A stretch of DNA of 64,000 nt from Devosia ginsengisoli (GTDB lineage: Bacteria; Pseudomonadota; Alphaproteobacteria; Rhizobiales; Devosiaceae). The DNA lies in contig NZ_CP042304.1 in NCBI RefSeq assembly GCF_007859655.1, forward strand, positions 1,426,001 to 1,490,000, in the 5' to 3' direction. The notes beneath the pieces are model-generated. The model did no database searches. It was not told the DNA's origin and saw only the letters and a program-made list of their open reading frames with translations. Both the position numbers and the translations under genes were made by a program. This document shows, piece by piece, positions 1 to 64,000 of the stretch. Position 1 is the stretch's first letter, and each line of letters opens with the position of its first letter.

Positions 1-428
1 TCGGCACCATCGATCCGGCCCGAGAAAAGCAGGTGCGGCGCGGCCACCAGGTTCCACGTCGCTGGATCGAAAACTCCGCGGTGAAACTCGACACGGGCCA
101 CTCTGACATTGTGTCCGAACACCATATCCATCGGGCCATCAGCGGCCTTGCTGATATGGTCGAAGCCGTAGCTCACCGACCGGGCTTCCAGCCCGATGGC
201 ATCGACAATCTCAGGAACGGCCAGCAGCGTGCCGCCGCCGCGATAGTCACGGCTGACTGGCGTTTCTGCACCGGGCGGAACCACGTTGACCGACACATTG
301 TCTTCGCCGGTCCAGTAGTTGAACGTCTCCGCAGCACCGCCCAGCGTCTTGCCGTGGCAGGTCCAGAAATCGCGCAGCACCAAGGCTCCGCTTTCGAGGG
401 CGGTTATGGTTTCAACATCATAGGGCAT
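1..428 (-). CDS. Phage tail protein, partial (C-terminus outside window)
   Basis: A minus-strand frame starts with ATG at 428 (MPYDVETITALESGALVL) and stays open to the window edge, about 142 residues. It starts 4 bases after the stop of the 216-aa gene upstream and follows it in the late tail operon. The sequence includes a YWTGEDNVSVNVVPPG stretch and ends in VAAPHLLFSGRIDGA. It looks like a distal-tail or tail-tip protein of the kind that follows the tape measure in alphaproteobacterial siphophages, but I cannot name the family with certainty. Confidence 0.75.
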   Translation of the reverse strand, partial: MPYDVETITALESGALVLRDFWTCHGKTLGGAAETFNYWTGEDNVSVNVVPPGAETPVSRDYRGGGTLLAVPEIVDAIGLEARSVSYGFDHISKAADGPMDMVFGHNVRVARVEFHRGVFDPATWNLVAAPHLLFSGRIDGA

Positions 429-431
429 GGG

Positions 432-1082
432 CTACCGGCTATAGGTTTGCTCGGCCGAGAACTGGATTTCGCTATGCAGCCCGCCCTGCTTGGTCGGGAA
501 TGCACTGCCAGGCTCGATGCGGAATTTGGCGCAGGGCTTCTTGATGATCACGTCCGGCGTGCCAGCGATCGAGGCCGGCAGCGGCGGCCAGATTTCTGCC
601 GATGCAACCGCCCCGGTGATGGGGTTGGCCGTTCTCGCCTCGGCGAACTGGCCGAGGTAATAGCGGGACGTGTCGAATACGATGCCGAAATAGGTGCCAA
701 GCGGGATTTCATACCCAGCCGGAAAGCCCGAAAACGACACATGCAGCCGGTCGGTGATGACGTTGATGGCGGGCACGGTCGAGCCGATGACTGAACCGTC
801 CGGGTCGCTTGCAGGGTATGGCAGTCGCTTATTGTAGAGCAGGACGGTTTTCAGTCCCCCTGCCCGACTGTTGATCAGCGCCATGACGCCCTCCGCCTCG
901 GCGTTGAGCATAGGGACCGTAGTTGTCTCTGCACGCCATAGCGAAGGCGCCCGGTCGGCATAATGGGTCTCCCCGCCGCCCGTGGCCGAGCGCTGCTGTT
1001 GGAATCCCTGGACGAACTGCCAGTCCTGCACCTTGAATAGCTCAGCGAAGTCCGCTGCGGCGAACGGGTCAGCAAGCGCCAT
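432..1082 (-). CDS. Phage distal tail-type hypothetical protein, 216 aa
   Basis: This gene lies directly downstream of the tape measure gene (start 2 bases after its stop), where distal tail proteins normally sit. It has no signal peptide or membrane segment. It is rich in aromatic and small residues (GFQQQRSATGGGETHYADRAP near residue 30; SRYYLGQFAEARTANP near 140), compatible with a beta-rich virion protein. Position is the main evidence for a tail role, and I recognise no specific domain. The long plus-strand frame over it is antisense noise. Confidence 0.8.
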   Translation of the reverse strand: MALADPFAAADFAELFKVQDWQFVQGFQQQRSATGGGETHYADRAPSLWRAETTTVPMLNAEAEGVMALINSRAGGLKTVLLYNKRLPYPASDPDGSVIGSTVPAINVITDRLHVSFSGFPAGYEIPLGTYFGIVFDTSRYYLGQFAEARTANPITGAVASAEIWPPLPASIAGTPDVIIKKPCAKFRIEPGSAFPTKQGGLHSEIQFSAEQTYSR

Positions 1083-1083
1083 T

Positions 1084-3378
1084 TTAGCTGGCCCTCCGAA
1101 GCGGGTTCGCGTTGAACTTCGTGATGGCGTCGGGAAGCTGACGCTTGACCTCCTTGGTGATCTCGCGGGCCAGTGCCGGAGCGGTTTCCGGCGATGTGCC
1201 GGCAGGGACGTTGATCACGTTGTTGATGACCAGGTCGCCGGAGCGGCCATTGTCGTTGCTCTGGTTCTGATTTGCCGGTCGCGGCCGGGTGTGGTCGATG
1301 ACCGTCTCACGAGGGTGAAGCATCGCGAGGAAGCCGCCCTGCCCATCCAGCCCGCCAGTGCGGGGGCCATAACCCGTGTCTCCACCGCCAGCAAAGCCGG
1401 GGAAGAACCCTCCGCTGCTGCCGGTGATCGAGCTGGTGCCGAACAGGCCGCTACCCATTCCACCGCCAAAACCTCCGGTGAACCCACCCATCACAGCGCC
1501 AAAGATCATGTCGAAGATGCCATTAGCGGCCATGGTGAGAGCGCGATCAGCGATCTTGTCGAGAGCATTCGCCCCGGCATTGCCAAGCGCTTCCCAGAAG
1601 GACTGCCCCTCACGAAGGCCCGACTTCATGTCGGCAAAGAAGCCGGAGAACACCTCTTTGCCGAGATCGTAGATTTCGGTCAGACGCCGGGTCGATTCCT
1701 CTGCCGCTACCATCTCGGCCGCCAGCCCGGAGATTTCTGCCCGCTGTTCGCTCGACAGCTTGATGTTGTCGTTCGCCGCCTTGTTGAGCATGTCCTGCTC
1801 GTAGCGGAGCCGGTTGGCAGCCTCCTCGGTCATACCGAGCGCCTGGGCCTCAAGATGCTGCTCGGCGATGAACTGGCGGGCATCACGGGTCAGATCACGA
1901 TAGGCTTCGGCCTGCCGCTCGGCCTCTTTTGCAGCCGCCTTGGATGCCTTTTCATCGACACCCATGCTGTCAGCAAGGCCGCGCAAAGCATCAGCCGCGC
2001 CAGACGCGGCACCCTGAACAAACGTGACGGCCTCGCCCAGATAGTCGGTCGCCATGGCATCGCTCATGGCCTGTTCGGAATAACTGGCAACGGCAGCCGC
2101 AGCTCCAGCGTTGCGGTTGGGAATTTGTGGCGCGGTCAATTCGCCAGCGCCTGCCAGGGCACCGACGCCGGCGGCGGCCAGATGATTGACGCCTGGCAAT
2201 GGCAGCGTGGAGACCCACGACAGGAAGCCCAGAACCTGCGTCCGGCTTTCATTCAGCATGGTCGTGATGCCATCGAGAACCGATTGCGCGGCCTGGATGG
2301 TGATGTCGCCCAACACCGCTGGAAGCGTGGCCCACAGCACCTGGATGCCCTTAAACCCACCGACGAAGGCACCGATGATGAAGTTGATACCATCCTGCGC
2401 CGCCCCGACGATATCGACGCCCAGCATCTTGGTCAGTTCGTCCCGCCAGATGACCGCACCAGCGACGATGGCAACGAAGCCAGCAATGAGCAGCGCGGGC
2501 AGACCAACGGTGGCATAAATGGCCGTGGCAACGCCCCAGACGGCCTTGGCGACCGTGCCGAGCGAACCGACCACCGTAACCAACCCGGAAATGATCGCCG
2601 GGGAATACAGCAGCGCCAGACCGACAGCCGCTGCCGCAGCATAGGGTGCGATGACTTCCAGCCCATCGGCGAGGAAATTCAGCGTCATCTCGGCCGCAGC
2701 ACCCCAGTCCACGAACTGAAGGCCTGCAGCGACCAGCGCGATGATCCCGATAGTCATCAGCGACAATGGGCTGATGATTGCCCGAAGGCCCGTCACGATG
2801 CCCTCCAACGGCTTTTCCATCGTCGCAAAGACCGCGGAAAGCTGCGTGCCCTGCTGCAGGGCGATCTGGAGCGGATTCATGCCCATGGCCGCCGTCACAC
2901 CGATATCCTGGAACTGAGCTGCAATGTTCGCCGTGTTGAACGATCCACCCACGCCCACCATGCCCCTGCCGGGCTGCTGGCTCAGTTGGGCGGCGTGCTG
3001 CCGCTCCTGCTGCATCAACAGTTCCAGGGCCTGTTCTTCACGCAAATAGCCTGCGGCCACAGCGTTGGACATGGCTACCGCTGACTTTTCCGCCTGCTGC
3101 TGCAGTCGGATTCGCAGGGCAAACTGCCTGTCGATGGAACTGGCGGCCTGCTCGAAAACCCGCTGCTCCTTCGTGCGGCGGGCCACGCTTTCAGTCGTGA
3201 CCGCCAGGCCACGCTGCTGGGCGTCCTGCATCCGTTTCTGGGCGGCCTCGAAACGGGCAACGCCACCGGTGGCCATATCGGCAGCCTGACCGGCGTCCGA
3301 CATCTTCTTGCCGAACTGGTCGAGGGTCGCCAGCGATCCATCTGCACGGACGATCAGCCGGGTCACAACATCGGTCAT
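1084..3378 (-). CDS. Phage tail tape measure protein
   Basis: This is the longest late gene at 764 aa. It has the typical layout: an N-terminal helical coiled-coil part (MTDVVTRLIVRADGSLATL, then Gln/Ala-rich helices to about 140), hydrophobic segments around 190 to 320 (LMTIGIIALVAAGLQFV; LPALLIAGFVAIVAGAVIW), and a glycine-rich C-terminal part. It sits between the G/GT chaperones and the distal tail genes, as in most siphophages. Tape measure length sets tail length at about 1.5 angstrom per residue in known phages, which would suggest a tail near 110 nm. It overlaps the chaperone gene stop by 4 bases. Confidence 0.93.
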   Translation of the reverse strand: MTDVVTRLIVRADGSLATLDQFGKKMSDAGQAADMATGGVARFEAAQKRMQDAQQRGLAVTTESVARRTKEQRVFEQAASSIDRQFALRIRLQQQAEKSAVAMSNAVAAGYLREEQALELLMQQERQHAAQLSQQPGRGMVGVGGSFNTANIAAQFQDIGVTAAMGMNPLQIALQQGTQLSAVFATMEKPLEGIVTGLRAIISPLSLMTIGIIALVAAGLQFVDWGAAAEMTLNFLADGLEVIAPYAAAAAVGLALLYSPAIISGLVTVVGSLGTVAKAVWGVATAIYATVGLPALLIAGFVAIVAGAVIWRDELTKMLGVDIVGAAQDGINFIIGAFVGGFKGIQVLWATLPAVLGDITIQAAQSVLDGITTMLNESRTQVLGFLSWVSTLPLPGVNHLAAAGVGALAGAGELTAPQIPNRNAGAAAAVASYSEQAMSDAMATDYLGEAVTFVQGAASGAADALRGLADSMGVDEKASKAAAKEAERQAEAYRDLTRDARQFIAEQHLEAQALGMTEEAANRLRYEQDMLNKAANDNIKLSSEQRAEISGLAAEMVAAEESTRRLTEIYDLGKEVFSGFFADMKSGLREGQSFWEALGNAGANALDKIADRALTMAANGIFDMIFGAVMGGFTGGFGGGMGSGLFGTSSITGSSGGFFPGFAGGGDTGYGPRTGGLDGQGGFLAMLHPRETVIDHTRPRPANQNQSNDNGRSGDLVINNVINVPAGTSPETAPALAREITKEVKRQLPDAITKFNANPLRRAS

Positions 3379-3764
3379 TGCGGATCGTCCTCTTGGTTGT
3401 GGCGGGCGGCGAAATAGGCGTCATCGAGCACTTCGATGATCTCGATCTCCCATGGAAGCAGGCGAAGTCCGGAGAGCCGGTCGAAGGCGTCCAGATCAGC
3501 CCAGGAGATCGGTGTGGGGCCATATCCATTGCCGCCATTGCGGCTCCGGATGCGGCGAAACGCCGTCCACAAGTAGCGCAGCGCTTCGGGGAATGGCGGC
3601 AAGGCCAATTCGGCCTCAAGCTCGGCTTTCCGTTCCGGCGTCCGCGACCGGCTCAACTGCCCCTGCAGGTGTTCCCGGTAGGAATGGCCATCTTTATCGA
3701 CAGCCGACAGCGCGAATTCGCGCTCCGCATAGTCCAGCAGGTCTATTCGGAGCGCGGCGAAAAA
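3375..3764 (-). CDS. Tail assembly chaperone GT extension, reached by -1 frameshift
   Basis: The frame carrying this protein is open from inside the end of the upstream G-like gene to 3375. The only usual start codon in it is a poor TTG at 3656. Reading from the A/T run at 3760-3764 gives about 130 residues in frame (FFAALRIDLLDYAEREFALS, then SRSRTPERK), ending with a conserved-looking tail-chaperone motif (ISWADLDAFDRLSGL, LLPWEIEIIEVLDDAYF). The best reading is that it is made as a fusion to the G protein by programmed -1 frameshifting, as in lambda G/GT. The fusion should bind the tape measure and tube proteins during tail assembly. A separate TTG-initiated 93-aa product cannot be excluded. 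Confidence 0.75.
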   Translation of the reverse strand, partial: FFAALRIDLLDYAEREFALSAVDKDGHSYREHLQGQLSRSRTPERKAELEAELALPPFPEALRYLWTAFRRIRSRNGGNGYGPTPISWADLDAFDRLSGLRLLPWEIEIIEVLDDAYFAARHNQEDDPQ

Positions 3765-4195
3765 GATTTCTCGGCCGCCAGGAACTCCATAGCCTGGGTC
3801 AGCACGCCAACCCGCTTGGGATGGGAGAGGAATTCAATGGCGTTCTCAGGCGAGAACGGGAAGGGCTTGTCGCCGATGATCACTTCGGACCAGCCGACGA
3901 TGCGCGCGACCAGATCGGCAATGTTCTTGGCCCGAACCGCGTCGGGGATTTCCTCTTCCGCCTTCCACTTCCGGCCGTTGACCTGGCTCTGCTCGATCTG
4001 AGCGGACTTGTGCAGCCGTTCGCGGGCGAGGCGGTTATTCAGCGCTTCGGTCTTGGGATGGCCGGGGCCGGCGAATTCCCAGAACCAGCCGGTCGGATTG
4101 CCGGCGGCATCGAGCACCTGCATTTTGCCAGTATCGGAAGCCTCGAATGCGTCGAGACTGAAGGAAGGCACGGCCTTTTTGGCAGTGTCGGTCAT
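3743..4195 (-). CDS. Tail assembly chaperone, G-type
   Basis: A 150-aa acidic protein (MTDTAKKAVPSFSLDAFEA, GWFWEFAGPGHPKTEALNNR) lies between tail tube and tape measure, the standard position of the G protein. The region around residues 95-140 (KNIADLVARIVGWSEVIIGD, PFSPENAIEFLSHP) resembles the core of GTA-TIM-type tail chaperones. Its last codons overlap the -1 frame of the GT extension. The normal stop yields G alone; slippage at the run 3760-3764 yields G-GT. Confidence 0.85.
   Translation of the reverse strand: MTDTAKKAVPSFSLDAFEASDTGKMQVLDAAGNPTGWFWEFAGPGHPKTEALNNRLARERLHKSAQIEQSQVNGRKWKAEEEIPDAVRAKNIADLVARIVGWSEVIIGDKPFPFSPENAIEFLSHPKRVGVLTQAMEFLAAEKSFSPRSE
3757..3770 (-). other. Candidate -1 programmed frameshift site
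   Basis: On the minus strand the G gene reads AAA-TCT-TTT-TCG. The TTT codon can slip back one base onto another TTT within the five-T run (plus-strand A run 3760-3764) and continue as TTC-GCC in the open GT frame. This lies 6 codons before the G stop. The run is not the classic X-XXY-YYZ heptamer, because only the A-site tRNA re-pairs perfectly. The long open -1 frame with no good start of its own is the supporting evidence. Confidence 0.6.
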
Positions 4196-4292
4196 ATCGT
4201 ATTTCCTTTGTCGGAAGGGGCGAGGAGCGGCGCCGACACGCCACTCCTCTGGTCGCCGGAGCGACGTTGGTTCGGCTGTCGGGCCGATGGGA

Positions 4293-5477
4293 TTAAGCGG
4301 CGCTCGTCTGGAAGCCGATCATCGTGTTCGGATAGGCCCCGCCCCGCTCATCGACACCCACAAGGCAGGTGAAGGTGACGGTGCGGCCATTGTCCTGACC
4401 AAGCTCGCTCTTGGTGGCGCTCGCCAGGGTGATGTTTGGCAGGTAGAAGGCGCAGAAGTCGGCGGCGCCACTTTCGTTTTCCTCGAACACCAGATGCAGG
4501 CTCAGTTCGTCCTCATCGAGGTACTGCTGCACCCGGGCGATATCCTTCTTCAGCGCCGTCACAGACAGGGTGATCTGGGCCGAATTGGTGAACACTTCCG
4601 GCGTCAGCACCGAGCCGACGACAGGCGTTCCCGAGGCATTGAGCTGCAACGTCAGATCGATGCTGGACACGTCGAGAACATCGACGCCACCCAGCATGAT
4701 CTTAGCCTCCACCGCCGTCAGGCCGATGCTTGTGGTCTTGGTTGGGTCGGTGAAATACGGCGCCTCAGCACCCTCCAGAGCGTCCATGTCCTGGCCGACA
4801 ATGCCGAAGGTCAGCATTGTCATGCCGTTGGGCTGAAGCTGAAGCTGCATCGAGCCGATACGGCAGCCGGTGAAGATCTCGGTGCCGTCGATATCGGCCT
4901 CGTATTCTTCGAAGGTGTAGCTGTAGGGGGTAACACCCTGGACCAGTGATTTCGGCCGGGAAATGGACGCTGCAGTATCGGCCACGGCATCCGCGATCAG
5001 AGTCTCCGCGACCGTGATCGTGGTGGCATCAAGGTCCGTGATGCGCAGGTTGCGCGAGTTGTTGGCCGCCGTCGCGTGCCCCGTCAGGCGAATGATATCC
5101 CCGATGCGCAGGCCGAGGGCAATCGGGGAGCCCGAAGCCAGGACGATGGTGTTCGCGGTCGTGGTGATCGAGGTGAAGTCGGTCTCGTCAAGCTCAAGCG
5201 CAGCGCTGAACGTGCTGCGGAACACGGCCTCAATCATGTCGTCAAACGTTCCGACCGAAAGATCGACAGGGTAGCTGCCTGTTACCGACCGGGAGCCGTG
5301 GCGCCCGCGCGTCGACATACCATCCGAACGCAGTTCGTTGCTGTTGATCGGTTCCTTGGCGAGGTTGAGACCGCCCGAGTTGATGCGGCAGACCTTGGCG
5401 TCGGTCGCGCCAGGCAGCACGCCAAACGAGACTTCGCGCTTGCGGGAGACAAGCACATTCCGGCCTGACTGATACAT
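4293..5477 (-). CDS. Major tail tube protein
   Basis: The protein begins MYQSGRNVLVSRKREVSFGV and matches the pattern of tail tube proteins of the Phage_tube_2 type: an N-terminal arm, repeated beta-rich domains (TDFTSITTTANTIVLASG; GMTMLTFGIVGQDMDALEG), and an Ig-like C-terminal region. I chose the ATG at 5477 because a GGAG stands about 9 bases before it; the upstream ATG (5492) lies against a terminator hairpin with no ribosome site. It is followed by the G/GT chaperone genes, as expected. About 394 aa, long for a tube protein, which suggests an extra domain. Confidence 0.88.
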   Translation of the reverse strand: MYQSGRNVLVSRKREVSFGVLPGATDAKVCRINSGGLNLAKEPINSNELRSDGMSTRGRHGSRSVTGSYPVDLSVGTFDDMIEAVFRSTFSAALELDETDFTSITTTANTIVLASGSPIALGLRIGDIIRLTGHATAANNSRNLRITDLDATTITVAETLIADAVADTAASISRPKSLVQGVTPYSYTFEEYEADIDGTEIFTGCRIGSMQLQLQPNGMTMLTFGIVGQDMDALEGAEAPYFTDPTKTTSIGLTAVEAKIMLGGVDVLDVSSIDLTLQLNASGTPVVGSVLTPEVFTNSAQITLSVTALKKDIARVQQYLDEDELSLHLVFEENESGAADFCAFYLPNITLASATKSELGQDNGRTVTFTCLVGVDERGGAYPNTMIGFQTSAA

Positions 5478-5495
5478 AGGAGTAGGCTCCATCAG

Positions 5496-5524
5496 AAAAG
5501 CCCCTGCGGCAGTGCCGAGGGGCT
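5496..5524 (-). terminator. Rho-independent terminator-like hairpin before the tail tube gene
   Basis: On the minus strand AGCCCCT and AGGGGCT form a 7-bp GC-rich stem around a 12-base loop, followed by TTTTC. It stands between the head-completion genes and the tail tube gene, inside the late operon, so late transcription must read through it or restart after it. Confidence 0.65.
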
Positions 5525-5607
5525 GTTACGGGGATTGCCCACGTCATCGCGACGTTGGCGGTTCGCCTTGCCTAAGGGCGTGTGAGGCTACCGGCTCGCG
5601 CCGGAAT

Positions 5608-5817
5608 TCAGTGTTCGGTCTGCCGAACGGGGACGCGGTAAACTTCGCCGCTCATGGTGCGCAGGGTTTCGTATTCCCAGCCCGGCACATCCTGGCCATC
5701 GTCGGACGGCCATCGACTTTCGATCTCGCGCCCGTCGTCGGTGGGAATCCGATCAACTGTGACTTCGGTCGCGTTCTGCATCGTGATTTGGCGGGTCTTG
5801 GGTATGTTCATTTGCAT
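5608..5817 (-). CDS. Small phage protein, 69 aa, between tail terminator and tail tube
   Basis: The ATG at 5817 overlaps the stop of the gene upstream (TGATG), so translation is probably coupled. The protein begins MQMNIPKTRQITMQNATEV and is acidic, without membrane segment or Cys motif. Its place between tail terminator and tube genes suggests a head-tail or tail accessory role. I do not recognise its family. Confidence 0.7.
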   Translation of the reverse strand: MQMNIPKTRQITMQNATEVTVDRIPTDDGREIESRWPSDDGQDVPGWEYETLRTMSGEVYRVPVRQTEH

Positions 5818-6308
5818 CACCCCTGGTGGAAATACTGGAAGGGCACCGACATGGTGACCCGGAACCAATTGCCGGCATTGACGCCTGCAATCTCGCTTTG
5901 CGCCGCTGCATCGCCACCCTCATCAACGCGAGGAACCCAGGTGCGCAGGTAGCAGCCATCTGCCTCGTAGAGTTTTTTGCTGCGGAACAGTTCGCCGATG
6001 GTCTCGGCATATTGGGTGGCAAGATCCTCGCCCGTGCCATCCTCCACGAAGACGTGGACGTAGATCATGCCATTGGTCTGGCTCAGATGATCGCCCGGTA
6101 CGCCGACGCCGCGGATCGTCTGGCCTGGCATGGTCGCCATTTCCAGATAGACCCAAGGCTGGAAGGCCGGGAAACTAGACCCCGGCACAACCTCCTTGGG
6201 CGGCCATGGGTCGTCAGGAACCTCGTTCTGATAGGCAATGCGTGTCGTCGTCCAGCCAGCCTCAAGAGCGGCCCGAACTGCAGCCTTTGCGGCGCCATAG
6301 CTGCCCAT
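5817..6308 (-). CDS. Tail terminator-like protein (DUF4128-type)
   Basis: A 163-aa protein with an N-terminal helix (YGAAKAAVRAALEAGW), a central segment (GMIYVHVFVEDGTGED) and a late VTMSVPFQYFHQG strand. This layout fits the tail completion/terminator proteins that cap the tail tube and join it to the head. It lies between the neck gene and the tube gene, the usual position. Its stop overlaps the next start. Confidence 0.78.
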   Translation of the reverse strand: MGSYGAAKAAVRAALEAGWTTTRIAYQNEVPDDPWPPKEVVPGSSFPAFQPWVYLEMATMPGQTIRGVGVPGDHLSQTNGMIYVHVFVEDGTGEDLATQYAETIGELFRSKKLYEADGCYLRTWVPRVDEGGDAAAQSEIAGVNAGNWFRVTMSVPFQYFHQG

Positions 6309-6310
6309 AC

Positions 6311-6911
6311 TCAGCGCTCCCTGATTTCGAGGGCCGGATAGCGATATTCGCTCTTGTTCCCCCCCTGCTTGCTGGTGAGAACCGATCCGCCCATCAGCCC
6401 GCGATAGGTGAAGAAGATGCGCGCCTGATTGCCGAACCGCTGCTGCAAGGTGAATTCCGCCTGCTCATAGACATGCTCACTGCCGGGCACGCGCATGGTC
6501 ATCTTGCCCAGCTCAATCTTCCGCGAATACGGCATCGAATTGGAGATGATGATGTCGCCCTGCCCGTCCCAGCCAGCCAGATTGCGGGCCTCGACGCCGT
6601 CGACAAACAGCCGATGGTTCATGCGATAGGCACCGGAGAGAACCGGCGACAGGTCGAACAGCGTATCGAGCGCGACCTGCACCACTTCATCGAGGCGGGG
6701 ATAGACATAGATGATCGTCCCATCGGCCCGAACCTGCTCTTCCCGCGCGCCACGCACGCCGTCGACAGTCCGAATGAACCGGCTCGGCCGTGGATCGTCC
6801 TGCATAACCTTGGCGTGCTCGCGCTTTGCCAGCGCCGCCAGTGCCTGCTGTGTTTCCTCCCGGGTCGCCTGCGCAGCCAGGGGCGAACAGCCGCTGATTG
6901 GCCCCAGCCAT
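6311..6911 (-). CDS. Head-tail joining (neck) protein, frameshifted near 6881
   Basis: An ATG at 6911 overlaps the upstream stop (TGATG) and begins MAGANQRLFAP, but this frame soon leaves the coding register. The downstream frame is open from 6910 without a good start and reads LAAQATREETQQALAALAKR, then MQDDPRPSRF and a beta-rich body of the HK97 gp10 neck type. Removing one C from the four-C run at 6880-6883 joins the two into a single 199-aa protein. So the gene is either truncated by a one-base insertion, starts late at 6805, or the run is a sequence error. The distal part (VYEQAEFTLQQRFGNQARIF) is well preserved. Confidence 0.65.
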
Positions 6912-7153
6912 CAGGGAGCGCCTTGTGCCGTAGACGCACCGTAGATCGTGTCAGTGACGCGTTCATCGCGCCAAAAGGTATATCCACCATCCTCCCAAAC
7001 ATCCCTGCGGGGACGCGGTGCGGCTGGATAACGTGGCCAAGGGCTCTTAATCTCAATTTGCCGGACCCTGCGACCGAACCACCCCTTCCGAAACCGAAAG
7101 CGGCCGGTCGGGTGTTGCGCAGCGATCTCGCCATATGTGTGGATCATGGTCAT
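6911..7153 (-). CDS. Small phage protein, 80 aa, head-tail region
   Basis: The start MTMIHTYGEI at 7153 is chosen because ATGA there overlaps the upstream stop. The protein is basic and aromatic (FRFRKGWFGRRVRQIEIKSP, YTFWRDERV). Its stop overlaps the start of the neck gene. A virion connector role is likely from position only; I recognise no domain. Confidence 0.7.
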   Translation of the reverse strand: MTMIHTYGEIAAQHPTGRFRFRKGWFGRRVRQIEIKSPWPRYPAAPRPRRDVWEDGGYTFWRDERVTDTIYGASTAQGAP

Positions 7154-7470
7154 GTCAGCCTCACGCGCAGATTCCACCGAACCGGCGTCGTGCCAATATG
7201 GATGGGTTCGGCCGTCATGACCTTGCCGAGCTTGGCGCCGGCCGTGATGATAAAATCGTCGTTTTCCTTCGGCTGAAACGTGGCCAGCGACGATGGCGAG
7301 ACAACCACTTCCCGGTCCTGCTGAGTGATCAGCCCGACCAGTTGTTCGGCCTTGTAGCCACGGACGAAGCCGACTGCCGCTTGCTCAGTCGCACCGCGCT
7401 TGAACGCAATAGCCTGGCCATGGCGGGACAGTTGCCGATCAAGTTTTGCAATCGCCCGTTCTGGCGTCAT
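7150..7470 (-). CDS. Head-closure (stopper)-type protein, 106 aa
   Basis: A small beta-rich protein (QAIAFKRGATEQAAVGFVRG; EVVVSPSSLATFQPKENDDF; VRWNLRVRLT) that directly follows the head-tail adaptor gene, the usual position of the head-tail stopper that seals the portal after packaging. It overlaps both neighbours by 4 bases (ATGA). Assignment is by position and fold-like pattern. Confidence 0.7.
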   Translation of the reverse strand: MTPERAIAKLDRQLSRHGQAIAFKRGATEQAAVGFVRGYKAEQLVGLITQQDREVVVSPSSLATFQPKENDDFIITAGAKLGKVMTAEPIHIGTTPVRWNLRVRLT

Positions 7471-8054
7471 GGAGTGATCACCTTTAGGCCAGACAGTAGG
7501 CGCGACATGACAAGATCGACCGCCGCTTCAGTTGCATCGGGCGCCGCGTATGCGTCGGTTCCGATCCCTTCCACACTTTCCGACCGCAGCCCAACGCTTT
7601 GCGGGTCAAAGGCGAGAATACGACCAGCACCAACAATGACAGCCTGCTTGACCTGCGCCGGCACAACGCCAGTGCCCTCATCGGTTTCTTCGTCCAATTC
7701 ATACCCGGCGCGATACCGAACACGCACTTGGCCACTCGGCCCGCTGATCTTGATCCGGTCGAGCTCAACTGGGTCGGCCTCGAAGGAGACTTCAGCTCCA
7801 TCCGCTCCCGTCACCGATACAATTTCGATGACCGGCGGATAAGGCAGGCGATACCAGCGGCCAGGCTGGAGCGTAACAAGGGTGTCCAGCACCTGAACAC
7901 CAAAGGACCGCCCGACCCATCCTGTCGGGCCGTCAATACGCCCCTGCGCAGCAGCGATCGCGGCGAGCGCCGCGACATCGTCGTCGGGATAGGTGCCGGA
8001 AAGTTCGCTCGGCAGAACAATGGGGCTTGGGCCGGAGATTCTAATGGTCGACAT
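7467..8054 (-). CDS. Head-tail connector (gp6-like adaptor) protein
   Basis: A 195-aa protein starting MSTIRISGPSPIVLPSELSG. The DDDVAALAAIAAAQGRIDGP helix followed by LDTLVTLQPGRWYRLPYPPV and a helical C-terminal part (AAVDLVMSRLLSGLKVI) is the pattern of phage gp6-like head-tail connectors, which form a ring under the portal. It lies between the collagen-like gene and the stopper-like gene. Confidence 0.82.
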   Translation of the reverse strand: MSTIRISGPSPIVLPSELSGTYPDDDVAALAAIAAAQGRIDGPTGWVGRSFGVQVLDTLVTLQPGRWYRLPYPPVIEIVSVTGADGAEVSFEADPVELDRIKISGPSGQVRVRYRAGYELDEETDEGTGVVPAQVKQAVIVGAGRILAFDPQSVGLRSESVEGIGTDAYAAPDATEAAVDLVMSRLLSGLKVITP

Positions 8055-8060
8055 GCCGGC

Positions 8061-9011
8061 CTACTTTCCCGCGTCCCGGCCGTTCTGGCCCTTCTTTACA
8101 GCCAAGCGCCAACCGCTGTCAGGCGTATCTGGCTTGAACGGACCATCCTTCTGCGCAATCCAGTAGGAACCGCCCCAGGTGACGCCATTGCCCTTCCGAT
8201 AGCCGACGCCCTCGCGGTAAACGCCGCGGTCAAAGACAACCGGGAGGGCGAATTCCTTGACGCCATCGCCCCGGGCGAAGCGCAGCGATACGCCTTCATC
8301 GCTTTCGACAAGATCAAGCTCATCGAAGCCAAAACCGTCACGACCAGCGGCGCCGTCAGCGCCCTTCGCGCCGTCGCTGCCATCACGTCCATCACGGCCG
8401 GCAATCAGGCCTACATCAACCGTGGCGCCGCTAGTCAGGGTCAACACCAGGTGCCCATCCTTGCTCTGGACGGCACCGGCCAACCCCACACCATCCTTGC
8501 CATCGGCACCATCCATGCCGGGGCTGCCATTCGCACCGTCCTTGCCGGGCAGTCCGTCCTTACCGTCAATACCGGGGGCGCCATCTTTCCCGTCGATACC
8601 GTTCGGGCCAGGTGCGCCGTCCTTGCCATCCACGCCGTCGCGGCCCGGCTCACCATCCTTGCCATCCATGCCGGCGGCGCCGTCTTGCCCATCGATACCG
8701 TCACGTCCATCTTTGCCGGCCACGGGAGGATTGGCCGCCAGGTACCGCGCCACTGCGTCGGCGATCTGCTCAGCAGTCACCGGCTCAGCGTCTTTCCCGT
8801 CCTGGCCAGGGGCACCGTCGGCGCCATCTCGACCGTCGGTTCCGTCCTTGCCATTCAGCCCATCGCGGCCGTCCTGGGGCTTCGGCATGTCGGCAATCAC
8901 CTGCTCAAGCTCGGCAACGCGGGTAACCAGCGGCTCGACCATCTGGCCGATCAACTTGCCGATAACTGGCGCCATGCCCTTCATCAGAAGGGCGATTTCC
9001 GTTTCCTTCAT
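8061..9011 (-). CDS. Collagen-like phage protein with C-terminal carbohydrate-binding-like domain
   Basis: Residues 1-45 are helical (MKETEIALLMKGMAPVIGKL). Then come two blocks of Gly-X-Y triplets (about 47-75 and 100-175, rich in GKDG, GRDG, GAPG) and a shorter third (about 205-228). The C-terminus carries an aromatic WGGSYWIAQKDGPFKPDTPD motif, like short carbohydrate-binding modules of chitinase type or phage fibre tips. Collagen-like repeats in phages usually form trimeric fibres. Here the gene overlaps portal (TGATG) and precedes the connector, so it may be a head or neck fibre. A plus-strand Pro/Ser-rich frame over it is its shadow. Confidence 0.85.
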   Translation of the reverse strand: MKETEIALLMKGMAPVIGKLIGQMVEPLVTRVAELEQVIADMPKPQDGRDGLNGKDGTDGRDGADGAPGQDGKDAEPVTAEQIADAVARYLAANPPVAGKDGRDGIDGQDGAAGMDGKDGEPGRDGVDGKDGAPGPNGIDGKDGAPGIDGKDGLPGKDGANGSPGMDGADGKDGVGLAGAVQSKDGHLVLTLTSGATVDVGLIAGRDGRDGSDGAKGADGAAGRDGFGFDELDLVESDEGVSLRFARGDGVKEFALPVVFDRGVYREGVGYRKGNGVTWGGSYWIAQKDGPFKPDTPDSGWRLAVKKGQNGRDAGK

Positions 9012-10390
9012 CAGGCGGCCCTTTTCGGCTTCGGCAGAGCGAGCAGTGGGGAGATTTCCTTGAACTCGGCTTCAAGGATGGATTTGGCAGCCTGGGACAG
9101 CGCATCGCCCGACACCTCGGACTCCAGCTCTGGCTCGGGCGCCGGCGGGACAGGCGCTTCAATGGGTTGAGCATCGCGCCGGGCCAGCCATTCGAGGCTG
9201 TGATCCTGCTCCTGCATATAGACGGTATTTCCGCCCTCAACCGGAGCCAGGTTGAGCCGCTTCCGCTGCTCATTGGGCGTCATCTTGCCCTTGGATTTTT
9301 CCAGCACATCCATTTGTGTGCCGCTGTCCATGCGCAGGAGATTGTCGAGGTCGAATTCGGTGCCCAGCGTTTCGCCAGTCCCAAGCCCTTCGTCGAGACA
9401 AAGCTCGATGCTCTCGATGTGCACCTGCAGGCACTGCGAATAATACTCGGTGTTGAGCGCCTGGACGTTGTTATACGTCGGCTGCGCCCCGATCCCGATC
9501 TTGTAGGGCGGCACATGGTAGGTGGAGCAAACCACCTCGGCAGACCACTTCAGCTGCTCGACCAACTGGGAATCGGTGGCCTTCGAGGTCATCACTTCGT
9601 ACTTGAGCCCATCGCCCAGTACCGCGATCTTTCCGCGGTTCTTCCCGGTGAAGTTGGTTTCCCAATGTTCCTTTAGGCGCGCCGCGGTCTCCGGCTCTAC
9701 CCGGCCAGGCGCTAGCAGCACGCCGCCAGGCATCGAGCCGTTCTGGAAGAACAGCGCCGAGTTGTTCTGGATGTTCAGCCCCTGCGTGGCCGCCAGGCCA
9801 TTCGCGAAGATCGGCGACAGGCCCACGAGCGGGTGAAACATGCAGTTGAACCGGTCGTGGATGATCTCGCGCGCGGGCACCACGACGCGCTCAGGAAGGC
9901 CCGCCAAAGCGTCGGTGTTCAGTTCGTAGAACACATCACCATTATCGGCGATCAGCGGCTTGACGCGCTGCGGATCGAGAATGTGCATCGCCACCACGAC
10001 GCCACGACCGTCGCGCTGCTTCAACGCATAGGTGTTGCCTTGCTGGAGCTTTGACAGCACCCAGCTTTCGTAGAACTGGATGCGGTTCTGGTAGATGTTC
10101 GGCTTCCGCAAAACGGGCGAATAGGCAGAGCGTTTGACCTCCGTCCAGATGCCGTCGCGGCCTTGCTCCACCAGCATGATCCGAAGCTTGGCGATATCAG
10201 AGGCAATCAGCGTCTGACAGGCGAAGACCGCATGGAAAGACAGGACACTTTCCATTTTGACTTCGACGTTACGCTGGAATGCCCCAGCGAAGCTCTCCCG
10301 GATAATCGGCCACCAGCCCCGGTTCTCGTCTGGCTGAGACATGGCCTTTTCGGCACGTTTCCACGAGATCGACATGCCGAAAATCTTCAT
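9011..10390 (-). CDS. Portal protein, HK97 family
   Basis: A 459-aa portal that forms the dodecameric DNA entry channel. Typical segments are SVLSFHAVFACQTLIASDIA near 50, PREFMFHP-like sequence at IIHDRFNCMFHPLVGLSPI near 180, and YKIGIGAQPTYNNVQALNTE near 300. The C-terminal 60 residues are acidic. I chose ATG 10390 (MKIFGMSISW) because it overlaps the upstream stop and has GGAGGCGGC before it; the GTG at 10414 is less likely. Order TerL, protease, capsid, portal is kept but with extra genes between capsid and portal. Confidence 0.93.
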   Translation of the reverse strand: MKIFGMSISWKRAEKAMSQPDENRGWWPIIRESFAGAFQRNVEVKMESVLSFHAVFACQTLIASDIAKLRIMLVEQGRDGIWTEVKRSAYSPVLRKPNIYQNRIQFYESWVLSKLQQGNTYALKQRDGRGVVVAMHILDPQRVKPLIADNGDVFYELNTDALAGLPERVVVPAREIIHDRFNCMFHPLVGLSPIFANGLAATQGLNIQNNSALFFQNGSMPGGVLLAPGRVEPETAARLKEHWETNFTGKNRGKIAVLGDGLKYEVMTSKATDSQLVEQLKWSAEVVCSTYHVPPYKIGIGAQPTYNNVQALNTEYYSQCLQVHIESIELCLDEGLGTGETLGTEFDLDNLLRMDSGTQMDVLEKSKGKMTPNEQRKRLNLAPVEGGNTVYMQEQDHSLEWLARRDAQPIEAPVPPAPEPELESEVSGDALSQAAKSILEAEFKEISPLLALPKPKRAA

Positions 10391-11292
10391 GCCGCCTCCT
10401 TTGTGCGTCCGCACCAGGTTGTGTCTTCAAAGCCGCAGGATCGGGCGATCCGGTCGGCGTGGTCATCATCGTAGGCAATGGCCAGAACCTCGCCCGGCCA
10501 ATGCTCAGCCGCCTCTGGGGAGGCGATGACCGCAGCAAAGTCGCCACCATCAAGCGCGCGCTCGACATCATCCCAGAGGCTCGGCCCATAACCGAGAATG
10601 AGGCAACGACCATCAGTGCCAATCTCGTACCGGCATTTGTCGGGGAACTGCGCCGTTGCCCATGCGCGGAAGCCAGCGGTGCGGGCGCAATCATCGGACA
10701 CCGAAAGCACGTCGGCGCCGGCCGGCGGCGCGCGCCACACTCTGGTCTTTACATCTCGACGGCGCTCGCTCGGAGCCGGGAACAGATTATAATAGAGCGT
10801 CCGCAGCAGGTAGCGGTGACCAGCGAAGCCATCCACGAGGTCTGCGAGGCGCAGGGCATCATAGACCGTGGGCGTGTGCAACCCGAACCACAGCGGCTCC
10901 GCGATGCCCTTGCTGCGCAGTATATCTTGTGTGCTTTCGACATATGCCCTGTACCGGCCCGTCGCCTGCCCGCCCTTCAAATATTCATCGATCGTGCAGA
11001 GATGCTCGTGGCGGAAAGACCACGGTCGCAGCACGAAAATATCGTCGTGCATGACGATGAATTCGCCCTGGACCCCTGCTCCATGGATCGCGGCAACGAT
11101 ATTCGCCGTCGAAGACTGATATCGATCTTCGACCCGGCCAACCGGCACATGCTGCACGGCCTTGCTGATGATGACCGGCTTATCGCCAGCGACAATCACC
11201 CGGTCGTGCGGAACATTGGGCAGAGACCGCAAGGCATAGCGCAATTCGAAGTCTTCAGGCGTGCTCCGGTATGGAATAACCACATCCATCAC
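10387..11292 (-). CDS. Glycosyltransferase-like protein in the head module
   Basis: A 301-aa protein beginning MMDVVIPYRSTPEDFELRYA, a typical nucleotide-sugar-binding first strand, with EFIVMHDDIFVLRPW near residue 80. This DDD-type acidic motif follows a hydrophobic strand, as in GT-A and Stealth-like sugar-phosphate transferases. It overlaps portal and a second glycosyltransferase-like gene by 4 bases each, so the two probably work together. Possible targets are the phage's own capsid, DNA or a host surface glycan; the sequence does not decide. Confidence 0.7.
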   Translation of the reverse strand: MMDVVIPYRSTPEDFELRYALRSLPNVPHDRVIVAGDKPVIISKAVQHVPVGRVEDRYQSSTANIVAAIHGAGVQGEFIVMHDDIFVLRPWSFRHEHLCTIDEYLKGGQATGRYRAYVESTQDILRSKGIAEPLWFGLHTPTVYDALRLADLVDGFAGHRYLLRTLYYNLFPAPSERRRDVKTRVWRAPPAGADVLSVSDDCARTAGFRAWATAQFPDKCRYEIGTDGRCLILGYGPSLWDDVERALDGGDFAAVIASPEAAEHWPGEVLAIAYDDDHADRIARSCGFEDTTWCGRTKEAA

Positions 11293-12038
11293 GCTGTACT
11301 CACTCGGCGCCAGCCATTTGTGATGCGGGCCTCGATCTGTTTCAGCGACTGCTGAAACGTCGAGGAAACGCCCAGCGCATCGTCAATGTGGGCAATGCCC
11401 TCAGCCACGCTCGCGACCCCGGTCATCACATTGGCATTGAAATTTGCGCCAAGCTGGCGCTCGAAATCCGCACTGGACAGGATCAAGCCGCCGAAATCCT
11501 TGCCGAAAATCATAACCTTCAGGCCGATTTCCATCATCTCGAGCGCGCACCTGCCGACGCCGATGCCATAGCGGTAGTGCGCGACCCGTTCGAGCGCTTC
11601 CCGCTGGTCTTTCACCCCGGCAACCGTGTCGAAGTTCAGACCCGCCAGCCGATCGAAGGACTTGCGCTTATCGCCGATGATATTTCCGTAGTAGACCCAC
11701 CCCCTAGCAGGCCGGTGCGCAGGAAGTGCCGAAGCGTCAACGGCGTTCGGTATCCACAACCCACGCGAGCCAAGGGTCTCGGCCAAATCCTTATAGGTGG
11801 TGACGAACAGCTTCGTTTTGCTGCTCAAGTCTGCATGTGTGCGCTCGTGCAGATACTGCACGGTCGCGTCAGGAACTTTGCCGCAGGTGGCAATCGAATC
11901 CGCCGGCCCAAGCAGCCCCCGCCAGATTGGCAAGTGCCATTTGCATATGTCCTGGGAGTATGTGAACGCGCCATTGGTCCGGTGGAGCCGGTCATAGCGG
12001 GCCCGCCAAACAGGATGGCCATGGTCATAGACAATCAC
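11289..12038 (-). CDS. Glycosyltransferase-like protein (GT-B type) in the head module
   Basis: A 249-aa protein with GWVYYGNIIGDKRKSFDRL near residue 113, resembling the start of the second Rossmann half of GT-B glycosyltransferases, and YRYGIGVGRCALEMMEIGLK near 155, where such enzymes bind the nucleotide sugar. The N-terminal part (MIVYDHGHPVWRARYDRLHR) fits the acceptor domain; the protein is short for a full GT-B enzyme. It stands between the capsid-side 118-aa gene and the first glycosyltransferase-like gene. Function is inferred from fold-like motifs. Confidence 0.65.
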   Translation of the reverse strand: MIVYDHGHPVWRARYDRLHRTNGAFTYSQDICKWHLPIWRGLLGPADSIATCGKVPDATVQYLHERTHADLSSKTKLFVTTYKDLAETLGSRGLWIPNAVDASALPAHRPARGWVYYGNIIGDKRKSFDRLAGLNFDTVAGVKDQREALERVAHYRYGIGVGRCALEMMEIGLKVMIFGKDFGGLILSSADFERQLGANFNANVMTGVASVAEGIAHIDDALGVSSTFQQSLKQIEARITNGWRRVSTA

Positions 12039-12047
12039 CGGTGAGCG

Positions 12048-12401
12048 CTACGACGCGAGCGCCAGATCAATGCGACGCTGCAACTCGACAGCATCCCACC
12101 CCGCGAAGGCCCTCTTGCCGACGAGGGTCTGATAGTCGGCGCGCAGCTTGTTTAGCGCGTCCTTGTCACCGTCAGGGATTTTCGAGCCGCCCTTTTTACC
12201 ATTGGCATCATGGGGCTGCTTCGCCCTCTGGATGATTTGCGCTGGCGGAGCGTCGATCTTGCCAGGGGTTCTGGTCGCCTTGGCTTTGCCGATCGCGACG
12301 AGGATTTGCGCATCTCGATGGGTGCGCGTGGTGAAATAATCACCCGCTTGCAGGCGCCGGGTGGCATAGACCAGTGATTTAGTGGCTACAAGATCACGCA
12401 T
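12048..12401 (-). CDS. Hypothetical phage protein downstream of capsid, 117 aa
   Basis: I chose ATG 12401 (MRDLVATKSLVYATRRLQ) because GGAGG stands 6 bases before it. The N-terminal part resembles the small head-accessory proteins that handle the region after the capsid gene (AGDYFTTRTHRDAQILVAIG), and the C-terminal 40 residues form a helical domain (ALNKLRADYQTLVGKRAFAG) similar in pattern to small HeH/LEM-like helices. No firm family. Confidence 0.7.
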   Translation of the reverse strand: MRDLVATKSLVYATRRLQAGDYFTTRTHRDAQILVAIGKAKATRTPGKIDAPPAQIIQRAKQPHDANGKKGGSKIPDGDKDALNKLRADYQTLVGKRAFAGWDAVELQRRIDLALAS

Positions 12402-12464
12402 TTGCGCCTCCATTGGAGATCAGTGGGCAGCAGCGCCGCCCACTGGATTGACTAAAGCGGAGCC

Positions 12465-13841
12465 TTACGAGGCCGGGATGGCGCCGTAATCAGCATCGCC
12501 GATGAAGGCGACAGCCGACGCGCGGCGCTTGGCGAAGTTCAGCGGACGCACGACCTTGATGGCCACCGAATCCGTCTGGAACATCGACACGACGCTGGTA
12601 TTGGCCACCGGCGTATCGGACGCGCCGTCGGGTGCATTGTCCATCTGGATCGCCGCCTCGGTGGAGAGCGAAACTTCCACGCCCCGATCCCCGATCTTGT
12701 AGATATCGGAGGGCTTCAGGAGGATCAGATCCCCGGCACCGACATTGCCGCCGGCCACGAGCGGGTCACCGAGCAGAGCGCCACCGTTGGCGGACAGGCC
12801 AGGGAAAGCCCAGTTGCCGAGCGCATTCTGCATCAGGCCGAGGGCCTTCGACAGGGACTGCGTGCTGACGAACTGCAGACCATCGGCGTTATTTGCGGCG
12901 ATGAAGGCAGCGTAGAGCGCCTTCACGTCAGCAATAACGCCGTCGATGTCACTGCCGGCACTGGTGCCAGCCGAAACGCCGTTGAGAATGCCCGCCGGCG
13001 AGACACCAGACACAGCAGCGCCGGTACCAAGGAAGGTCTGATCGACGCGCTGAGCGGAGGCTTCGACCAGAGCATCGCGCACCAGGCGTTCAGCAGAGGG
13101 CGAGGAATCGCGCAGCAGTTCCTTGGACACCACGGCCAGAGCCGCGACCTTCAGGGGCGTGAGGTTCACATCCATGAAGTCAGCCTTGCTGAGCGGGATG
13201 GACTTCGACTGGCCAACCCAGTAGCCGGTCGCCGCGCCATCCTGGCCGGCGATGTTGACGTTGGCAGGGACTTCCCGCAGAGGCAGCTTGTCGAAAACGG
13301 TACGGCTGTACAGATATTCGATGAAGTCGCCTGTGTAGCGGTCGATATGGACCAGTTCGGCGCCCCATTCACCGGACTCGGTGCCGCCACCGGCCACCGC
13401 GGCCTTGATGGATTCCACCAGCTGCGGATTTTGCTGCCCCCAGCGCTTGTGGGCAACGCCAACGGCCGAGACATCATCGATGCGGGCCAGGGTCTTGGCG
13501 ATCACCATGCGGGTGTAGTTCTGGCCCTCGAAGGCCTCGTCCTTGTCGCCCCGCTTCAGGACGATGGGATTCGCCAGGTCGCGGGATTCGTTTCCGGACT
13601 TCAAGGTCGTGCCGTCAACCGGCTTAGCCGTGGAAGCATTGGCCTTTTCCATGGCGCGAAGGCGCTTGAGGTGATCGTCGATCTCGACGATGTCGGCCTC
13701 GTTGCCGTCGAAGGTCTCCTTCTGCTCCTTGTCGAGCGTGGAGCCATCTTCGGCCGCCTTGTTCATGATGGTCTCGTTGGCGGCGACGAGCGAAGCACGC
13801 TTCTGCTCGAAAGCCGTAATCTGTTCAGAAATCTTGCTCAT
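12465..13841 (-). CDS. Major capsid protein, HK97 family
   Basis: 458 aa. An N-terminal coiled-coil delta-like domain (about 1-110: SEQITAFEQKRASLVAANET, ADIVEIDDHLKRLRAM) is normally removed by the prohead protease. The HK97-fold body includes EYLYSRTVFDKLPLREVPAN, PLKVAALAVVSKELLRDSSP and the C-terminal VAIKVVRPLNFAKRRASAVA. It overlaps the protease stop by 4 bases, the classic protease-capsid pair. Confidence 0.95.
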   Translation of the reverse strand: MSKISEQITAFEQKRASLVAANETIMNKAAEDGSTLDKEQKETFDGNEADIVEIDDHLKRLRAMEKANASTAKPVDGTTLKSGNESRDLANPIVLKRGDKDEAFEGQNYTRMVIAKTLARIDDVSAVGVAHKRWGQQNPQLVESIKAAVAGGGTESGEWGAELVHIDRYTGDFIEYLYSRTVFDKLPLREVPANVNIAGQDGAATGYWVGQSKSIPLSKADFMDVNLTPLKVAALAVVSKELLRDSSPSAERLVRDALVEASAQRVDQTFLGTGAAVSGVSPAGILNGVSAGTSAGSDIDGVIADVKALYAAFIAANNADGLQFVSTQSLSKALGLMQNALGNWAFPGLSANGGALLGDPLVAGGNVGAGDLILLKPSDIYKIGDRGVEVSLSTEAAIQMDNAPDGASDTPVANTSVVSMFQTDSVAIKVVRPLNFAKRRASAVAFIGDADYGAIPAS

Positions 13842-14449
13842 TGGTTTGTCCTCACAATCGAGCGAATAACGAAGGGTTTCGCCCGGTCGCGGGCAGGTTC
13901 ATCCAGCTTGACCACACGGCCCGTTTTGCCGGTCGCGGCAGGGTCGGTGTCATCGGGATTGGCTTCGGCGTCGGTCGCCGCCTTCAGCGCCGCGGCGTCG
14001 TATTGCTTGATGGACTGGATCGAGGCATCGGCATTGGCCGGAATGGTGACGGCCGAAAGCTCCAGCCACTCCCACTTCTCGAAAATCATGCCCCAAGAGT
14101 TCGGGATCTGCTCGGTGTCGATGCCGCGGAAGCCGATGGAGAGGCCTCGCACCAGGCCGGCCTTGATATATTTCCAGGCACGCTCGACATCGTCGTGCAC
14201 ACCCTTGGCGATCTCGGCGGTGATCTCGATGCCCTTCTTCGAAACCTTCGCCTCTATGACATGGCCAATCGGCTGCCGGCTGTCGTGCTGGTAGAGGAAT
14301 GGGATGGGCAGGGTGAAGACGGCACCCTCAGGCATCACGATATCGCCTGCCCGGTCGGTCTTGGGCGTCGAGGCAATGCCAGTGATGCGGCGAGATTCTT
14401 CATCCAGATCCTTGATCTCAAGGACGCTGTAGGCTCGGGTCATGGTCAT
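13838..14449 (-). CDS. Prohead protease, HK97 family
   Basis: 203 aa. A serine protease of the HK97 maturation family that cuts the capsid delta domain. Visible motifs are ITGIASTPKTDRAGDIVMPE near 23, PFLYQHDSRQPIGHV with the catalytic His near 53, and RGLSIGFRG with the catalytic Ser near 104. It lies between TerL and capsid. The C-terminal tail (KAATDAEANPDDTDPAATGK) is low complexity and probably self-cleaved. Confidence 0.93.
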   Translation of the reverse strand: MTMTRAYSVLEIKDLDEESRRITGIASTPKTDRAGDIVMPEGAVFTLPIPFLYQHDSRQPIGHVIEAKVSKKGIEITAEIAKGVHDDVERAWKYIKAGLVRGLSIGFRGIDTEQIPNSWGMIFEKWEWLELSAVTIPANADASIQSIKQYDAAALKAATDAEANPDDTDPAATGKTGRVVKLDEPARDRAKPFVIRSIVRTNQ

Positions 14450-14467
14450 GGAGGTGTCCCTTCCGGG

Positions 14468-16318
14468 TTACACGATGATGAGTTGGTATTCAGCGACGGG
14501 CGGCTCGCCCAATTCATTGTCGGCGGCGCCGGCCGCCATCGCCGAAGTCACCAGCCCGTCGATGCGACCGCGACTGCGGTCCTTATCGAAAGCCCGGTTT
14601 TCCTGCCCATCGCTCACGACATGAGCGTTGGCAGCGCACGACGTGGTGACCGGAGAATCCTCGATGGTGATGGTCTTGGCCAAAATGCGGTCTTCGAACC
14701 TCTCGATGCTCCTGGGCATCGTCAGTTGCTTTTCCTCGAACCTAACCATCTTGCCTTGGGCGTGGCTGACCAGTTTCAGCCCCTGCCCTGCAGGCTTGTC
14801 CGGCCCCTCGAATTTCCAGACCGGCAGGCCGATTTGCTCACATGCCGCGATGAAGTCGGCGATGCCGGCCGGATCAAATGCCAGAAACTCAACATCATGC
14901 TCGGCGCATATCTCCGCGACCTGCTGCGCGATGAAAGACTTGTCGATCACAGCACCATCCACGGCGGTGATCAGCTTCGCTTCAACCCACTCGACGTAGG
15001 GCGCCTGATCGGCAATGGAGCGCTCCTTGAGCCGATCCCGCACCGTCCAGTACCAAGTCTTTTCCCAAAGATGCCCCTTGGCATCGAGCCAGGCCGCAGT
15101 GAGCGCGGTCAGGTCATTCTTCTTTGACAAATCCAGTGACAGCCAGCACTTGCAGTCCTTGAGCTTCGCAGGATCAACCTTGCCAAGGACCGCCATCCAG
15201 GCGTCCTCGGCAATCCAGAACTCGCTGGCGCCGACCGGGATGCCGAAATACAGCCGCTTGGTCGATAGCGCTGTCGAGAGCATCTGCTTGGCCGTGTTGA
15301 CCATGCCGTCGATGTTCTCGCGTGGGAACGTGATGCCCAGCGCCGGCAGCGATTTCGTCCAAACCTCAGGGTTCTCGAAGACCGTCTCGTGGTCCCTGGC
15401 ATCGACCCTCGCGATGAATGCGAACGCCTCATCATCGAAGAATTTGCCCGTGGCGACCTTCTGATAGAACGCCGAATAGTTCGAGCCGACGATCTGATCA
15501 ACCGCCGGGGTATTGGTCCCCAGCAGCATCAGAGCATCGCCCGGCATCTTGCCGATAGCGGCTTTCCACACCTCGATCGACGTGTTCGACTTGAATTCGT
15601 GGATCTCGTCGGCTGCGACCAAAATCGGCTTCGGTCCCGAGACCGCTTCGCCGTTGGCCAGGGCTTGGAATAGCGAACCTGACTCCGGGAACTCGACCTT
15701 CCATGCATTGTCACCTTCACCACGGATCAGTGCGATACCGCGCTCGACCAGCGTGTCGGCTTCGTCAACCTCTTCCCCTGGTGCCGGAGGGATAGGCCCG
15801 CGACACATGGCAACCGCGTCCTTGAACAGGACGTTCGCCGTGTTCCGGTCCTGGCCGATGGCAAATGCCTTGGCGCGAGGAATTCCATAAAAGCCCGTCA
15901 TGTAGAGGCCAGTCGCGGCCATGAACGGCGACTTGGCCTGGCCTTTCCCAGTCTCAAGCCATGCAGAGCGAAAACGCATGCGGCCTGACGTTTTCCGCCA
16001 GCCGAACAGCGAACCAGCGACAAAGACATGCCAGGGCAAAAGCTCGAATGGCTTTCCGACCTTCGCCCCTTCGCTGATGGTCAGCATCGCCGGGTAGAAC
16101 CCGATAGCATGAGCCGCTCGGTCAGGCTCCCAACGGAGCCCGCGATCCGGGCCATGCTTCAGGTCATTCAGATGACGCTGGCATGCAGCAATCTCAAACT
16201 CGCCAGGCAAGCTGCCATCTGGCCGGCGGCCTTTGACGACAGCCTTGGCGTAGTCAGTGGTTGGATCAGCCTTTCTTTGCGAGGTAGCTGTCGGCTGCCC
16301 TTGGCGCTTTCTTACCAT
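14468..16318 (-). CDS. Terminase large subunit
   Basis: 616 aa from ATG 16318 (MVRKRQGQPTATSQRKADPT), overlapping TerS by 53 bases; an upstream start would lengthen that overlap. The ATPase part has a modified Walker A (ETGKGQAKSPFMAATG) and Walker B (KPILVAADEIHEF). The nuclease part has SLDLSKKNDLTALTAAW and EFLAFDPAGIADFIA with the acidic metal ligands. It packages DNA into the prohead and cuts it. It belongs to the HK97-like/Terminase_1 group. Confidence 0.95.
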   Translation of the reverse strand: MVRKRQGQPTATSQRKADPTTDYAKAVVKGRRPDGSLPGEFEIAACQRHLNDLKHGPDRGLRWEPDRAAHAIGFYPAMLTISEGAKVGKPFELLPWHVFVAGSLFGWRKTSGRMRFRSAWLETGKGQAKSPFMAATGLYMTGFYGIPRAKAFAIGQDRNTANVLFKDAVAMCRGPIPPAPGEEVDEADTLVERGIALIRGEGDNAWKVEFPESGSLFQALANGEAVSGPKPILVAADEIHEFKSNTSIEVWKAAIGKMPGDALMLLGTNTPAVDQIVGSNYSAFYQKVATGKFFDDEAFAFIARVDARDHETVFENPEVWTKSLPALGITFPRENIDGMVNTAKQMLSTALSTKRLYFGIPVGASEFWIAEDAWMAVLGKVDPAKLKDCKCWLSLDLSKKNDLTALTAAWLDAKGHLWEKTWYWTVRDRLKERSIADQAPYVEWVEAKLITAVDGAVIDKSFIAQQVAEICAEHDVEFLAFDPAGIADFIAACEQIGLPVWKFEGPDKPAGQGLKLVSHAQGKMVRFEEKQLTMPRSIERFEDRILAKTITIEDSPVTTSCAANAHVVSDGQENRAFDKDRSRGRIDGLVTSAMAAGAADNELGEPPVAEYQLIIV

Positions 16319-16703
16319 TTGGCACCTTCGTCGCAGCAGCACGCCGACGTGGCGAAAGCCCGAACTCCTGCTCGAGCACCGCGGCATCGGATGCCGCGTC
16401 GCGCATTACGGTGAAGTGCGGCGATGTTCTGGCAATCGCCCGGCTGTTCCCCCGCTTCGGTTTGGACACCGCGCCATGCTCTGCGACCTCGCGCAACGCC
16501 CGGTCGTAAATCACATAGGCGACGATGAGGCGCTGAAGGGCATGCCCGTTGCCGGGAGCCATCAACTGGCGTTCGCGCAGCTCAGTGGTGATGACCCGCC
16601 AATGCTCTCGCGCCGCGGCGATCTCCAGCACATCCGAGAACAGCGATTCCCAGTCTGGCTCCGGGACGATCTCACCGGTGCCATCGATGCTGATTACGCT
16701 CAT
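16266..16703 (-). CDS. Terminase small subunit, P27 family
   Basis: 145 aa. Helical DNA-recognition subunit with a P27-type pattern: AAAREHWRVITTELRERQLM, LQRLIVAYVIYDRALREVAE, and the C-terminal SPHFTVMRDAASDAAVLEQE followed by FGLSPRRRA. It selects the packaging start and guides TerL, which it overlaps. The HNH nuclease upstream is the usual partner in HK97-like cos phages. Confidence 0.92.
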   Translation of the reverse strand: MSVISIDGTGEIVPEPDWESLFSDVLEIAAAREHWRVITTELRERQLMAPGNGHALQRLIVAYVIYDRALREVAEHGAVSKPKRGNSRAIARTSPHFTVMRDAASDAAVLEQEFGLSPRRRAAATKVPNGKKAPRAADSYLAKKG

Positions 16704-16830
16704 GACACATCACCCCCTTCGGGGGTGGCCCCAACTTTTACTTCTGAAACTGCTCTCGGTGCGAACGCTTGGACCCAGCCGGTGGAGGCCCTAGGCCGCC
16801 TGAACTTTCAGCATACCCCCCCTAGATGGC
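16704..16830. other. Gap between HNH nuclease and TerS, candidate cos region
   Basis: 127 bases without a gene. It holds a perfect 6-bp GC stem with a TTCG loop (CACCCCCTTCGGGGGTG, 16711-16727) just before terS, and a run of seven C near 16815. Cos sites of HK97-like phages with an HNH next to terS usually lie here. No cohesive-end sequence can be read directly, so this is a positional suggestion. Confidence 0.3.
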
Positions 16831-17184
16831 CTATTGCCGCCTGTTCCATGGGTGGTCGGCGTCCATTGGCCTGCCTTGGGCATCACTGCCCTTGACGAAG
16901 CCATGAAGCTCCTCGGACTGCTTGATGCTGGAGTGGCACCGATATCGAGGATCGTCGCATAGGCTCTGGAATGGACCAGCGAAGAACGTCAGCGGATCGA
17001 GCTTGGTCTTCGGGTCGACGTGGTCGCACACAGTCGCCGGGGTATAGCGCCCATGCTTGAGGCAGTTCTCGCATAGAGGCTGTTTGTCGAGCTGTGCCTT
17101 GCGTGTCCGCTTCCACTTGGCCAGGCCATAGAGGCGGCGATAGGCTTGGGCCTCTGGGCTGCGCCTGTCCTCGAACCCTGCCAT
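16831..17184 (-). CDS. HNH endonuclease, packaging-associated
   Basis: 117 aa. It has a CENC pair (about 38-41), VCDHVDPKTKLDP with the catalytic DH, and LCDDPRYRCHSSIKQSEE with the second Cys pair and His, forming a zinc-supported HNH fold. HNH proteins next to terminase in HK97-like phages cooperate with TerL in cutting at cos. Start overlaps the stop of the 46-aa gene (TGATG). Confidence 0.9.
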   Translation of the reverse strand: MAGFEDRRSPEAQAYRRLYGLAKWKRTRKAQLDKQPLCENCLKHGRYTPATVCDHVDPKTKLDPLTFFAGPFQSLCDDPRYRCHSSIKQSEELHGFVKGSDAQGRPMDADHPWNRRQ

Positions 17185-17324
17185 CAGTCGGCAGTGAGCT
17201 TGGCCGCATCAACGATAGCCTCGGCCTCTGCCTTCATGTCGATAGCGAAGCCGGCCTTGGCCAGTGCTGCCAGGGTGAGGATGCGGGCGCCGTACCACCA
17301 TGGGAGCTTGACCGAAAAGGTCAT
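17184..17324 (-). CDS. Small phage protein, 46 aa, first gene of the late cluster
   Basis: ATG at 17324, protein MTFSVKLPWWYGARILTLAA, then a helix and an acidic end (AEAEAIVDAAKLTAD). The middle (WWYGARILTLAALAKAGF) is hydrophobic enough for membrane contact or a helical packing face. Its stop overlaps the HNH start, which supports it being real. It begins just downstream of a terminator hairpin (17354-17383). Function unknown. Confidence 0.7.
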   Translation of the reverse strand: MTFSVKLPWWYGARILTLAALAKAGFAIDMKAEAEAIVDAAKLTAD

Positions 17325-17353
17325 CGAGACGCGTGCCACATGCTTTTCTCATG

Positions 17354-17383
17354 AAAAAGCCCGCCTCGGAATGCCGGGCGGGC
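17354..17383 (-). terminator. Terminator after the bS21 gene
   Basis: On the minus strand GCCCGCC and GGCGGGC pair (with an inner CCGG/CCGA extension) and are followed by TTTTTC. It ends the bS21 transcript and stands just before the first late gene, so late transcription either starts in the short stretch after it or passes it by antitermination. Confidence 0.8.
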
Positions 17384-17406
17384 GTTTGTTTGCTATGCGG
17401 TGGTGT

Positions 17407-17673
17407 TCAGCCCCCGCGAACCAGAGATGGGGCCCTAGCGCGCTCAGGCCCCTTCCTCTTCGGACCTTCGATCAGGCCTTCTCGAATTGCTTTCTTTCGA
17501 GCCTCCTTGCGTACACGGCCTACGGCCTGAGCGGCCTCTCGCTTACGCTTTTCAGAGGGCTTTTCGAAATATGCACGGCGCTTCATTTCGCGGAAGACAC
17601 CCTCGCGCTGGAGCTTTTTCTTGAGCACCTTAAGTGCCTGATCGACATTGTTGTCGCGGACTTGAACCTGCAA
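17407..17673 (-). CDS. rpsU: Phage-borne 30S ribosomal protein bS21
   Basis: 88 aa from a TTG start at 17673 with AGGAAA 6 bases upstream. The sequence [20 protein letters not shown], then [19 protein letters not shown], is the bS21 family almost along its whole length. bS21 binds the 30S platform near the 16S 3' end and helps start translation. The C-terminal tail ([19 protein letters not shown]) is longer than in many homologues, as is common in alphaproteobacteria. It lies inside the prophage with a cspA-like gene upstream on the same strand and its own terminator. Viral bS21 has been reported in other phages and can enter host ribosomes. Confidence 0.93.
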
Positions 17674-17845
17674 ATACTTTCCTAGCTTTGGTGACCGTTT
17701 CACCCGGTGGGCAAGCGGAGGAAGCACCTTGGAGTGCTCCTATGGCCCGCCCTATCACTTTAAGCTCGGGAATGCACCCGCCGGCCCACCACTCACCCAA
17801 TCGGCGATCATGGCGCAGGCGTGTCATGGGTAGCCCCATGAAATG

Positions 17846-17870
17846 CAAAAGGCCCGCCGAAGCGAGCCTT
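17846..17870 (-). terminator. Terminator after the cold-shock gene
   Basis: On the minus strand AAGGCTCGC-TTCG-GCGGGCCTT forms a 9-bp stem (one T-G pair) with a UUCG loop, followed by TTTTGC. It stands 67 bases after the cold-shock stop and before bS21, so the two genes are probably partly separate transcripts. Confidence 0.85.
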
Positions 17871-17937
17871 GATCTGACGCGTTAAAACGCCGGTGATTTG
17901 GCTTGCCTTTGCAAGCAGGTCAAATCACCGAAATTTA

Positions 17938-18150
17938 CTAGAGCAGCGTGAGGTTGACCGCGGACTCTTTGCCGTCGCGGCCGCTCTCGATGTCGTAGGT
18001 AACCTTGTCGTTTTCATACAGCCCCTGCAGACCCGACTGCTGAACAGCCGAGATATGCACGAAAGCGTCCTTACCGCCGCCCTCAGGCGATATAAAGCCA
18101 AAGCCCTTGGTGGTGTTGAAGAATTTGACGGTGCCGGTGATGCTACCCAT
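17938..18150 (-). CDS. Cold-shock protein, CspA family
   Basis: 70 aa, a single cold-shock domain with RNP1 (KGFGFIS, about 15-21) and RNP2 (DAFVHISAV, about 28-36). It binds single-stranded nucleic acid and melts mRNA structure. An AAGGAC ribosome site precedes the ATG. The upstream gap is over 300 bases, consistent with the long leader typical of cspA mRNAs. The pairing with bS21 mirrors chromosomal cspA-rpsU neighbours in related bacteria, so capture from a host is likely. Confidence 0.93.
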   Translation of the reverse strand: MGSITGTVKFFNTTKGFGFISPEGGGKDAFVHISAVQQSGLQGLYENDKVTYDIESGRDGKESAVNLTLL

Positions 18151-18475
18151 AGAAACAGTCCTTTTGAAGCTCGGTGCCTTGGCGCGAGCGCTTGCCCGAC
18201 AGCGACATGCTGCACTGGGCCTAGAAAACGTTCACATTCAAGCAGTGAGCCGAGGACCGGAGATGACCGGCAAAGGCAGCCGTCATAGGCTGCAAACGTA
18301 TGACGGCCATTAATCGGAGCAATGCCGCGCAAAAGCAAGGCCAAAGCGAAGTCAGGTGGCCAAACTGAATGCAACAGGCCGAGCACCGCAGCACCCGACA
18401 GAAACAAAATGTTTCCTACGGCTGCCTCAGGCGTTGTCTCTGATCGGGGCCATGTCGCCCCACCAGGAGACGACC
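18151..18475. promoter_or_regulatory. Divergent gap between the cold-shock gene and a 78-aa gene
   Basis: 325 bases with no convincing gene. It must hold the cold-shock promoter and leader (minus) and the promoter of the plus-strand 78-aa gene. I see no strong -35/-10 pair; short frames here are not supported by ribosome sites. Confidence 0.5.
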
Positions 18476-18712
18476 ATGACTACTCAAGATCAAGCGTTCT
18501 ACAGCAGTGAAAACGGCGACCAATGGCTATTGGTCGGAAGGGGCACCGAACACGCCAAGGTGAGGCACCAGCCAAATGCGTCGTCTGGCGGGCAAGTCCG
18601 CGACGTCGCCCTGAAGGACTTCCTGTCCCGTGAGCAAAATACGCCGCAAGGCGTTGCGCTACGCCACCTCATGGATGACGAGGCCGAAGAACCTCGATCG
18701 GGACGCCCATAA
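18476..18712 (+). CDS. Conserved small hypothetical protein, 78 aa
   Basis: Start MTTQDQAFYSSENGDQWLLV at 18476, with AGGAGA 6 bases upstream; the longer frame is not needed. The pattern (FYSSENGDQW, VRHQPNASSGGQVRDVALKD, FLSREQNTPQGVALRHLM) resembles a small soluble protein found widely in Hyphomicrobiales chromosomes. This suggests host origin. Function unknown. Confidence 0.75.
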   Translation: MTTQDQAFYSSENGDQWLLVGRGTEHAKVRHQPNASSGGQVRDVALKDFLSREQNTPQGVALRHLMDDEAEEPRSGRP

Positions 18713-18814
18713 GCCTAACCAGTCGCTGGAGTGCCCTAACGAAAGGGGCGACCTGCGCGCCGTAGCGACCCGACATCCGCTGTTTATCACGCTTATGCGT
18801 ACGGTCCCAACACC

Positions 18815-19021
18815 TCAACCAGGCACCTTCCGCCCCTTACCGACACACATCGGCTGGCCATCTCGATAGCCGCAATACGACAACACTCGATCACCCTGAT
18901 GGATGCCGAATGGCGCACCTTCGAAACCGCATCCCTCGCAGAAATAGATTGGCGCCATCGGTTCGATGGGTCGGTTGTCGCGGATCAGTGGTGGGCCTGA
19001 GACTCGGTATTCAGTGGGCAT
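18815..19021 (-). CDS. Small zinc-ribbon-like protein, 68 aa
   Basis: The Cys pattern CEGCGFEG (about 28-35) and SYCGYRDGQPMC (about 48-59) fits a small zinc-binding knuckle. Start MPTEYRVSGPPLIRDN at 19021. No strong ribosome site is clear and no neighbour overlaps it, so it may be a short phage accessory gene or chance. Confidence 0.5.
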   Translation of the reverse strand: MPTEYRVSGPPLIRDNRPIEPMAPIYFCEGCGFEGAPFGIHQGDRVLSYCGYRDGQPMCVGKGRKVPG

Positions 19022-19128
19022 GGTTCGCTGATAGCACGAGCCGCCTGTTTGTCGAGGGCGTGAGATCTATGCACACCCTTGAGAAACAGGCCGAGCGCCT
19101 GAGCGCCCGACCGAGACCTTCTAAATGG

Positions 19129-19437
19129 CTAGATCACGCAGCGGCCAGGGTCTTCGTGCTGGCGGTGGCCGGCAAAGTCGAGGACGGCGGCATGGGACTT
19201 GGTCATACAGGTGCCAGCGGCTTCGTCCTCGTCGCCAAGCATGAGGGGCACGGCAGCGACATCGACGGCCAGGACAGCACAGGTGGCATCGGAAGTACCG
19301 ATGGCATGATCGACGGTGACAGTCTGCGACAGGTCGAGGGCACAGATGTTGGGCGCCGGATCGGCCATGGCTACCGGCGTGAACGCCAGCATACACAGAC
19401 CGAGGACAGCAGCCCCAATGAACGCAGTGATGCGCAT
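19129..19437 (-). CDS. Small putative exported protein, 102 aa
   Basis: N-terminus MRITAFIGAAVLGLCMLAFT followed by PVAMADPAP is a good Sec signal peptide with an Ala-x-Ala-like cleavage site near residue 25. The mature part has three Cys residues (CAL, TCAVL, TCMTK) plus one near the end (GRCVI). It starts just downstream of a minus-strand terminator. A secreted or periplasmic lysogenic-conversion product is possible; function unknown. Confidence 0.6.
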   Translation of the reverse strand: MRITAFIGAAVLGLCMLAFTPVAMADPAPNICALDLSQTVTVDHAIGTSDATCAVLAVDVAAVPLMLGDEDEAAGTCMTKSHAAVLDFAGHRQHEDPGRCVI

Positions 19438-19470
19438 GGGCAGTCCTTTCGATGTTGGGGGGGGCAGACA

Positions 19471-19502
19471 AGAAAAAACCCGCCGGAGGTCATCGGGCGG
19501 GT
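19471..19502 (-). terminator. Terminator facing the replication operon
   Basis: On the minus strand ACCCGCC pairs with GGCGGGT around an 11-base loop, followed by TTTTTTCT. The only minus-strand transcription that can reach it is read-through from the early operon ending at 20398, running antisense through the 263-aa gene. It also precedes the 102-aa gene. Confidence 0.7.
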
Positions 19503-19580
19503 CGCTTCAGACGATAGTCTGAAAATCGCATTACGTGCATTTAGGGTGATTTGCGAATCGCCGTCAAGAGGGAACACTGC

Positions 19581-19596
19581 CCCCTAAACTTAGGGG
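19581..19596 (+). promoter_or_regulatory. Perfect palindrome covering the ribosome site of the 263-aa gene
   Basis: CCCCTAAACTTAGGGG is a 7-bp inverted repeat that includes the likely ribosome site (AGGGG, 8 bases before ATG 19604). As RNA it would hide the site; as DNA it could be an operator. Either way it could keep the downstream gene under tight control. Confidence 0.5.
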
Positions 19597-19603
19597 CCGA
19601 AAC

Positions 19604-20395
19604 ATGCGCGCATTGACGAGACGTTTTGCTGTGAAGCTTGCCATGCGCAAGCCATCCCCTGAAAGGATCCCTCTCGCAGGCGATGCAGTCTATGCGCGCA
19701 ACTACTTTACAACCCAGCTCGGCACTTCAAAAACCAGTCGGGAGTATGTGGTTCTTTCCATCAATCAGCGCGGCTATGACTGCTACTATTTCGACCCAGA
19801 AACACGCGCCAGAACTGAAGAAATCGTACCCTTCGAAAGGCTTTCGCGTCTCCATGTTCGGGTGCGTCAATACTACCGTGAAATACAAATCGACTATCAG
19901 TCAGCATCTGAATTCCTAACGTATCAGGCGCTAGGCCTGCCGTGGATTTTTTGGTTACGGGAGCGCATCGCTCAGGCAGCCTTCAATCGCCAAAAGCTAG
20001 TGCGAGCGGAGCGGAACCGAATGGTTCGCCTGTTTCTAGAAAAATCTCTAGAAACACCGGGGTACAGCGCCACAGCCATTAGTGTCTTAAGTGAGCTGCA
20101 CGGAGATCGCTGGGTCCTGCACCCAGATAATGCCCCAGTCATGGCCTATTATGACTTGTTGCTGGACTCCCTGGTATCATCTGGGCACCTGTCAAACCAC
20201 CAAGGCCAGTATGTACTGGAGCCCGCAGCGCTCGCACTTCTAGACGCCTTTGAGCAGGATGAGAGGCACCATAATGACATGGTCAGACAGCAGAGATTAC
20301 TTGCGGGGCTTACTGGTGCCCTCGTCCTCATTGGCGCACTGCAAGCTGGGGCTGCCATTTTATCAGCCTGGAAGAACGCAGCCCCGCTAATATAA
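19604..20395 (+). CDS. Unknown protein with C-terminal membrane anchor, 263 aa
   Basis: Plus-strand gene between minus-strand early and late clusters, the typical place for an accessory (moron) gene, with visibly lower GC than its neighbours. Residues 1-110 look like a beta-rich domain (AGDAVYARNYFTTQLGTSK; YYFDPETRARTEEIVPFERL). The middle is a helical winged-helix-like part (VRLFLEKSLETPGYSATAIS; LHGDRWVLHPDNAPVMAYYD). The end has one hydrophobic span (LTGALVLIGALQAGAAILSA) near 235-255. It has its own leader with a palindrome. An exclusion or defence role is a guess from position only. Confidence 0.75.
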   Translation: MRALTRRFAVKLAMRKPSPERIPLAGDAVYARNYFTTQLGTSKTSREYVVLSINQRGYDCYYFDPETRARTEEIVPFERLSRLHVRVRQYYREIQIDYQSASEFLTYQALGLPWIFWLRERIAQAAFNRQKLVRAERNRMVRLFLEKSLETPGYSATAISVLSELHGDRWVLHPDNAPVMAYYDLLLDSLVSSGHLSNHQGQYVLEPAALALLDAFEQDERHHNDMVRQQRLLAGLTGALVLIGALQAGAAILSAWKNAAPLI

Positions 20396-20397
20396 GC

Positions 20398-20979
20398 TCA
20401 CGCGGCGACGTCTGATCTCGATAAATGCTTTCGTGGCATCGGGATTATACCCAAAAAATGACCGATCGCATTGAGCGCTAGGCGCAGGTCTCCTATCATA
20501 TGCGGTAACTGCTGGTCGCGCCCGACGACATAGTCCAGCGCCGCCCACATATTGGCGTGGCTATGAATTTCCTGCTCGGCATAGACAGCCTTCTGGATGC
20601 CTTCCCACTTCGACACGGCACGCCGGCACCACTGCTCATAGCCAGGGCCTTCCGCGCCGCCAGCCCCGCCGCTGCCTGTGGCCAGGGCGTCAGGCGACTT
20701 CACTGCCCGCTTGAAATTGGCATAGGCCTCCAGATAGGCCGTAGCGGCGTCATATTGAGCCTCACTGACGCCGTCAGTCGAGTTTCGCAGCCCGGCCAGG
20801 CACAGCCGCCCAACATAGGTGCTCGCCTTCTGATCTCGGGCTTCCTTCTCGGTGAGGCCGAAGACCCGCATGCGCAGCTCGATGGCGTCCGCATTCTCGT
20901 TGTAAGCGCCAGCCGCGCGGCTGATCGCCCCCGACTTCGTCCGCTTCACGCCAATCTTACGTGGTCTGCCCTTAGCCAT
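20398..20979 (-). CDS. Last gene of the early operon; possible late regulator, 193 aa
   Basis: Start MAKGRPRKIGVKRTKSGAIS at 20979 is set 1 base after the repaired stop of the upstream gene; the longer frame reads the wrong register there. The N-terminus is basic (RPRKIGVKRTK), the rest helical (AYNENADAIELRMRVFGLTE; QWCRRAVSKWEGIQKAVYAE). It occupies the slot where Q- or RinA-type late activators are found in related phages. Several terminators lie between it and the late genes, which would fit an antiterminator. I do not recognise a named family. Confidence 0.7.
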   Translation of the reverse strand: MAKGRPRKIGVKRTKSGAISRAAGAYNENADAIELRMRVFGLTEKEARDQKASTYVGRLCLAGLRNSTDGVSEAQYDAATAYLEAYANFKRAVKSPDALATGSGGAGGAEGPGYEQWCRRAVSKWEGIQKAVYAEQEIHSHANMWAALDYVVGRDQQLPHMIGDLRLALNAIGHFLGIIPMPRKHLSRSDVAA

Positions 20980-20980
20980 T

Positions 20981-21875
20981 CTATGCCTCTTGGTGGTTGG
21001 TGGATTGGTGTCCGGGCACGGTCGCCCTCGCCTGTTCAATTTCCTCGATGCGGAAGCCGCGCTTGCCGCTGGCGCTGACGATGGGCAGCTTCTTGCCCAG
21101 CATCTTCTCGACAGCCCGGAAGTCGGGGTGATCGGGGGGGCAGGTAGACCCATCCCTCGACGCTCGCCGGCGCCGGGTCGGATTTCAGCGGCACGGTCAG
21201 TGCGTCAATCCAGGCGCCTGACCTGATCCATTTACCGAGCCCCATGCGGAATTCGACCTGGCTTTCCGGGGTGGCGTTGCGGATATCGCTGTCCTCGATG
21301 TGCCATTGGGCAAACCGTTTGGCGGCGATGAGCAGGCGAACCCGCTCGGCAATGCTCAGTTCATCGAACGCCTTCCTGGCATCCCGGCGGTTGGTGAGCC
21401 GGCGCCGAGGATAAACTTCCCAAACTTCATCGAAATCCACGCGCTCGCTATCCGAGCGAAGCGAAGGATGGTCGTTGGAAGAAAGGTCGTTATGTTGTGA
21501 CGTAGCTACGTCACAGGGGCTGTGATCTTCAGGCGTCACAACCCCCTGTGAGATTTGCGTCACAGGGGGGTCTACATCTGGTGCCGGGTCGGGGCGATCC
21601 ATCAAGACACGGTACTGGCTGATGGTCCGGCCGTTGGCCTTCGTGGTCTGGTCCCGCTTCATCAGATAACCCATTTCGCAGAGGTCACGGATGGCCCGAT
21701 TGACCGTCTCACGGGACTTGCCGCAGGCCTCTCCGAGCTTCTTCTGGTTGACCTCGCACCAGCCGCGATTGTCCGTATGACTGCCCAGCTTCACCAGGAC
21801 GCGCAGATGCACGTCCTTGAAGCGAGGATCGTCCAGGCAATCGGCCGGCAGGATGCTGTAGCGGGGTCTACTCAT
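20981..21875 (-). CDS. Replication initiator-like winged-helix protein, frameshifted at 21134-21140
   Basis: N-terminal 100 residues form a winged helix (RVLVKLGSHTDNRGWCEVNQ; GKSRETVNRAIRDLCEMGYL), as in phage O-type initiators. The central WEVYPRRRLTNRRDARKAFD motif is typical of these proteins. After VEGWVYLPP the given frame turns into an Arg-rich tail (RSPRLPGCREDAGQEAAHRQ). Removing one C from the seven-C run restores DHPDFRAVEKMLGKKLPI and runs to a TAG at 20981, 1 base before the next start. So the gene has a one-base insertion, a sequence error or a slippery run. As given, translation would stop at 21036. Confidence 0.8.
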
Positions 21876-22576
21876 GCGCCGGCATCGCTGGGTTCCGCCC
21901 CATAGAACGGCTTCGACGGGTGGCGCAGATGATGACGGAGGGCGATCTGTTTCACAGTTGATCTGGACATGCCGATCTGCTCGGCTATCACCGCGGTCGC
22001 TAGACCGGCGGCATAGCCCTCGCGGACAACATTCAGGCGGTTTTCGGCCTCGGTCGCCAAGGGCTTCGGAATGGCGGGCGCAACGGCATAGGGCGATCCC
22101 CGCTCCCGAATGATGGGCGGGAACTTCTTCAGGCTGTGCAGGACGGTCGTGTGATGCCGCCCGAACATGAGGCCGATTCTGGCAATGCTGAAGGGCGTGT
22201 GGGCCACAACAAGGTAAAGAGCCTCGTGCCGGGCCGCCGCGAAAGCCCCGGACCTGCTCCTACCCATGATTTCCTCGATCGGGACGCCATGGCGGAGCGC
22301 GGTCACCGCCACCAGGAAACGCCAGTGGCAGGTGGTGAGCATATTCAGCGGCGCGCCGGACGGGATGTCCTCCTGCTGCTGCGGCTCTGGCATCGGAACC
22401 GGCGCGGCCTTTACGGATGACATACGCAACGGTAACGGCTTTGGGTGCAGTCGAGACCTTGCTGCTGCACTGGCCTCTTCCACCTCCGCCGAGCAGGAAT
22501 ACTCGCGGGCCGGCATCCGGTAGATGATGCTGTGCGGTCTACTCTGAATGGCCAACAAGGGTATGTAACTGTTCAT
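21872..22576 (-). CDS. DnaA domain IV-like DNA-binding protein
   Basis: 234 aa. Residues about 105-150 (ALYLVVAHTPFSIARIGLMF, then GRHHTTVLHSLKK) match the DnaA C-terminal DNA-binding helix-turn-helix, including the GRxHTTV signature used for DnaA-box contact. No AAA+ ATPase domain precedes it. A second helix-turn-helix (TAVIAEQIGMSRSTVKQIAL) lies near 205. GGAGG precedes ATG 22576. It may bind DnaA-box-like sites in the phage origin or regulate host DnaA-dependent promoters. Confidence 0.82.
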   Translation of the reverse strand: MNSYIPLLAIQSRPHSIIYRMPAREYSCSAEVEEASAAARSRLHPKPLPLRMSSVKAAPVPMPEPQQQEDIPSGAPLNMLTTCHWRFLVAVTALRHGVPIEEIMGRSRSGAFAAARHEALYLVVAHTPFSIARIGLMFGRHHTTVLHSLKKFPPIIRERGSPYAVAPAIPKPLATEAENRLNVVREGYAAGLATAVIAEQIGMSRSTVKQIALRHHLRHPSKPFYGAEPSDAGA

Positions 22577-22755
22577 GCTGCCCTCCGGTCTTGTTCTTCT
22601 GCCCAGACAACAAGGTCATCTGCGGTCTTTTTCGAATAGCCGCGAGCCTGCCAGCGCTTCCGCCGCGCGACATGCATGTCAGCAGTATCTGGGCCAGCTT
22701 CTTCCTCGCGGCGGATATCTAGTTCGGTGAAGGCCCATTCGTTGGCGGACATCAT
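22573..22755 (-). CDS. Small phage protein, 60 aa
   Basis: Begins MMSANEWAFTELDIRREEEA; ATG overlaps the methyltransferase stop and its own stop overlaps the next start, both ATGA. The C-terminal half is helical and basic-acidic (RRKRWQARGYSKKTADDLVV). The translation-coupling overlaps are the main support. Function unknown. Confidence 0.7.
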   Translation of the reverse strand: MMSANEWAFTELDIRREEEAGPDTADMHVARRKRWQARGYSKKTADDLVVWAEEQDRRAA

Positions 22756-23432
22756 GCCGAACCTCCGAACAGTTCAGACTGCCGGGCATCCTTGCGGTCG
22801 AGCATGCGCAGGACGGTTTCGCCCTGATGTTGCTTGTCCCAGACGAACCAGGCGTTGAGCATTGGCGGGGCGCCCTGCCCTGTGAAATCGATCTTCCAGC
22901 GCATGAGATAGACGCGGGCCGGCGGATGGGCGGCATAGAAAGGCGCGAGGCCGCCGGCACCCGGCCAGCCCCAGTTCATCAGCAGCGCCATGTATTCCAT
23001 GTCGAGGGTGTCGAGCGCGTGCTTGAGCCAGCGGGCTTTGCCGTTGCCCCAGCCGCATTCGCCGAATGGCGGGTTCTGGACGGTCGCCTTAGAGGGCGCT
23101 GCGTCGAAATCGTAGAAGTCCTTGATTTCGGCACCGCAGCCGCGGTCGATCAGATCCGACGCGATGACTTTGAGACCAACGGCTTCCATCTCGCGGACCA
23201 GCGCGCCGTCGCCGGCACTGGCATCCCAGACGGAATCGAAGTCGCGCAGCCGATCAATCTCAGCGTGAAGCAACGCGCGGATCGGCTCCGGCGGCGTCGG
23301 GTAGAAGTCGTCGGCCTCGCGCTCCAGTCCATTATCGGACTTGGCGAAAGTGCCATCCAGCATCTGGATGACGACGGGCTTCGGCTTGTTACCGGTGGCG
23401 CGGAATAGGCCGCGTGCAGAAGCTGCAGTCAT
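22752..23432 (-). CDS. DNA N6-adenine methyltransferase-like protein
   Basis: 226 aa from ATG 23432 (MTAASARGLFRATG). It has motif I as WDASAGDGALVREMEA (SAM binding, near 75), the DFYPTPPEPIRALL motif typical of phage methyltransferases near 50, and the catalytic NPPFGE motif near 125. This NPPF type modifies adenine N6. No restriction nuclease partner is next to it, so it is likely solitary and may protect phage DNA or act in regulation. It overlaps its neighbours. Confidence 0.85.
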   Translation of the reverse strand: MTAASARGLFRATGNKPKPVVIQMLDGTFAKSDNGLEREADDFYPTPPEPIRALLHAEIDRLRDFDSVWDASAGDGALVREMEAVGLKVIASDLIDRGCGAEIKDFYDFDAAPSKATVQNPPFGECGWGNGKARWLKHALDTLDMEYMALLMNWGWPGAGGLAPFYAAHPPARVYLMRWKIDFTGQGAPPMLNAWFVWDKQHQGETVLRMLDRKDARQSELFGGSA

Positions 23433-23539
23433 AGGCCGAGCACTCCCCGTAGAAAGCCGCGCAGGAAATCGACCGTGATGTTGAAGGCAGCAAGCCATCC
23501 CAGTAGCGCAAAGAACATCGTCGTGCTGTCAGCCCTCAT
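23429..23539 (-). CDS. Tiny single-span membrane protein, 36 aa
   Basis: MRADSTTMFFALLGWLAAFN followed by ITVDFLRGFLRGVLGL. A hydrophobic span at 8-21 ends in a basic tail, so the N-terminus probably faces out. ATGA overlaps with both neighbours support it. Too short for standard gene finding. Function unknown. Confidence 0.6.
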   Translation of the reverse strand: MRADSTTMFFALLGWLAAFNITVDFLRGFLRGVLGL

Positions 23540-23787
23540 ACCGAACGCCCCGCGATCATATCGAGCGATGCCTGGACCTGGCTTGCTGCTCGGCGTTTTG
23601 AGAGTGATTGGATGGCCTGTTCGCGGAGGTTGGCGGGCCGGCCAGACTTGGCAGCTTCGATCAGCCGCTCACGCTTGGTCTTGCGGCGCGCGATGACCAT
23701 GCCGGCGGCCTTGAGCTCTTTCCGAAGGCGGTCGGCTACCTCATCCTGTTTGCGGATGACCTTGCGGGAATGGGGCATGGAGAGCAT
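23536..23787 (-). CDS. Small basic phage protein, 83 aa
   Basis: Start MLSMPHSRKVIRKQDEVADR at 23787 (or MPHSRKV at 23778); the longer frame overlaps the mini-ORF upstream in a different register. Helical and basic (RRKTKRERLIEAAKSGRPAN; QAIQSLSKRRAASQVQASLD), perhaps nucleic-acid binding. Function unknown. Confidence 0.65.
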   Translation of the reverse strand: MLSMPHSRKVIRKQDEVADRLRKELKAAGMVIARRKTKRERLIEAAKSGRPANLREQAIQSLSKRRAASQVQASLDMIAGRSV

Positions 23788-23797
23788 GGCTAGGCCC

Positions 23798-23929
23798 TCA
23801 TCGGACGCAACCAAGGATGGGATAGGTGTTGCGCTTCTCGACCACGAACAGGATCGGCGCCAGGGCCGCCTTGAGCGCGCGGCCCTCAATGGTGACGAAG
23901 GTCTTGGTCGGCGGAACATGCTGGTTCAT
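23798..23929 (-). CDS. DnaN-like N-terminal fragment, 43 aa
   Basis: A short frame MNQHVPPTKTFVTIEGRALK, then APILFVVEKRNTYPILGCVR, closely resembles the first 35 residues of bacterial sliding clamps, where LLKAL..VVERRNTIPILSNV is conserved. The similarity stops at the TGA; the rest of a clamp (over 320 residues) is absent. It may be a relic or a clamp-fragment protein. It fits neatly between neighbours. Confidence 0.6.
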   Translation of the reverse strand: MNQHVPPTKTFVTIEGRALKAALAPILFVVEKRNTYPILGCVR

Positions 23930-23931
23930 CG

Positions 23932-24141
23932 TCAAAACTCCAGTTCGATCGCCGGCGGAGGAGGCTTAGGACGCCCCTGCCCTTTCGGCTTGTTTCCGAG
24001 GTGGAACTGTCCGCAGTGCGGGCAGCGGTAGATTTCGAGGTTGTGCATCCGCAGCCGGCCGGACCTGGCTTCTCTCCATGACCCGTAGGCAACCTTGCCT
24101 TCGCATTGGGTCAGGGGATTGCGGTTGGCGAAGCCCTTCAT
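23932..24141 (-). CDS. Small zinc-ribbon phage protein, 69 aa
   Basis: MKGFANRNPLTQCEGKVAYG with YRCPHCGQFHLGN near 38-50: one CPHC pair plus Cys13 and His47 give a small zinc ribbon common in Hyphomicrobiales prophages. Pro-rich end (GRPKPPPPAIELEF). It follows the PD-(D/E)XK-like gene by 2 bases. Function unknown. Confidence 0.75.
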   Translation of the reverse strand: MKGFANRNPLTQCEGKVAYGSWREARSGRLRMHNLEIYRCPHCGQFHLGNKPKGQGRPKPPPPAIELEF

Positions 24142-24143
24142 GG

Positions 24144-24824
24144 CTATGCTGCCTCCTCAATTGCGGGGTCTGCTTCGGTGCAGATTCGGCGACGGAGGGC
24201 GGTGCAGATGCCCTTGGTGATCTCGCGGCCGGTGCAATTCCATCGCAGCGCCGAGACCATTTCGCCCATGTTGGTGCGGCGGCTGGCGGCAACTCCAAGC
24301 GAGCCACAGAGCCATGCCAGTTCATCGCGCCAGAGCAAATCGATCGCTCCGGCTGGCAGCGGTGCGTCAAATTTGGCCGTGGCCAATTGCCATGGTGCCA
24401 AGTGGCACCAGCCATCCTCGTGCATGTTCCGCTTGATCTCCGGGAAGACCCAGACCGAGTCCGGGCGACAGTCGAGATCGGGGGTGCTGCGGAGATAGAA
24501 CAGACCGTCGCGCTTATAGTGAGCGGCGCCGCGGTTAGTCGGCTTCTCCACCAAGAACTTCTCGTGCAGAGCCGCGATGACCTGGTGCGCGCAGCCGCGC
24601 ATGGCGCCGACCTGTGCCGGGAGCCGGTCCAGCTTGTCCTTCGATGACTTCACCTCAACTGCGATAATCTCGGTCGGGCTGACGGCAAGGACATCAATAC
24701 GGTTTGGCCCATAGGTGCTGACATTAATTTCGTGGATAATCCGGGCATCGGGACGGCGTTCGCGCAGACGCGCCACCACCGCCTCCCTGATCTCGCCTTC
24801 GGCGCTGCTGCGATAAGCAGGCAT
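24144..24824 (-). CDS. PD-(D/E)XK nuclease-like protein (MmcB-like)
   Basis: 226 aa. The N-terminal 110 residues show a PD-(D/E)XK pattern: GPNRIDVLAVSPTEIIAVEVKS with the Asp near 44 and the ExK near 57-59, after an N-terminal helix with E10. C-terminal half is helical with LLWRDELAWLCGSLGV. It could act in phage DNA repair or recombination. No partner identifies its substrate. Confidence 0.72.
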   Translation of the reverse strand: MPAYRSSAEGEIREAVVARLRERRPDARIIHEINVSTYGPNRIDVLAVSPTEIIAVEVKSSKDKLDRLPAQVGAMRGCAHQVIAALHEKFLVEKPTNRGAAHYKRDGLFYLRSTPDLDCRPDSVWVFPEIKRNMHEDGWCHLAPWQLATAKFDAPLPAGAIDLLWRDELAWLCGSLGVAASRRTNMGEMVSALRWNCTGREITKGICTALRRRICTEADPAIEEAA

Positions 24825-24922
24825 TACAAATCGTTCCTGAAATAGACGCAGGCCGCCGTGTAGAGGACCAGCAGGGCCAGCAGGATTGAGATGATGAGGG
24901 GGATATTCCCGGCGAACGGCAT
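24824..24922 (-). CDS. Tiny single-span membrane protein, 32 aa
   Basis: MPFAGNIPLIISILLALLVL then YTAACVYFRNDL: one clear transmembrane helix (8-27) with a short polar tail. The stop TAA shares bases with the ATG of the next gene (TAATG), and its start is 2 bases after the previous stop. Function unknown. Confidence 0.6.
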   Translation of the reverse strand: MPFAGNIPLIISILLALLVLYTAACVYFRNDL

Positions 24923-24924
24923 GG

Positions 24925-25245
24925 CTATTCGGCCGCCATGGCGACTATGTTGGAGGTCTTGCGAGCCTCGGTCAGGGCCATCAGCGCCGCATCGGCCGCG
25001 GTGATGATGTTGACCTGGCGATTAAGCTGGTCATCAAGCGAGGCGATGCTGACATCGAAACCCGCATGAAGCCGAGCGAGGTCGCGTTCAAACTGGCCGA
25101 CTAGGGCGGCCTTGCGTGAGGCAAGCACCTGCTCCTCGACGATCGCGGCATCCCTCTGGGCATTGATGGCGTTACCGAAGGATTCGTCAGCGGGAATGGC
25201 CGGGGCGGCAACTTCGACGGGTTGAGCAGACTTACGACTGGTCAT
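24925..25245 (-). CDS. Coiled-coil phage protein, 106 aa
   Basis: MTSRKSAQPVEVAAPAIPAD followed by a long predicted helix (FGNAINAQRDAAIVEEQVLA to LMALTEARKTSNIVAMA). No enzymatic motif. Position in the early operon and typical soluble coiled coil suggest an accessory replication or recombination role, without proof. Confidence 0.7.
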   Translation of the reverse strand: MTSRKSAQPVEVAAPAIPADESFGNAINAQRDAAIVEEQVLASRKAALVGQFERDLARLHAGFDVSIASLDDQLNRQVNIITAADAALMALTEARKTSNIVAMAAE

Positions 25246-25265
25246 GGTCTTCTCCCTTGGTTTGG

Positions 25266-25709
25266 TTAGATGCCCCAGCCATGGGACTGGTCGGCGCTGT
25301 CGTCGGCATCGGTGAAGCCAGTTCCGGACATACCCAGTCCGCGAATGCGTTCGCTCGCCTCAAACTGGACGTCGCCAGCTTCGCTCGCCTCGGCAAAGGC
25401 AATAATCGCAGCAAGGCGCTCCTGACGAGCTTCGAGATATTGCCTTTCACGGCGGGCCTCCTCGACAGCCACTGCCGTCAGGTCTTGGATTTCGTAGTGG
25501 TCGACGCGGCGGGCTTCCTTGAACCAGAGGGCGCGCACACGCCGCTCCGTCCATTGGCGGGGCCGGTCACGACGGACATGGGCGGGCAACGACCGCTCCC
25601 GGCGCTTGAGCGCTTCGAAAGCGTCACCGATTGCGCCAGCAACCCTTCGAGTGGCGCTGACCGGATAGGCTTCCTGGATGAATTCAGAGGCAAACTGGAC
25701 GTCAGTCAT
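25266..25709 (-). CDS. Hypothetical early phage protein, 147 aa
   Basis: Start MTDVQFASEFIQEAYPVSAT at 25709. Highly charged and helical (FEALKRRERSLPAHVRRDRP; HYEIQDLTAVAVEEARRERQ), with a WTERRVRALWFKEARRV segment that could bind DNA. The frame is open further upstream, so a longer start at 25850 is possible. Family not recognised. Confidence 0.7.
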   Translation of the reverse strand: MTDVQFASEFIQEAYPVSATRRVAGAIGDAFEALKRRERSLPAHVRRDRPRQWTERRVRALWFKEARRVDHYEIQDLTAVAVEEARRERQYLEARQERLAAIIAFAEASEAGDVQFEASERIRGLGMSGTGFTDADDSADQSHGWGI

Positions 25710-26222
25710 GGCGCCCCGATCCTTGGATGAAAATTCCACGACGCTGGAGTGAGTTTCCAAGTCCTTGGCCTCGCTTGCTGGCATTTGTTGAACCAGCACG
25801 TGAACAGCGTTTGGAAAGGCGATGATGATGAAGCGCAGCGGCACACGCATGTACGAGCGGCTGATGCGCCAGGCGATTGCGAACGGCAGGGCGGGAACCC
25901 GAGCCGGACGCGGAAAGACGAACGCGAGCAGCCCTAAGGCGCTCAGCGTGATGGAATGGGCGAATGCCCTGATCGACCGGGAGGAGGAGATCGAAGCAGG
26001 TCACTCGCCCGCCGGCGGGGAGGAGGAGCGCCGGATGAGAATTCCTGTAGCCGGAGGCACAAAGCCCCCGGCCGTTGGTGGGAGCGTCAACACCCACGAA
26101 CCCAGCCCGGCACATGGCCGGCCAGTCCTGCGGCTTGTCAGCAGCAGGCAGCGAGGCGCGCAACACGGAACCAGCACGCCTCCGTGTCTGGTGCTGATCG
26201 TGGGCGGGAAGGCTTAGGGTCA
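25710..26222. other. Ambiguous stretch with two opposing candidate frames
   Basis: On the minus strand a frame begins at ATG 26223 overlapping the upstream stop (TGATG) and ends just after the ATG of the next gene (25702), as a real operon member would; it reads MTLSLPAHDQHQTRRRAG and later turns Arg/His-rich. On the plus strand 25822-26217 reads MMMKRSGTRMYERLMRQAIA with third-position GC closer to the neighbours and an ANALIDREEEIEAG helix. I cannot decide; a frameshift in the minus gene would explain both. Confidence 0.35.
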
Positions 26223-26309
26223 TCACAGCGGCCCCGTAGATAGCCAGGCAGTGGCAACGGCCACGGCGGCGAGGAGCAGGATGAAATCGGAAGGGCGCAG
26301 GGTAATCAT
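26223..26309 (-). CDS. Tiny single-span membrane protein, 28 aa
   Basis: MITLRPSDFILLLAAVAVAT then AWLSTGPL. One hydrophobic helix (9-24). ATG overlaps the stop of the 45-aa gene (ATGA), and its stop overlaps a further ATG (TGATG). Very short, but the coupled overlaps are consistent with a real gene. Confidence 0.55.
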   Translation of the reverse strand: MITLRPSDFILLLAAVAVATAWLSTGPL

Positions 26310-26443
26310 GCCGACCACCCGAATACGAACCGGCCAACCAGCAGCACGGGCGCCCATGCCGCTAGTGCAGCCGCAAGGATCATCGTGCCCCGACCGACCT
26401 GGTCGGGTGTCAGGCCAGCATGACTGCGGACGGAGCGGTTCAT
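26306..26443 (-). CDS. Tiny single-span membrane protein, 45 aa
   Basis: MNRSVRSHAGLTPDQVGRGT then MILAAALAAWAPVLLVGRFV and FGWSA. One transmembrane helix near 21-40 after a polar N-terminus. Start overlaps the stop of the GapR-ParB fusion (ATGA) and its own stop overlaps the next ATG. Function unknown. Confidence 0.6.
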   Translation of the reverse strand: MNRSVRSHAGLTPDQVGRGTMILAAALAAWAPVLLVGRFVFGWSA

Positions 26444-27714
26444 GCCACCAACTCCATTCCGAGTTCGAAGGCGGCGTAGATTTCGGATTTACGCTTGGGC
26501 TGGAGCTTGGCGAGACGCTGGGCAACGAGACGGCGCTGCGCATCGTTCATGATGCGGCCGGCGAGATTCCAGCGGATGCAATCCATCAGCGGATCGGCTC
26601 CGTCATACTGGACGACGGGATATTCGATCCCCTGCCCGTCAATGCCGACCATGCTGCGGGCCTTGGTATAGCGAGCCCAGCCGTCGAGGATTTCACAGCC
26701 GATCTTGACGATGGGTTCCGCCGCAGCATTCGCCAGGTCATCCTCGATGACCGCGATATCCTGGCCGAGGTCGCCGAAGGCATAGCTGTAGTCGTGACGT
26801 TTCACGCCTTCGGGTGGGCAGTTCTCCCAGGTGACGACGCCGGGCTCGGCGTAGAGCGCAGCCGGCGCGGCAGAGCCCGAAGGCTCCACCGGCTTATCCG
26901 TCTCTTCTTTAGGGGCATCGCTCGAACGATCGTCGGTCGAATTGGTTGCCGTCTCTCCGGCTGTCTCGTCCATATCCTCAGACGTTGCAGCTGGTGCCCG
27001 GTCGCCAGCAACCCTACTCGCCACTTCGGCTTGCTCTGGTGCATCGGCCGCCGCCGATACCTCGGACATCGCAGACCCAGAGTTCGCGTCATCAGCAGCT
27101 TTCGCCACGGGATTAATTGCGACCTGACCGGCAGGGGCTGGGTCAGCCAGGTCGCTGCCAGCCGGTTGAGGCGGCGGGGGTATGGATTTCTTGAGGTTGG
27201 CCGGTTCGACAATGGCCATGGCCGGATCGGCGCGGAGGGCGGCAACGCGGTCGCCGGCCTTTACCTGCTCGATGGCGCCCATAATGATCTTGCGACCAGC
27301 TTCGGTCTTGCTGCCTTCGATGATGGTCAGAAGCAACGCTGGGTCGATATGGTCAGCGACCTTTTCGGCCCAGGCGTCGAGGGCCGGTTCGCTGTCGGTG
27401 GAAGCATCCTCACGCGTATGCGCCTGCGCGGGCTCACGCGTATGCGTACGCGAGGGTCGAGCAGCAGCGCCGAGATAGGCATCGAGGTAGAGGTCGAAAA
27501 TCGCCTCGCCCTCGGACATTTTGTCGGCGTCCTTGTCCCTCTTGCGGAGGTAGGTGACGACGTTGCCGAGCTGGGTCTTGTCGAAACCATTTGCCTTGGC
27601 TTCCGCATAGATTTCACGGATGTCAGCGGCAACGGCATCAGCCTCGTCCTTCATGCGAAGGATGCGATCGACGTAGGCCTTGATCTGGTCTTGAGCGACG
27701 TTGCTCTCGGACAT
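26440..27714 (-). CDS. GapR (DUF2312)-ParB-like fusion protein
   Basis: 424 aa in three parts. Residues 1-70 match GapR/DUF2312 (QIKAYVDRILRMKDEADAVA; AEAKANGFDKTQLGNVVTYL), a domain that binds overtwisted DNA in alphaproteobacteria. Residues about 85-285 are acidic, Pro/Ala-rich and probably disordered. Residues about 310-424 resemble a ParB/Srx-like fold: KIGCEILDGWARYTKARSMV, IEYPVVQYDGADPLMDCIRW, then NDAQRRLVAQRLAKLQPKRK. The fusion sits at the head of the replication operon. A role in marking or organising phage DNA during replication is inferred. Confidence 0.8.
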   Translation of the reverse strand: MSESNVAQDQIKAYVDRILRMKDEADAVAADIREIYAEAKANGFDKTQLGNVVTYLRKRDKDADKMSEGEAIFDLYLDAYLGAAARPSRTHTREPAQAHTREDASTDSEPALDAWAEKVADHIDPALLLTIIEGSKTEAGRKIIMGAIEQVKAGDRVAALRADPAMAIVEPANLKKSIPPPPQPAGSDLADPAPAGQVAINPVAKAADDANSGSAMSEVSAAADAPEQAEVASRVAGDRAPAATSEDMDETAGETATNSTDDRSSDAPKEETDKPVEPSGSAAPAALYAEPGVVTWENCPPEGVKRHDYSYAFGDLGQDIAVIEDDLANAAAEPIVKIGCEILDGWARYTKARSMVGIDGQGIEYPVVQYDGADPLMDCIRWNLAGRIMNDAQRRLVAQRLAKLQPKRKSEIYAAFELGMELVA

Positions 27715-27717
27715 GGG

Positions 27718-28065
27718 TCAGGCCCTCCCAACAATGGTGATGGAGCGAGCACGACCCGGCAGGCGGCGGACGAACCCGCGTTCCTGCAACTGGTCCACAA
27801 TGGCGCATACCCGGCTCTTGGCGCTCAGGCCTACGCCCTCAGCGATCTCGTCATAGGTGGGAGAGAAGCCGCTATCGGCGATGAAGGACCGAGTGAAGGT
27901 CAGCACAACAGCCTGCTGTTTGGTCAGGCCGGCGACATCCTCACCCTGTCCCAAGGCCATCAGGATGCGAGCAACGAATTCGCAGTCATCCTCGATGTGG
28001 CGGAACTGGTCCACGAGGATTTCCGCGCGTTCGGCGATCTCTGCGGGGATGGGCGAGGCGTTCAT
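27718..28065 (-). CDS. LexA-type winged-helix regulator without protease domain
   Basis: 115 aa. Residues 47-112 match the LexA DNA-binding domain (LTKQQAVVLTFTRSFIADSG; SPTYDEIAEGVGLSAKSRVC; VDQLQERGFVRRLPGRARSI). The C-terminal Ser-Lys peptidase of LexA is absent; instead a helical N-terminal 45 residues precede it. It could compete at SOS-like sites or regulate early genes. It overlaps the Cro-like gene by 4 bases. Confidence 0.85.
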   Translation of the reverse strand: MNASPIPAEIAERAEILVDQFRHIEDDCEFVARILMALGQGEDVAGLTKQQAVVLTFTRSFIADSGFSPTYDEIAEGVGLSAKSRVCAIVDQLQERGFVRRLPGRARSITIVGRA

Positions 28066-28295
28066 GCCACCTGCTCCACTTTCGGGGAGTAGAACCAGCC
28101 GATGTCCACCACGCCGCCAGAGGCTTTGATGATGCGATCCATGACCGCCTTGCTCGGCACCCTGTCCTTGGACAGATACCGATACAGGCTGGCCACCTCG
28201 ATCTTCAGCGCAGCCGCAACCGTCGGCTTGCCGCGCCCGGCTTGCTCTTCGCGCTCAACCCATTCGGGGAATGAAATCTGCTGGTTCATGGCCAT
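28062..28295 (-). CDS. Cro-like early repressor
   Basis: 77 aa from ATG 28295 (MAMNQQISFPEWVEREEQAG); MNQQ at 28289 is an alternative. A helix-turn-helix at about 20-45 (GRGKPTVAAALKIEVASLYR) and the Cro-type end (VMDRIIKASGGVVDIGWFYS). It is the first gene of the minus-strand early operon, divergent from cI, with operators between them. Confidence 0.85.
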   Translation of the reverse strand: MAMNQQISFPEWVEREEQAGRGKPTVAAALKIEVASLYRYLSKDRVPSKAVMDRIIKASGGVVDIGWFYSPKVEQVA

Positions 28296-28302
28296 GCACC
28301 AT

Positions 28303-28367
28303 ATCACCACATTGGTGATTGGCAAGCAGAATAATCACCAATCTGGTCAAAGACGCCATTTTGGTGA
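28303..28367. promoter_or_regulatory. Three operator-like palindromes between cro and cI
   Basis: Sites fit TCACCA-N3-TGGTGA: 28303-28319 (ATCACCACATTGGTGAT, perfect), 28334-28350 (ATCACCAATCTGGTCAA) and 28353-28367 (weaker left half, GCCATTTTGGTGA). Spacing between the outer sites is about two to three helix turns. They fit binding by CI and Cro on the divergent promoters, as in lambda OR. Confidence 0.82.
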
Positions 28368-28383
28368 AATGCGATAACTCGGC

Positions 28384-29169
28384 ATGGCCAAGTTTCCGAA
28401 CCATCTCCGCGACTTCCGCATCGCTGCCGGGCTCAGCCAGCCTGAATTGGCAAAGGCCGCTGATACGAACGTCCAGAACGTTTCACGCATCGAGCTTGGC
28501 GAGCGGAAGCTTACCCAGGAATGGGCCGCCATGTTCGCGCGGCACCTGGGCACCACTGCACAGCAGATGATGTTCCCAGATCCTGAAGTGCTAGCCCGCG
28601 TTCGATCGAAGAAGCCGGTTCGCCGCGAGTTGGACCGCGTTCCTCTCGACGAAGCATGGACGCCGACATCAGAAGCGGATGGCGAGGGCTACGACCGGGA
28701 CAGCTACGAGCCCAAGATCGAGGGCGCTATCCCGGAGCTAGACGCTCGCGCCGGCGGCGGCGAGGGCGCGGTCGGCGAGGTGATGGTCCTGCCGGTGGGC
28801 AATGGCACCATCTCTGCACACAAGATCCTGGACGAGTGGCGCATCCCGCCGTCCTACCTGCGCGAGGCGGTTGCCAACCCTGATCGGGCGATCGTTCTTG
28901 GCATCCAAGGTGACAGCATGATGCCGAACTACGCGCCAGGCGATCGAGTGATCATCGACCTGACCGAGCACGAGCTGCGCGCCGATGGCGTCTACCTCAT
29001 CAGCGACGGATTCAGCGAGCCACAGATAAAGCGGCTGCAGCGCGTGCTGTTCGCGGTGCCGCCGAAGTGCCGGATCATCAGCGACAACCCGAGCTATGAG
29101 GCTCAAGAGGTTGATGTTGATGGAGTGAAGATACTTGGGAAAGTAGCCGCTTACGTCGGCCGCCGATGA
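28384..29169 (+). CDS. CI-type repressor with S24 (LexA-like) peptidase domain
   Basis: 261 aa. An N-terminal helix-turn-helix (LRDFRIAAGLSQPELAKAAD; NVQNVSRIELGERKLT) and a C-terminal S24 domain with the catalytic Ser178 in GIQGDSMMPNYAPGD and Lys near 216 in PQIKRLQR. A likely self-cleavage Ala-Gly lies at ARAGGGEG (near 123/124), so DNA damage and RecA should induce the prophage. Its stop overlaps the ATG of the next gene, which places two further genes in the repressor transcript. Confidence 0.93.
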   Translation: MAKFPNHLRDFRIAAGLSQPELAKAADTNVQNVSRIELGERKLTQEWAAMFARHLGTTAQQMMFPDPEVLARVRSKKPVRRELDRVPLDEAWTPTSEADGEGYDRDSYEPKIEGAIPELDARAGGGEGAVGEVMVLPVGNGTISAHKILDEWRIPPSYLREAVANPDRAIVLGIQGDSMMPNYAPGDRVIIDLTEHELRADGVYLISDGFSEPQIKRLQRVLFAVPPKCRIISDNPSYEAQEVDVDGVKILGKVAAYVGRR

Positions 29170-29738
29170 CCATACCACAATTCACCGTGGACGGCATTCT
29201 GCCACCTTACATTGGCGACAATGCCGGCGGACCCCAAGAGGGAATGAGTCCCTATCTGGCGGAGCCACTCGACGTCGTTGACCAATTTGGCACCAGCGTA
29301 CGCCGCTGCGTGATTTTGCGAGACTGGCTACAGCATCGGGCAGAGCTTCGGGATATAGGAATTTTGTCCGGGTTTCAGTGGCTCGATGGAAGCTTCGTTG
29401 AAGACAAGGAGCCTAACGACCTAGACCTGGTGACTTTCCTTTTTCGGCCCGAGGGCTGCCAAGACGCCGAGCCTTGGAACCGCTGGGTTGGCGAGAACAT
29501 TTCTCTGCTTCTCAGGGAGCCGGTTCGAGCGCGATACAAGCTGGACTTTTTCGTGGTGGATATGAACGGCCATCCTGAGACAATCGTAGACGCGGCCCGC
29601 TATTGGCTAGGATTGTTTTCTCACAAACGGAGTACTAACCAATGGAAGGGCATGCTAAAGATAAGGTTGGATGCGGATGACGTGCCCGCTTCCGAGCTAG
29701 TTGCCGCGCGATTAGCAGCATATGAGGCGAGTCAATGA
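29166..29738 (+). CDS. Nucleotidyltransferase-like protein (DUF6932-like) in the repressor operon
   Basis: 190 aa. The N-terminus FTVDGILPPYIGDNAGG and the motif GFQWLDGSFVEDKEPNDLDL (residues 69-88) match a nucleotidyltransferase core: Gly75-Ser76, then Asp85 and Asp87, with a possible third acid at Asp127 (YKLDFFVV). This is the pattern I associate with the DUF6932 group, often found beside a second unknown gene. ATGA overlap with cI means it is translated in the lysogen. Lower GC than neighbours suggests recent gain. It may modify tRNA, a nucleotide or its partner; substrate unknown. Confidence 0.75.
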   Translation: MTIPQFTVDGILPPYIGDNAGGPQEGMSPYLAEPLDVVDQFGTSVRRCVILRDWLQHRAELRDIGILSGFQWLDGSFVEDKEPNDLDLVTFLFRPEGCQDAEPWNRWVGENISLLLREPVRARYKLDFFVVDMNGHPETIVDAARYWLGLFSHKRSTNQWKGMLKIRLDADDVPASELVAARLAAYEASQ

Positions 29739-30685
29739 GCGCCCTGTCCAAATTAGCCAAAGACGAGATGAAGGCAGAGATCAGCTCGCTGTCTAGACTT
29801 ATCGAGTCCCTTCGGCCAAGCGATCTTTTGACCCGACTGAGCCTGGAGGCCAAGCAGCAACATTTAAGCAAATCTCTAGCGGACCTCGGCGAAGCCATGG
29901 AGTCTGCGACCGCCTCTGTGGCCCTATTCTTTGGCGGCCGGCCCGTGATCGGGAGCAAGGCCATCGACAGCCGTTTCGGCACTGCAGCGGTCAACGCATT
30001 CCAGGACCTGGTGGCAAAAATTCAAACGCAGGACAATGGAGGGCTCGGCCGTCGGGGACCCGTCGCGAACTTGGCGGCGAGCTCACTTCATATCACCGAT
30101 GTTGCGAGGGGATCCTTCGGCTTCATTTTGGAAGAGATGGTGGACCAGACGACAATTATCGAAAGCCCGCTCAAAGGAGCAGTCGACGCGGCTGGCGATC
30201 TTTTGCAATCGTTCGCTCAGGACAGCGATGAGAAGTTTGAGGAAGATGTTTCGGCCTTCGATGAACGAGTTCTCATGGCCGCAGGCAACTTCCTTGGCAC
30301 CCTAAAGAGCTTCGGGGCCACAGCTCGCGTCGTCGCCAACGACGCTGAGTTCCGACTAACCGGGGAAGCCGTCGAACGGGCGGCCGCGAGGGCACGTACA
30401 ACGAAAATACTCGAGGACGAGATTTCGATGAAAGGCGCCCTGACCGGAACACTACCCGAATCCCACATGTTCGAGTTTCGGGCGGACGACGAGAACCTAC
30501 GCACCTTTCGGGGCAAAGTTGATAAAGCAATCGACGCCGAGACCTTAGCTCGCCTAAACAGGGAACTCAGCGGCTTGCCAGCAATCGGCCACTTTCTCCG
30601 GAAACGGGTTCTGAAGGAGGGCGAATTGGTTCGAACGGCTCATGTCCTGCTGAAGGTCGAACCAATTTACCCTGCGCAATTTTAG
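29735..30685 (+). CDS. Unknown partner of the nucleotidyltransferase-like gene, 316 aa
   Basis: Third gene of the repressor operon, overlapping the previous one by 4 bases (ATGA). Mostly helical at the N-terminus (KLAKDEMKAEISSLSRLIES), with ITDVARGSFGFILEEMVDQT near 125 and a charged C-terminal part (FRADDENLRTFRGKVDKAID; LVRTAHVLLKVEPIYPAQF). No membrane span, no HEPN R-x4-6-H motif and no known nuclease motif seen. It converges with a minus-strand gene at 30682. Co-expression with CI suggests a lysogen-benefit function such as defence, exclusion or toxin-antitoxin. Confidence 0.7.
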   Translation: MSALSKLAKDEMKAEISSLSRLIESLRPSDLLTRLSLEAKQQHLSKSLADLGEAMESATASVALFFGGRPVIGSKAIDSRFGTAAVNAFQDLVAKIQTQDNGGLGRRGPVANLAASSLHITDVARGSFGFILEEMVDQTTIIESPLKGAVDAAGDLLQSFAQDSDEKFEEDVSAFDERVLMAAGNFLGTLKSFGATARVVANDAEFRLTGEAVERAAARARTTKILEDEISMKGALTGTLPESHMFEFRADDENLRTFRGKVDKAIDAETLARLNRELSGLPAIGHFLRKRVLKEGELVRTAHVLLKVEPIYPAQF

Positions 30686-30981
30686 TTCACGCTAGCACCG
30701 AGCGCCTCATAGGTTTGCAGCGTCCTCACCAGGTCGGGGATGACGCTCGGGTCGAGCGGCTTGCACATATAGACCTCGTCTGCGTCTTGCCACCCTTCCC
30801 CTACCGTGCCCACTACCGGGATCACCTTGAAGTCCTCGTCCAGGTTGTGGCCGCGCCCCGCCTCAAACGAGTAGTGCGGGTATTCGGCATGCATTGCGCG
30901 AAGCAATAACTTCCATTCATCCCTGCCCGTGCCGATGAAGCGGCCGGGGAAAATGACGACAAACTGCGTTACCTCGCGCAT
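30682..30981 (-). CDS. Hypothetical phage protein, 99 aa
   Basis: Start MREVTQFVVIFPGRFIGTGR at 30981, preceded by AGGGAA about 9 bases upstream; ATG 31014 is an in-frame alternative. A small alpha-beta protein (DEWKLLLRAMHAEYPHYSFE; KPLDPSVIPDLVRTLQTYEA). It is divergent from the plus-strand early operon and converges on the 316-aa gene with a 4-base overlap. Function unknown. Confidence 0.7.
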   Translation of the reverse strand: MREVTQFVVIFPGRFIGTGRDEWKLLLRAMHAEYPHYSFEAGRGHNLDEDFKVIPVVGTVGEGWQDADEVYMCKPLDPSVIPDLVRTLQTYEALGASVN

Positions 30982-31068
30982 CCATACTGTTCCCTGTCTG
31001 TTCTCATTCCGCATTAACGACTCAGAACCCGGCAGGAGTCGAGTCGGTTTTCTGCCGTTGCGCGCATA

Positions 31069-31121
31069 ATCACCACTTTGGTCATTTCATCACTTTACAT
31101 TCACCAGATTGGTGATATCGT
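31069..31121 (+). promoter_or_regulatory. Promoter of the plus-strand early operon with two CI/Cro-type operators
   Basis: Two more copies of the immunity operator: 31069-31085 (ATCACCACTTTGGTCAT) and 31100-31116 (TTCACCAGATTGGTGAT). A candidate -35 TTTACA (31094-31099) and -10 TATCGT (31116-31121) are 16 bases apart, so the second operator fills the spacer and a bound repressor would block polymerase. This resembles lambda OL/PL in logic. Confidence 0.75.
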
Positions 31122-31166
31122 CTGCCCATCAGATCAGCGAGGCGATTGCCTCTATGGAGATGGAAA

Positions 31167-31325
31167 ATGGCGAAGCGGTACGAAGTTTACGAGAGCCTGA
31201 AGAACGCCGGCAAGTTCAACGTCTTTGACGTTTCCAAAGGGCGGTTCGTTCGCCGTGGCCTGCCGAAGGACTCCGCCGAAGTGCAGGCGGACAAGCTCAA
31301 CGCCCTGTTCCCGCTGGCCGCCTAA
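31167..31325 (+). CDS. Small phage protein, 52 aa
   Basis: ATG 31167 after GGAGATGGAAA. MAKRYEVYESLKNAGKFNVF then DVSKGRFVRRGLPKDSAEVQ: a short alpha-beta protein. It is the first gene after the repressed promoter at 31.1 kb. Function unknown; position resembles that of lambda-type early small regulators. Confidence 0.7.
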   Translation: MAKRYEVYESLKNAGKFNVFDVSKGRFVRRGLPKDSAEVQADKLNALFPLAA

Positions 31326-31381
31326 CCCCTCCCCTCCCTGGGCGGCGGGTCAGGCCAATAACCGGCCCGCCGATTTCTTCC

Positions 31382-31723
31382 ATGATCGACCATTACGAAC
31401 AGGGCGCCCAGCAGCAGCTCATAGACGAGCTTGAGGCGGTATCGCCCAGCCTGGCGACATGGGCGTTTGCTGAATTCGATGCCGGAGCAACTGCGCGGTC
31501 TATCCGCAGCATCATCTTCGCCGCCGATATGGGCGGGGTCGGTCAGGTGGTCAGTCAGGCTGGTGATCTGGTTCAGGCCGTCACCTTCGATGACTCCGGC
31601 AACATGGGCAAGGGCGGCAATGGCGGCCTTCTTTCCCGTGAAACCATCCGCAAGGCGGACACCCTTCGCCTCACCCTCAACGATATCAACAAATTGCTGC
31701 CGGCTGGCAGCAGGAAAGGCTGA
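31382..31723 (+). CDS. Hypothetical phage protein, 113 aa
   Basis: MIDHYEQGAQQQLIDELEAV with a helix-rich body (ATARSIRSIIFAADMGGVGQ) and a helical end (ETIRKADTLRLTLNDINKLL). No known motif. It follows the 52-aa gene after 56 bases and precedes the next gene by 2 bases. Confidence 0.7.
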   Translation: MIDHYEQGAQQQLIDELEAVSPSLATWAFAEFDAGATARSIRSIIFAADMGGVGQVVSQAGDLVQAVTFDDSGNMGKGGNGGLLSRETIRKADTLRLTLNDINKLLPAGSRKG

Positions 31724-31725
31724 TC

Positions 31726-31977
31726 ATGGCCCGCACCGTAAAGGGATGGAGACAGCAATATATTTGGGACCGCCCGCGGATCAAACGATCTGCCCCGGCG
31801 CCGCTCACCGCTGAACAGGTGGAAGAAAACGGCCGCAAGTCCGACGAACTGATCGCGCGCTTCTTTGAGACCCACGGCGTGAATACCGGCCTCGAAAAGA
31901 TCAAGGACCGTGAAGCCCGTACCGCCGTCGAAGGCGATACCGATCTGAACCACGATAATGTGGAGGCGGCAGAATGA
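31726..31977 (+). CDS. Hypothetical phage protein, 83 aa
   Basis: MARTVKGWRQQYIWDRPRIK, basic N-terminus and acidic C-terminus (EARTAVEGDTDLNHDNVEAA). Overlaps the next gene by 4 bases (ATGA). Function unknown. Confidence 0.68.
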   Translation: MARTVKGWRQQYIWDRPRIKRSAPAPLTAEQVEENGRKSDELIARFFETHGVNTGLEKIKDREARTAVEGDTDLNHDNVEAAE

Positions 31978-32216
31978 GCCGGCGGGACAATGGCGGCCAC
32001 GCTTTCCCGCCGGCGCTTGTGAAGCATCCCCACAGCGGAACAATCACCGGCGCCAGCGGCATGACGCGCCGCGAGTGGCTGGCCGGGCTGGCCATGCAAG
32101 CCATGCTGACCGGCGCCTTCAGCAAGAATAACCCGCTTGAGGCCGCTGATCTAACGTCGATCTGCGCCGGCGCTTACCGCTTTGCCGACGCCATGATCGC
32201 GGAGGGCAGCAAATGA
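31974..32216 (+). CDS. Small conserved phage protein, 80 aa
   Basis: MSRRDNGGHAFPPALVKHPH followed by a TGASGMTRREWLAGLAMQAM segment; small proteins with a MTxREWLAG motif are common in phages and prophages of proteobacteria, role unknown. Overlaps both neighbours. Confidence 0.75.
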   Translation: MSRRDNGGHAFPPALVKHPHSGTITGASGMTRREWLAGLAMQAMLTGAFSKNNPLEAADLTSICAGAYRFADAMIAEGSK

Positions 32217-32317
32217 CCCTCACCCTCAACACCACCCTCGTCCTCACCTGGTCGGCGCTGATGATAGCTGCTGCTTACTGGATGAGGTTTGATGCTCCGA
32301 TCTGGGGAGGCTTCTGA
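32213..32317 (+). CDS. Tiny single-span membrane protein, 34 aa
   Basis: MTLTLNTTLVLTWSALMIAA then AYWMRFDAPIWGGF. One hydrophobic helix (8-23). Coupled by ATGA to the gene before and TGATG to the gene after. Function unknown. Confidence 0.6.
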   Translation: MTLTLNTTLVLTWSALMIAAAYWMRFDAPIWGGF

Positions 32318-32580
32318 TGGGCCTCACCGAGAACGAACGGAAGGCGCTGTTGGCCTGGCAGGGCTCCTGCGAAGAGAACAATGTCCTGCCCTTCGCGACC
32401 GTCGCATTGCGCGCCGAGATGCCGAAGGGAAGCGTGCGCAGGTTTGTCCGCGCCCTGGCTCGTAAGGGCATGCTGCAGTTCTGCCGGATGAGCTGGGATG
32501 AGGAGGGCCCGCGAGGCGCCGGATACATGCCCACAAAGGCTGGCTATGCCGCCCTGTCGTCCATTGAGGTATCAGCATGA
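32317..32580 (+). CDS. Small winged-helix-like phage protein, 87 aa
   Basis: MGLTENERKALLAWQGSCEE, then VALRAEMPKGSVRRFVRALA and RKGMLQF..TKAGYAAL: the pattern of a small winged helix (MarR-like core without dimer helices). Possible early transcription regulator. Overlaps both neighbours. Confidence 0.75.
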   Translation: MGLTENERKALLAWQGSCEENNVLPFATVALRAEMPKGSVRRFVRALARKGMLQFCRMSWDEEGPRGAGYMPTKAGYAALSSIEVSA

Positions 32581-32723
32581 CCGGCACCTCTGTCCTCACC
32601 ACCAAATACACCTGTGACAAGAACGGAAACTGGATCGAGATTCCTATCATCCTCACTCGGTCTGGAAATGGATGGATTGAACGGGAGCCTCCTAAGGCTT
32701 TGCCGAGGAAGGTGGCAGCATGA
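32577..32723 (+). CDS. Small phage protein, 48 aa
   Basis: MTGTSVLTTKYTCDKNGNWI then EIPIILTRSGNGWIEREPPK. Beta-rich, overlapping both neighbours by 4 bases (ATGA), which supports it. Function unknown. Confidence 0.6.
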   Translation: MTGTSVLTTKYTCDKNGNWIEIPIILTRSGNGWIEREPPKALPRKVAA

Positions 32724-34672
32724 ACGCTCACCTCCCGCCCGATTTCTGGATGCTCGACCAGGGCACACCGGACGCTGATGAATTGATCGTCGACAGCTTC
32801 GCCGGCGGCGGCGGGGCATCGACCGGAATCGAGATGGCCCTCGGCCGTTCGCCCGACTATGCCATCAATCACGACGCCGAGGCCCTGGCACTTCACGCCG
32901 CGAACCATCCCGAGACGGTCCACCTGTCGAAGAACATCTACAAGGTCGATCCCATGGACGTGGTCGGTCGGCGCAAGGTCGGCCTGCTCTGGGCATCGCC
33001 AGACTGCAAGCATTTCAGCAAGGCCAAGGGCGGCGCACCGGTCAAGCGCGAGATACGCGATCTTGCTTGGACGGTGGTGCTGTGGGCAGAGCGGGTGCGC
33101 CCGCGTGTGATCATCCTTGAGAACGTCGAGGAGTTCCAGACCTGGGGTCCGCTGGTCGATACGCCGAAAGGCATCTTTCCATGCCCAGACCGCAAGGGAG
33201 AAACCTTCAATGAGTGGATCGCCGCTCTCAAGAAGCACGGCTACAAGGTCGAGTGGAAGGAATTGCGCGCCTGCGACTATGGCGCGCCGACCACGCGCAA
33301 GCGCCTGTTCCTGATTGCTCGCTGCGACGGCAAGCCCATCGTCTGGCCAGCGCCGACGCACGGCCCCGGCCGACTGCCGTACCACACCGCCGCGAGTCAT
33401 GTGATCGACTGGTCGATTCCGTGCCCGTCGATCTTCGATACCAGCGAAGAGATCATGGCCAAGTTCGGCGTGCGGGCCATCCGCCCGTTGGCCGAAAACA
33501 CGATGGCCCGCATCGCCAAGGGCGTGAAGCGGTACGTGCTTGACGCGGCCAAGCCGTTCATCATCAAGTTCCAGACCGGCGCAGTCGGCTCCGACATCGA
33601 CGCGCCGCTGCCGACCGTCACGGCCAACAGCTTCATAAAGCGCCCTGGCGGCGCTGCGCCGCCTGGCGTGGTCATGCCGCACCTGATGACCATGCGGAAC
33701 GCGGGCAAGCCGTACAACGAGGCCGACAAGCCCACCCATACCGTCACGGCAGGCGGCGCCGGGCTGTCCCTGGTCGCGCCAGTGCTGGCCGGCGTCGGCG
33801 GCCGGGCCGGGCAGAGCCGCCCGCGCTCGGCCGATGAACCGTGCGCGACCGGCACGACCAAGGCTGACACTGTTCTGGTTGCGCCGATCCTATCGTCCGC
33901 GCAGCACGGCGGGTCGCACCGGGCAGCCGATGAGCCGCACCGCACGATCGCAGCGAGCGACAAAGACCAGAACCAGATCATCGCCGCCACGATGGTGCAG
34001 ACCGGATATGGCGAACGGCCCGGCCAGGAGCCCCGTGCACTGGATATCGGCAAGCCGCTGGGCACGGTTGTTGCCGGCGGCGCGAAGCACGCCATGGTCG
34101 CCGCATTCCTCGCGCAGCACAACACGATGCCCGCCGGCGGCGTTCATGCCGGCCACCATGCCGAGGATCCCATCTCGTCCGTCACCGCCACGGGAAGCCA
34201 GCAGGCGGTCGTCTCGGCCGGCCTGATGAACATGAAGGGCAGCGACCGGCGCATGTCCGATGTTGAGCAGCCCGCACCGACGGTGACGGCTGACGGCACG
34301 CACCAGGCCGAGGTTCGTGCCTTCCTTCTCAAATATTACGGCATCGGCCCCGATGGGCATGACGCCGATGCGCCGATGGGCGCGGTCACCACCAAGGATC
34401 GGTTCGGCCTGGTGATGGTCGAGGGCGAGCCCTACGAGATCGTGGACATCGGCATGCGGATGCTCACCCCGCGCGAACTGTTCAAGGCGCAGGGATTCCC
34501 GGCTGGCTACGAGATCGAAACAGGCGTGTTCGCCGACGGCAGCCGGCGCGCGCTCACCAAGACCGCTCAGGTGCGCATGTGCGGCAATAGCGTCTGCCCG
34601 CCGATTGCTGCCGCGCTGGTGTCCGCCAACTGTGCCGACATGGCGCGCAGTGAGAAGGTGGCAGCCGAATGA
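32720..34672 (+). CDS. DNA C5-cytosine methyltransferase with repeated modules
   Basis: 650 aa. Motif I is SFAGGGGASTGIEMAL (about 31-46), the catalytic Cys lies in SPDCKHFSKAKGG near 94, and ENVEEFQTWG is motif VI near 132. Between about 275 and 560 the target-recognition position is filled by seven or eight repeats of about 30 residues, each with a (D/E)xPxxTVTA-like core (LPTVTAN; THTVTAG; APTVTAD). The C-terminal helix (MLTPRELFKAQGFP) and TKTAQVRMCGNSVCPP hold the last conserved motifs. No restriction partner is adjacent, so it is probably an anti-restriction methyltransferase. Confidence 0.92.
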   Translation: MNAHLPPDFWMLDQGTPDADELIVDSFAGGGGASTGIEMALGRSPDYAINHDAEALALHAANHPETVHLSKNIYKVDPMDVVGRRKVGLLWASPDCKHFSKAKGGAPVKREIRDLAWTVVLWAERVRPRVIILENVEEFQTWGPLVDTPKGIFPCPDRKGETFNEWIAALKKHGYKVEWKELRACDYGAPTTRKRLFLIARCDGKPIVWPAPTHGPGRLPYHTAASHVIDWSIPCPSIFDTSEEIMAKFGVRAIRPLAENTMARIAKGVKRYVLDAAKPFIIKFQTGAVGSDIDAPLPTVTANSFIKRPGGAAPPGVVMPHLMTMRNAGKPYNEADKPTHTVTAGGAGLSLVAPVLAGVGGRAGQSRPRSADEPCATGTTKADTVLVAPILSSAQHGGSHRAADEPHRTIAASDKDQNQIIAATMVQTGYGERPGQEPRALDIGKPLGTVVAGGAKHAMVAAFLAQHNTMPAGGVHAGHHAEDPISSVTATGSQQAVVSAGLMNMKGSDRRMSDVEQPAPTVTADGTHQAEVRAFLLKYYGIGPDGHDADAPMGAVTTKDRFGLVMVEGEPYEIVDIGMRMLTPRELFKAQGFPAGYEIETGVFADGSRRALTKTAQVRMCGNSVCPPIAAALVSANCADMARSEKVAAE

Positions 34673-34674
34673 CG

Positions 34675-34935
34675 TTACGGAAAATGCTTGGCGACGTAGT
34701 GCGGATTTTCTCCCGCGCTGAGAGTTCCAGCCTCTGCGCGAACGTGCGTCAGCCCTGTGTCTTGTCCGGTTGCCATCAGCCAGACCTCGTCATCTGTCAG
34801 ATGGGTGCAGGCCAGTTTCGTCAACAGGTCTTGGACTTTGTTGCGAGTGTATTCACCGGCCTTCACCTCGCGCTCCCAAACTTTGCTGGTGCCGTCATAT
34901 TTGGTCACCAGCCACACCCCACTTCTCGTACTCAT
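34675..34935 (-). CDS. Hypothetical protein on the opposite strand of the early operon, 86 aa
   Basis: Start MSTRSGVWLVTKYDGTSKVW at 34935 with GGAGG 8 bases upstream. Well-formed small protein (GEYTRNKVQDLLTKLACTHL; DDEVWLMATGQDTGLTHVRA). It is the only minus-strand gene between 31.2 and 39.5 kb and converges on the methyltransferase gene 2 bases from its stop. Function unknown. Confidence 0.7.
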   Translation of the reverse strand: MSTRSGVWLVTKYDGTSKVWEREVKAGEYTRNKVQDLLTKLACTHLTDDEVWLMATGQDTGLTHVRAEAGTLSAGENPHYVAKHFP

Positions 34936-34997
34936 CGGCGAGTCCTCCATCGGCAAAAGGATGGATGGTGCGAGCCTCATCGGCAAGGGGCATCAGC

Positions 34998-35213
34998 GTG
35001 AGAAAGCTCACCGACCAAGAGCGCCAGCTCCTCCGTTTGATCGCAGATGCCGGCGGCAGCATATGCCCTGGCGTCGACACCAATATTCCGAAGGAAGGCC
35101 ACAAGTCACTTCGCCGGATGGAACGGGCCGGTCTGCTGACAGTCGAGGATACCGACGACGGGCCAAGGTTCAAGCTGACCATCCTCGCGCTGCCGGAGGT
35201 GGATCATGGCTAG
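34998..35213 (+). CDS. Small winged-helix-like protein, 71 aa
   Basis: GTG start at 34998 with AAGGGG upstream; protein VRKLTDQERQLLRLIADAGG, then IPKEGHKSLRRMERAGLLTV. Single-domain helix-turn-helix pattern. Overlaps the HNH gene by 8 bases. Confidence 0.7.
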   Translation: MRKLTDQERQLLRLIADAGGSICPGVDTNIPKEGHKSLRRMERAGLLTVEDTDDGPRFKLTILALPEVDHG

Positions 35214-35631
35214 ATCCCGCCGCTACGAGTTCAGTAAAGCCACCATGAGGCAGGCCAACGAACGCTCAGGCGGGCGCTGTGAGGCCGAGGGCGAGGTCTA
35301 CGGCCTAGACGCAGGCCAGCGATGCAATGTGCCGTTCAAGGGCGGCGCCAAGGAATTCGATCACTATCCCATGCCTGCTACCGAGGAAGGCAGCGACACG
35401 CTGGATAACTGCGTCACCTGCTGCCCGGACTGCCACGGCTACAAAACCCGCACCTTCGATATTCCCGCTCAGGCCAAGGTCAAGCGGGTTTCCGACAAGG
35501 ACCAGGGCATTGCCCTCCCCAAAGTCTCCATGCCGTCCCAGCGCCTCGGCAAGGGCAACAATCAGCACAGTGCCACCCGCCGCCTCACCAAAGGTGTGGG
35601 CTTGGCCTATTTCGAGGATTCCACCCCATGA
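35206..35631 (+). CDS. HNH endonuclease
   Basis: 141 aa. Cys25 and Cys40 frame an EFDHYPMPATEEGSDTLDNC core (catalytic DH and N) followed by CCPDCHGYKTRTFD with the second zinc ligands and last His-Lys. This is a typical phage HNH with a basic N-terminus. It may be a homing-type or recombination nuclease in the accessory early operon. Confidence 0.88.
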   Translation: MARSRRYEFSKATMRQANERSGGRCEAEGEVYGLDAGQRCNVPFKGGAKEFDHYPMPATEEGSDTLDNCVTCCPDCHGYKTRTFDIPAQAKVKRVSDKDQGIALPKVSMPSQRLGKGNNQHSATRRLTKGVGLAYFEDSTP

Positions 35632-36089
35632 GCAAGGCGTCAGTGCCTTACGCCAGCGCGACCAGCGGCGTTGCTGCCCGCACCGAGATCACCAATATCC
35701 TGCGCCGTTTCGGCTGCAGCAATGTCGGCTTCATGGATGACTATCAGAACCATGAGGTGCTGTTGGCCTTCGAACATCGCGGCAACCGCGTCCAACTGCG
35801 GGCATCGGCGAAGGGCTGGGCTGCGATGTTCCTCAAAGCCGAACCGTGGACACCACAGCGCCGCTCCACCCGTCAGCAGTACGAGCAGGCCGCGCTCGAC
35901 AAGGGCCTGATCGCTGTCAACTCCGTCCTGCGGGATTGGGTCAAAGGCCAGATCACTGCCGTTGAGACAGGCGTCCTGTCGTTTGCCGGCGTGTTCCTCC
36001 CCTACATGATCGCGGCAGATGGCCGGCCGGTCCTTGAACACATCCAAGCTGCCAAGCTTCTGGCGGCGCCGACCGAGGAAACCCCATGA
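35628..36089 (+). CDS. Hypothetical phage protein, 153 aa
   Basis: MSKASVPYASATSGVAARTE, with an IQTW-free alpha-beta pattern: VAARTEITNILRRFGCSNVG, HEVLLAFEHRGNRVQLRASA, and a helical end (AVNSVLRDWVKGQITAVETG). Similar small proteins accompany HNH genes in Hyphomicrobiales prophages. Overlaps neighbours by 4 bases. Function unknown. Confidence 0.7.
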   Translation: MSKASVPYASATSGVAARTEITNILRRFGCSNVGFMDDYQNHEVLLAFEHRGNRVQLRASAKGWAAMFLKAEPWTPQRRSTRQQYEQAALDKGLIAVNSVLRDWVKGQITAVETGVLSFAGVFLPYMIAADGRPVLEHIQAAKLLAAPTEETP

Positions 36090-36706
36090 CAGTAGATGCA
36101 AACAGGGTGAGCCTGCTGCCGTGCCCGTTTTGTGGCGACCAAGCTTTTGCCGGCACAACACTCGATAACAGCCACTATGTGATGTGCCGAGCGGAGAACT
36201 GCTGGGCAATGACCGGCTACTTGCCGACCCAATCCGAAGCCATCGCCGCATGGAACTGCCGCTCCCCTTCTCTATCAGGTGGGGAGGCCGGCAAGTGGGT
36301 TCAGCAACTCGCGGCAAGGATCACGGTGGATGTATGCGAGATCGAGCGCAACAGCCCGGAAGATGATCCGATGGCCTGCATCGTCTATGCGCCCGAGTTA
36401 ACCGACATTATTGAGCGCCGCGCCACCGAAGCTCTTGCCGCGGTCCCTGTCGCCTCCCCCGCACCCGATATCATCGCCGCCAAGGATGCGGAGATAGATG
36501 ACCTGCGTGAGATAGCCGCGAAGTATCAGGTGGTCAGCGATGACAGGGATAAGTGGCGAGCCCGCGCCAATGCGGCGGTAGAGGTGCTGCGAGAGATAGC
36601 CAACACAGAAGCGCCGGACGGAACATGCTACGCCGGGGCTCTTTATCGCTCCATCGCAGATACCTTCCTCTCCCCCCCCTCAATGGAGCAAAGCCATGAC
36701 CATTGA
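36086..36706 (+). CDS. Lar-type restriction alleviation-like protein
   Basis: 206 aa. N-terminal 60 residues match the Lar family: LLPCPFCGDQAF, then a second Cys pair (VMCRAENCWAMT) and the SEAIAAWNCR end. Lar of the Rac prophage softens type I restriction. The remainder is a helical extension with a coiled coil (EIDDLREIAAKYQVVSDDRD). With the solitary methyltransferases it could form an anti-restriction set. Confidence 0.8.
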   Translation: MTVDANRVSLLPCPFCGDQAFAGTTLDNSHYVMCRAENCWAMTGYLPTQSEAIAAWNCRSPSLSGGEAGKWVQQLAARITVDVCEIERNSPEDDPMACIVYAPELTDIIERRATEALAAVPVASPAPDIIAAKDAEIDDLREIAAKYQVVSDDRDKWRARANAAVEVLREIANTEAPDGTCYAGALYRSIADTFLSPPSMEQSHDH

Positions 36707-37286
36707 CCAGAAGGCTTTGACCCGACCCATCATCGGCATCGAGAACCGCACCGCGCAGGAAGTGTTCGACATTATGTGCGACCGCTTCCTTCTCGCCGCC
36801 CACCCTGCCCCTGACCATGCAGGGCTGGTGGAGAGGTTGAGGACTGCATACGCGAAGGTCGCAGAGTGGCCAGAAAACCGGATAAAGCCCGGCGCAGTCG
36901 AAGAACTCGGTCCCGGCTTCGATGACCTATTGGAATTGCGCAACCTCGTTCCCGAAGCCGCCACGGCTCTTTCTGCACAAGCCTCCCCAGCATCACTAGA
37001 AGGGGTGACGGATGAACAGGTGCTGGCTTCCGAAATCCTAGCTGAACTGACCAGAGCGCGGACCAAATTTCCCGGCAAGAATGTCACCTTCGCGGCCCTG
37101 GTCGAGGAAGTGGGCGAGCTTGCCACGGCCACGTTTGAGGAAAGTAGCGACCGGGTGCGCAAGGAAGCCGTGCAGGTCGCCGTCATGGCAATGCGCATGG
37201 TGCTCGACGGCGATCATACCTTTGACGACTGGCGGGCCGAAAAGGGCCTCGACCCTCTCTCCGCTATCGTCGGGAGCGCCAAATGA
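36696..37286 (+). CDS. MazG-like nucleotide pyrophosphohydrolase domain protein
   Basis: 196 aa. The C-terminal 90 residues carry an EEVGEL-type metal site (ALVEEVGELATATFEESSDR; KEAVQVAVMAMRMVLDGDHT), as in MazG and dUTPase-like all-alpha NTP pyrophosphohydrolases, which remove unwanted nucleotides or lower alarmones. The N-terminal half is a separate helical region. It overlaps the Lar-like gene by 11 bases. Confidence 0.78.
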   Translation: MTIDQKALTRPIIGIENRTAQEVFDIMCDRFLLAAHPAPDHAGLVERLRTAYAKVAEWPENRIKPGAVEELGPGFDDLLELRNLVPEAATALSAQASPASLEGVTDEQVLASEILAELTRARTKFPGKNVTFAALVEEVGELATATFEESSDRVRKEAVQVAVMAMRMVLDGDHTFDDWRAEKGLDPLSAIVGSAK

Positions 37287-37915
37287 CCGAGATCACCGAA
37301 GAGATGGTGGAGACAGTCGCGCGTGCCTTGTGCCGAAACAAGTATCTGGCCGGCCATGCCGCCGACGCTGTGGAATGGTTAGTGGATCGAGACTGGCGCG
37401 GATACGCATCAGATGCCCGCGCCGCCCTCACCGCTGCATTCGCTTCCCGGCCCTCTCAGGGTGGGGAATGGGTGATGGCCGAAGCGATCATCGATCACTA
37501 CTACGACATGCTGCCGGGCGATGTTGCAATGCCGGCCCGGTGTGAGCCGGAGCCAGGCACCACCGCGGCTCATATCAAGTGGATGCTTAACCAGATAGGC
37601 ACGATGCGCGACCAGTCGAAGGCAATGCGCTGGCTGGGCTTCATTCAAGGCATCTTGATCGAGCGCGGTTACACCACCGTCACCCGTGAGCGCGAATTCA
37701 CACGTCCGTATTTCTCCGCCTCTCCATCACCTTATGGGGTGGAAGCTCGCCCGACAGGTCATTTCTGCATCGTCCATGATGGCTTTGCCGGCGACGTGAT
37801 CGGCCACTACACCACTCGCGAGGGCAAGCCCGGCGTTGTCCTGCAGCAGGACGGCACCCGCGTCGTGCATGTCTACGGCGAGAAGTGGCTCACCAAGGAT
37901 CAGAGCAATGGCTGA
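37283..37915 (+). CDS. Hypothetical phage protein, 210 aa
   Basis: MTEITEEMVETVARALCRNK resembles the short helical starts seen in many Hyphomicrobiales prophage proteins. Middle region AAHIKWMLNQIGTMRDQSKA with IQGILIERGYTTVTRERE suggests an integrase-region accessory fold; end is beta-rich (GHYTTREGKPGVVLQQDGTR). No known domain. Confidence 0.68.
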   Translation: MTEITEEMVETVARALCRNKYLAGHAADAVEWLVDRDWRGYASDARAALTAAFASRPSQGGEWVMAEAIIDHYYDMLPGDVAMPARCEPEPGTTAAHIKWMLNQIGTMRDQSKAMRWLGFIQGILIERGYTTVTREREFTRPYFSASPSPYGVEARPTGHFCIVHDGFAGDVIGHYTTREGKPGVVLQQDGTRVVHVYGEKWLTKDQSNG

Positions 37916-38174
37916 CCCCGTGGAGGTGATGGCAAGGGCCGTGAGCAAGTCGATCTACGGTGGCGAGGTGACATGGCGGCAAAGCGTCCCTGCAGCAGAA
38001 GCCGCCCTCTCCGCTCTCGATGCTGCCGGCTTTGCGGTAGTGCCGAAAGAGCCAACGCAAGAAATGTGGGCAGCGTCAGGCGATGCTATTGTGAAGCTCG
38101 GCCACGTGCATCACGACGCCATATCCGAAGCCTGTTACCGTTCCATGCTCTCAGCAGCACAGGTGAAGCCATGA
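37908..38174 (+). CDS. Hypothetical phage protein, 88 aa
   Basis: Start MADPVEVMARAVSKSIYGGE at 37908, overlapping the gene before by 8 bases. Contains SALDAAGFAVVPKEPTQEMW, a motif found in several small phage proteins of unknown role. Overlaps the next gene by 4 bases. Confidence 0.68.
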   Translation: MADPVEVMARAVSKSIYGGEVTWRQSVPAAEAALSALDAAGFAVVPKEPTQEMWAASGDAIVKLGHVHHDAISEACYRSMLSAAQVKP

Positions 38175-38281
38175 GCCCCATGCATCCCCGCTACTGGCGG
38201 AACATGGCCGTACTCGGCTCTATCATCCTTGTTGGGTGGGGCTTTGTTGAAGCCGGTAAGTGGCTGGGGTGGTGGGGATGA
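38171..38281 (+). CDS. Tiny single-span membrane protein, 36 aa
   Basis: MSPMHPRYWRNMAVLGSIIL then VGWGFVEAGKWLGWWG. One helix (12-27) with aromatic edges. ATGA overlaps with both neighbours support it. Function unknown. Confidence 0.6.
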   Translation: MSPMHPRYWRNMAVLGSIILVGWGFVEAGKWLGWWG

Positions 38282-38490
38282 CGAAACCTGCCGTTTTCAC
38301 CCAAGGCGACATCTCGAAGCTGCTCAAAGGCGCCAAATCGGCCGGAGTGGACGTGCGTCGCGTGATTATAGATCGCTCGGGCAGGATAGTTGCGGATTTC
38401 GGCAAGCCGGTCGATGATACCTCGGAACCGAACGAGTGGGACGTGGTTTTCGATGCCCAAGAAAAGCGGACTGCCAAAGGGCGTCACTGA
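38278..38490 (+). CDS. Small protein before integrase, possible excisionase-like factor
   Basis: 70 aa, MTKPAVFTQGDISKLLKGAK, then SAGVDVRRVIIDRSGRIVAD. The helical first half (QGDISKLLKGAKSAG) and the position overlapping the integrase gene are typical of small integrase-linked proteins in Hyphomicrobiales prophages, possibly directionality factors. Role not proven. Confidence 0.65.
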   Translation: MTKPAVFTQGDISKLLKGAKSAGVDVRRVIIDRSGRIVADFGKPVDDTSEPNEWDVVFDAQEKRTAKGRH

Positions 38491-39484
38491 GTTCAAGGAC
38501 CGCCATGAGAAATGGCATCTCCGCTATCGGGCTAAGGGCCAGCCCACGGTCTATCTCAAGACCCGGCCCGGCCAGGATGGCTGGCATGAGGAATACGAGG
38601 CCGCACGAGCCGGCGAGCCCGAGAAGCGTGTCCGCACCAGCGCCAGAACGAAGCCGGGCACGATATCGGCCCTGATCGCAGTCTATTATGGCACTCCGGA
38701 ATTCACCGGCCTGGCCGAAAGCTCGCGCAAGACCTATCGCAACATGCTGGAGCGCTTCCGCGAGGCCCACGGTGACAAGCAGGTCGCCACCCTGACCCGA
38801 GCCCACATCAAAGCCATCATCGGCGCCATGTCGGCAACGCCAGCCGCGGCGAACAATTTGCTCGACCGTCTACGGATCCTCATGAAGCTGGCCATGGACG
38901 ACGAGTGGCGAGCCGATGACCCAACCTATCGCGTCAAGGGCTTCAAGCTCTCCGGCGACGGCTTCCACACTTGGTCCGAGGACGACATCGAGAAGTTCTG
39001 CGACCACTACCCGATAGGCACGAGCGCCCGGCTCGCCATGGGTCTGATGCTCTATACTGGCCAACGACGATCCGACATGGTGAGGATGGGGTGGCAGCAC
39101 ATCTCGGGTGACCGAATGCGTGTGCGCCAGCTCAAAACCGACGCGATGCTATCGATCCCCATCCATTCGGACCTTGCCGAAATTCTGGCGAGCGCCGAAC
39201 GGACTGACTTGCCGATCCTGCTCACGCAATTCGGTAAGCCCTTTACGGCCAACGGATTCGGCAACCGGATGAGGAAATGGTGCAACGCGGCCGAACTACC
39301 CGAATGCACGTCGCATGGGCTTCGGAAGGCGGCAGCCAGGCGCATGGCGGAGGCCGGCTGTAGCAACAAGGAGATCATGGCAATTACCGGTCACCAGACC
39401 GATAAGGAGGTCACGCGCTACACGAAGGCAGCGGACCAGATAAAGCTCGCGGATCGGGCCATGAAGGCGATCGGCGGCAGTTAG
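38453..39484 (+). CDS. Tyrosine-family phage integrase
   Basis: 343 aa from MPKKSGLPKGVTEFKDRHEK at 38453. SAM-like N-terminal core-binding region (YRNMLERFREAHGDKQVATL) and a catalytic domain with Arg in YTGQRRSDMVRM, HGLRKAAARRM (His-x-x-Arg), GHQTDKEV (His) and the nucleophile Tyr in VTRYTKAAD. It catalyses integration and excision at att sites. It is the last gene before the chromosome, 86 bases from a tRNA-like end. Confidence 0.95.
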   Translation: MPKKSGLPKGVTEFKDRHEKWHLRYRAKGQPTVYLKTRPGQDGWHEEYEAARAGEPEKRVRTSARTKPGTISALIAVYYGTPEFTGLAESSRKTYRNMLERFREAHGDKQVATLTRAHIKAIIGAMSATPAAANNLLDRLRILMKLAMDDEWRADDPTYRVKGFKLSGDGFHTWSEDDIEKFCDHYPIGTSARLAMGLMLYTGQRRSDMVRMGWQHISGDRMRVRQLKTDAMLSIPIHSDLAEILASAERTDLPILLTQFGKPFTANGFGNRMRKWCNAAELPECTSHGLRKAAARRMAEAGCSNKEIMAITGHQTDKEVTRYTKAADQIKLADRAMKAIGGS

Positions 39485-39570
39485 CCAAGGCTGGCAAAAA
39501 GGCGTTTTGCATCAATGCGGGCTTTTGAGGGGGTTAGCCACGCCAAGGCATTGGCCGATATAATACGGTG

Positions 39571-39590
39571 CAGTCCAGTCCCCTCCACCA
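39571..39590 (+). other. Candidate attR, tRNA-Tyr-like 3' end
   Basis: The stretch AGTCCCCTCCACCA (39577-39590) has the shape of a tRNA 3' end: a seven-base acceptor strand CCCCTCC, discriminator A and CCA. tRNA-Tyr genes stand just before rlmB in several Hyphomicrobiales genomes as I recall. The T-arm upstream does not match, as expected if only the tRNA 3' end is duplicated by integration. No whole tRNA is in the window. Confidence 0.45.
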
Positions 39591-39649
39591 ACGCCCTTCC
39601 CGCACCAGACATGCTTGCTGGCCCGCCGCAAAGGCGCTAGGGCATTGCC

Positions 39650-40402
39650 ATGAGCCGCAACAAGTTTCCCCCCAAGCCGAAATACGATCCCGATACCGGG
39701 CCGGTCTATCTCTATGGCCTGCACACGGTGCGCGCCGCGCTGGACAACAGCAACCGCATCAAGAAGGTGCTGCTGGCCACGCCCAACGCCCTCAACCGGC
39801 TCAGGGAGACCGGAGAGCTCGGCAAGGTGGCGGTCAAGGAAACCACGCCCAAGGAGCTTGATCGGCTGCTGGGCGATGATGCCGTGCATCAGGGCGCAGC
39901 GCTGGAGGTCGATCCGGTGAGCCGCTTCGGGCTCGATGACATCAAGCCGCTCAGGCTCGTCGTCGTACTCGACCAGATCACAGATCCGCATAATGTCGGC
40001 GCCATCCTGCGCACCGCCTGCGCCTTTGGCGCTGATGCGGTCATCACCACCGCCCGCCACTCCCCGCGCGAAACCGGTGTCATGGCCAAATCGGCCTCCG
40101 GCGCGCTCGATCTGGTGCCGATGATCGAGGTGCGCAACCTGGGTGACGCGCTGGAAAAACTCAAAGGGCGCGGCATGTTGGTGCTGGGCTTTGATTCTGA
40201 ATCGGAACATCAGCTCAAGCCGCGCACCGGCGATCAGCTGCTGGCCATCGTCATGGGCGCCGAGGGCAAGGGCCTGCGCCAGCGCACCCGCGAACTCTGC
40301 GATGAAATGGTCAAACTCGACATGCCTGGCCCGATCAAGTCGCTCAACGTGTCCAACGCCGCTGCCATCGCGCTGTTCGCCGCCACCGCTGGACGGTCCT
40401 GA
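39650..40402 (+). CDS. rlmB: 23S rRNA (guanosine-2251-2'-O)-methyltransferase
   Basis: 250 aa SPOUT methyltransferase. YLYGLHTVRAALDNSNRIKK starts the substrate-binding part; the SAM knot motifs are VVVLDQITDPHNVGAILRTA (about 105), IVMGAEGKGLRQRTRELCDE (about 200) and the end KSLNVSNAAAIALFAA. It methylates G2251 in the 23S P-loop. First chromosomal gene right of the prophage; overlaps the next gene by 1 base. Confidence 0.93.
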   Translation: MSRNKFPPKPKYDPDTGPVYLYGLHTVRAALDNSNRIKKVLLATPNALNRLRETGELGKVAVKETTPKELDRLLGDDAVHQGAALEVDPVSRFGLDDIKPLRLVVVLDQITDPHNVGAILRTACAFGADAVITTARHSPRETGVMAKSASGALDLVPMIEVRNLGDALEKLKGRGMLVLGFDSESEHQLKPRTGDQLLAIVMGAEGKGLRQRTRELCDEMVKLDMPGPIKSLNVSNAAAIALFAATAGRS

Positions 40403-40794
40403 TGAGCCAGTTTGCCCCCTTTGCCATGGCCCTGCGCCTCTCGGGCGTGACGCTGGACCAATACGCCCTCGATGCCGCGCTGAAACAGCTCGCCAGCCGC
40501 TATGAGCCGGAAGACGCCGAAGGCAGCTTCTATGCCCAGGTGGATGTGCCGGTGAACAATCCGGTGCGGGCCTTGCTGGAACTGGCCGAGCGCTCCGGCC
40601 CCGCCATTGCGGCCATGCTGGAAGACCGCCGCATCGGCAAGGCCGTGCTCGACATCGCCTTTGACTATCCCGAGCATGGCGAGGCCATGTCCACCCGCCT
40701 GCCCGCCCACGTGGCCGCCGCCATTGCCGGCCACGGCATCGATATCGAAATCTCGGTCTACCTGACCGATGTCGAAGAAGACGACGAGGACTGA
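40402..40794 (+). CDS. Hypothetical chromosomal protein, 130 aa
   Basis: Start MSQFAPFAMALRLSGVTLDQ coupled to the rlmB stop (TGATG). Soluble alpha-beta protein with an acidic end (TDVEEDDED). No motif that I recognise. It ends just before the convergent LacI regulator gene. Confidence 0.75.
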   Translation: MSQFAPFAMALRLSGVTLDQYALDAALKQLASRYEPEDAEGSFYAQVDVPVNNPVRALLELAERSGPAIAAMLEDRRIGKAVLDIAFDYPEHGEAMSTRLPAHVAAAIAGHGIDIEISVYLTDVEEDDED

Positions 40795-40813
40795 GGCCGG
40801 GAGCCTGCCGACG

Positions 40814-41809
40814 TCATTTGCGGGCGGCGGTACTGTTGCGGATCACCAGATGGGTCTTCAGCACGTGCCGGACATCGACGGCAGGCGAGCCGCCGAAATT
40901 GTCGACAAGCAGGGAAATCGCCACTTCGCCGGCCGCCACGCAATGGTTGGAGATCGTGGTCAGCGCCGGGCTGGTCGTCGATCCCAAGACATCGTCGCAG
41001 CCGACCACGCTGATCTGCTCGGGCACGGCGACGGAAAGGTCGGCCAGGCCGGCCAATATGCCTTGCGCCAGCAAGTCGTCGAAAGCCACGCAGGCCGTTG
41101 CCCCCGAGGCGACCACTCGCTCCGCCGATTTCCGCCCGCTTTCATAGGTCGACCGGTTCGCCGAGATCGAAGACACTTCGAGCCCCTGCCGCCTTGCGGC
41201 ATTGCGAAACGCGGTGCGACGCTGCGCATTCGACCACGAGGTCGCCGGGCCGCTGACATAGGCCAGGTGCCGGTGGCCGAGCTCGGCCAGATGGGTCACC
41301 GCATCCTCCATGCCCGGCGCGCTGTCGATCAGCACGCGCAGCATATTGTCGATATCGCGATTGATCAGCACCAGCGGCATGCGTTGGGCATAGGCCCATA
41401 TCTGCGTATCCGAGAGCCGGGACGAGACAAGGACAACGCCATCCACCTGGCTGGCAAAGCGCTCGAGCAGTTGATCCTCGCGCTCAGGCTTTTCATCGGA
41501 ATCACCGAGGAAGACGCAGAGGTCATACTCCTCGGCCTTGCGCTGCGCGGCGCGGATCAAGGGCGGGAAAAACGGATTGGCCACGTCGGGCACGACAAGG
41601 GCGATATTGCGCGAACGGCCCGTGCTGAGCGCCTGCGCCACCGGGTTGGGCGTATAGCCCAGCTGCTTGGCCACTTCGAGCACGCGGGCAACCGTTTCGC
41701 GCGTCAGCCTTTCAGGCTGCGAGAAGGCCCGCGAGACCGTGGAACGCGCCACGCCAGCCTGCGCCGCCACCTGGCTGATCGTGGGCCGCTTGCCGCCTGT
41801 CCAGTTCAT
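40814..41809 (-). CDS. LacI-family regulator of the nag/peptide locus
   Basis: 331 aa from ATG 41809, with GAGG 7 bases upstream. LacI helix-turn-helix (TISQVAAQAGVARSTVSRAF), hinge helix (VAQALSTGRSRN) and a periplasmic-binding-like domain (ALVVPDVANPFFPPLIRAAQ; GVVLVSSRLSD; SVVGCDDVLGSTTSPALTTI). It is divergent from nagB with an inverted repeat between. A second copy of the repeat precedes the ABC operon, so it probably controls both. The effector may be an amino-sugar phosphate. Confidence 0.9.
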   Translation of the reverse strand: MNWTGGKRPTISQVAAQAGVARSTVSRAFSQPERLTRETVARVLEVAKQLGYTPNPVAQALSTGRSRNIALVVPDVANPFFPPLIRAAQRKAEEYDLCVFLGDSDEKPEREDQLLERFASQVDGVVLVSSRLSDTQIWAYAQRMPLVLINRDIDNMLRVLIDSAPGMEDAVTHLAELGHRHLAYVSGPATSWSNAQRRTAFRNAARRQGLEVSSISANRSTYESGRKSAERVVASGATACVAFDDLLAQGILAGLADLSVAVPEQISVVGCDDVLGSTTSPALTTISNHCVAAGEVAISLLVDNFGGSPAVDVRHVLKTHLVIRNSTAARK

Positions 41810-41879
41810 GCTTTGCCTCGCCAAACGCTGCGTTGGTTACTGTTTGCCACATTTGTCGAGATTTCGCTACATTGACTTG

Positions 41880-41891
41880 GCAACCGGTTGC
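41880..41891. promoter_or_regulatory. LacI-family operator between regulator and nagB
   Basis: Perfect palindrome GCAACCGGTTGC with a LacI-family central CCGG. It lies about 95 bases before the nagB start and 70 bases before the regulator start. The same 12 bases, plus the following AT, recur at 51245-51256. Confidence 0.82.
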
Positions 41892-41985
41892 ATGATAGTG
41901 CGCATGACAATGTGAGGACGACCGGACGCACCTCTCCGCCCGGCCAGCGGCTTCAGTTCGGCACCATTAGGGAGGCAAAGAGAAT

Positions 41986-42731
41986 ATGTCGCAAAAGTCG
42001 GGTTTCACGGTCAACCACGTCCCGGATCGCGCTGCGCTCGAGCAGCAATCGGCGCTGGCTATCGCGGATTCCCTTCGGTCCCTCCTGGCCCGGCAGGACA
42101 GGGTCCGCGCCGTGTTCGCGGCAGCGGCCAGCCAGTTGGGCACCCTGACCCTGCTGCGTCAGCAGGACGGCATAGACTGGCATCGCATGGAAGCCTTCCA
42201 CATGGATGAATATGTCGGGCTGCCGGCCGAACACCCTGCCCGTTTCGGCAACTGGCTGAAGCGCAATGTCTTCGATCACCTGCCCTTGGCCGCCGTGCAC
42301 CTCATCGAACCCGACGGCGATGCGCAAGCGGCCGCACAGGATTATGCCGCAAAACTGGCCGCCGCGCCCATCGACCTCGTCTGCCTCGGGATCGGCGTCA
42401 ACGGCCACATCGCCTTCAACGACCCCCGGTCGCGGACTTCAACGACCCACTGACCGTCAAGGTGGTCGAACTGGACCTGATCTGCCGCCAGCAGCAGGTC
42501 GACGATGGCGAATTCGCCACCGTGGCCGATGTACCCCAGCACGCGATCACGCTCACGATACCGCAGCTAATGGCCGGCAATCGGCTGATCTGCATCGTGC
42601 CGGGCGCCAGCAAGGCCGAAGCCGTGCGCAGCACTATTCGCGGGCCGATTGACACCGCCTGCCCGGCGAGCATCCTGCGCCGACACAACGACTGCACCCT
42701 CTATGTCGATCAGGAATCCTATCCCCAATGA
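41986..42731 (+). pseudogene. nagB: Glucosamine-6-phosphate deaminase, frameshifted
   Basis: Start MSQKSGFTVNHVPDRAALEQ at 41986 after a GGGAGG site. The first part has AFHMDEYVGLPAEHPARFGN with the catalytic Asp region and GVNGHIAFNDP. In the five-C run at 42422-42426 one base seems missing: as given, translation ends soon after (stop at 42451). Adding a C restores PVADFNDPLTVKVVELDLIC and the normal end (GASKAEAVRSTIRGPIDTAC). The enzyme would convert GlcN-6-P to Fru-6-P and ammonia. Real loss or sequence error cannot be told apart here. Stop overlaps nagA (ATGA). Confidence 0.85.
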
Positions 42732-43873
42732 GCGGCAGCGGCGAGATTTCCGGCATTGACCCGACAACAGGGCAGCCGCAACGCATTCATTTCGAAAACG
42801 GGCTGATCACCCGCATCGAGCCGGCCACTGATGCGAAACACTACCTGGCCGCCGGACTGATCGACCTGCAGGTCAATGGCTATGCCGGCCATGATCTCAA
42901 TTCCGGCGCGCTGGACGCGGCCACCGTTCGCGCCTTGGGCCAGGTCCTGCTGCAAACCGGGGTCACCAGCTTTGCGCCCACACTGATCACCGCGAGCGAA
43001 GCCGGCCTGCTGCACGGGCTGCGCACCATCGCGCTGGCGCGCGCCGGCGACCCCGTATTGGCGCAGATGATCGGCCATATTCACGTGGAAGGCCCCTGGA
43101 TTTCAGCCGAGGATGGCGCCCGCGGCGCGCATCCGACGGCCCATATCCGCGCTATCGATCTAGACGAATTCCAGCGCTGGCAAGCGGCCTGCGACGGGCT
43201 GGTCGGCATGGTGACACTGTCACCGCACAGCCCCGACGCACCCGAGAAGATCCGGCACCTGGTGCGCATGGGCACTCAGGTGGCCATCGGTCATACCCAT
43301 GCCACGCCAGCCCAGATTGCGGCGGCAGCCGAGGCCGGTGCGAGCATTTCGACCCATCTGGGCAATGGCATTGCCGCCACCCTGCCCCGGCATCCCAACG
43401 CGATCTGGGCCCAACTGGCCGACGACCGGCTCACTGCCGGGCTGATCGCCGATGGCCACCATCTCGATGCCGATACGTTCAAGGTCATGCTGCGCGCCAA
43501 AGGTCCGAACAGGGCCTTCCTGGTTTCCGATGCCGTGGCTTTGGGCGGACTGTCGCCGGGTCGCTATCACCAGCCGATTGGCGGAGACGTCGAATTGAGC
43601 GCTGATGGGCGGCTGAGTTTGGCCGGCACGCCTTACCTTGCCGGCGCGGCACGCAACCTGGCCGAAGGCGTCGCCAGCGCCATCGCCATGGCCGACATCA
43701 CGCTCGCCGAGGCGCTCGACCTCGCCAGCCGTCAGGCCGGCCGGTTGATGGGCGGTCGCGGCAGGCTGGAAATCGGCGCCGCAGCAGACCTGATCTGCTT
43801 CGACTGGAAACCGGGGCAAACCAACCTCGATATCCGCAACGTCTATCTGCGCGGGGAGCGCGTTGTGGGATGA
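42728..43873 (+). CDS. nagA: N-acetylglucosamine-6-phosphate deacetylase
   Basis: 381 aa amidohydrolase. LIDLQVNGYAGHDLNSGA holds the first metal region, HVEGPWISAEDGARGAHPTA the Glu ligand and substrate loop, AIGHTHATPAQIAAAAEAGA the His pair, and LVSDAVALGGLSPGRYHQPI the catalytic Asp. It removes acetate from GlcNAc-6-P and feeds NagB. Overlaps the gene before and the epimerase gene after by 4 bases. Confidence 0.93.
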   Translation: MSGSGEISGIDPTTGQPQRIHFENGLITRIEPATDAKHYLAAGLIDLQVNGYAGHDLNSGALDAATVRALGQVLLQTGVTSFAPTLITASEAGLLHGLRTIALARAGDPVLAQMIGHIHVEGPWISAEDGARGAHPTAHIRAIDLDEFQRWQAACDGLVGMVTLSPHSPDAPEKIRHLVRMGTQVAIGHTHATPAQIAAAAEAGASISTHLGNGIAATLPRHPNAIWAQLADDRLTAGLIADGHHLDADTFKVMLRAKGPNRAFLVSDAVALGGLSPGRYHQPIGGDVELSADGRLSLAGTPYLAGAARNLAEGVASAIAMADITLAEALDLASRQAGRLMGGRGRLEIGAAADLICFDWKPGQTNLDIRNVYLRGERVVG

Positions 43874-45087
43874 CGGGTGGCGATCGCAACAGCCAGTTGC
43901 GCGACTGGCGCAATAAATATGTGGCCCTCAACCAGGCAAGCCTGCAATGGCTTCTCGATCGCCCCGCTTTGCCCGGTGGGTGGCTCAATACCAAGGTCAA
44001 CAGCCTGACGCTGGCCGACTACGGTCCCGATGACGGCCTGAGGGCACCGCAATTCACCTATGGCTGGATCCAGGGCCGCGGGCTGGAAGCGCTGGTGACC
44101 CATGCCGATTATCTGCAGGCCGAAGCCCCTGATCTGGCCGCACGGGCCATGGACAGGGCTCGCGCACTCTACGACAGCCTCGCCGCGCTCTATGCGGAAT
44201 ATGGCAACGGCTATTTCCTCTACGATGGCGCCCGAATTCCCGTTCACATGGATGCCACCGGCCAGGCGCATCGGCAGCTATCGGGCGCCGGCTTTGCCAC
44301 CTATTCGCAGGCCTTCATGCTGAAAGGCCTCATTGCCGCTGCCCAGCGCTTCGACACACCGCGCGAAGCCACCTGGCGCGGGCATATGCAGGTGCTCATT
44401 GCCGATCTGGAAAAGGGACGCTTCATCCAGAATGAGCGCCAGCCGCTCGATGCGGCAGCCCTGGCCGGCGAGCGCGAAAATTACGGTCCCCGCATGATCC
44501 TGCTCGGCGCCGCGGCCCTGCTGCAGGAGTTGGGCCATGGGAGCGATGCTGCCTTCGGCAATCGCTTCATCGATCATGTTCTCAACCGCCACATGGATGC
44601 CAAAACGCATCTGCTGCGCGACGAGCCGGACGGCGAGCTATGCAATCCGGGCCATGCCATCGAGTTTTTCGGCTTCGCCCTCGACTTCGTCGCTGCGGAT
44701 GATCCGCGTATTCCACAATTGCTGCAGGGATTGCAGGCCAGTTGCGAGGCCGGGTTTCACGGCCCCGGCATCGGCATTGCCGTATCCGTCAAGACCGGCG
44801 CGGTGCTCGAACCCCATTTCCCCTGGTGGACGCTGCCCGAGACGATCCGGGCGACGGCCCTGGCCTATGAGCGGAACGGCGACGCGCGGTTCATCGAATT
44901 CTGGCACCGGGCGGACAGCGCTTTCTGGCAGAATTACCTGCGTTCCGATGCGCCCATGGCCTTCCAGAACCGCGACTGGACCGGACCGGTGGACCGGGTG
45001 CCGGCAACACCCGATCTCGACCCGCTTTATCATACCGGCTTGTCGCTATTGGGCGCGATAAGGGCGGTCGACCGCCTCACCCGATAA
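43870..45087 (+). CDS. N-acylglucosamine 2-epimerase (AGE) family protein
   Basis: 405 aa alpha/alpha-barrel family. WLNTKVNSLTLADYGPDDGL is near 35, FTYGWIQGRGLEALVTHADY near 60, and NPGHAIEFFGFALDFVAADD holds the conserved histidine near 260; FPWWTLPETIRATALAYERN is another core motif. It likely interconverts GlcNAc- or mannose-type sugars before phosphorylation. Translated with nagA. Overlaps the convergent dipeptidase by 11 bases. Confidence 0.85.
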   Translation: MTGGDRNSQLRDWRNKYVALNQASLQWLLDRPALPGGWLNTKVNSLTLADYGPDDGLRAPQFTYGWIQGRGLEALVTHADYLQAEAPDLAARAMDRARALYDSLAALYAEYGNGYFLYDGARIPVHMDATGQAHRQLSGAGFATYSQAFMLKGLIAAAQRFDTPREATWRGHMQVLIADLEKGRFIQNERQPLDAAALAGERENYGPRMILLGAAALLQELGHGSDAAFGNRFIDHVLNRHMDAKTHLLRDEPDGELCNPGHAIEFFGFALDFVAADDPRIPQLLQGLQASCEAGFHGPGIGIAVSVKTGAVLEPHFPWWTLPETIRATALAYERNGDARFIEFWHRADSAFWQNYLRSDAPMAFQNRDWTGPVDRVPATPDLDPLYHTGLSLLGAIRAVDRLTR

Positions 45088-46135
45088 TGCGGCCCAGCAC
45101 ATCGATCCAGTTGCGCCAGGCCAGCCGTTCGATCAGCTCCCGGCCATAGCCGGCATCGGCCAGCGCCTTGGTCAGAACAGGCATGCCGGCAATATCGCCA
45201 ATGGCCTCCGGCACCACCGCGCCATCGAAATCCGAGCCGAACCCTACCCGACCTTCGCCCAGCCGTTCGATCAGATAGTCGAGCTGCCGCACCATGAGCG
45301 CGATATCCGTATCGGCGCGCATGTCGCCGTCATCCCGCAGGAAGGCGGTGGCGAAGTTGAGCCCCACCATGCCGTCGGAATCCCTGATGGCATCGAGCTG
45401 ACGGTCGGTCAGGTTGCGGGCGGCCGGGCACAAAGCATGGGCGTTGGAATGCGTCGCCACCAGCGGTGACTGCGACAGCTTGGCCACATCCCAAAAGCCC
45501 TGCTCGGTAATGTGCGAAAGGTCGACCAGCATGCCGAGCCGGTTGCACTGCCGCACCAGCTCGCGCCCGGCGTCGGTCAGACCCGGCCCGGTATCGGGTG
45601 AACTGGGAAAGCGGAACGGAACGCCGTAGCCATACCGGTTGGGCCTGCTCCAGACCGGTCCCAGCGATCGCAGCCCGGCGGCATACAGCACCTCCAGCAT
45701 GTCGAAATTCGCGTCGATCGGCTCGGCGCCTTCCAGATGCAGCACAATGGCAAGCTTGCCGGCGGCAAAGGCCGCTTCGATATCCGCCCGGTTCAAACAC
45801 AGTGCCACCCGGCCACCGGCCTGGTCCAGGATGCGACGCAGCAGTGCGACCTGCGCGAGCATCGATGCCTGGGCGGTTTCGAGCGCCAGCAGACCCGGCA
45901 GCGGCATGTCGACGCCGTCGGCCGTACGATGCTCGGCAAAATCGAAACTGCCGCCCGACGGGCAGAAAACGGCGAACAGCCCGCCGGCCACGCCTCCCCT
46001 CAACGCGCGCGGCAGGTCGATATGACCATCCGTCGAACCATTGAGGAAGGCACCGACCGGATCGGCCACGCCCGACATGACGAGCCGCCCGAGCACATCA
46101 TTATGCCCGTCGAAAACCCTGACTGGGTTAGTCAT
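45077..46135 (-). CDS. Membrane dipeptidase (renal dipeptidase, M19 family)
   Basis: 352 aa. VFDGHNDVLGRLVMSG holds the His-x-Asp metal ligands, AIVLHLEGAEPIDANFDML the Glu ligand, SHITEQGFWDVA and LVATHSNAHALCPAARNLTD the further His residues. VGFGSDFDGAVVP is the conserved Asp near the end. It hydrolyses dipeptides, including those with D-residues. No signal peptide, so cytoplasmic. Last gene of the ABC operon; it would process imported peptides. Confidence 0.92.
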   Translation of the reverse strand: MTNPVRVFDGHNDVLGRLVMSGVADPVGAFLNGSTDGHIDLPRALRGGVAGGLFAVFCPSGGSFDFAEHRTADGVDMPLPGLLALETAQASMLAQVALLRRILDQAGGRVALCLNRADIEAAFAAGKLAIVLHLEGAEPIDANFDMLEVLYAAGLRSLGPVWSRPNRYGYGVPFRFPSSPDTGPGLTDAGRELVRQCNRLGMLVDLSHITEQGFWDVAKLSQSPLVATHSNAHALCPAARNLTDRQLDAIRDSDGMVGLNFATAFLRDDGDMRADTDIALMVRQLDYLIERLGEGRVGFGSDFDGAVVPEAIGDIAGMPVLTKALADAGYGRELIERLAWRNWIDVLGRIIG

Positions 46136-47762
46136 TCGCTTCTATCTCCGTGAAGCTGTGTTTCTGGCCCGGCACCGCCGCCAGCAGCCGTTTCGTGTAG
46201 TCCGATTGCGGGCTGCCCAGCACCGCCGCGACGCTGCCGGCCTCGGCAATCCTGCCGCGCTGCATCACCACGATCGTATCGCTGATCTGGGCCGCCACGC
46301 GCAGGTCGTGGGTGATGAAGAGAATGCTGAGGTCGAGCCGCCGCCTGATATCGTCGAGCAGCCGCACCACCTGCTGCTGCACCGTGGCATCGAGAGCCGA
46401 AACAGCCTCGTCGGCAATCAGCACCTCGGGTTGCAAGGCCAGCGCGCGGGCGATGCAGATGCGCTGCCGCTGCCCGCCGCTGAACTGGTAGGGAAACCGA
46501 TCCAGCGAATCCGGCCGCAACCCGACCAGTTCCATCAGCTCGGCGGCGCGGGCCATGGCCTCTTTCCGCGAGGTGCCGAAATTCATCGGCCCCTCGATGA
46601 TGGATTCGCCCACTTTGCGGCGCGGATTGAGTGAGCGATTGGGGTCCTGGAACACCATCTGCACGCGCTGGCCATGCCGGCGAGACCCGGCACCTTGCGG
46701 GGCATCTCCACCCACCACGATCTGCCCGTCGGACGGGGCAGTCAGGCCGGCAAGGCAGCGCGCCAGCGTGCTTTTGCCCGAACCGGATTCCCCCACCACG
46801 CTCAGCACTTCCCCGCGCCGCAGCGTCAGGTCCACGCCACCCACGGCGTCGAACCGCTCCTGGCGGAACAGGCCTTTGCGACGCGAAAAACTCTTGCGCA
46901 GGTCGGTCATGCGCACCAGCACCGGCCCGAGTTCCTTGGGCTCGGCGCGCACGCTGCCCAGTTCCGGAATGGCGTTGATCAGGGCGCGCGTATAGTCCTG
47001 CTGGGGATTTCCCAGCACGGCCTCAGCGCTACCCTGCTCGACCACCTGCCCATGCTGCATGACCACGACATGGTCGGCAATGTCGCGGACCACGCCGATA
47101 TCATGGGTGATGAACAGCACGCCCGTGCCGCGCCGCACCTGCAGGTCCTTGATGAGGCGCAGGATTTCGGCCTGCGTGGTCACGTCCAGCGCGGTGGTCG
47201 GTTCATCGGCGATGAGCAGCATGGGATCGAGGATCAGCGCCATGGCGATCATGACGCGCTGCCGCTGTCCACCGGACAGCTCATGCGGATAGGCCCGGCT
47301 GATCTGTTCCGGACTGGGAAGCTGCACCGCCTGCAAGGCCGCCAGAACCTGCTCTCGCCGCTCCCCGGCGCCGAGCTGCGGGCGGTGGATCTTGAGGACC
47401 TCCTCGATCTGCGCGCCCACATTCACCACGGGATGCAGCGCGGTCATCGGCTCCTGGAAAATCATCGACACGTCGCGGCCGACGATCTGCCGCCTCTCCT
47501 GCGGCGTGATATTCAGCAGGTCCCGCCCGGCCAGCGAAATGGTCCCGCGCACTCCGCGTTGCAGCACGCGCGGCAGCAGGCCCATCGTGGCCATGGCGGT
47601 CAGGGATTTTCCCGAGCCGGATTCGCCCACCAGGCACACCATCTCGCCACGGCGAATGCGAAGGTCGAGATTGGCCACGGCATGCGGACGGTCGGCCCCG
47701 ATCGGCAGGTCGATCTGCAGACCCGCAATGTCGAGCACTGCAGGCTCTTTGGTCTGGTTCAT
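46128..47762 (-). CDS. Dipeptide/oligopeptide ABC transporter, fused double ATPase
   Basis: 544 aa from MNQTKEPAVLDIAGLQIDLP. Two ABC domains in tandem: first Walker A GESGSGKSLTA, signature LSGGQRQRVMIAMA, Walker B MLLIADEPTTALD; second GESGSGKSTLARCLA, FSGGQRQRICIARAL, VLIADEAVSALD. DppD and DppF are usually separate; fused forms like GsiA exist. It powers import with the two permeases. Overlaps the dipeptidase gene by 8 bases. Confidence 0.93.
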   Translation of the reverse strand: MNQTKEPAVLDIAGLQIDLPIGADRPHAVANLDLRIRRGEMVCLVGESGSGKSLTAMATMGLLPRVLQRGVRGTISLAGRDLLNITPQERRQIVGRDVSMIFQEPMTALHPVVNVGAQIEEVLKIHRPQLGAGERREQVLAALQAVQLPSPEQISRAYPHELSGGQRQRVMIAMALILDPMLLIADEPTTALDVTTQAEILRLIKDLQVRRGTGVLFITHDIGVVRDIADHVVVMQHGQVVEQGSAEAVLGNPQQDYTRALINAIPELGSVRAEPKELGPVLVRMTDLRKSFSRRKGLFRQERFDAVGGVDLTLRRGEVLSVVGESGSGKSTLARCLAGLTAPSDGQIVVGGDAPQGAGSRRHGQRVQMVFQDPNRSLNPRRKVGESIIEGPMNFGTSRKEAMARAAELMELVGLRPDSLDRFPYQFSGGQRQRICIARALALQPEVLIADEAVSALDATVQQQVVRLLDDIRRRLDLSILFITHDLRVAAQISDTIVVMQRGRIAEAGSVAAVLGSPQSDYTKRLLAAVPGQKHSFTEIEAND

Positions 47763-47763
47763 G

Positions 47764-48612
47764 TCAGTCACTCTTGAGCCGCAGCGGATCGGTGGAATCG
47801 CGCAGGCCATCCCCCACCAGATTGACGGCGAGAACCGTGGCGGTGAGGAACAGCGCCGGCACGAACACGCCCCAGGGCGCGATCTGGAAGGCCAGGCGCC
47901 CCTCGGCGATCATGTTGCCCCAACTGGGCATTTCCGGCGGCATACCGACACCCAGGAAGCTCAGCAGTGATTCCGCCACGATGGCATTGGCGCCGACATA
48001 GGTGCCGATGACGATGAGCGGCGCGAGCGCGTTGGGAATGAAATGCCGCCACAGCAACATGGGCAGCCGCGTCCCGCCCATGCGCGCCGCTTCGACATAG
48101 GGTTCGGTGCGGATGGACAGCGCCAGGCTACGTGTCAGGCGCACCGTATCGGGCAGGCTGGGAATGCCGATGGCAATCAGCAGCGCCCACAATCCGCCGC
48201 CCCACATGACGACCATGGCAACGCCGACCAGCACCGCCGGCATGGCCATGATACCGTCGATCACCCGCATGATCAGGCCATCCAGCCAGCGCACCGAGCC
48301 GGCCAGCAGGCCAAGCAGCACGCCGACGCAAAGTACGGCGACACCGACAAGAAATCCCACCGTGAGCGAGATGCGGCCACCATGCAGCGCCCGTGTCAGC
48401 ACGTCCCGGCCGATGCGGTCGGTTCCGAGCCAGTGTTCACCCGATGGCGGCTGTAGCCGCGTGGCGGGATTGATATCGGTGGGACCATAGGGGCTGATCC
48501 ACGGCGCCAGCACGGCGGTGGCAATCAGCACGGCTAGGACCACGAGACCCAGTATCGTGACGGGATCGAGCTGCAGCCGCCGCATGGCGGGCGCGGATGC
48601 GACGTCGCTCAT
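47764..48612 (-). CDS. Peptide ABC transporter permease, DppC-type
   Basis: 282 aa. N-terminal span (LGLVVLAVLIATAVLAPWIS) and the DppC signature PSGEHWLGTDRIGRDVLTRA, then further spans (ISLTVGFLVGVAVLCVGVLL) and the EAA loop (EPYVEAARMGGTRLPMLLWR). It forms half of the channel with the DppB-type protein, whose gene it overlaps by 4 bases. Confidence 0.92.
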   Translation of the reverse strand: MSDVASAPAMRRLQLDPVTILGLVVLAVLIATAVLAPWISPYGPTDINPATRLQPPSGEHWLGTDRIGRDVLTRALHGGRISLTVGFLVGVAVLCVGVLLGLLAGSVRWLDGLIMRVIDGIMAMPAVLVGVAMVVMWGGGLWALLIAIGIPSLPDTVRLTRSLALSIRTEPYVEAARMGGTRLPMLLWRHFIPNALAPLIVIGTYVGANAIVAESLLSFLGVGMPPEMPSWGNMIAEGRLAFQIAPWGVFVPALFLTATVLAVNLVGDGLRDSTDPLRLKSD

Positions 48613-49550
48613 TGGCGGATCCTCGGATCGAGCAGCGCATAGATCATGTCGACCACCATGTTGACGAAGATGTAGATGAGCGCCGTCACCAGGATGACGC
48701 CCTGGATGATCGGGAAGTCGCGTTTGAGAATGGCTTCCGTAACCAGCCGGCCCAGGCCGGGAATGTTGAACAGCGTCTCAGTCACCACCACGCCGCCTAG
48801 CAGGCCGGCAAAGCTGGAGCCGATAATGGTGATGATCGGCACCGCGGCACAGCGCAGGGCGTGGGCCGTGAGAACGCGCAGCGGCGTGGCGCCCTTGGCC
48901 CGTGCAGTCCGCACGAAATCTTCCTTGAGCATGTCGAGCACCGCCGCGCGGCTGACGCGGGCGAAGAGCGACATGTAAAACGCGCCCAAGGTAATGATCG
49001 GAAGGGTCATGCCCCGCAGGAATTGTCCCAAGTCAGTCTGCGGCGGCGTAAAGCCCTGCACCGGAAACCAGCCGGGCACCAAAGCGAGCCAATAGACCAG
49101 CGTATAGGCCACGATGAAGATCGGCAGCGAAAAGCCGATCGAGGCCACGCCCATCAGCAGCTTGTCGGGCCAGCGCCCTGCGGTGACGGCCGCGAACGTG
49201 CCCATGGGCACGCCCAGCAGGACGGCGAAGAGCAGCGTGCCGATGGCCAGCGCAATGGTCGGGCCGATGCGCACGGAGATCATGTCGACGACAGGTGTGC
49301 CGTAGAACAGCGAGCTTCCCAGATCACCCCGCAGGGTGCTGCCGGCCCAGTCGAGAAACTGGATCGGCAGCGGACGGTTGAGCCCAAGCGCTTCGCGCAG
49401 CGTCTCCACCTCGGCGGCGCCGGCACTGTCGCCAGCGATGATCCGGGCGGGATCGCTCCCGCCCAGATGCACCACAAGAAAGACCGCCAGCATGACGATG
49501 GCGATGACCGGCACTGTTGCCAGGGCACGCCGGAGCAGGAATGAGATCAT
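48609..49550 (-). CDS. Peptide ABC transporter permease, DppB-type
   Basis: 313 aa. MISFLLRRALATVPVIAIVM is the usual DppB start; six spans and the EAA loop (EDFVRTARAKGATPLRVLTA). GSSLFYGTPVVDMISVRIGP is typical of the periplasmic part. Directly downstream of the binding-protein gene. Confidence 0.93.
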   Translation of the reverse strand: MISFLLRRALATVPVIAIVMLAVFLVVHLGGSDPARIIAGDSAGAAEVETLREALGLNRPLPIQFLDWAGSTLRGDLGSSLFYGTPVVDMISVRIGPTIALAIGTLLFAVLLGVPMGTFAAVTAGRWPDKLLMGVASIGFSLPIFIVAYTLVYWLALVPGWFPVQGFTPPQTDLGQFLRGMTLPIITLGAFYMSLFARVSRAAVLDMLKEDFVRTARAKGATPLRVLTAHALRCAAVPIITIIGSSFAGLLGGVVVTETLFNIPGLGRLVTEAILKRDFPIIQGVILVTALIYIFVNMVVDMIYALLDPRIRQ

Positions 49551-51143
49551 CTATTGCGCGACCTTGGTCACCCCGTAGAGCGGCGATGCCGCGCCGATGA
49601 CGACATTATCGACATTGACGTTCCAGGCATCGAACAACTGATATTGGCCACCCGGAACGAATGTCATCAGCTCATAGACGCGCTTCTGGAACTCGTCGGC
49701 AATCTCACGACGCTCCGCCGGATCGGAGGTGAGGGCAAAGCGTGCCTTGATGGCTTCCGCCTCCTCATCGCACGGCCATCCGGCCCAGGCCGCTTCGCAA
49801 TTGGTCTTGCCCGGCAGGTTCGAGATCGGCGTGTCGAGCAGACCGCCGGAAGCGGTAGTGATGAACATGTTCCATCCGCCTTCCGATTGCGGCTCGGTCT
49901 TGGCCCGGCGCTGGATGATGCTCGCCCAGTCGGAGGCTGCCAGTTCGACATTGAAGCCGATGCTGCGCAATTCCTGCGCCGCGATGAGCGCGAAATTGTT
50001 CACCGTGGGCAGGTCGGTGGGCTGCAGCAGCACGATGGACTCGCCGCCATAACCGCTTTCTTCCACCAGTTTGCGGGCCGATTCCACGTCGCCCGAACCG
50101 ATAAGCTCGGTACCGACATCGGTGGAATAAGGGCTATCGCAGGTATAGATCGACCGGCACTCCTTGCCCTCCCCTGGCGCAACGGCGGCCTGCAGATAGC
50201 TCTGCTGATCCACCACCATGGCGAAAGCCTGCCGCGCCTTGGCATTGTCGAAGGGCGGGTTGAGCGAGTTGAAGCGCAGGACGATCAGTTCGCCGCGCGG
50301 ATCGCGCGCCGCCACTTCCAGGTTGCTGTCCGCCCGCAGGATGGGCAGCATGTCAGCCGGCGGGCCTTCCACGAAATCCACCTCGCCGGCCATCAGCGCA
50401 TTGGCGGCCGTCTGGCGATCAGCGATGAAGGTCCAGACAATGCGATCCGTTCCGGCAACCTTACCGCCCGACAGCATGTCCTGCGGCTCCGAACGCGGCA
50501 CATAGGCCGCGTTGCGGTCAAAGACCAACTGGATGCCCGGCTTGGATTCCTCGGCATTGTAGCTATAGGGACCTGAACCGACCGGCACGGTAAACGGAAT
50601 ATTGGGGTCCTCACCGATCAGCGACTTCGGATACATGAAGGGAATGGGCTGATCCACCTTGGCCAGTACGTCCAGCACCAGGCCATAAGGCGCGTTCAGC
50701 GTCAGCACAAAGGTCTTGTCGTCAACCGCGACCAGGGATTCAGTGCTCGCCTTGAGCGTCCCGCCCATGCCGTCCTTGGCAAAGAACCGCTCCAGCGAAG
50801 CCACGCAATCCTCGGCTGTTACCGGCGTTCCATCGTGCCACGCCAGCCCGTCGCGCAGCACGAAGGTATAGACCAGCCCGTCATCGCTCACCGTGTAGTT
50901 GTCGACCATCTGCGGATGCGGGACCAGGTTGCTGTCCATCGAAAACAGCGTGTCGAACACCAGGAAGCCCATATTGCCGGTGATCTTGGCCGTGGTCTGG
51001 CTGGGGTCGAGCGTCGGCAGGTCGCTCGACGGCACGAATTTCAGCACGCTTTCCTGCGCGAAGACCGGACCGGCCAGCGCGGTTCCGGCCAGCAAGGCCA
51101 CGGCCAGAGCAGCCGCGAAAAAGTTACGTTTAGGCATCACCAA
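49551..51143 (-). CDS. Peptide ABC transporter substrate-binding protein (SBP_bac_5)
   Basis: 530 aa. Signal peptide KRNFFAAALAVALLAGTALA cut near GPVFAQ. SBP_bac_5 family signatures are VDNYTVSDDGLVYTFVLRDG, LAWHDGTPVTAEDCVASLER, and the later WIFKTA-free end with PGGQYQLFDAWNVNVDNVVI. It captures peptides or glycopeptides in the periplasm. First gene of the operon, downstream of the second palindrome. Confidence 0.93.
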   Translation of the reverse strand: MVMPKRNFFAAALAVALLAGTALAGPVFAQESVLKFVPSSDLPTLDPSQTTAKITGNMGFLVFDTLFSMDSNLVPHPQMVDNYTVSDDGLVYTFVLRDGLAWHDGTPVTAEDCVASLERFFAKDGMGGTLKASTESLVAVDDKTFVLTLNAPYGLVLDVLAKVDQPIPFMYPKSLIGEDPNIPFTVPVGSGPYSYNAEESKPGIQLVFDRNAAYVPRSEPQDMLSGGKVAGTDRIVWTFIADRQTAANALMAGEVDFVEGPPADMLPILRADSNLEVAARDPRGELIVLRFNSLNPPFDNAKARQAFAMVVDQQSYLQAAVAPGEGKECRSIYTCDSPYSTDVGTELIGSGDVESARKLVEESGYGGESIVLLQPTDLPTVNNFALIAAQELRSIGFNVELAASDWASIIQRRAKTEPQSEGGWNMFITTASGGLLDTPISNLPGKTNCEAAWAGWPCDEEAEAIKARFALTSDPAERREIADEFQKRVYELMTFVPGGQYQLFDAWNVNVDNVVIGAASPLYGVTKVAQ

Positions 51144-51244
51144 TTCTCCCTTGTCGCGCCACTACGGGGCACGCGCCGATCCTCCTTGCCCGCGCGGTCC
51201 GCAATCTGGAGCAAGCGCTGAAGCAATGTTAGAAACGCTACAGT

Positions 51245-51256
51245 GCAACCGGTTGC
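51245..51256. promoter_or_regulatory. Second LacI-family operator, before the ABC operon and the hydrolase
   Basis: GCAACCGGTTGC, identical to 41880-41891, in the 174-base divergent gap between the binding-protein gene and the alpha/beta hydrolase gene. It is well placed to act on both promoters. Confidence 0.82.
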
Positions 51257-51317
51257 ATGTCAACGCAGCCGTAAGTAGGATACCGGCCTCAACACAGGGA
51301 ATGCCACGCGGCTTCAC

Positions 51318-52256
51318 ATGACCCATATTCCGCCCCTCCAGCCTGAAATGCACAAACAGGATTATATTTCAAAGCTCTGGGAGCTGTTTCGCGCCCAGCC
51401 GGCACCGGCGCCACAGGTCATTCGAGCGACGGAGGAAGACCGCGGCGACTATGTGGTCGAGACCCTCGATCTGGACTATGCCGGCACCAGCATTCGTGGA
51501 TTTCTGACACGCCCCAAGGCAACCGGTCGCCATCCTGCCATGCTCTATGCCCATGCACATGGCCGTCGTTATGACATCGGAGCGGGCGAATTGCTGGATG
51601 GGCGCGCCGCGTTGCGCGGTCCGCTGGGACCGGTCTTTGCCCGAGCCGGTTTCGTCACCCTGTGCATCGACATGCCGTGTTTCGGCGCACGGTCAGGCGT
51701 GTCGGAAGACGCGCTGGTGAAACAGACGCTGTGGCGCGGGCACACCGTCATGGGACAGATGCTGAGCGAACTATCCGGTGCGCTGAGCTACCTCTGCGCA
51801 CGCAGCGATGTCGATGCGGAGCGCATCGGCACGTTCGGCATATCCATGGGCGCCACCCATGCCTATATGCTGGCCGGGCTCGACGCTCGCATAAAGGCCG
51901 TCGCCCATCTGTGCTGCTATGCCGATTTCGAGACACTGATCGAGCTCGATCATCACGACCTGCACGGCCATTATCTCACCATTCCCGGGTTTTCCCACGC
52001 AACGTCGGTGGGACAGATCGCCGGCCTCGTCGCGCCACGGCCGCAGCTCATCTGCAATGGGGCTGACGATCCGCTGACTCCGCCGGCAGCGATCGCACGC
52101 GCCTACCAGGAAACCGAAGCCGCCTACCAGGCATCCGGCAGTCCGGAAAACCTGAGCTACATCGCCTATCCAGACACCGGGCATACCGAGACCGATGCCA
52201 TGCGAGACGAGGTCATGGCGTTCTTCGCCACGCATCTGGGACACGCCAAAGGCTAA
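51318..52256 (+). CDS. Alpha/beta hydrolase (acetyl xylan esterase/dienelactone hydrolase-like)
   Basis: 312 aa. The nucleophile is in IGTFGISMGATHAYMLAG (Ser near 175), the acid in ICNGADDPLTPPAAIARA and the His in AYPDTGHTETDAMRD. The oxyanion region is HPAMLYAHAHGRRYDIGAGE. No signal peptide, so cytoplasmic. Substrate may be an acetylated sugar or ester from the same uptake route, as it shares the operator with the ABC operon. Confidence 0.88.
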   Translation: MTHIPPLQPEMHKQDYISKLWELFRAQPAPAPQVIRATEEDRGDYVVETLDLDYAGTSIRGFLTRPKATGRHPAMLYAHAHGRRYDIGAGELLDGRAALRGPLGPVFARAGFVTLCIDMPCFGARSGVSEDALVKQTLWRGHTVMGQMLSELSGALSYLCARSDVDAERIGTFGISMGATHAYMLAGLDARIKAVAHLCCYADFETLIELDHHDLHGHYLTIPGFSHATSVGQIAGLVAPRPQLICNGADDPLTPPAAIARAYQETEAAYQASGSPENLSYIAYPDTGHTETDAMRDEVMAFFATHLGHAKG

Positions 52257-52265
52257 GCTTGGGGC

Positions 52266-53135
52266 CTAGAGCGTCCCCCGCAGCGGCGGCGCGTCGGCCG
52301 TGATCACGTCGCGACCGAAGACACCGGTATCCTTGGGCACAAGGCGCACCACCGAATAGCCGCGCTCCTGCAATTGCGCCAGGAACAGCGGCAGGGTCTG
52401 CACCGTGCGCTGGTGGATATCGTGGAACAGGATAATGCCACTGCCCCGCGCATCCAGCCGGGCCATGGTCCGCGCCACGACGGTTTCGGGTGTATCCTTG
52501 TAGTAATCCTTGCTGTCGATATCGACATCCAGAATGACCATGCTGCCCTGCATGAGGTTGGTGCGCAGGAATCCGGTCTGCGACAGGTAGGGAAAGCGGA
52601 AGAAGGGCGAGAGCACCTGCCCGCCCCCAGCCAGTGCCAGCCGCACCGCCCTCTCGCCCTTGGCGATTTCGTCCAGCGCCGCCTGTCGATCGAGCGTGCC
52701 GAGATCGACATGATCGAATGTATGGCTGCCCACGGTGTGGCCACTCGCCGCCACCTGCTGCGCCAGCGCCGGATGCGCCTGTGCCGACGACCCCAGCATC
52801 AGGAAAGTTGCCTTGACGCCGAAGTCCCGCAAGGTGGCAAGAATTTCGGTCGTCTTGCCGGGCCGCGGGCCATCGTCGAAGGTCAGGATGACTTCGCCGG
52901 GACGCAGGATGATGTCCGTCGTTGAGGCCACGGCCAGCGTCCGTCCCCCGAGATTGCCGGCCGAAAAGACCCGTTCCGGCATGGGCTGCTGGGAAATGGG
53001 CTGCGAGGCCTGCAGGATGCTGTTGGTGATCAGCGGCGCCGTATTGGCCACCCTATGCGGCTCGGGCGGCTTGGCACAGCCAGCCAGTGCCACGCCCGCA
53101 ACCACAAGACACATAACAAAACGCGAAAGCGACAC
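52266..53135 (-). CDS. Polysaccharide deacetylase, predicted lipoprotein
   Basis: 289 aa. Lipobox VALAGC near residue 20. NodB motifs: GEVILTFDDGPRPGKTTEIL (first, metal Asp), GHTVGSHTFDHVDLGT (second, His pair), then FFRFPYLSQTGFLRTNLMQG and IILFHDIHQRTVQTLPLFLA. It likely removes acetyl groups from peptidoglycan or surface glycans in the periplasm. Single gene, convergent with the hydrolase. Confidence 0.92.
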   Translation of the reverse strand: MSLSRFVMCLVVAGVALAGCAKPPEPHRVANTAPLITNSILQASQPISQQPMPERVFSAGNLGGRTLAVASTTDIILRPGEVILTFDDGPRPGKTTEILATLRDFGVKATFLMLGSSAQAHPALAQQVAASGHTVGSHTFDHVDLGTLDRQAALDEIAKGERAVRLALAGGGQVLSPFFRFPYLSQTGFLRTNLMQGSMVILDVDIDSKDYYKDTPETVVARTMARLDARGSGIILFHDIHQRTVQTLPLFLAQLQERGYSVVRLVPKDTGVFGRDVITADAPPLRGTL

Positions 53136-53213
53136 GGTCTGAACTCAGCACGATAAAAGCTGAGCTCACTTTTCGTGATTATGGTTAACAATCCCCTCGC
53201 GAAACCTTAAGGA

Positions 53214-53678
53214 CTACTTACCCGCCAGTGATTTAGCCTTGCGGCCCAACGTATCCAGCGCGCTGAGAAAAGCCGAACGATCGGCCGGTCGGAACCCGGC
53301 ATTGTAGCCCTTGATCTCCCCCGTCTCGCGCAGATGCTGCTTGAGGTCGCGCATGGCCAGCGCCATGCCGATGGAGGCCGTGGTGAATGGCTTGCCGGTA
53401 AAACCCAGCACATGGCAGCCCTTGTCGATGGCACGGCTGGCCAGCGGAATATCGGCGGTGAGCACGATATCGTTGGGCTGCGCAGCATCCACGATCCAGT
53501 CGTCGGCCGCGTCGGCCCCTGCCGGCACCACCACGACGCGGATCATCGGATCGCGCGACGGCCGTACGCCGCCATTGCTCACCAGCGTGATGACCAGCCC
53601 CAACCGCTCGGCCACCCGCATGGCCTCGTCCTTGACAGGGCAGGCATCGGCATCGACGAAAATACTCGGCTCAGGCAT
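53214..53678 (-). CDS. YaiI/YqxD family protein (UPF0178)
   Basis: 154 aa from MPEPSIFVDADACPVKDEAM. The DADACPVK motif, an acidic DIVLTADIPLASRAI segment and KGYNAGFRPADRSAFLSALD are hallmarks of UPF0178, a PIN-like family with no settled function. It overlaps the AAA-type ATPase gene by 8 bases. Confidence 0.9.
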   Translation of the reverse strand: MPEPSIFVDADACPVKDEAMRVAERLGLVITLVSNGGVRPSRDPMIRVVVVPAGADAADDWIVDAAQPNDIVLTADIPLASRAIDKGCHVLGFTGKPFTTASIGMALAMRDLKQHLRETGEIKGYNAGFRPADRSAFLSALDTLGRKAKSLAGK

Positions 53679-54222
53679 GGGCAATGACGTCTTTCACGAA
53701 GGCCAGCCGCTCGGCGACCGGCACCTTGGGCAGTTCGACGATGCGATAGCCCAGTTCTTCATAGACGTCACGCATGGGCTGGTAGATGCGCTGCGCATGC
53801 TCCCAGCCCTCGATGCGCTCGGCATCGGTGGCAAATATCTCGCGCCAGGGCGGCGCGAAGAAGACTACCGGATTATAGCGATAAAGCGTGGCGGCCCGGT
53901 GATAGTGCTGACTGTCGGCAATCCCGAGCATCCGGCCATAGGCAACAAGGTCGGGGATACCACGGTCGCAGAGCACCGGTCCGGACGCACTTCGCAGGCT
54001 CTGCCAGCTCTGGATATCCCGATCCAGCATGAGTTCGGCAAACATGGTCGGGTTGCGCCATTGCACCGCCGGTCCGTCAATCGCGGCCTGGCTCTGGATG
54101 ACCGCCCGCGCGGCCTCCTGCCCGATGCCCAATCCAGCGCCCGCGGCAGCTTCGAGGAGTGTCGTCTTGCCGCCGGCAGGCGCTCCGGTAACGATGAAGA
54201 GATTGTCGGCATGCTGAGTCAT
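53671..54222 (-). CDS. AAA-type predicted ATPase (AAA_28 family)
   Basis: 183 aa. P-loop GAPAGGKTTLLEAA near 14, FAELMLDRDIQSWQS, SGPVLCDRGIPDLVAYGRML (Walker B-like) and FFAPPWREIFATDAERIEGW near 125. This small family is common in proteobacteria and not well characterised. It could be a nucleotide-binding regulator or kinase. Confidence 0.85.
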   Translation of the reverse strand: MTQHADNLFIVTGAPAGGKTTLLEAAAGAGLGIGQEAARAVIQSQAAIDGPAVQWRNPTMFAELMLDRDIQSWQSLRSASGPVLCDRGIPDLVAYGRMLGIADSQHYHRAATLYRYNPVVFFAPPWREIFATDAERIEGWEHAQRIYQPMRDVYEELGYRIVELPKVPVAERLAFVKDVIAHA

Positions 54223-54254
54223 GATGCGTCCTCGAGGCAGAAGGGGAGACGAAA

Positions 54255-54611
54255 ATGCAGGGAAAGGTGATCGACAAGGCCGCTTGGGCGGATGCCACAG
54301 TGGGTATCGATAGCTGGCGAGGAGAATTCGAGGGCGGCGCCCATGGCGCTGGTATCAGCGTGATTTTCGTCCACACTGAAAAGATAGGTGGAGGGCCGCG
54401 CCTGCACAAACACCCCTATCCCGAAACCTTCATCATTCGCAATGGCCGGGTGCGCTTCACTGTCGGCGACGAGACGATCGAGGCCACGGCCGGACAGATC
54501 GTGGTCTGCCCCGCCAATGTGCCGCACAAATTCGAAAATCTTGGCCCCGGACTATTGGAGCAGATCGATATTCACGAGGCCGGCGCCTTCGAGACCATCT
54601 GGCTGGAATAA
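54255..54611 (+). CDS. Cupin-domain protein
   Basis: 118 aa, single small beta barrel: PRLHKHPYPETFIIRNGRVR with two His ligands and Glu, and IVVCPANVPHKFENLGPG with the third His. These are typical metal sites of the small cupins. Substrate unknown. Divergent from the AAA gene with 32 bases between. Confidence 0.88.
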   Translation: MQGKVIDKAAWADATVGIDSWRGEFEGGAHGAGISVIFVHTEKIGGGPRLHKHPYPETFIIRNGRVRFTVGDETIEATAGQIVVCPANVPHKFENLGPGLLEQIDIHEAGAFETIWLE

Positions 54612-54621
54612 GGGCCCACGT

Positions 54622-55128
54622 CTATTTCGGTGGGTGAAGCCTGGTATCGAGCGCAGAGCCCTCCTGCGACCGCAGGGCGTAGCGTCCAACAGCTTGCGCC
54701 GCGATGAAGACGAGGTTCCAGCTATTGGTCGAAACCACGCTGGGCACCAGCACGAAGGGATGCGCCCGCAGCAATGCATCTCCGAAGGCCTGCTGACCCG
54801 CACTCGGTATGCCGGGGCGCAGCCAGCTCGCATTGGGCAACACCGACGCCTCGACCACATACACATCGCGCGGATCGAGCACCCGCAGCGACGTCAGGAC
54901 ATGGGGAATAGTATCCATCCGCTTGAAGCCGCGATGCACCGCCACTTCCAGGATGGTCGTCGACGCGTCGAGCGCACAATAGACCGCCCTGGTACCGGCG
55001 CTACTCCACCGCCCGCCAAACCGATAGGCGCCCTCCCCGCTATCCCAGGTTGCGGCGAACTGGCTGGCATCGAGCCGCCAGGCAATGAGATCGGTTCCGC
55101 CCAGCGGGCCGGGCAGCGGTGCCGTCAC
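54622..55128 (-). CDS. RES-domain toxin
   Basis: 168 aa. The domain has the name-giving Arg-Glu-Ser triad: WRLDASQFAATWDSGEGAYR with the Arg near 18, TTILEVAVHR with the Glu near 61, and STNSWNLVF with Ser near 135. Known RES toxins degrade NAD+. Encoded just after the Xre-type antitoxin, overlapping by 4 bases. Confidence 0.9.
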   Translation of the reverse strand: MTAPLPGPLGGTDLIAWRLDASQFAATWDSGEGAYRFGGRWSSAGTRAVYCALDASTTILEVAVHRGFKRMDTIPHVLTSLRVLDPRDVYVVEASVLPNASWLRPGIPSAGQQAFGDALLRAHPFVLVPSVVSTNSWNLVFIAAQAVGRYALRSQEGSALDTRLHPPK

Positions 55129-55604
55129 ACATAGACCCCGTATTCGATCTGGCCGAGCAAGGTTTCCACCAGCTCCGCACCAGCCGACGTGGTCAGCAGG
55201 TCGAGCGGCTTGTGGCCATTCAGCCCGATGGCCGGCTCATTGAGCCATTCCTCGGCATCGCGCTGGCTGCCCATGATTGCCGTGGCCTTGGCCAGTATCT
55301 CGGCGAATTTCCACACCCGCCCGCTCTGCTCGACGCTGAGCGGCTGGCCGGGATCGGCGCGGCGGCGCTGCAGCGTACGCACGCTCATGCCGATGGCCTT
55401 TTCGAAGGCCACGGCATCGAGCACGGTCAACTGCCCCTCGAGATAGCTCAGCGCCTCACCGGGCAGGCCGGCCGCGATGAGCTGATGGGCATCGAGCCCG
55501 TCATGCACGGCCTGCTTGAGCAGCCGCTTGCCACCCAGCAGCGCCGAGGCGCATACAGGCTCGCTCACAAAGGGCATTTGGGCAGCTTCGGCCAGACCGT
55601 GCAT
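55125..55604 (-). CDS. Xre/MbcA/ParS-type antitoxin
   Basis: 159 aa from MHGLAEAAQMPF at 55604, 6 bases after GGAGG; starts further up would fall into the promoter's -10. The helix-turn-helix (AVAFEKAIGMSVRTLQRRRA) lies in the middle and the DUF2384 toxin-binding part at the end (SQRDAEEWLNEPAIGLNGHK; KPLDLLTTSAGAELVETLLG). It neutralises the RES toxin and should repress its own promoter. Confidence 0.88.
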   Translation of the reverse strand: MHGLAEAAQMPFVSEPVCASALLGGKRLLKQAVHDGLDAHQLIAAGLPGEALSYLEGQLTVLDAVAFEKAIGMSVRTLQRRRADPGQPLSVEQSGRVWKFAEILAKATAIMGSQRDAEEWLNEPAIGLNGHKPLDLLTTSAGAELVETLLGQIEYGVYV

Positions 55605-55620
55605 GGCAACCTCCGTCATG

Positions 55621-55657
55621 TGTCGCAATATTTACGCCACATGTCGCAAATTGTCAA
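55621..55657 (-). promoter_or_regulatory. Promoter and operator repeats of the RES-Xre operon
   Basis: On the minus strand TTGACA (55652-55657) and TAAATA (55629-55634) are 17 bases apart, close to a consensus sigma-70 promoter. Two direct copies of TGTCGCAA (plus strand 55621-55628 and 55642-55649) lie 21 bases apart across it, fitting two antitoxin dimers on one face of DNA. Confidence 0.8.
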
Positions 55658-56785
55658 TCAATACACCACCACGCTTCTGATGCTCTCACCCGAATGCATC
55701 ATCTCGAACCCCTTGTTGATGTCTTCGAGCCGCAGCGTATGGGTGATCATCGGATCGATCTCGATCTTGCCGTCGAGATACCAGTCCACGATCTTCGGCA
55801 CGTCGGTGCGGCCCTTGGCGCCGCCGAAGGCCGTCCCCATCCAGGTGCGGCCGGTCACCAGCTGGAATGGACGTGTGGAGATTTCCTTGCCGGCACCGGC
55901 CACGCCGATCACCACCGACTTGCCCCAGCCGCGATGGCTGCATTCCAGCGCCTGACGCATAACCGTGGTGTTACCGGTGCAATCGAACGTGTAGTCGGCG
56001 CCGCCGATGAGATCGCCCCGCCTTTTGGTCAAATTGACCAGATAGGGCACCACGTCTTCCCCGATTTCCTTCGGATTGACGAAATGCGTCATCCCGAACC
56101 GCTCGCCCCAGGCCTTCTTGTCATTGTTGATATCGACGCCAATGATCATGTCAGCTCCAGCCAGCCGCAGCCCCTGGATCACATTGAGCCCGATACCGCC
56201 CAGCCCGAACACTACCGCCGTCGCGCCGATCTCCACTTTGGCGGTATTGATGACAGCGCCAATGCCGGTGGTCACGCCACAGCCGACATAGCAGACCTTG
56301 TCGAAGGCGGCCGATGCATCAATCTTGGCCACCGCGATCTCGGGCAGCACAGTGAAATTGGAGAAGGTCGAGCAGCCCATGTAATGATGGATCGGCTTGC
56401 CCTCGAACGAGAAGCGCGACGTGCCATCGGGCATCAGCCCCTGCCCCTGCGTCGCGCGGATGGCCGTGCATAGATTGGTCTTGCCCGAGCGGCAGGAATA
56501 GCATTCGCGACATTCCGGCGTGTAGAGCGGAATGACGTGGTCGCCCTTCCTAAGGCTGGTGACGCCTGACCCAACATCCACCACCACGCCCGCGCCTTCA
56601 TGCCCGAGAATGGCCGGGAACAGCCCCTCGGGATCGGCGCCGGACAGGGTGAAGTCATCGGTGTGGCAGATACCCGTCGCCTTGATTTCGATCATCACCT
56701 CGCCGGCCTTGGGGCCGTCGAGGTCCACCTCGACGATTTCGAGCGGCTTGCCGGGCTGGAAGGCAACGGCGGCGCGGGTCTTCAT
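55658..56785 (-). CDS. S-(hydroxymethyl)glutathione dehydrogenase / class III alcohol dehydrogenase
   Basis: 375 aa from [20 protein letters not shown], after an AGGAGAA site. Catalytic zinc Cys in [13 protein letters not shown], structural zinc in [29 protein letters not shown], and the NAD fold [39 protein letters not shown] is the class III hallmark. It detoxifies formaldehyde via glutathione (FrmA/AdhC type). Confidence 0.95.
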
Positions 56786-56848
56786 GGGGATTCTCCTGTT
56801 CGGTTTCCCCATGACTTGGCACAGGCCCGCCTTGCGGGCAACCGAGCC

Positions 56849-57529
56849 CTATTGTCCCCCGCCCAGCGTCAGCGCCACATTCACCGTGGCTGCCAGGATC
56901 ACCGTATTGAAGAAAAAGGCGAACGTACTGTGGGCAATGACGCGCCGCCGCATGCTGTTGGACGTCACCTTGATATCAGAGGTCGCAACGGCCGCGCCCA
57001 GCACATAGGAAAAGTAGAGGAACGCCACGCCGTTGGGCTCCTCGTCGCCAGGAAAGCTCAGGCCTCCGGCAACCTCGGTATCGCCAGCCGCCTCCTCGGG
57101 CGCCTCGTAATATTCATAGGCATAGTGCAGGGCTGCCATCGTGTGGAAGGCAAACCACCCCAGCAGCACCGAAGTCACCGAGATCACCACCTCGCCGATA
57201 TCGGGATCATCCCCGCCGTTGAGCGCGAGGAACAGGGAAACCACGCAGACCACCACCACGCCCACGGCAATGAAGAAAATTCCCCCGACCGGGGCATCTT
57301 CTTCGCGCGCATGTTTGGCGAGAAATTCCGGCGTCAGCTTCGGCAGCTTCCTTGCCACCATGCCGAGGTAGCACAGGAAAAACGCATTGCCGGCAATGCC
57401 GACCGCATAGGCCGGCACCAGCCAGATCGTCAGCACAAAGGCCGCAAGCCCCACGCCACACGCCTGATAGAACAATCTATGCCTGTGTGACATGCGGCGC
57501 GAAAACATAGAAAAGCGGTTCTTGGACAT
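56849..57529 (-). CDS. DUF1345 family membrane protein
   Basis: 226 aa with about five hydrophobic spans (LFYQACGVGLAAFVLTIWLV; GIFFIAVGVVVVCVVSLFLA; near 130; FLYFSYVLGAAVATSDIKVT; STFAFFFNTVILAATVNVAL). The FSY..GAAVATSD..VTS motif is the family signature. Function not settled. Single gene. Confidence 0.9.
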   Translation of the reverse strand: MSKNRFSMFSRRMSHRHRLFYQACGVGLAAFVLTIWLVPAYAVGIAGNAFFLCYLGMVARKLPKLTPEFLAKHAREEDAPVGGIFFIAVGVVVVCVVSLFLALNGGDDPDIGEVVISVTSVLLGWFAFHTMAALHYAYEYYEAPEEAAGDTEVAGGLSFPGDEEPNGVAFLYFSYVLGAAVATSDIKVTSNSMRRRVIAHSTFAFFFNTVILAATVNVALTLGGGQ

Positions 57530-57580
57530 TGCAGGCTACCAGGAGACGACAGCGCACTGTGCGCCGCCGGCCCGATAGCG

Positions 57581-58369
57581 TCAAACCAGCCCGTTCTGCG
57601 CACCCGGCCCCGGCGTGGCGCCCGGAGGCACCTTGCCGAGAATGATCATGCCCAGCACTTCATCCTTGGTCACGTCCTCGGTACGGGCGCTGCCCACCAC
57701 CTGGCCGTTCTTCATCACCACGACCCGATCCGCGAGATCGAATACGTCATGGATATCGTGGCTGATGAGGAAAATGCCGATACCATCGGATTTGAGCTGC
57801 TTGATGAGTTCCCCCACCTGCGCCGTTTCCTGCGGCCCCAAAGCTGCCGTCGGCTCATCCATGATCAGGATGCGCGCATTGAACAGGATGGCGCGGGCAA
57901 TGGCGACCGACTGGCGCTGGCCGCCCGACAAAGCCTTTACCGGCTCCTTGAAGCGCCGGAAATTCGGATTGAGCCGGCCCATCACCTCGCGGGCCTTGGA
58001 TTCCATCGCCGCATCATCGAGCGTGCCGATCGCCGTGGTGATCTCGCGCCCGAGGAACAGGTTGGCGGCCGCATCGACATTGTCGGCCACGGCAAGCTGC
58101 TGGTAGATCGTCTCGATGCCATAGGCCTTGGCATCGCGCGGATTGTTGATCGACACATCCTCGCCGTTGATGCGGATCGAGCCCGCATCCCGCTTGTAGG
58201 CGCCCGACAGTATCTTGATCAGCGTCGACTTGCCCGCGCCATTGTGGCCGAGCAGTCCCACGACCTCGCCGGGAAACAGGTCGATCGAGGCCCGGTCCAC
58301 GGCGCGGATACCGCCGAAGGAGATCGAGATGTCATTCATCTCGACGAGAGGTGTCTTGGTGTCCAGCAT
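57581..58369 (-). CDS. xylG: D-xylose ABC transporter ATP-binding protein
   Basis: 262 aa, one ABC domain: Walker [19 protein letters not shown], signature [20 protein letters not shown] and Walker [22 protein letters not shown]. coli XylG has two ABC domains, while many alphaproteobacterial ones have one. Last gene of xylF-xylH-xylG. Confidence 0.88.
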
Positions 58370-58381
58370 GACAAGGACTCC

Positions 58382-59701
58382 CTAGTGTTTATTGCGGCGG
58401 TAGAGCGTGTCGAGCCACACCGCGAAAACGAGGACCGCACCGACCACGATGGATTGCAGCGGGCTGTCGAGCCCCATCAGCACCATGCCCGATTGCAGCG
58501 ACTGCATGACCAGCGCACCCAGCAGCGCCCCTGCAATAGTGCCCACACCGCCCGCCAGTGACGTGCCGCCGATCACCGCCGCGGCGATCACATAAAGCTC
58601 ATCCAGTGTGCCCAGCGCATTGGTCGCTGCATTGAGACGGGCCGATGAAATGGCCGCCGCGATGGCGCAGAGCGCCCCCATCAGCATGAATATCTTGACC
58701 GTCACCCAGCGCGTATTGATGCCGGCCAGCTCCGCCGCTTCGGGATTGCCGCCCATGGCAAACACATAGCGGCCGAAGCGCGTGCGCGTGGCGATAAAGG
58801 TCATGACCACGCCGACGCCCAGCGCGATCAGCACCGGGATGGCGATGCCATGCGAGATGAAAAGGCCACTTTCGGGCACCGCAATGCCATTGGCCTCGGC
58901 ATAGCGTTCGGCAATCCGCACCGGCCAGGGATAGGCATTGGCAACCGTCACGGCGCCGACGACCAGCCCGCAGCCGATAATCGCCAGGGTGACTTCGGCC
59001 CAGATCGGCCGCAGCGGAAAATTGAAGCGCAGGCGCTGCCGCCGACCCCAATAGAGGCCGATGAGAATGGCCGCACAGGCGATAACCCCGACCACCCAGC
59101 TCCACAGCGCCCCCACCGAGCCCGCCGGGCCACCGCCCATGAGCTGGAATGTCGGATCCATCGGCGCCACCGTGCGGCCCATGGTTACCCACCAGGCCGC
59201 GCCGCGCCAGACCAGGTAGCCGCCCAGCGTCACGATGAAGGCCGGCACGCGCAGATAGGCGATGATCGTCCCCTGCAGCGCTCCAATGCCCACGCCAACG
59301 ATCAGGCCGGCCGCCAGCGACAGCACCCAGATCATCGGATGCCCCAGGCCCAGCCCAAGCTGGCTGGGCAGGATGTCAGTCTGCATCACCCCCATCACCA
59401 TGCCGACCACGCCCAGGATCGAGCCCACCGACAGGTCGATATTGCGGGTGACGATAACCAGCACCATGCCGGTGACCATGACCGCCACCGAGGCCGTCTG
59501 CACCGACAGGTTCCACAGATTGCGCGGCGTCAGGAACAGCCCGCCCGAAAAGATGTTGAAGCCGATCCAGATGATCGCCAGGGCCCCGATCATGCCCAGC
59601 AGGCGCGTATCGAGTTCAGTTGCCATCAGGAAGCGTTGCAGCGGATTCTGCACGAACCGGCTCGGATGAACATTGGTTGGAATGGCGTGCTGATCTGCCA
59701 A
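58382..59701 (-). CDS. xylH: D-xylose ABC transporter permease
   Basis: 439 aa, BPD_transp_2 family with about ten or more spans. NLSVQTASVAVMVTGMVLVI and VTRNIDLSVGSILGVVGMVM are the conserved start; GNPEAAELAGINTRWVTVKI is the EAA-like loop. XylH-type length (about 390-440). Directly upstream of xylG. Confidence 0.9.
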   Translation of the reverse strand: MADQHAIPTNVHPSRFVQNPLQRFLMATELDTRLLGMIGALAIIWIGFNIFSGGLFLTPRNLWNLSVQTASVAVMVTGMVLVIVTRNIDLSVGSILGVVGMVMGVMQTDILPSQLGLGLGHPMIWVLSLAAGLIVGVGIGALQGTIIAYLRVPAFIVTLGGYLVWRGAAWWVTMGRTVAPMDPTFQLMGGGPAGSVGALWSWVVGVIACAAILIGLYWGRRQRLRFNFPLRPIWAEVTLAIIGCGLVVGAVTVANAYPWPVRIAERYAEANGIAVPESGLFISHGIAIPVLIALGVGVVMTFIATRTRFGRYVFAMGGNPEAAELAGINTRWVTVKIFMLMGALCAIAAAISSARLNAATNALGTLDELYVIAAAVIGGTSLAGGVGTIAGALLGALVMQSLQSGMVLMGLDSPLQSIVVGAVLVFAVWLDTLYRRNKH

Positions 59702-59759
59702 AGGTGCGTCTCCCCGCTCGGCTGCCCCGCCATCCGGCGGTGCTGTCCTGTCACGACGA

Positions 59760-59783
59760 TGCCGCAGCGCGAACGCCGCGGCA
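59760..59783 (-). other. Hairpin between xylF and xylH
   Basis: TGCCGC and GCGGCA pair with a further inner GCG stem around a small loop. No T run follows. Such hairpins after binding-protein genes often raise the level of the binding-protein mRNA over the permease mRNA, which is known in other sugar ABC operons. Confidence 0.6.
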
Positions 59784-59813
59784 CCGTTTAAGTCAGGATA
59801 TTACGTTTACGTC

Positions 59814-60860
59814 TCAATCACACGCGGCAACCGAACCGGCGGCCACGCCGGCGCAGACCACATCCTTGGACACCCAGCCGGCGTCGATGACGACGTCGAG
59901 ATTATCCTTGGTGATGGCGACGGGAGCGATGAAGAAGGCATTCATGGCAACGCCCTTCGGCCCACCATTGAACGGCACCACGCCGGTGACGGCGTCGAGT
60001 GCGGTGCCGCCAGCCAGTTCGAGCGCCACTTCAGCGGCCTTCTTGCCCAGTTCGCGCGCATCCTTCCAGACCGAGACGGTCTGGGTGCCGAGCGCGATGC
60101 GGTTGAGGGCGGCATGGTCGCCGTCCTGGCCCGAAACCGGCACCGAGCCGGCCAGGCCCTGCGCAGCCAGCGCAGCGATGGCGCCGCCGGCCGTGCCGTC
60201 ATTGGAAGCCACGACAGCGTCGACTTCGTTATTATTGGCGGTCAGGAACTGTTCCATATTCGCCTGGGCGACTTCGGGGTTCCAGTTGTCGGTATAGGCT
60301 TCGCCGACATTCTTGATCGCGCCGGAATCGATGCCGGCCTGCAGCACTTCCATCTGTCCTTCGAACAGGAAGTCCGCATTCGGGTCGGCCGAGTTGCCCT
60401 TGATGAAGACATAGTTGCCTTCCGGCTGGACGGCAGCGACGCCGGCAGCCTGCAGGCGCCCGACTTCCTTGTTGTCGAAGGTCAGGTAGAAGGCATCGGG
60501 GTTTTCGATCAGGCGGTCATAGCCGACCACCGGAATGCCCTCGGCCACGGCAGCGGCAACGGCGGGGCCGACAGCCTCACTATCCTGGGCCAGCACGATG
60601 ATAGCATCGGCACCCTGCGCGATGAGGCTTTCGATATCGGTGAGCTGCTTGGATGCCGACGACTGCGCGTCAGCCGAGATATAGGTCGCGCCGGCGGCCT
60701 CAAGCACGCCCTTGATGGCGGCTTCGTCGGTCTTCCAGCGCTCTTCCTGGAAGTTGTTCCAGCTCACGCCGACAACGATATCGTCCTGGGCATAGCTGGC
60801 CACGCCACCCACGCCGGAAATGACGGTCGTGCACAGCAAGACCGTGAGAAACTTGTTCAT
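59814..60860 (-). CDS. xylF: D-xylose-binding protein
   Basis: 348 aa from [20 protein letters not shown]; signal peptide cut near ASYAQ. Peripla_BP_4/XylF pattern: [60 protein letters not shown] and [20 protein letters not shown]. It binds D-xylose (or a related sugar) in the periplasm. First gene of the xyl operon. Confidence 0.93.
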
Positions 60861-61002
60861 ATCTGTCCTCCCTCGCAGGCAGTCCTGCCCGCATACGTGC
60901 CGGTGGCTTCGCCCCAGCGGGCACTCTCCACCAGCGCCCTGAGCATTAATTTCACTGCTCGAAAAAACATGTGGCATACTGCCGTCAGCTGAGTCAACTT
61001 CA

Positions 61003-61019
61003 ATTTCGAAACCCGAAAT
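61003..61019. promoter_or_regulatory. Inverted repeat in the xylF-ROK divergent gap
   Basis: ATTTCGAAACCCGAAAT is a 6-bp inverted repeat with a 5-base centre in the 221-base gap between xylF and the ROK regulator. It is a plausible operator for that regulator; a -10 is not certain. Confidence 0.5.
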
Positions 61020-61081
61020 AAATACAGTTTGCGATATTGGCCGGGGAATGGTGTGTTGCAGCGGTGTGAGGAGTAAAGCGG

Positions 61082-62299
61082 TTGGCGCGGAACGTCAGCG
61101 ATAGCGACAGCGTCCGGCGTCAGAACCGGGGCCTGGTCCTCGCCGCCCTGCGCGTACAGGGGCCTTTGTCACGCACGGCGCTTGCGGCGGGCACGGGGCT
61201 CAGCCATGCCAGCATCACCGCCATCACCCACGATCTCATCAACCAGCAGGTCATTGCCGAGCTGGAGCCACAGGAAAAAGCCGATACGCGCGGCCGCGGC
61301 CGTCCGGCCACCCTGGTCGGCTTCAACCGCCAGATCGGCGCGGCCGCCTTGTTCGAAGTCGATGTTAACAGGGCGCGCCTGTCACTGATCGACTATGGTG
61401 GCATATTGGTGGATCGCATCGAATCCCCGGTCACCCCCACCACTTTCGCCAATACGCCGCCAGCCGTTTTCTTCGCCGAGCGCCTGCGCCAGCTCCAGGC
61501 CCGCAACCCGATAGAGGCCGCCAGCCTGCGGCGGGTCGCCATCTCGGTGCAGGGCATTCTCGACCGCGACGGCGATGGCCTCAAATGGTCGCCCATCGCC
61601 CATCTCGCCAACCGCCCCTTCGCCCATGAACTGGCAGCGGCCTTCGCCGTTCCGGTGGCCTTGCACAAGCGCGGGCGCTTGCTCGCCGAAGGCGCACGCT
61701 GGCTCGATCCGGCTTTGCACGATGCCAGCGTCGCCACTGTCTTCGTTGGCTCCACCGTCGCCATGGGCATGACCTTTCGCGGCCAGATCATGGGCCGCGG
61801 CGACGAAGGCGCCACCGAGTTCGGCCATATGAACCACCTGCCCAACGGCGCGCTGTGCCGTTGCGGCATGCGCGGCTGCATCGAGGCCTATGCGTCCGAC
61901 TATGGCGTGCTGCGCACCGCCTATTCCGTGCCCGAAACCGCCACCCCTGCCCCCGCCGTGCCACAACAGGAATATGACGGACTGATCGCCCGCGCCGAAG
62001 CCGGTGATCGCGCCGCCACCCATGCCTTCAATATTGCTGGCCGCGCCGTGGGCTTCGGGCTCAGCCGCATGATGGCGGTGTTCGACCCCTCCCATGTGTT
62101 CATCGTCGGCCCCGGCGCCCGCGCCTTCGGGCTGATGCAGGCCGAAATCAACGCCGCGCTGGCCAGCGCCCTGGTCTGCCGCGTCAACGGCCTGCCCCGG
62201 ATCGTCGCCCATCACGACGAGAAGGAGCCCATTTTCAAGGGCCTGCTGATGAAGACGCTGAACGAGATCGACCAGTCCGACATCGCCGCTCTGGCCTGA
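61082..62299 (+). CDS. ROK-family regulator of the xyl operon
   Basis: 405 aa from a TTG start ([20 protein letters not shown]). Winged helix ([20 protein letters not shown]) and a ROK domain with the zinc motif [14 protein letters not shown] near 260. The glucose-kinase-type DxGxT is replaced by [14 protein letters not shown], so it is a regulator, not a kinase. Divergent from xylF, like XylR of other alphaproteobacteria. Confidence 0.9.
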
Positions 62300-62439
62300 G
62301 CCCGAGCCAGTCGAACGTCTGTATTCGCACCCCATCACGATTAACCAACAGTTACAATCATCGGCTATGCTTGGGCCGGAGATAGTATCCAGCACCCTTC
62401 CCCGGCGTATATACTCCGGGTGAACGGGGCCTAGTCACT

Positions 62440-63864
62440 ATGACCAAGATCGTACCGGTTATCCTTGCGGGCGGCCAGGGCACGCGGCTATGGCCCATGT
62501 CGCGCGCCGCGCGGCCCAAGCAGTTCCTGCCCCTGACTGGCCCTGCCAGCCTGTTCCAGAAGACCCTGGCGCGTGTCGCTGACTCCGCCGTCTATACCCC
62601 GGCCATCGTCATCACCAATTCCGACTATCGCTTCATCGTCGCCGAGCAGGCTGCCGAACAGGGCGTACCGCTGGCCGGCATTCTGCTTGAACCGGTCGTC
62701 CGCAACACCGCCGTGGCCATTGCTGCCGCCGCCGCCTTTGCCGGCGACACGTTCGGCACCGATGCTGTCCTCCACGTCCTGCCCTCCGACCACAATGTGG
62801 CCGTTGACGACGGCTACTGGACAGCCCTGCACCAGGCCCGCGATGCGGCGACAGCCGGCCAATTGGTCACCTTCGGCATTATGCCCACCCATGCCGAAAC
62901 CGGCTTCGGCTACATCAAGGCCGCCGCCAGCGTCGGCGCCGGCGTCCACCCGGTCGAGCGTTTCGTCGAAAAACCCGATGCCATCAGGGCCGGACAAATG
63001 CTCGCCGAAGGCGGCTATTTCTGGAATTCCGGCATGTTTATGCTCGGTGTCGGCACCTTCCTGCACGAATGCGAAACCCTGGCGCCGCAAACCCTTGCCG
63101 CCGCCCGCGATGCCGTAGCGCAGGCCCGCAGCGACCTCGATTTCATCCGCCTCGACGAAGCCGCCTTCGCCACCGCACCCGATATCTCGGTGGATTATGC
63201 CATCTTCGAAAAGACCACCCGGGCGGCCATCGTCGCCGTCGATTTCGGCTGGTCGGACCTGGGCAGTTGGGATGCCGTCTGGAAAAATGCCAGCCGCGAC
63301 ACCGCCGAGAACCTCGCGCAGGGCCCGGTGACGCTCGACCAGGTCAGCAATTCGCTCGTCGTCTCCGATCACGCCCATGTCGCGGTCCACGGCCTCGACG
63401 ACATCGCCGTCATCGCCACCAATGACGCCGTCTATGTCGGCCGCCTGTCGGAGGCCCAGAAGGTCGGCGCCATGGTCAAGACGCTGCGCGCCGGCAAGGA
63501 CACCGCCTCCCTCACCGAAATCCACCGCACCGCCTACCGCCCCTGGGGCGGCTATACCTCAGTGCTCAGCGGCGAGCGCTTCCAGGTCAAGCGGCTCTTC
63601 GTCAAGCCCGGCAAGAAGCTGAGCCTGCAGAAACACCACCACCGCGCCGAACACTGGATCGTGGTGCGCGGCACCGCCGAAGTCACCGTGGACGGCGAGA
63701 CCAGCGAGCTCAGCGAAAACCAGTCCATCTACCTACCCCTCGGCTGCATCCACCGCCTCGCCAATCCCGGCAAGATCGAGCTGGAACTCATCGAAGTACA
63801 GACCGGCTCCTATCTCGGCGAAGACGACATCATCCGCATCGAAGACGAATTCGGCCGGGTGTGA
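62440..63864 (+). CDS. manC: Mannose-1-phosphate guanylyltransferase / mannose-6-phosphate isomerase
   Basis: 474 aa. ILAGGQGTRLWPMSRAARPK is the pyrophosphorylase signature; PTHAETGFGYIKAAAS and VERFVEKPDAIRAGQMLAEG are nucleotide-sugar motifs. The C-terminal 120 residues form the cupin isomerase (RPWGGYTSVLSGERFQVKRL; KLSLQKHHHRAEHWIVVRGT). It makes GDP-mannose for surface polysaccharides. Confidence 0.94.
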   Translation: MTKIVPVILAGGQGTRLWPMSRAARPKQFLPLTGPASLFQKTLARVADSAVYTPAIVITNSDYRFIVAEQAAEQGVPLAGILLEPVVRNTAVAIAAAAAFAGDTFGTDAVLHVLPSDHNVAVDDGYWTALHQARDAATAGQLVTFGIMPTHAETGFGYIKAAASVGAGVHPVERFVEKPDAIRAGQMLAEGGYFWNSGMFMLGVGTFLHECETLAPQTLAAARDAVAQARSDLDFIRLDEAAFATAPDISVDYAIFEKTTRAAIVAVDFGWSDLGSWDAVWKNASRDTAENLAQGPVTLDQVSNSLVVSDHAHVAVHGLDDIAVIATNDAVYVGRLSEAQKVGAMVKTLRAGKDTASLTEIHRTAYRPWGGYTSVLSGERFQVKRLFVKPGKKLSLQKHHHRAEHWIVVRGTAEVTVDGETSELSENQSIYLPLGCIHRLANPGKIELELIEVQTGSYLGEDDIIRIEDEFGRV

Positions 63865-63891
63865 GGAGCGTCCACGGCATCTAAAGCAGGT

Positions 63892-64000
63892 ATGGTCATG
63901 TTCGGAGCAGCACTCTTCGGGGTTATGGGCGCCACCCTTCTCATCATGGCGGCACGCGGCGCGCTGTCCGGCAGCATCAACGCCTTGCACCGCTTTGGTG
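63892..64000 (+). CDS. Membrane protein, partial at the window edge
   Basis: An ATG at 63892 opens a frame to the end: MVMFGAALFGVMGATLLIMA, then ARGALSGSINALHRFG. An N-terminal hydrophobic segment suggests a membrane anchor. It continues outside the window, so its length and role are unknown. Confidence 0.5.
   Translation, partial: MVMFGAALFGVMGATLLIMAARGALSGSINALHRFG

Follow-up and report, generated by a model that had tools for sequence, protein, structure and literature searches.

A conserved nucleotidyltransferase gene pair behind a CI-type repressor gene in Devosia ginsengisoli, with a probable exclusion or defence role

The repressor operon and its surroundings

The window, by which we mean the whole 64,000-nucleotide stretch of Devosia ginsengisoli DNA that was analysed, contains three plus-strand genes arranged as a presumed operon, with pairs of the palindrome ATCACCANNNTGGTGAT flanking the three-gene block on both sides:

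28303-28319 (perfect) and 28334-28350 (two mismatches to ATCACCANNNTGGTGAT), no strand: tandem operator-like palindromes, presumed repressor operators
28384..29169, plus strand: CI-type repressor (HTH and S24 peptidase), which opens the presumed operon; Pfam Peptidase_S24, E 2e-13, and HTH_31, E 9e-9
29166..29738, plus strand: DUF6932 nucleotidyltransferase, 190 aa; PF22014, E 7e-29; phrog_9194, E 2e-35
29735..30685, plus strand: partner protein, 316 aa; phrog_18731 (no function given), E 5e-44
31069-31085 and 31100-31116, no strand: second palindrome pair of the same pattern, 31 bp start to start, past the partner gene

The original prediction had placed the three genes correctly, down to the 4-base overlaps: the CI/transferase and transferase/partner joints both read ATGA. 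The HMM search it had proposed places the transferase in DUF6932 by the PF22014 match, and a PHROGs search identified CI as phrog_4, transcriptional repressor (E 4e-32). Because the genes overlap, the pair would be expressed from the CI promoter. A promoter scan gave no hit at the CI/transferase junction but was equally blind upstream of CI, where it gave none either; terminator-like sites, one of them within the transferase gene, occurred at chance level only.

The first two palindromes lie 31 bp apart, start to start, between CI and a divergent small HTH gene (28062-28325, with an HTH_31 match under the Pfam cut-off). With up to two mismatches, ATCACCANNNTGGTGAT occurs at 4 sites in the window against 0.19 expected, and 4 sites were reached in 0 of 100 shuffles, a count that is partly circular in that the pattern was derived from the window sequence itself. 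We presume these palindromes to be operators at which the repressor binds. Minus-strand ORFs to the left of the operon encode, by their translations, what we take to be tail, portal, capsid and terminase proteins, and the ORF at 38390-39484 presumably encodes an integrase, again judged from its translation; as we read it, the operon sits in the lysogeny region of a prophage. The lower GC content of the pair, which had been remarked on at the outset, is real: 0.548 for the transferase gene and 0.568 for the partner gene, versus 0.625 for CI and 0.612 for bases 1-39500, taken as the prophage part for this comparison. The source genome is a single contig of 4.48 Mb, in which the partner gene was matched once.

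Recurrence of the pair and its neighbours

Relatives of the two genes were collected by genome and contig scans. Among 201 genomes of relatives, 3 carry the partner family, phrog_18731, as do 11 of 398 genomes of the phylum (the window genome being counted in both), a patchy occurrence as expected for mobile genes. At 12 of its 13 distinct loci the transferase adjoins the partner (phmmer), the exception, L007, retaining a 55-aa C-terminal transferase remnant. Scans seeded with the partner yielded 58 viral contigs, whose partners, near-duplicates included, reduce to 45 distinct sequences by 4-mers, and 134 genome contigs, of which the best 80 were kept (79 distinct partners). A full transferase, defined as 175 aa or more, lay directly upstream on the same strand at 58/58 viral loci and at 69 of these best 80 genomic loci, which were counted together whether or not prophage-borne; among the other 11, two lie at contig ends, seven have transferase fragments and two have none. 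The two frames overlap by some length in 57/58 viral and 64/80 genomic loci, and by exactly 4 bases in 17 and 26, respectively, with starts taken from the longest ORF, the rule by which flanking genes were also called. Among transferase-seeded viral loci, a set that overlaps the partner-seeded one, 69 of 71 carry both genes in full. The partner is also present in 4 of 72,556 plasmid records, with the transferase just upstream in all four (E 3e-54 to 7e-68).

By their titles, the genomic contigs (best 80 of 134) belong to Alpha-, Beta- and Gammaproteobacteria and, for the most part as metagenome-assembled genomes (MAGs), which make up many of the genome records, to Acidobacteria-type bacteria, Planctomycetota, Cyanobacteria, Cloacimonadota, Verrucomicrobia and archaea. 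Used as a lone query in a viral scan, the window partner retrieved no relative, and an alignment was required. Among 50,697 annotated phage records there was no match to either protein of the window pair or to the relative from locus L056. The transferase and its partner are a real two-gene unit whose recurrence is beyond chance. The original prediction had allowed that the genes might not be found together elsewhere; the neighbourhood survey it proposed finds the pairing again in viral contigs, plasmids and genomes. It had also allowed that the partner might be a known phage structural or regulatory protein, a candidate that we set aside: its PHROG carries no function, and the gene is present on plasmids and in chromosomes.

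Repressor linkage also recurs. Among ORFs upstream of viral pairs (at most two per locus, within 1.5 kb and on the same strand; 41 of 45 distinct viral loci yielded an ORF), 29/62 match HTH_3 and 23/62 Peptidase_S24, figures that stand without a control set. In addition, the partner at L075, which is of the type known as PDC-M63 (see below), matched six annotated phage records from three phages. In these annotated temperate phages, mEpX1 (host E. coli), vB_EhrS_59 and PhiR30_1, a PDC-M63-type pair, its two genes overlapping by 4 bases, lies directly behind cI and precedes N-like or Kil/Gam genes; by profile, the transferases match at E 3e-41 to 6e-32 and the PDC-M63B-type partners at E 5e-119 to 4e-95. 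This is the position of lambda rexAB, which PMC9836094 places in the immunity operon, in agreement with the original description of the slot as a home of exclusion genes.

Beyond phages, ten genomic neighbours chosen by eye included nine with Pfam matches, mostly of the defence kind, the neighbour of L007 having none. They comprise HsdM (L133), HsdS (L156), HsdR (L163), a YhcG nuclease (L155), an SNF2-type helicase (L154), and ABC-3C CTD12 and MC8 with a DUF2326 protein (L107). Downstream of one of the plasmid copies (L254) come genes annotated as DUF6527, ThiF adenylyltransferase and multiubiquitin protein. A claim of defence-island enrichment was dropped: 130 of 312 near ORFs matched 423 PADLOC models and 140 of 190 far ORFs matched 128, a tally in which one protein matches many models, so that it is not a protein count, and which we regard as suggestive, claiming no significance.

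The two proteins and the DUF6932 family

The transferase carries the motif G75-S76...D85-x-D87...D127. Gly75-Ser76, Asp85 and Asp87, the residues singled out in the original prediction, are invariant in 73/73 aligned relatives, as are R47, R58, Q71 and W72, with D127 kept in 99%; judged by these retained catalytic residues, the enzyme is apparently intact. It matches the PADLOC model PDC-M63A (E 1e-14), as do all 73 aligned relatives. Its Pfam matches up to E 10 comprise DUF6932 only and NCBIfam gave none, hence no match to the AbiEii/MenT family. The top structural matches of its model (pLDDT 96.5) are MNT/AadA-type nucleotidyltransferases with low scores, MNT antitoxins heading the solved structures (Foldseek E 1.5e-3, TM only 0.22-0.28), and no PDB Foldseek match fell under E 1e-3. 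Its spacing is GSX8DXD, not GSX10DXD; across the 73 relatives, 53 have X14, 10 X8, 2 X10 and 3 another spacing, and 5 are unmatched by the pattern.

The partner had been described as having no known motif, and indeed searches of Pfam, NCBIfam and PADLOC up to E 10 left it unmatched. Its AlphaFold model (pLDDT 94.5) predicts a helical hairpin (residues 3-53), an alpha/beta domain (about 61-222) and a C-terminal OB-fold (about 224-316), the modelled OB similarity being at the level of a common fold. The sequence GSFGF (residues 126-130) falls in the alpha/beta domain, and its Ser127 is invariant in 13/13 partner sequences found independently of the motif; in the partner-seeded viral and genomic loci, which were found via GSFGF, its invariance is partly built in. 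An alignment of relatives revealed no obvious conserved catalytic set. The HEPN signature RX4HXY occurs in 1 of 79 partner members and no His column is conserved at 50%, so that the HEPN reading of the partner finds no support in its sequence. A PDB Foldseek search gave no match under E 1e-3, and RexA, RdgC and HEPN chains are absent among the partner fold matches listed.

DUF6932 gave 18 matches in 17 of 398 genomes, falling into three architectures. Type A, that of the window, accounts for 11 (ten with a partner, and L087 with the partner hairpin only). Type B, the PDC-M63 type, accounts for three (L075, L090 and L091); here the transferase lies upstream of the partner, in the same order as in the window, and the partners match PDC-M63B at E 8e-154, 4e-60 and 6e-43. 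In the four type C loci the gene after the transferase encodes a protein of 421 to 513 aa that combines an HTH with an M78 peptidase domain (by Pfam for three of the four, by alignment for L088). A profile comparison relates type A to type B partners from end to end (hhalign 97.2%, E 4e-11, 288 columns), and the two have the hairpin GS in common, GS being present in 3/3 PDC-M63B-type partners, and no profile similarity was found between type A and type C partners. Ten transferases across the three types share R47, GS, D85, D87, R155 and K161-G162; thus, in this sample, the enzyme is constant and the partner variable.

The window partner matched no PDC-M63B model up to E 10, and one such model, PDLC04749, matches nothing in its genome. 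Three PDC-M63B models are weakly matched by 3, 1 and 1 of 79 partner relatives (best E 2e-6), fewer in each case than the 8 of 79 that weakly match PDC-M32A (best E 5e-6). By sequence, then, we class the window pair as a sister type of PDC-M63 and not as a complete system under the PADLOC models. The literature searched held no paper naming DUF6932 and a single one naming PDC-M63 (PMC12409345). That paper reports that deletion of PDC-M63AB from E. coli NILS69 left the plating of 10 phages unraised, and that, of the systems cloned in K-12, only PD-T4-3 and PD-T7-1 protected against 15 K-12-infecting phages; the K-12 statement does not name PDC-M63AB. The collection consisted, by the same account, of virulent dsDNA phages, so exclusion of temperate phages of the rex type would have escaped the test.

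A possible exclusion module, and its counterparts

The pair is real, conserved and uncharacterised in the literature searched, and it probably has an exclusion or defence role. Our best explanation, which we advance tentatively, is that its two genes occupy a rex-like slot, are expressed during lysogeny and form a module for exclusion or defence that is related to PDC-M63 and in which the partner restrains a transferase effector. What was observed in its favour is the conserved pairing and order, the active-site residues of the transferase, the repressor linkage and the PDC-M63AB homology. Under such a scheme, the prophage would make transferase and partner together with CI, and in the resting lysogen the partner would keep the transferase inactive via its N-terminal helical hairpin. 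The GSFGF and OB-fold domains of the partner might sense a component of a superinfecting phage, nucleic acid being our guess, and the freed transferase would then attach a nucleotide to some molecule on which phage or cell depends, thereby aborting the superinfection. The best precedent for such a target is tRNA ends, from the MenT toxins, nucleotidyltransferases that are themselves the toxic component; in PMC8406773, Xress-MNTss likewise combines a transferase toxin with an Xre antitoxin.

The opposite assignment is the mechanism of the original prediction, an MntA/HepT-like toxin-antitoxin pair: the partner would be the toxin, silenced by nucleotides that the transferase attaches to it. The invariant Ser127 might be the acceptor. 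We consider this reading unlikely. It would accord with the MNT antitoxins among the solved structural matches, with the upstream position of the transferase, as in the HEPN/MNT modules described in PMC7641770, and with the conservation of Ser127 in 13/13 partners and of GS in the PDC-M63B type. The partner, however, has no obvious conserved catalytic set and lacks RX4HXY, and the spacing of the transferase is GSX8DXD as against GSX10DXD. Moreover, were the transferase keeping a toxic partner in check, loci with a full partner and no functional transferase should be rare, and a potent toxin should forbid them; yet full-length partners persist where the transferase is cut down (L007, L147, and L160, near a contig end), partly inverted (L106) or absent (L107). 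The transferase frame is also broken at L101, L143, L156 and L172, possibly through assembly errors, and L169 lacks both the transferase and the first 65 positions of the partner. Leaving out contig edges, 78 genomic loci include 9 whose transferase is broken or missing, eight of these with a full-length partner. The partner, in turn, is broken at one locus among the 11 genomic ones with a window-type transferase and at one among 70 non-edge viral loci; in both, L087 and L202, the transferase is intact and the N-terminal hairpin of the partner survives (positions 8-54, E 0.001, and 2-180, respectively). The numbers are small, and as either gene can be the one lost, the counts show no clear asymmetry. 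These broken loci, together with a partner in which no catalytic site is obvious and with type C, where the same transferase family stands before a regulator-like HTH-M78 protein, make the transferase the more likely effector. The evidence for this is modest, consisting of analogy, a handful of broken loci and a catalytic site that is not obvious in the partner. Of the original prediction, the repressor-linked two-gene unit in an exclusion-gene slot stands and a defence function is plausible, the transferase as antitoxin is unsupported and the less likely direction, and the toxin-antitoxin label is not established.

Alternatively, the two genes may serve lysogen fitness or control of the switch, tuning the repressor or the host with no exclusion function, in the manner of RexA, which according to PMC11077077 biases the lambda switch. 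The repeated position behind repressors and the negative PDC-M63AB deletion result (PMC12409345) are compatible with this, but a repressor-specific role makes little sense for copies that plasmids or archaeal MAGs carry or that neighbour restriction and ABC-3C genes, and we regard it as rather unlikely. That the pair is one obligate enzyme complex, in which an OB-fold partner brings nucleic acid and the transferase modifies RNA or DNA of the invading phage with no toxin-antitoxin relation, appears quite unlikely given that the same transferase family also precedes the regulator-like HTH-M78 protein, that the OB similarity is that of a common fold, and that partners persist without the transferase. 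Decaying passenger genes with no present function in this prophage, a reading to which the low GC and the broken related loci lend something, are very improbable, as both frames are intact here with their catalytic residues and nearly all transferase-seeded viral loci keep both genes in full.

Returning to the exclusion module with the transferase as effector, a wider proposal, which we hold possible but doubtful, is that DUF6932 is the common catalytic effector of exclusion systems that swap regulators, using either a hairpin-GS-OB protein, as in the window and PDC-M63 types, or an HTH-M78 protease protein. If so, unrelated temperate phages would carry DUF6932 behind the repressor as lambda carries rexAB, and the family would amount to a second solution, by different enzymology, to the problem that rexAB addresses, common to plasmids and to bacterial and archaeal chromosomes. 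The position behind cI also gives PDC-M63 a hypothesis, exclusion by the lysogen, for which temperate and lambdoid phages are relevant beside virulent ones. Deciding the role of the transferase would tell effector from antidote in such pairs.

Among known systems, HepT/MntA resembles the pair in its small nucleotidyltransferase gene upstream of a partner and, weakly, in structure, and differs in Pfam family, motif spacing and the RX4HXY of its partner. MenAT and AbiE provide a precedent for a toxic nucleotidyltransferase, but the window transferase falls outside the AbiEii/MenT family in Pfam and NCBIfam and has another partner. Foldseek finds the partner model similar to a DUF6575 protein of a phage (E 2.6e-12), a domain that PMC9519451 includes among those of 21 defence systems, yet with TM only 0.41, rmsd 16.6 and no Pfam sequence match in the window partner; this link was dropped, PF20215 giving short partial matches inside long ORFs in 2/299 genomes. 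Lambda RexAB shares the place directly behind cI, both with the window and with the PDC-M63-type pairs of mEpX1, vB_EhrS_59 and PhiR30_1, but pairs RexA (RdgC-like, according to PMC11077077) with RexB instead of a nucleotidyltransferase with an OB-fold protein, and no relation to RexA appears among the partner fold matches listed. Closest is PDC-M63: the window transferase is longer (190 aa versus about 155 for PDC-M63A) and its partner lies outside the PDC-M63B models, whereas the gene order A-B is the same, gene A belongs to the same DUF6932 family, and gene B is a remote, full-length homologue.

Prophage genes around the immunity region

Near the immunity region, which comprises the CI-type repressor, a divergent small HTH gene, operator-like palindromes and the transferase–partner pair, and elsewhere in the prophage part of the window, the following features were recorded:

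8061-9011, minus strand: ORF containing a long Gly-X-Y repeat of collagen type
26440-27714, minus strand: 424-aa protein with an N-terminal GapR-like DNA-binding domain (Pfam, E 4e-17)
27718-28065, minus strand: protein of 115 aa carrying a DNA-binding domain of the LexA type (Pfam, E 4e-12)
32720-34672, plus strand: large ORF, putative C5 cytosine methyltransferase (translation read by eye)

The LexA-type protein adjoins the immunity region, and no S24 match was found in its 115 residues using Pfam. The collagen-like ORF adjoins a portal-like ORF, and the middle part of the putative methyltransferase ORF is long and rich in repeats.

Relatives in other company

On plasmid pBs5S5b (locus L254, 3449-5927), a copy of the pair is followed by opposite-strand genes annotated in the record as DUF6527, ThiF adenylyltransferase and multiubiquitin protein. 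Directly upstream of the pair at locus L012, the sequence read by eye holds a small ORF for a putative nucleotidyltransferase different from the pair's own (2975-3316, minus strand).

At locus L107 (4846-10405), the partner gene occurs without any transferase, flanked on one side by the ABC-3C genes CTD12 and MC8, then DUF2326, and on the other by an AAA_21 ATPase gene; this arrangement may reflect either loss of the transferase or recruitment of the partner. A short DUF6932 transferase precedes an HTH-M78 protease protein at four loci (L076, L080, L081 and L088), and this combination is a third architecture.

Similarity to PDC-M32A

Among the 79 aligned partner relatives, eight weakly matched the PADLOC candidate model PDC-M32A (best E 5e-6), a hint of another related candidate system.
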